Source of the DNA: JBFLXN01 sp040755715 [NCBI: Candidatus Edwardsbacteria bacterium] | Lineage (GTDB): Bacteria; Edwardsbacteria; AC1; JBFLXN01 | Length of the DNA stretch: 12,979 bases | Direction of reading: 5' to 3' | Assembly: GCA_040755715.1 (NCBI GenBank) | Contig: JBFLXN010000069.1 | Span: 1-12,979 of the forward strand | Shown here: positions 1 to 12,979 of the stretch, one piece after another | Numbering within the stretch: the first letter of the stretch is position 1 | Layout: each line of letters opens with the position of its first letter | The notes under the pieces: generated by a model | What the model was told of the DNA's origin: nothing | The model's input: only the letters and a program-made list of their open reading frames with translations | Databases searched by the model: none | Made by a program: the position numbers and the translations under genes

Positions 1-50
1 CCGACTTTGTCGGGGAGAGGGGGAAACAGGGGGGAGTGGGTCTCTTTCAA

Positions 51-70
51 CCCCGACCTAAAGGTCGGGG
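51..70. repeat. Short GC-rich palindrome (CCCCGACCT / AGGTCGGGG)
   Basis: Two 9-base arms, 51-59 and 62-70, are perfect reverse complements around a 2-base loop. At the left edge, 1-13 forms a second small hairpin (CCGAC, loop TTT, GTCGG), probably cut by the window end. Neither is followed by a T-run on either strand, so they do not look like intrinsic terminators. No gene is visible in 1-166. I read these as dispersed short palindromes. Confidence 0.6.
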
Positions 71-166
71 CTATTAAAAAACAACTTATTTCCTAAAAAT
101 AAAGGCCTCATCCTGTCAAAAATTAATACGACATAGCTACTAGAAAGTTTGGAAAAGCAAAGTATA

Positions 167-1351
167 ATGATGATTACTTTCCGTCTTTTGCCTTTTCTGA
201 TTGGTTCCTCTGGTCTTCTTTGTCCCCAGATTCTTCAAACTCAGACACCACTTTCTGTGCCTGCTGAGACAACCAGCATAACCATAATCGCAGTGGGTGA
301 CATCATCCCCCATCAATCCTTACTTAACGCTGGCTTTAGGGCTGACTCTAATAAGTATAATTTTGATTCATTCTTTGAACCAGTAGCTTCATTTATTGAG
401 AAAGCGGATATTGCTGTTGGCAATTTAGAAACTACACTGGCTGGCGAAGAAAACGGAAGTTATACGGGCTATCCTCTGTTTAACAGTCCGGAAGCATTGG
501 CCGCTTCTCTAAAGAAAGCCAGCTTTGATATTCTTTTCACTGCTAATAATCATTCTTTAGATAGAGGTGCCGTAGGAGTGAAAAAGACCCTTGACTATCT
601 TGACCATTTTCAGTTGAAACATACTGGAACTGCACGTTCAGTAGAGGAACAAAGCACTCCTTTTCTAATAGAAGTAAATGGAATTAAATTCGCCTTTTTA
701 GCTTACACTACTCTGCTTAATGAAACAAAACTTCTAACCAAAGAAGATTTTCTAGTCAATCTGTTCAGTGAAGACAAACTGAAAGAAGCGATTAAACGCT
801 CTCAGAAAGTGGGTGCAGATTTTATAGTCGTCGCTATTCACTGGGGTGAAGAATACACCCTTTATCCTTCTTCAGCCCAGAGAAAATTAGCAAAGCAAAT
901 TATTTCCTGGGGCGCAAACCTTATCTTGGGAACACATCCCCATGTCCTACAACCAGCAGAAAAGATAGTTCTCAAGAATACCTCAGGAGACACATTGCAT
1001 CAGGGATGGGTTTTTTATTCACTCGGAAATTTTCTTTCCGGTCAGAGGAAAAAATATAGAGATGAGGGAATAATTCTAAAAATAACATTAAAAAAGGATT
1101 CGTCTATAGGCAGAATCTTGTGGGATAAAATTGGCTACATCCCTACCTGGGTTCAGTCAGGTAAAAACCAAGATGCTAAACGATATTATCGTATTCTTTC
1201 TGTAGAAAAGGCTTTGAAAGATTATCAAAATGAGGCAGATAGTTTATTGGCAAAGCAAGATTATAAAAGACTAAAGGAAATCTGGCAGGAAATGCCGCAA
1301 AAGATGAAAGCGATTGAACGATGTTCAATAAAAGATGAAACCACGAATTGA
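167..1351 (+). CDS. CapA/PgsA-family metallophosphatase-fold protein, probably exported
   Basis: A CapA (PGA_cap) family protein, related to the poly-gamma-glutamate capsule proteins CapA/YwtB, with a calcineurin-like fold. Numbered from the ATG at 167, it has GD at 44-45 with His49, GNLE at 85-88, NNHSLDRG at 127-134, HWGEE at 225-229 and GTHPHVLQ at 255-262; these are the usual metal- and phosphate-site blocks. The first 25 or so residues are hydrophobic and end before a polar stretch, suggesting a signal peptide; the cysteine in GLLC is not a canonical lipobox. The frame extends to a TTG at 149, but ATG 167 (or 170) has a purine-rich GGAAAAG about 10 nt upstream and gives a better signal peptide. 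No other capsule genes are nearby, so a poly-glutamate role is not supported; many homologues are uncharacterised. The last few codons and the stop lie inside a palindromic element. Confidence 0.88.
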   Translation: MMITFRLLPFLIGSSGLLCPQILQTQTPLSVPAETTSITIIAVGDIIPHQSLLNAGFRADSNKYNFDSFFEPVASFIEKADIAVGNLETTLAGEENGSYTGYPLFNSPEALAASLKKASFDILFTANNHSLDRGAVGVKKTLDYLDHFQLKHTGTARSVEEQSTPFLIEVNGIKFAFLAYTTLLNETKLLTKEDFLVNLFSEDKLKEAIKRSQKVGADFIVVAIHWGEEYTLYPSSAQRKLAKQIISWGANLILGTHPHVLQPAEKIVLKNTSGDTLHQGWVFYSLGNFLSGQRKKYRDEGIILKITLKKDSSIGRILWDKIGYIPTWVQSGKNQDAKRYYRILSVEKALKDYQNEADSLLAKQDYKRLKEIWQEMPQKMKAIERCSIKDETTN

Positions 1352-1519
1352 CCCAAATTTAAGAATTAGAAATTGATGGAAATAAGAAAATAGAAATTTG
1401 TAGAAATTGATAGAAACTGATAGAAATTCATAGAAACCAGATAGGTTTCAATAAATTTCCACAAGTTTCAACAAATTTCTATAAGTTTCTCTTAGATCTA
1501 TTCGTGTCTATTCATGGTT
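1339..1519. repeat. Large nested palindromic element built of about 11-nt units, covering the capA-like 3' end
   Basis: The outer arms are AACCACGAATTGAC at 1339-1352 and the reverse complement of AACCATGAATAGAC at 1506-1519, pairing at all but two positions. Inside, the left half repeats TAGAAAYTGA-like units with about 10-11 nt spacing (1367-1438) and the right half carries their complements (1444-1493). The centre is a perfect hairpin: GAAACC 1433-1438, loop AGATA, GGTTTC 1444-1449. The element starts inside the last codons of the upstream gene, supplies its TGA stop, and ends 11 nt before the thiL ATG, so it fills the whole gap. Transcribed, it could fold into a long stem. It contains no ORF of its own. 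Confidence 0.8.
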
Positions 1520-1530
1520 AATATATAACT

Positions 1531-2565
1531 ATGCAACTCCATAAACTTGGTGAATTCGGATTGATTGAAAGAATCCGAAAAAAATTTAAGAAGGCTCGCT
1601 CCTCTAAAAGAATATTGGTAGGAATCGGTGATGACACAGCAATCATCAGCCCTCATATTGATAAATTAGTTCTTTTAACTATTGATACAATGGTTGAAGG
1701 GCTCCATTTTGACCTCTCTTATATGACCTTTGCTGACATTGGATGGAAACTGATGGCTTCTAATTTGAGTGACATTGCCGCCATGGGAGGAATCCCGGTT
1801 TGTGCCTTGATTTCCTTAGCTGTGCCATCAAGTTATGAAGTAAAATGGATTGATGAGTTGTATAAAGGAATAGAAAAAATTAGCCGAAGATTTAATGTCA
1901 GTTTAGTGGGTGGTGATACTGTTTCTTCCTCTTTGTTGGTTGTCTCTTTGAGTCTTTATGGCGAAATAGATAGAAAAAAATTTAGCCTGCGTTCAGGAGC
2001 GAAGGTAGGTGACCTTATTTTTGTCACCGGAAATTTGGGAGGCTCTGAAGCTGGAAGACTTGTGTTAAAACATAATCTCCCATTGGGGGGGGAAGTTTTA
2101 GCCGAAGTCAAAAGTAAACATCTCCATCCCATTCCTCGAATAGACAAAGCTAAAATGCTTTTGAAAAATGTGAGAATTCATTCAATGATTGACATTTCTG
2201 ATGGGTTGGCTTCAGAAATAAATCATATTGCTGAGGAAAGTAAGGTAGGTGCACTAATTTATGAAGACAAAATTCCAATTTCAAAATCAACCCAAAAGGT
2301 CGCTGAAAAACTGGGAGATAAAGCAATTAACTATGCCCTTTATGGAGGAGAAGACTATGAACTACTTTTCACTTTGTCTCAAGGAGAGCAAAAAAAGGTT
2401 AAGAATTTAACAAATCGCATACCCATCGGCGAGATAATTGAAAGGAAAAAAGGAGTGTTATTGATAGATAGAAATGGATATAAACATCGTCTAAAAGCAA
2501 AAGGGTATGAACATTTTAAGAATACGATTTCAGCGATAAAAAGGACGAGGACAGCGATGTCTTAA
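1531..2565 (+). CDS. thiL: Thiamine-monophosphate kinase
   Basis: ThiL phosphorylates thiamine monophosphate to thiamine diphosphate using ATP, the last step of cofactor synthesis, in the cytoplasm. Family blocks appear in order: LGEFGLIERI at 6-15, GDD at 33-35, the IDTMVEGLHFD block from 51, NLSDIAAMGG at 78-87, GGDT at 127-130, TGNLGGSEAG at 166-175, DISDGL at 221-226 and YGGEDYELLF at 271-280. The 344 residues compare with about 325 in E. coli; the excess includes a C-terminal tail (331-344) encoded by the left half of a palindromic repeat. The start at 1531 puts the LGEFG motif at the expected position. No Shine-Dalgarno sequence is visible, because the preceding bases are the end of another repeat. 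No other thiamine genes are adjacent. Confidence 0.95.
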   Translation: MQLHKLGEFGLIERIRKKFKKARSSKRILVGIGDDTAIISPHIDKLVLLTIDTMVEGLHFDLSYMTFADIGWKLMASNLSDIAAMGGIPVCALISLAVPSSYEVKWIDELYKGIEKISRRFNVSLVGGDTVSSSLLVVSLSLYGEIDRKKFSLRSGAKVGDLIFVTGNLGGSEAGRLVLKHNLPLGGEVLAEVKSKHLHPIPRIDKAKMLLKNVRIHSMIDISDGLASEINHIAEESKVGALIYEDKIPISKSTQKVAEKLGDKAINYALYGGEDYELLFTLSQGEQKKVKNLTNRIPIGEIIERKKGVLLIDRNGYKHRLKAKGYEHFKNTISAIKRTRTAMS

Positions 2566-2604
2566 TCACCGTAATCGTTGGTTTTTATCGCCGTAATCAT
2601 TATT
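2521..2604. repeat. Palindromic element over the thiL stop codon
   Basis: An imperfect nested inverted repeat. CGATTTCAGCGATAAAAAGG on the left pairs with the GGTTTTTATCGCCGTAATC region on the right; inside, ACAGCGAT pairs with ATCACCGT around the thiL stop. The word ATCRCCGTAATC occurs twice in the right half. The left half is translated as the last residues of ThiL; the right half is the thiL-glnA spacer and ends just before the glnA ribosome binding site. Confidence 0.7.
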
Positions 2605-2607
2605 TTT

Positions 2608-2616
2608 AGGAGGAAG
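2608..2616 (+). promoter_or_regulatory. Strong Shine-Dalgarno sequence for glnA
   Basis: AGGAGGAAG ends one base before the ATG at 2618. It is by far the best ribosome binding site on the plus strand of this window; the other plus-strand genes have weak or no recognisable sites. Confidence 0.8.
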
Positions 2617-2617
2617 A

Positions 2618-4012
2618 ATGAATTACAAAAACCTATTATCTTTAGCAAAAGTAAAGAAAGCAGATTTTCTTGACATAAAGTTTGTTGACTTAATTGGACG
2701 CTGGCATCATATAACTTTACCTATCACTCAATTGGGACAAAAACTTTTCAGTGAAGGGGTAGGCATAGATGGCTCAAGTGTTAGCGGTTTTAGTAAGGTA
2801 AAAGCCGGCGATATGATTCTCATTCCGGCTCCTGAAACGGCGTTTTTTGACCCCTTCTTTTCCGAATCAACAATTTCTATGATTGGAGATGTAATTGAGA
2901 TTGAAGTCAAAAGAGAGGGTTTTTCAAGAGACCCCCGCTGGGTAGCTCAAAAAGCCGAAAAATTCTTGCAAAAGACTAAAATTGCCGAAAAAAGTCTTTG
3001 GGGACCAGAATTTGAATTTTATCTCTTTGATAAAGTCCGTTACGGAGAGAGTGAAAAGCAAAGTTATTATTTTGGGGAAGCTAAAGAATCAGAAGGAGAA
3101 AATTTAGGTTACCAAATTGGACACAAAGGTGGCTATCATATTGCTCCTCCACAAGACCAGACTTATAATCTCAGAACAACGATGTGCAAAATCCTCAAAG
3201 AGTGCGGAGTTCCAGTCAAATACCATCACCACGAAGTAGGCGGCGCAGGACAGGAAGAAATAGAAGTAATGTTTGATACCCTCACCAAAATGGCTGACCG
3301 TTCAATGTTGACTAAATATGTCATCAAAAATACGGCGGTGGCGGCAGGAAAGAGTGTAACCTTTATGCCCAAACCACTCTTTAATGAACCTGGAAATGGA
3401 ATGCATGTCCATCAATATTTAGCCAGAAAAGGTCGGTCTATATTCTATGATGCCAGAAGACCTGCTCACTTAAGCGAAGTGGCTCAATGGTATCTGGGGG
3501 GACTTTTAACCCATGCCCCGGCGCTTCTGGCCTTTACTAACCCGAGCACAAATTCTTATAAAAGGCTCATTCCTGGCTTTGAGGCCCCAGTGCGTCTGGC
3601 TTATTCAGTAGGCAATCGCACCGCCGCTATTCGGATTCCCGGCTATATCACTGAGCCAACCTGTATGCGTGTTGAATTTAGACCACCTGATGCTACTGCT
3701 AATCCCTATTTAGCCTTTGCGGCAATGTTGATGGCTGGTTTGGATGGGATAAAAAGAAAGATTGACCCTGGCGAACCTTTTGATAAAGATATCTTCTCAC
3801 TCTCAGAAAAAGATTTAAAAGAGATTCCAATGCTACCAACATCTTTAGAGCAGGCACTTGATGCCTTAGAGAAAGACCATCAATTTCTTAAAAGAGACGA
3901 AGTATTTACCGACGATTTACTGGAAACCTGGATTAAATTAAAGAGAATAGAAACAGAAGAATTGCGGCTGAGACCTCATCCTTACGAATTTCACCTCTAT
4001 TATGCACAATGA
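2618..4012 (+). CDS. glnA: Glutamine synthetase, type I
   Basis: Makes glutamine from glutamate, ammonia and ATP; type I enzymes are cytoplasmic dodecamers. At 464 residues it is close to the E. coli length (469) and aligns to the end (HPYEFHLYYAQ against HPVEFELYYSV). Visible active-site blocks are GPEFEFYLFD, HHHEVGGAGQEE (metal/ammonia-site Glu), GNGMHVH (nucleotide/metal His), NSYKRLIPGFEAP, NRTAAIRIP and RVEFRPPDATANPY. The region between FEFYLFD and HKGGY is long, as in the GSI-beta group. The residue aligned with the adenylylated Tyr397 of E. coli is Phe393 (DKDIFSL against DKNLYDL), so control by adenylylation should be absent. No PII or GlnE gene is nearby. An AGGAGGAAG site fixes the start. 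Confidence 0.97.
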   Translation: MNYKNLLSLAKVKKADFLDIKFVDLIGRWHHITLPITQLGQKLFSEGVGIDGSSVSGFSKVKAGDMILIPAPETAFFDPFFSESTISMIGDVIEIEVKREGFSRDPRWVAQKAEKFLQKTKIAEKSLWGPEFEFYLFDKVRYGESEKQSYYFGEAKESEGENLGYQIGHKGGYHIAPPQDQTYNLRTTMCKILKECGVPVKYHHHEVGGAGQEEIEVMFDTLTKMADRSMLTKYVIKNTAVAAGKSVTFMPKPLFNEPGNGMHVHQYLARKGRSIFYDARRPAHLSEVAQWYLGGLLTHAPALLAFTNPSTNSYKRLIPGFEAPVRLAYSVGNRTAAIRIPGYITEPTCMRVEFRPPDATANPYLAFAAMLMAGLDGIKRKIDPGEPFDKDIFSLSEKDLKEIPMLPTSLEQALDALEKDHQFLKRDEVFTDDLLETWIKLKRIETEELRLRPHPYEFHLYYAQ

Positions 4013-4052
4013 AAGTGGTTGAATGGTTATGATTTGCTAATTACCAAGAGAT

Positions 4053-5057
4053 ATGACTGAAATTGAGAACCCCAAAATAAATAAAAGAGCAATTAATCTT
4101 TTCACCATCTTTGACCACCTCTTTCTTCTCCGTCCGATTCTTTTAATTCCGGTGTGGAGTTTTCTCTTAATTGGTTATTATCACAGCTTGACAGTTCAGA
4201 AATTTCCCCAAAAGGTCGGGGTCTTTCCAAGTGTGCCACATTTTTTGCCCTCAAAGGAAATTTTGCTCACCTTAATTTTTTACAGTGCTCTGATGGGCTC
4301 AATTTACATCTTGAATCAGATTTACGATTTAGAAACTGACCGGTTAAATAAAAAATTATTCCTCTTAGTTGATGGTTATGTCAAACCTTCTGCAGCTAAG
4401 GCAGAGTTTTTTATTTTAGCTGTTCTTTCCCTTATTGCCTCCTTTTTCCTTTTTCCTTTTTCCTTTTTCCTTTTTATTTGTCTTTCACTTCTTCTGGGAA
4501 TTCTCTATTCACTTCCGCCTTTTAAATTCAAATCTCGTCCGATTCTTGATTTGCTTTCCAATGCCTTGGGATATGGTGGAGTCGCTTTTATGATTGGCTG
4601 GCTTAGTCTCAGTAAGTTTTCTTGGGGGGGGCTAATTAGCAGTATTCCTTACATATTTGCTGTGGGCGGGGTTTATGCTCAAACTACTTTACCCGATATA
4701 GAAGGTGACCGCCTCTCAAAAAACATTACCACTGGTGTTTGGCTTGGATTCAAGAAAACGGCTTTCTTGGCCATGGCTTTGATTGGTCTCTCATTCTTCT
4801 TTAGCCTCCTTTTAGAGGATAAGCTATGTCTTCTGGCTTCCGGACTTTCCTTTCCTCTCTTCGTTTTAGCCTTTCTTCGTCAGAACCTCAAAATGGTGAT
4901 GATTTCCTATCAGGTAGGTGGAATAATTTTAGTCTTGGCTATTTGTTTTATCTTTCCTTATTTTTTACTTTTACTCATCTTGACTTTCTTAGCCCTCAAG
5001 TGGTATTATAAATTAAGACTCAATATGAATTACCCTAGCTTAGCTGACCGGGGATAG
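4053..5057 (+). CDS. UbiA-family membrane prenyltransferase
   Basis: An integral membrane prenyltransferase of the UbiA superfamily, 334 residues with about eight or nine hydrophobic segments. The two Asp-rich diphosphate/Mg sites are present: N88-Q-I-Y-D92-L-E-T-D96 and D215-I-E-G-D219. Family members attach polyprenyl chains to quinone precursors, chlorophyllide, heme, or (in archaea and some FCB bacteria) geranylgeranylglyceryl phosphate. The gene lies just upstream of a geranylgeranyl-reductase homologue, which favours a geranylgeranyl or related substrate, but this is inference. The region after the first motif (NKKLFLLVDGYVKP) lacks the RP-L-P-G signature common in quinone and archaeal enzymes. 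Residues 130-141 are encoded by a heptanucleotide repeat, giving a Phe-rich membrane segment. It ends with TAG, followed seven codons later by TAA. Confidence 0.88.
   Translation: MTEIENPKINKRAINLFTIFDHLFLLRPILLIPVWSFLLIGYYHSLTVQKFPQKVGVFPSVPHFLPSKEILLTLIFYSALMGSIYILNQIYDLETDRLNKKLFLLVDGYVKPSAAKAEFFILAVLSLIASFFLFPFSFFLFICLSLLLGILYSLPPFKFKSRPILDLLSNALGYGGVAFMIGWLSLSKFSWGGLISSIPYIFAVGGVYAQTTLPDIEGDRLSKNITTGVWLGFKKTAFLAMALIGLSFFFSLLLEDKLCLLASGLSFPLFVLAFLRQNLKMVMISYQVGGIILVLAICFIFPYFLLLLILTFLALKWYYKLRLNMNYPSLADRG
4441..4475 (+). repeat. (CCTTTTT)x5 heptanucleotide tandem repeat inside the UbiA gene
   Basis: Five exact tandem copies of CCTTTTT. In frame they encode part of a transmembrane helix with a seven-residue period (SFFLFPF, then SFFLF). 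Because the unit length is not a multiple of three, gain or loss of one copy would shift the frame near residue 130-141 and remove the second catalytic motif. Confidence 0.85.
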
Positions 5058-5076
5058 ATGCCACACAATAAATAAT

Positions 5077-5214
5077 TACCACGAAAACACGAAACGATAA
5101 TATGCTGATAAGCTTATACGCTGATACGGAATGAAAAACTTTTATACATATCAGCATATCACCGTGTCCCCGAATTAATGCTGGGTTTTCCTAACATTTC
5201 GTGCTTTCGTGGTT
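5077..5214. repeat. Nested palindromic element between the UbiA and reductase genes
   Basis: The outer arms, 5078-5094 (ACCACGAAAACACGAAA) and 5197-5213 (TTTCGTGCTTTCGTGGT), pair at 16 of 17 positions. Inner arms ATATGCTGATA at 5100-5110 and TATCAGCATAT at 5149-5159 are perfect complements. The left outer arm is itself a direct repeat of CACGAAA with an 8-nt step. The element fills most of the 169-nt spacer. The GTG at 5209, a possible upstream start for the next gene, lies in its right arm and is therefore unlikely to be the true start. Confidence 0.8.
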
Positions 5215-5226
5215 CCATATCTTAAA

Positions 5227-6408
5227 ATGCATAATTATTACGATGTGATTGTCATTGGTGCAGGACCGGCAGGCTCTCTGGCCGCTAAAACCATTGCAGA
5301 AGCTGGAATTTCTGTCTGCTTAGTAGAGAGAAAAAAAGTAATTGGGGCACCTCTGCATTGCGCTGAAGGAATCAGTCAAGAAAGTCTACCTAGATTCATT
5401 GAACCTGATAAACGCTGGATTTCAGCTAGAATAAATGGAGCAAAATTATACACTCCAGACAATACAGAAGTAAATGTTTCCTGGCCAAAAGTGGGGTATG
5501 TATTGAATCGCAAGATTTTTGACCAGGAATTGGCTCAAAGAGCCCTTTTAGCCGGTGCAGAAATTTCTCTTGAGACACAGGCAGTTGGCTTACGGAAAGG
5601 AGATAAGAATTTAGAAGTGAAATTAGACCGCAAAGGAGAAAAACTCAGTGTCAAAACACAATTGGTGATTGGCGCTGATGGAATTGAATCTGTAGTGGGA
5701 AAATGGGCAGGTATCAAGACGACTTTGAATTTGTCTGATTTACATTCTTGCGCTCAATATCTTTTAGATAACATAGAAATTGAATCGGATAAAGTTATTT
5801 TCTTTGTCGGGAGAGAAATTGCTCCTGGTGGATATGCCTGGGTTTTTCCAAAAGGCAAAGGAACTGCTAATGTGGGATTAGGAATCGTAGGAACAGAGGT
5901 AATCTCAAAAAAACCGATAGAATATTTGAAAGAATTTGTGAACACTAAATTCCCGAAAGGAAAAATCCTGGAAGTTGTAGCGGGCGGGACACCGGCCAGT
6001 AATGCTCCACATCCATTAGTGGCTGATGGTCTATTATTAGTGGGTGACGCAGGCAGATTGACAGACCCACTCTCCGGGGCTGGAATCGCCAATGCCCTTA
6101 TTTCAGGAGAAATGGCGGGAAAAGTAGCGATTGAAGCGTTACGAAAGAAAAACACCAGCAAAAATGTGCTCAGCAAATATGAGAAAGGGTGGCGAAAAAC
6201 AGAAGGGAAAGAATTGAAATTCCATGCGGCGGTGCGAAAGGTCTTCTTAAAACTCAAAGATGAAGAGATGAATCTAATAGGTAAATTGATTGTTAATTTA
6301 TTAAAAGATAAAGATCCTTCCAAGATAAATCCCGTTGATTTTTGTAAAGCAGTCATCCGTTCAGACCCAAAGATTTTGCTTCTCGGAAAACATCTATTAC
6401 GGTGCTAA
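5227..6408 (+). CDS. Geranylgeranyl-reductase-family FAD-dependent oxidoreductase
   Basis: A flavoprotein of the GGR/PHBH group, 393 residues from ATG 5227. It has the N-terminal Rossmann motif IGAGPAG (10-16) with the ribose-binding Glu35, the GGR-type block GAPLHCAEGIS with Cys45, the substrate-site signature PGGYAWVFP (200-208), and the second FAD motif GDAGRLTDPLSGAGI from 273. Family members saturate geranylgeranyl double bonds in archaeal ether lipids, in chlorophyll/tocopherol precursors, or in menaquinone side chains. The preceding gene is a UbiA prenyltransferase, so the pair may attach and then reduce a prenyl chain. The frame could start at GTG 5209, but that lies in a repeat arm; ATG 5227 directly precedes the NYYDVIVIGAG strand. 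No Shine-Dalgarno sequence is seen. Substrate is unresolved. Confidence 0.9.
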   Translation: MHNYYDVIVIGAGPAGSLAAKTIAEAGISVCLVERKKVIGAPLHCAEGISQESLPRFIEPDKRWISARINGAKLYTPDNTEVNVSWPKVGYVLNRKIFDQELAQRALLAGAEISLETQAVGLRKGDKNLEVKLDRKGEKLSVKTQLVIGADGIESVVGKWAGIKTTLNLSDLHSCAQYLLDNIEIESDKVIFFVGREIAPGGYAWVFPKGKGTANVGLGIVGTEVISKKPIEYLKEFVNTKFPKGKILEVVAGGTPASNAPHPLVADGLLLVGDAGRLTDPLSGAGIANALISGEMAGKVAIEALRKKNTSKNVLSKYEKGWRKTEGKELKFHAAVRKVFLKLKDEEMNLIGKLIVNLLKDKDPSKINPVDFCKAVIRSDPKILLLGKHLLRC

Positions 6409-6427
6409 AAAGCCAAAAATGATCGTT

Positions 6428-7176
6428 TTATCTACTTTTCCCCCGATAAATCGGAGGGCTTACGGATGCGAGACTCTGACTTGCGGACAAATAAACCCCA
6501 GCTATAATCAATGCACCGCCTGCAATTTCGTAAACTGTGGGCTTCTGATGCAATAACAAAAAAGCCAAAATTGATGCTCCCACCGGCTCAGTGATAATTA
6601 ACATGGCTATCTGCGATGTCGGCAGATACTTTAGTCCACAATTAAAAGAGCTATGACCCAAAACCTGGGGCCCCAAGGCCAGCAAGAAAAAATAGAAAAA
6701 GGTAGTCCGACCAAAACCAGAAGATTCCCAAAATTGGCCGTTCCACCAACAAAAGCTGACCTACCACCTATTAACACTCCTCCGACGAGCACTAATACTA
6801 TGGCCAAAAGGAGCCTCTTCCCAACTCTTTCTCTTAAAAACACCCAGCCCAGAATGCCCACGAATAGAGGGTTCACCGTTACAAAAACTACTGAGCTGAC
6901 CACAGATGTGTAATTCAACGAATAAATCCAAAGTCCGAAATGAAGACTCAAAAAGACCCCAGCGATGACAGTCCATAGAAGATCTGACCCACAAATACCT
7001 TTGAGTGGTCTTTTTAATGCCAGTACCGGCCAGAGCAATATGCTAGAGATGGCCAATCTGAAGAAGGCAATGGCCAAAGGCGGAGCCTGACAGGCCTTAA
7101 TGATGATGGCGGCAAATGATATAGATACCATTCCCGCCATCAATACCGGCCAGAGATAAGGTGGTTTATTTGTCAT
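6428..7176 (-). pseudogene. EamA/DMT-family transporter, frameshifted and internally deleted
   Basis: Two reading frames together make one drug/metabolite-transporter (EamA) protein. The first, from ATG 7176, gives the N-terminal EamA half (residues 1 to about 160), including FFRLAISSILLWP and the NYTSVVSSVVFVTVNPLFVGILGWVFLRERVG segment written here in outline. It then runs out of frame to a stop at 6631-6633. The second half (LGHSS, GLKYLP, then the ITEPVGA segment) continues one frame over to the TAA at 6428. The shift falls near the five-base A-run at 6696-6700, consistent with loss of one base. About 50 residues normally found between the first and second helices of the C-terminal half also seem absent, so this looks like real decay and not only a base-calling error. 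It starts 11 nt after the metH stop, in the same orientation. The convergent plus-strand gene ends 19 nt away. Confidence 0.75.
6440..6458. repeat. Short palindrome in the EamA gene tail
   Basis: CCGAT (6443-6447) and ATCGG (6450-6454) are perfect complements, extended imperfectly by C-runs and G-runs to about 19 bp. It encodes the last residues of the EamA remnant (SPPIYRGKSR). It is followed by no convincing T-run, so I do not call it a terminator. Confidence 0.45.
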
Positions 7177-7187
7177 CTTAAGAAGTT

Positions 7188-9722
7188 CTAAGGTGAAAAC
7201 TCGTAAAGCAATCTCTCTATCTGTTTTACCGCATCCAGACAGTCTTTGCCATACGCATCAGCTCCGATTTCTTTAGCATATTCTTCAGTCACGACCGCAC
7301 CACCAATGATTGTTCTTGCCTTGACTCCTTCCGCCTTCAGCCTCTTTATTATATTCTTCATCTCAGGCATAGTAGTAGTCATCAAAGCACTCAGCCCAAC
7401 TATGGCGGGTTTTTCTTTCTTGACAACTTCTACAATCACCTCAGTAGAAACATCTTTACCAAGGTCAATTACCTCATAACCATAACTTTCCAAAAGAGCA
7501 ATCACTAAGTTTTTCCCTAGGTCATGAATATCTCCTTTTACTGTCGCAATGATAATTTTCATCCCAATATTCTTCTTCTTGCTTTCGGTTTTGATAGAAT
7601 CTTGAAGGAAATTCAATCCTTTTTTCATTGTCTCTGCTGAGAGAATCAACTGTGGAAGATAAAACTCTCCTTTTTCATACTTCTCCCCTACTTCTTTAAT
7701 CGCTGGAATTAATATCTCATTTACTATTTGCAGTGCAGAGCGACCTGCATTGAGGAGGTTCTGAATTAGAGAAATTGTTTCTTCACTAGTTCCATTAATC
7801 ACAGCAGTGCGAAGTAGTTCAGCCGGAGAGAATTTTCTTGGCTTCTCTTTTTTCTCTTCTTCCATCTTTCCAAAGCAAGAGATATAATTTTTGGCCCGCT
7901 GGTCCTTCCCTGTCAACACTGCTGAAGCTTTAAGAATACCCATCACTTGTTCATCAAAAGGATTGATTAAAGCCGCATCAAGTCCCTTAGAAATCGCCAT
8001 TGCCAGAAAAGTGGCATTTAAAAAACTGCGCCTTGGCAGACCGTAAGAGACATTGCTAATTCCCAAAATTGCCTTCACCTGAAACTCCTCTTTAATTCTT
8101 CGCAATGTCTCCAAGGTTACTGCAATTCCTTCCTGATTAGTAGCTACTGGCAAAACTAAGGCATCCAGGAAAATATCTTCTCTGCTCAGTCCACATTTTT
8201 CAGCCATTTCAATGATTTTTTTCGCTAATCTCACTCTCTCCTTAACAGTTGAAGGGATACCTTTCTCATCCAGACAAAGTCCTATGAAAGCCGCACCGTA
8301 TTGTTTGGCTTTGGGTAAAAGAGACTCAAGCCTTGATTCTTCAGCGGAAATGGAATTAATCAACGCTTTACCTGCATAAATTCTTAACCCTGATTCTAAA
8401 GTTTCTGGATTGAGTGTATCAATAGATAGAGGCGCTTCAATAATATTTTGAAGTGTGATGATTGCTTCTTGCATAAGTCTTGGCTCATCAATTCCTGGCA
8501 CTCCCAAGTTTACATCAATGATTTCTGCTCCGGCATTAACTTGCCCTATCGCTTCTTTGCGAATTAATTGTAGTTTCCTCTCTTTTAATTCGCTGGTGAG
8601 TTCTTTTCGTCCGGTGGGATTGATTCGCTCCCCAACAATACAAATTATAGGGGTTTGATTAATCAAACTCCTACTCCTACCACCGACAAAGACCGTTTTC
8701 GTTCTGCTGGTCAATGTTGTAACAAGATTTTTCTTTCTTAAAACAGGTTTCTTATTTTCGACTCTCTGGCTGATTGCTTTAGTATGTTCTGGTGTCGTGC
8801 CACAGCAACTTCCCACAATATTCACACCGAGGCCAACAAATTTTTCTGCATATTTTGAAAGTAAATCAGGCGAGCCTTCATAGACAGTTTTTCCGTCTAC
8901 TAATTTTGGCATACCTGCATTGGGCTGGGCAAAGAGAAAACCTTTATTTATCTTAGCCATTTCGGAGATACTTGAAAACATTTCTTCTGGACCAGTGCTG
9001 CAATTTGCACCTACCGCCGTTGCACCCAAAGATTCCAATACCGTAACTGCTGTTATAGGGTCAGTTCCTGTTACCGTGCGGTTCTCTTTAGTAAACCCCG
9101 CACCTTTCCTAAAACGATGTCTCGACAACCTCGGCCCTTCGTCTTTGCGAAGAGGAGAGGCGGGCGAGGAGGAAAGGTGCGGGGTAAAACTCATAGAGGC
9201 AAAAATTGGAAGTTTGCAGACATCTTTAGCCGCTAAGATTGCCGCTCGTATTTCCTGAAGGTCAACATGAGTTTCTAATAGAATTATATCCACTCCAGCT
9301 GAAGCCAGGGCAGAAATCTGTTCTTTGAAAGTGGTGTAAGCCTCATCAAATTCAAGTTCACCAAAAGGCTGGATGAATTTTCCGGTGGGCCCGACTGAAC
9401 CGGCGATGAAATCTTTCTTATCGCCTATAGCCGATTTGGCGATTTTTACCGCGGCAATATTTATTTCTTTAACTTTATGAGAGAGACGAAATTCTTTAAG
9501 AGCCAGGCGGTTTGCTCCAAAAGTATTTGTGGTCAAAATATTAGCCCCTGCCGAAAGATATGCCTGATGGATTTCTTTAACAACTTTTGGATGCGAAAGA
9601 TTCCATTCCTCAGGACAGGCGCCGGGGGGAAGACTATTTCTTTGAAGCATCGTGCCCATCGCTCCATCAAAGACTAAAATTCTCTCTCGCAAGCATCTAA
9701 TCAATTCATCTTGTCTATTCAT
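7188..9722 (-). CDS. metH: Cobalamin-dependent methionine synthase without activation domain
   Basis: Transfers a methyl group from methyltetrahydrofolate via cobalamin to homocysteine. Order from ATG 9722 (844 residues): homocysteine-binding domain (about 1-330) with zinc ligands C241, C306 and C307 (GANCSTGP, GSCCGTTP); pterin-binding domain starting at GERINPTGRK (about 360-620); B12 cap region (about 640-720); B12-binding domain with D731-I-H733-D-L-G, SALMTTT and GGA. The protein ends there, whereas E. coli MetH (1227 residues) continues into an AdoMet-dependent activation domain; that function is in the neighbouring 9833-10555 gene. Upstream codons to 9761 are open but lie in a CACAAAG repeat, so ATG 9722 was chosen. 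Two palindromes lie in frame: residues about 180-209 inside the homocysteine domain, and 350-358 in the linker. Either could affect activity, though all core motifs are intact. Confidence 0.94.
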   Translation of the reverse strand: MNRQDELIRCLRERILVFDGAMGTMLQRNSLPPGACPEEWNLSHPKVVKEIHQAYLSAGANILTTNTFGANRLALKEFRLSHKVKEINIAAVKIAKSAIGDKKDFIAGSVGPTGKFIQPFGELEFDEAYTTFKEQISALASAGVDIILLETHVDLQEIRAAILAAKDVCKLPIFASMSFTPHLSSSPASPLRKDEGPRLSRHRFRKGAGFTKENRTVTGTDPITAVTVLESLGATAVGANCSTGPEEMFSSISEMAKINKGFLFAQPNAGMPKLVDGKTVYEGSPDLLSKYAEKFVGLGVNIVGSCCGTTPEHTKAISQRVENKKPVLRKKNLVTTLTSRTKTVFVGGRSRSLINQTPIICIVGERINPTGRKELTSELKERKLQLIRKEAIGQVNAGAEIIDVNLGVPGIDEPRLMQEAIITLQNIIEAPLSIDTLNPETLESGLRIYAGKALINSISAEESRLESLLPKAKQYGAAFIGLCLDEKGIPSTVKERVRLAKKIIEMAEKCGLSREDIFLDALVLPVATNQEGIAVTLETLRRIKEEFQVKAILGISNVSYGLPRRSFLNATFLAMAISKGLDAALINPFDEQVMGILKASAVLTGKDQRAKNYISCFGKMEEEKKEKPRKFSPAELLRTAVINGTSEETISLIQNLLNAGRSALQIVNEILIPAIKEVGEKYEKGEFYLPQLILSAETMKKGLNFLQDSIKTESKKKNIGMKIIIATVKGDIHDLGKNLVIALLESYGYEVIDLGKDVSTEVIVEVVKKEKPAIVGLSALMTTTMPEMKNIIKRLKAEGVKARTIIGGAVVTEEYAKEIGADAYGKDCLDAVKQIERLLYEFSP
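8648..8673. repeat. 26-bp palindrome inside metH (interdomain linker)
   Basis: TAGGGGTTTGATT and AATCAAACTCCTA are complementary at 12 of 13 positions with no loop. It is read in frame as part of GRSRSLINQTPI, just before the pterin-binding motif GERINPTGRK, in a segment where family members are normally shorter. A direct GTAGGA repeat lies immediately beside it. Confidence 0.7.
9096..9184. repeat. 89-bp nested palindrome inserted in frame in metH
   Basis: The perfect 15-bp outer arms are CCCCGCACCTTTCCT (9096-9110) and AGGAAAGGTGCGGGG (9170-9184). Inside, CCTCGGCCC (9129-9137) pairs with GGGCGAGG (9162-9169) with one bulge, and CTTCG (9137-9141) pairs with CGAAG (9148-9152). It is translated as about 30 extra residues (roughly 180-209) of the homocysteine domain, between ASMSFT and RTVTGTDP, which are separated by only a few residues in typical MetH proteins. 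Confidence 0.8.
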
Positions 9723-9739
9723 ATCTTTATAATAATTTA

Positions 9740-9768
9740 AACCACAAAGAACACAAAGCACACAAAGG
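9740..9768. repeat. AACCACAAAG / CACAAAG direct repeat upstream of metH
   Basis: CACAAAG occurs three times with an exact 9-nt step (9743, 9752, 9761), starting with AACCAC at 9740. It lies 17 nt upstream of the metH start and has the same AACCAC-plus-units layout as the arms of the larger palindromes, but no clear partner arm. Confidence 0.6.
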
Positions 9769-9795
9769 TTTATACAATAAGAAAGATTTCTTCAG

Positions 9796-9812
9796 TTCCG
9801 CCTCTGGCGGAA
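9796..9812. repeat. Hairpin TTCCGCC-TCT-GGCGGAA in the metH leader
   Basis: Perfect 7-bp arms with a 3-base loop, in the 110-nt spacer between the activation gene stop (9833) and the metH start (9722). Flanking AGATTT (9785-9790) and AAATCT (9811-9816) could form a competing pairing. No T-run follows on the minus strand. It may be another dispersed palindrome; any effect on metH expression is speculative. Confidence 0.5.
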
Positions 9813-9832
9813 ATCTGTGGCTAACGAGTTTT

Positions 9833-10555
9833 TCAAGAGCAACTAATTATTTTTCTCCAGCCGATAAATCCAGAAACAGACTTGCGCGGCACTAGCATAA
9901 ATGACTCAGTCAAACTAACCCCAATTTTTTCGGCTTTCAGTATCTTTAAAATTTCTTTTTGCAAAATGAGACTCAAATCTCCGTAACCGGGGCTAAAGCG
10001 TCCGGTAACCCGGTAGCCTTCATCCTTTGCCCGCAAAAAAATAAGTCGGTGTAGCTGAGCGGCCAAGTCGTCAGCCGCCACCGAACCAATTGCATCTAAT
10101 ATCAGCCCTTTGGTCTTTTCTCCAAGTATAAAAAGATTTTCTGTTCTTTTTTCCAGTTCCTGGCCAATCGTCAGTAAGAAAAGAGTCGCCTTGGTCCCTC
10201 TCTGAAGTAGTCGGGCTAAACTATTGCTTTTTATTAGGAGGTCTGCACTTTCGCTTGGACATCCCGAAAAAAGAATCTTTTTCTTGTCAATTTTTTTAAT
10301 CAGAAGGTCAGTATAAACAACTTTTGGCTCAACTAAGGTCTTTGCTTCTTGTATCTCTTCCTCAATCGTCTGCCAAACCACAGGCGGAATCCCTAATTCA
10401 GTAACCACAGATTGACACAGATTTTCACGGATTTTATTATTTTTAAATCCGCTGAATCCGTGGTTACCTTTGAAATTCTGACACTGGTAACCCAATTGAC
10501 GGAGGATTTTTGTTTTATTAAAAGAAATTGAAAAATGATTCAGGATTTTTAACAC
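9833..10555 (-). CDS. Stand-alone methionine synthase activation (reactivation) protein
   Basis: Corresponds to the AdoMet-binding activation domain of MetH, which reductively remethylates oxidised cobalamin; Thermotoga TM0269 is a known stand-alone version. The hallmark is R186-F-S-P-G190-Y191 within TGRFSPGYGDL, matching R-x-x-x-G-Y of E. coli MetH. Downstream, the SLTESFMLVPRKSVSGFIGW segment matches the usual MxPxKSVSG block. The gene starts with GTG at 10555, directly abutting the rmuC TAA, suggesting translational coupling; no better start lies downstream before conserved sequence. metH follows 110 nt later. Residues 30-52 are encoded by a palindromic repeat between ILRQLGYQ and the helical segment from PPVVW, where homologues have little sequence. 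At 240 residues it is slightly longer than expected, in line with that insertion. Confidence 0.88.
   Translation of the reverse strand: MLKILNHFSISFNKTKILRQLGYQCQNFKGNHGFSGFKNNKIRENLCQSVVTELGIPPVVWQTIEEEIQEAKTLVEPKVVYTDLLIKKIDKKKILFSGCPSESADLLIKSNSLARLLQRGTKATLFLLTIGQELEKRTENLFILGEKTKGLILDAIGSVAADDLAAQLHRLIFLRAKDEGYRVTGRFSPGYGDLSLILQKEILKILKAEKIGVSLTESFMLVPRKSVSGFIGWRKIISCS
10401..10467. repeat. 67-bp nested palindrome read in frame inside the activation gene
   Basis: Outer arms GTAACCACAGATT (10401-10413) and AATCCGTGGTTAC (10455-10467) pair at 12 of 13 positions. Inner arms CGGATTT (10428-10434) and AAATCCG (10445-10451) pair perfectly. The left side repeats CACRGATT three times with an exact 10-nt step (10406, 10416, 10426). 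On the coding strand two of the three frames are free of stops; the frame in use adds GNHGFSG, then Lys/Asn-rich residues, to the protein. Confidence 0.82.
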
Positions 10556-11710
10556 TTATTCCAATAGTCCCATTTGTTTTCCTGCTTGCCCCTCAACTTG
10601 ACTACAGAGCGAAGAGGGAGTTTGCCCACCGGTATTTTGGAGGGCCTGAGTTTCAATAGGTTTGTGTTCTTCAATATTAGTCAAACGGTCTTGGAAGCGG
10701 TCTAATTTTCTTTCCGCTTCTTCGTATTTATTTTTCGCATTGGCTAAATGGCGACCCATCGTTTCAAAATCCTCCCGAAACTTCGCCAAATCTCCGTCCA
10801 ATCGTGAAAGGCTACTGATAATCTCTTTGGCACTCTCCTCAACATGCAATCCCCTCAATCCCAAGAGAATTGCCTGAAGATAGGCGTAAAAAGAGTTAGG
10901 CGAAACAGGAATTACATGTTGTCCCAGAGCATAATTAAGGAGACTTTTATCCTCACCGAACGATTCATCTTTTATAATTGTCTCATAATAAACATTTTCT
11001 GCAGGAATATACATTAGGACAAAATCAAATGTCCCTTCATCTGGCATAATATACTTGGCTGTTTCATCAATCCGTTTTTTTACATCTTTAATAAATTCTC
11101 TACGCCAATTTTTTCTTTCCTCTTCTGAAGATGTTTCTAACATTTTCCTAAAATTTTCCAGAGGAAATTTGGCATCAACTGGCACCATTCCTTCTCCCAA
11201 ATGAATCACCGCATCAACAGGTTCGCCACTCTTGAATTTATATTGCAGGGAAAAATAGGTGCGGGGAAGAATCTGGCTGAGTAGTTCACTTAAGAGAAAT
11301 TCGCCCACTTTACCTCGCAGCTTTGGTGGTGCCAGAATCTCAGAAAGTTTGGCTATGTCTTTCCCAATTTCACGCATCCGCTCTGTTTCTTTGGTCATCT
11401 CTCCAAGATTTCGTTGGACTTCTCCGATTACTTTGCTGGCATTGTCAAGCCTTTCGTTCAAAGTCTTATTAGTAGAATCCATTTGTCTTGCAAGTGTGTC
11501 AGTCGTGCGGTCTAAACTGGTGCGAACTTCGTTCAAACGGAATTCAAGTGTGCCTTTAGTCTCTGTCATCCATTGACTAATCAGTTGCAATGCTTGTTCG
11601 TTCTTCTGGCTCTCCAAGGACTCTTTAAATCTCTTTTCCATTCGTCGGGCAAAAAACCAGAAAGCTACTATCATCAAAATTACCAAAGCCGCCATTATCA
11701 TTATTTGCAT
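10556..11710 (-). CDS. rmuC: DNA recombination protein RmuC homologue
   Basis: RmuC-family protein, 384 residues. An N-terminal hydrophobic helix (about 4-20) is followed by positively charged residues and a long coiled coil (about 25-125, many Glu/Lys/Arg and heptad leucines). The conserved RmuC core follows, with LRGKVGE (131-137), VPVDAKFP (176-183), then DFVLMYIPAE and VIPVSPNSFYAYL. The family has a PD-(D/E)XK-like nuclease fold and in E. coli limits inversions at short inverted repeats; biochemical activity remains poorly defined. That role is notable in a region this rich in inverted repeats, but the link is only suggestive. The start is supported by AGGAGAGG 4 nt before ATG 11710. The last 30 or so residues (QALQNTGGQTP onward) look like a variable tail. 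It is the first gene of the minus-strand block. Confidence 0.93.
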   Translation of the reverse strand: MQIMIMAALVILMIVAFWFFARRMEKRFKESLESQKNEQALQLISQWMTETKGTLEFRLNEVRTSLDRTTDTLARQMDSTNKTLNERLDNASKVIGEVQRNLGEMTKETERMREIGKDIAKLSEILAPPKLRGKVGEFLLSELLSQILPRTYFSLQYKFKSGEPVDAVIHLGEGMVPVDAKFPLENFRKMLETSSEEERKNWRREFIKDVKKRIDETAKYIMPDEGTFDFVLMYIPAENVYYETIIKDESFGEDKSLLNYALGQHVIPVSPNSFYAYLQAILLGLRGLHVEESAKEIISSLSRLDGDLAKFREDFETMGRHLANAKNKYEEAERKLDRFQDRLTNIEEHKPIETQALQNTGGQTPSSLCSQVEGQAGKQMGLLE

Positions 11711-11714
11711 TTTG

Positions 11715-11722
11715 CCTCTCCT
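11715..11722 (-). promoter_or_regulatory. Shine-Dalgarno sequence for rmuC
   Basis: Read on the minus strand, AGGAGAGG lies 4 nt before the ATG. It is the strongest ribosome binding site of the minus-strand block and fixes the rmuC start. Confidence 0.75.
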
Positions 11723-11826
11723 ATATCTAACACTGAGGTTTTGTCAACAACCCACTACAGCCCCGCCTGACAAAGTCTACCTGTCATAGTCCCGACCTGT
11801 CCGTTGTGCTAGCCTGCAGAGCCTAA

Positions 11827-11895
11827 CCTGTCCGCCAGCTCTGATGCTTGCCCAATAGTCAGGACGGTCAGGATGGAATCGGGATGGCGGACAGG
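11827..11895. repeat. GC-rich inverted repeat in the spacer upstream of rmuC
   Basis: CCTGTCCGCCA (11827-11837) and TGGCGGACAGG (11885-11895) are perfect 11-bp complements. The surrounding 11760-11915 stretch is clearly more GC-rich than the genes beside it and repeats the word CCTGTC. The whole 250-nt spacer 11711-11960 has no convincing ORF; it holds this element, the rmuC ribosome binding site and a weak hairpin at its right end. Confidence 0.65.
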
Positions 11896-11922
11896 CGAAG
11901 CCGCGGGCAGAAAACATAGAGA

Positions 11923-11962
11923 AATTCCTTTAACCACAGCAACTCAGAGGTTGAGAGGAATT
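11923..11962 (-). terminator. Possible hairpin terminator after the secreted-protein gene
   Basis: On the minus strand AATTCCTCTCAACC and GGTTAAAGGAATT can pair imperfectly across a 13-base loop, starting at the stop codon at 11961. Only a weak, interrupted T-stretch follows, so rho-independent termination is doubtful. The loop side contains AACCACAG, so this may instead be the remnant of another palindromic element. Confidence 0.3.
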
Positions 11963-12548
11963 ACCTGAGTATGACCATCTTCTTCGTCGCCGTGAAATCG
12001 CCCGCTCTCAAGCGATAGAAATAAACACCTGAAGCTACACTCACCCCACTTTGATTCTTCCCATTCCATCTCACTGCATAATAGCCCGGCTTCTGCGGTT
12101 CGTTGACAAGCGTCTTCACCAGTTGCCCGGCAATGTTGTAGATTTTCAAAGTAGTGTGGCTCATAGCGGACAGCGAATAGCGGATAGCGGTCTGCGAGGA
12201 GAACGGATTGGGATAATTCTGACATAGTTGATAGTTGATAGTTGATGGTTGATAGTTAATAGTTGCGGTTTGGGCTCCTCCGCCACCTTGCCCGCATTTC
12301 TCATACTCGGTAATCACTAACGCATCTAAACCAATCAAACTTCCTCTTGTCTTCTCTATCCTCACCACTATTTCCCCATCATGCGTAACTGCATCCGGAA
12401 TCCATTTGCTGAAGACTGTCAATTCACCACTGTCAACTTTGAGTTCTCCCATCGGAACATTGTCCACAAAAACTTTATATTTACACTCATCACCACTTTT
12501 CTGATAAAACCGTAATTCTAAATTCTGCTTTTTATCCTTGTCTACCAA
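11961..12548 (-). CDS. Secreted protein with type IX (Por) C-terminal sorting domain, 3' part
   Basis: The C-terminal 85 or so residues are a classic Por/T9SS sorting domain: QNYPNPF, AIRYSL, LKIYNIAGQLV, then GYYAVRWNGKNQSGVSVASG in part, VYFYRL, ending KKMVILR. Such proteins cross the outer membrane by the type IX system and are anchored or released. Upstream is a beta-rich segment (LELRFYQKSGDE to LDALVITEYE) without a family I can name, then a low-complexity linker made from a heptanucleotide repeat. The nominal start at 12548 is a TTG inside continuous sequence. The same frame extends upstream without interruption to a TAG at 12609-12611, beyond which it continues to the window edge, so this is best read as the downstream part of one larger gene. 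Confidence 0.75.
   Translation of the reverse strand: MVDKDKKQNLELRFYQKSGDECKYKVFVDNVPMGELKVDSGELTVFSKWIPDAVTHDGEIVVRIEKTRGSLIGLDALVITEYEKCGQGGGGAQTATINYQPSTINYQLCQNYPNPFSSQTAIRYSLSAMSHTTLKIYNIAGQLVKTLVNEPQKPGYYAVRWNGKNQSGVSVASGVYFYRLRAGDFTATKKMVILR
12165..12192. repeat. Degenerate heptamer repeat (AGCGGAT-like, x4) in the sorting domain
   Basis: AGCGGAC, AGCGAAT, AGCGGAT and AGCGGTC follow each other with an exact 7-nt step. They encode the IRYSLSAM part of the sorting domain, matching family sequence up to RYSL and then diverging. Confidence 0.6.
12224..12265. repeat. (ATAGTTG)x6 heptanucleotide tandem repeat in the linker
   Basis: Six consecutive 7-mers: three ATAGTTG, then ATGGTTG, ATAGTTA and ATAGTTG. 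On the coding strand it gives TINYQPSTINYQL immediately before the QNYPNPF motif. One unit gained or lost would shift the frame before the sorting signal. Confidence 0.8.
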
Positions 12549-12608
12549 GAATACTCCATAGACTAAAGAGTCATAGCCGATGTCAACGGTGATTGTCGGT
12601 GACTCGGT

Positions 12609-12979
12609 CTAAACTGCATAACTGTCTCTTGAAATTGTGTAAATTGATGGTTCTATCTGTCCTAAATCTGCTACTGCTAATGGTGAAGTTACTGTGCTAC
12701 TTCTGTCAAAGCGAATCTCATATAAAGAATCTGGAATAATTTCTTCAGTCCAGACCGTGTATCGCTCCGTCCCAGTTTCTGTCTGGTATAGAAGTGCCTG
12801 GGGATATTTTGAGTGAAAATCAGTAAGAGAGAGATTTTCTGGTTGACTGTAGGCGAGAATTTTTGTATCGTAATTCACTTTATAGACTTCGTAATCGTTG
12901 CTGACATCTTCTGACCATAAAATTTCTTTGCCCGCAATCACTGGAAATTCTGAATTGGCTTCTGGAGTTTGGCTGAGAT
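12609..12979 (-). CDS. Upstream part of the same secreted-protein gene, ending at an in-frame TAG; open at window edge
   Basis: The frame is open from the right edge of the window (codons from 12977) to TAG at 12609-12611 and then, in the same frame, directly into the 11961-12548 sequence. The predicted sequence is rich in Tyr, Thr, Ser and Glu in alternating strands (for example ILWSEDVSNDYEVYKV and TVWTEEIIPDSLYEIRF), which suggests extracellular beta domains; I recognise no specific family. A single substitution (for example CAG to TAG) would explain the stop. The true start is outside the window; the GTG at 12941 is only the first possible start codon in view. Confidence 0.6.
   Translation of the reverse strand, partial: LSQTPEANSEFPVIAGKEILWSEDVSNDYEVYKVNYDTKILAYSQPENLSLTDFHSKYPQALLYQTETGTERYTVWTEEIIPDSLYEIRFDRSSTVTSPLAVADLGQIEPSIYTISRDSYAV

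Follow-up and report, generated by a model that had tools for sequence, protein, structure and literature searches.

An in-frame 89-bp palindromic insertion in the homocysteine domain of a bacterial metH gene

The metH gene presented here contains a long palindrome within the segment that encodes its homocysteine domain. The locus raises the question of what the palindrome is, how it came to lie there, and how the reading frame was kept. To address this question, we examined the window, i.e., the whole 12,979-nucleotide stretch of DNA in which the gene lies, together with homologous loci, a predicted protein structure, and published accounts of comparable elements.

Pfam assigned a homocysteine domain, a pterin-binding domain, and two B12 domains to the metH product and found no reactivation domain in it; the MetH reactivation domain is encoded by its own gene, placed upstream of metH. 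Homologues of the reactivation protein were found with tblastn in 58 of 101 loci. Between the two genes, positions 9740 to 9823 hold a palindrome, TTCCGCCAGAGGCGGAA, inside a CCACAGATTT.. stretch, as well as the run ACCTTTGTGTGCTTTGTGTTCTTTGTGGTT, and these motifs look like further short dispersed repeats. An alternative GTG start of metH, at 9761, falls inside this repeat region, which makes the ATG at 9722 the likelier start. The features discussed below are collected in Table 1.

Table 1. Positions of the two palindromic inserts and of the genes that contain them
Feature	Position in window	Strand	Basis
metH	7188..9722	minus	Pfam hits; translation from ATG 9722 to stop 7188
Separate MetH reactivation (Met_synt_B12) gene	9836..10555 without stop; 10555-9833 with stop	minus	Pfam PF02965, 5.7e-08
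Element in metH, 89 bp, perfect 15-bp terminal inverted repeats, G+C 62%	9096..9184	minus	Repeat search; fold z about -6.7
5′ arm along metH, sense CCCCGCACCTTTCCT	9170..9184	minus	Inverted-repeat search
3′ arm along metH, sense AGGAAAGGTGCGGGG	9096..9110	minus	Inverted-repeat search
TTTA, upstream copy of likely target duplication (TTTAC including the element's first C)	9185..9188	minus	Flanking sequence
TTTA, downstream copy of likely target duplication, then C	9092..9095	minus	Flanking sequence
Second palindromic insert, 61 bp, ACCACGGATT..AATCTGTGGT, TA-flanked	10404..10464	minus	Homologue comparison, fold, flanks

The initial annotation had described the metH palindrome as 89 bp long with perfect 15-bp outer arms, and the inverted-repeat search, the simulations, and the folding all agree with this description. 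The arms form the longest perfect inverted repeat in the window (loop of up to 200 bases); with one A-T pair of the flanking repeat included, they extend to 16 bp (9095-9110 / 9170-9185). When the window was simulated 100 times with a first-order Markov model, 2 simulations had a longest perfect arm of 15 bp, the other 98 had none above 13 bp, and 16 bp was never attained. Imperfect inverted repeats elsewhere in the window are longer (e.g., 1390-1426 / 1446-1482; 37 nt, 78%). A 99-nt sense stretch containing the element gave fold z scores of -6.67 as DNA and -6.74 as RNA, and in neither case did any of 200 shuffles reach the same stability; 121 nt of the plus strand gave -6.00. The two inner stems that had also been claimed were found in part: in the DNA fold, CCTCG..CGAGG around CTTCG..CGAAG makes a solid stem and a second stem has 3 bp, and the sense RNA fold has a single bulged stem. 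Four of the six reading frames of the 91-bp palindrome are free of stops.

The residues encoded by the insert are missing from all 80 homologous MetH loci compared (the best 80 of 535 relatives). Between matching positions on either side of the site, the window has 37 residues and these homologues have 7 (77 loci) or 6 (3 loci). The element plus one TTTA amounts to 93 bp, which is divisible by three and corresponds to 31 codons, in line with the roughly 30 added residues proposed initially; subtracting 31 from 37 leaves 6. No stretch similar to the insert peptide occurs in the homologues. Best-segment MetH identity is at most 47% among the best 80 of 535 relatives, whose titles are mostly clostridial and negativicute, and 27 aligned loci show 44 to 52% identity over the homocysteine domain. 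The homologues compared are thus all distant, and a sister species with the same insert could exist.

The same break was visible with tblastn against a set of 60 genomes selected as relatives of G001, which carries locus L001. A listed segment starts at query 209-215, the end of the insert, in 56 of the 60, although the break is less sharp in three of these (G052, G057, and G062), where the first segment ends already at 168. The remaining four comprise three genomes with weak matches only (G027, G029, and G030) and one, G036, with segments that end at 180 and start at 336. None of the 60 scores above G001 itself. Because they include G001, and perhaps more of the 80 loci, the locus and genome comparisons are not independent. 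A MetH search of viral contigs returned no relative.

Comparison with homologues at the insertion site also defined a sharp junction. The order along metH is GAGTTTTA - element - TTTACTAAAG, and the TTTA on each side is likely a target duplication of 4 bp, or of 5 bp if the next C is counted. When the flanks are joined without the insert, they translate as FASMSFTKENRTVT, with the length seen in homologues.

The element also differs in composition from the gene around it. Its G+C content is 61.8%, vs 40.7% for the rest of metH, where none of 2,353 overlapping 89-base windows reaches the element's value (maximum, 52.8%). When codon preference was scored against the remainder of metH, the insert fell below all 783 gene windows of equal length. 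This foreign composition, together with the undecayed arms, suggests that the element arrived recently.

These data bear on whether the palindrome was made on the spot by a template switch or slippage of the replication machinery, with the flanking repeat being the microhomology used. Such an origin would fit a sequence known in one copy, with none further in the places searched, and a flanking repeat of just 4 to 5 bp. It does not explain the G+C content and codon use unlike those of the rest of metH, and the 13-kb window contains neither a donor for either arm nor another copy of the element. Moreover, the insert is symmetrical and a direct repeat borders it exactly, a configuration that usually marks transposition. 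We consider a local origin unlikely.

Further copies were sought more widely. Elsewhere in the window and across the 101 loci, no match to the element exceeds 21 bp, and the locus with the 21-bp match had been chosen because it carries the arm. In viral contigs, the two-arm pattern and the inner-stem pattern had 0 matches each; the pattern of the palindrome in the reactivation gene also had 0 matches. The single 15-bp arm was found in 21 stretches. In the 150 bases downstream of the arm, 19 of these have no second arm better than those that shuffles attain. The second arm of L087, with 3 mismatches, ties the best of 100 shuffles, and that of L097 beats it (3 vs 4), with an arm that is unpaired with the second arm in a fold of its flank; these two and the other arm stretches were taken as chance matches. 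A search of plasmids with the element gave one match (33% coverage; E, 0.3), and a search of phages gave none. The insert peptide had one plasmid match (E, 9) and matches in seven phage records (E, 7 to 10), none of them convincing. In 398 genomes from the phylum to which G001 belongs, which may not be that of the host, 5 matches with an E value of ≤0.01 (about 18 to 29 bp) were found, where about 4 are expected by chance. In 11 proteins of the window scanned with Pfam, no hit was to a transposase family. With one copy seen, we infer mobility from a single insertion and its flanking repeat. An RNA-level processing signal, which the initial annotation had named as a way in which the insert might be removed, was sought with Rfam, and no described RNA family matched in the window. 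An intron or another known RNA was set aside on the same result and because the frame is already open.

For the protein, an AlphaFold model was built from the window sequence and 27 of the 80 loci. Its mean pLDDT is 88.1, with residues 184-211 below 50; ten-residue blocks average 95 to 99 over residues 1-180 and 89 to 99 over residues 221-330. The insert is thus predicted to be a disordered loop in an otherwise well-formed domain. The best Foldseek match of the model is Thermotoga maritima MetH, 1q7m (TM-score, 0.79 by query length), and in the sequence match to this chain, query residues 179 and 210 both meet chain residue 176. The insert follows strand 173-177, by count the fifth of the homocysteine barrel, and C241 follows the next strand, 236-240. 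C241, C306, and C307, which we take to be the zinc ligands, are invariant in an alignment of 28 sequences, in keeping with the initial statement that the zinc cysteines stay in frame. By strand order, the loop would emerge on the zinc-bearing catalytic face of the barrel. Since this is the face of the zinc cysteines, retained activity is not a given, and we regard MetH with the insert as probably still working.

The position of the loop gives some substance to the idea of a selected device. Such a device might act in the mRNA, as a hairpin that retards translation or is a target of RNase III, or in the protein, as a protease site or flexible loop through which MetH is tuned. The sense-strand RNA hairpin is very stable (-52.3 kcal/mol), and topology places the loop on the catalytic face. 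Against a device stand the lack of an Rfam match and of any counterpart in the best 80 of 535 relatives, and unadapted codons fit a newcomer better. We therefore judge this explanation quite improbable. The insertion can be understood as selfish and tolerated, and a host function is unnecessary to explain the element.

It is also conceivable that ribosomes skip the 31 codons, taking off at the TTT codon before the element and landing at the identical TTT after it, with help from the hairpin. The evidence for skipping consists of the matched TTT codons and the strong hairpin (-52 kcal/mol), and we assign this reading a very slight probability. If it were true, a bacterial housekeeping gene would harbor a naturally occurring in-frame bypass element, and it would be clear why a loop on the catalytic face is tolerated. 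The portion of PMC5009743 available to us reports in-frame bypassing with synthetic constructs and states that no natural occurrences are known. The bypassing blocks of Magnusiomyces mitochondria and the coding gap of T4 gene 60 likewise lie inside genes, but as described in the available accounts they carry stops or interrupt the frame and have to be bypassed, whereas the metH insert is open and in frame.

The adjacent reactivation gene contains a second palindrome, as initially claimed, and it differs in sequence from the first: BLAST of the 89-bp against the 61-bp element gave 5-bp matches only. Its fold z score is -5.70. The 61 bp plus one TA make 63 bp, or 21 codons (NHGFSGFKNNKIRENLCQSVV), in frame and open. 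Two unrelated palindromes have thus entered two parts of one enzyme system with both frames intact, each after the first base of a codon. In the reactivation protein, homologues have 4 to 7 residues between matching positions and the window has 34. The region is poorly conserved, and the edges of the 61-bp insert are less certain than those in metH. Beyond the 21 residues of the palindrome, the protein has 6 to 9 extra residues at 10404-10464 without counterpart in homologues.

In both cases, the open frame itself is weak evidence, since it has a fair chance of occurring anyway and only survivors are visible. For 93 nt, the chance of an open frame is 0.28 in window sequence and 0.39 in shuffled elements; for 63 nt, the corresponding values are 0.38 and 0.16. 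If a further one in three is allowed per insert for a fitting length, the joint chance for both inserts is about 1 in 100. Because gene-breaking insertions would go unrecognized, this joint chance measures survival and not preference.

The second palindrome also bears on whether the first is a chimeric product of assembly or amplification. The locus is known from a single sequence, which leaves room for such an artefact, but a chimera would not be expected to produce a flanking repeat, an open frame, and homologue length on joining of the flanks, nor would it account for another in-frame palindrome in the neighboring gene. An artefact is highly improbable.

The metH insert combines an inverted repeat, a flanking repeat, a 31-codon difference from homologues, an open frame, and a foreign composition. 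It has the terminal inverted repeats of MITEs and, at 89 bp, no internal transposase gene; TTTA lies on both sides and the joined flanks have homologue length, as target duplication implies, for one insertion against distant homologues. As in Rickettsia palindromic elements (RPEs), the insertion is in frame and stop-free in a conserved gene. We conclude that it is probably a short, non-autonomous, MITE-like inverted-repeat element that inserted at TTTA(C), duplicated this site, and is tolerated and translated through in the manner of RPEs. A transposase supplied in trans would act on the 15-bp ends and move the gene-less element, and landing at TTTA(C) would duplicate the target. Length and frame would happen to fit, and selection would keep the insert. 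Ribosomes would then translate straight through, and the product would be a floppy loop of 31 residues. Survival would be possible because 89 plus 4 bp is divisible by three, the frame is stop-free, and the added residues protrude in a disordered loop. The unrelated element in the reactivation gene probably arrived likewise, at a TA site.

Comparable elements are known, and the comparisons made here draw on the available portions of the cited papers. Rickettsia and Wolbachia palindromic elements are short, lie in frame within conserved genes, occur as several families per genome, and are translated through (PMC10969869, PMC2229807, PMC3767692, PMC4224334). The metH and reactivation gene inserts are likewise short, palindromic, in frame, and in conserved genes. 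The likeness is one of description: RPEs are 105 to 146 bp and multicopy (PMC2229807), whereas the elements here are 89 and 61 bp, with one copy of each seen. The target duplication of RPEs is marked with a question mark (PMC2229807), whereas a flanking repeat is visible in metH. One Rickettsia guanylate kinase that contains an insert of this type is translated, and the enzyme is active with an altered substrate affinity (PMC2229807). The enterobacterial RU-1/ERIC, RU-2, and RU-3 elements and the 107-bp Correia element are small, have stop-free frames, and are fused in frame to genes, and most have terminal inverted repeats with TA at the ends (PMC2229807, PMC2759123). These are multicopy elements from other lineages, again likened by description, and the TA-flanked 61-bp element is closer to them than the 89-bp element is. 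In Coxiella, MITEs lie at the 3′ ends in genes of known function, and some are in frame and mid-gene in hypothetical genes (PMC5896051). Transposase-free repeats of about 110 bp occur in Haloquadratum (PMC3119063). Perfect inverted repeats of up to 284 bp are found inside protein-coding genes of Nematomorpha (PMC6649704); these are mitochondrial, whereas the 89-bp metH insert is bacterial.

Among the matches listed in a literature search, no title or abstract beginning reports a palindrome in metH. The metH palindrome is a real, clean insertion of an already known kind, and since small in-frame palindromes have been published for Rickettsia, Wolbachia, and enterobacteria, it is less surprising than first implied. 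In the portions of the literature covered, Rickettsia provides the best-documented cases of palindromes that reside in proteins. The presence of two in-frame palindromes, unrelated to each other, in the two genes of a single enzyme system suggests that small selfish DNA may often come to lie within proteins in the source lineage as well, and the metH insertion offers a clean junction for study. It is also a warning for annotation, as surplus residues in a conserved enzyme can stem from mobile DNA.

Other features of the window are noted here. An open reading frame at 6631-7176 encodes an EamA transporter of 181 amino acids with one EamA domain. EamA proteins usually have two such domains, and the frame may therefore be shortened or broken. 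Three intergenic regions contain repeats: a nested palindrome at 5078-5213, ACCACGAAAACACGAAA ... TTTCGTGGT, with inner arms at 5091-5110 / 5149-5168, starts with ACCAC as does the element in the reactivation gene; an inverted repeat, CCTGTCCGCCA / TGGCGGACAGG, lies at 11827-11895, upstream of an RmuC gene; and at 1367-1490, direct repeats of 10 bp (TAGAAATTGA-like) precede an inverted counterpart. The window also encodes a secretion-tail protein (Pfam Por_Secre_tail, FlgD_ig), which may point to a host that does not belong to Bacillota. At 12224-12272, a coding 7-bp tandem repeat, ATAGTTG, precedes a secretion-system C-terminal tail and gives TINYQPSTINYQL.
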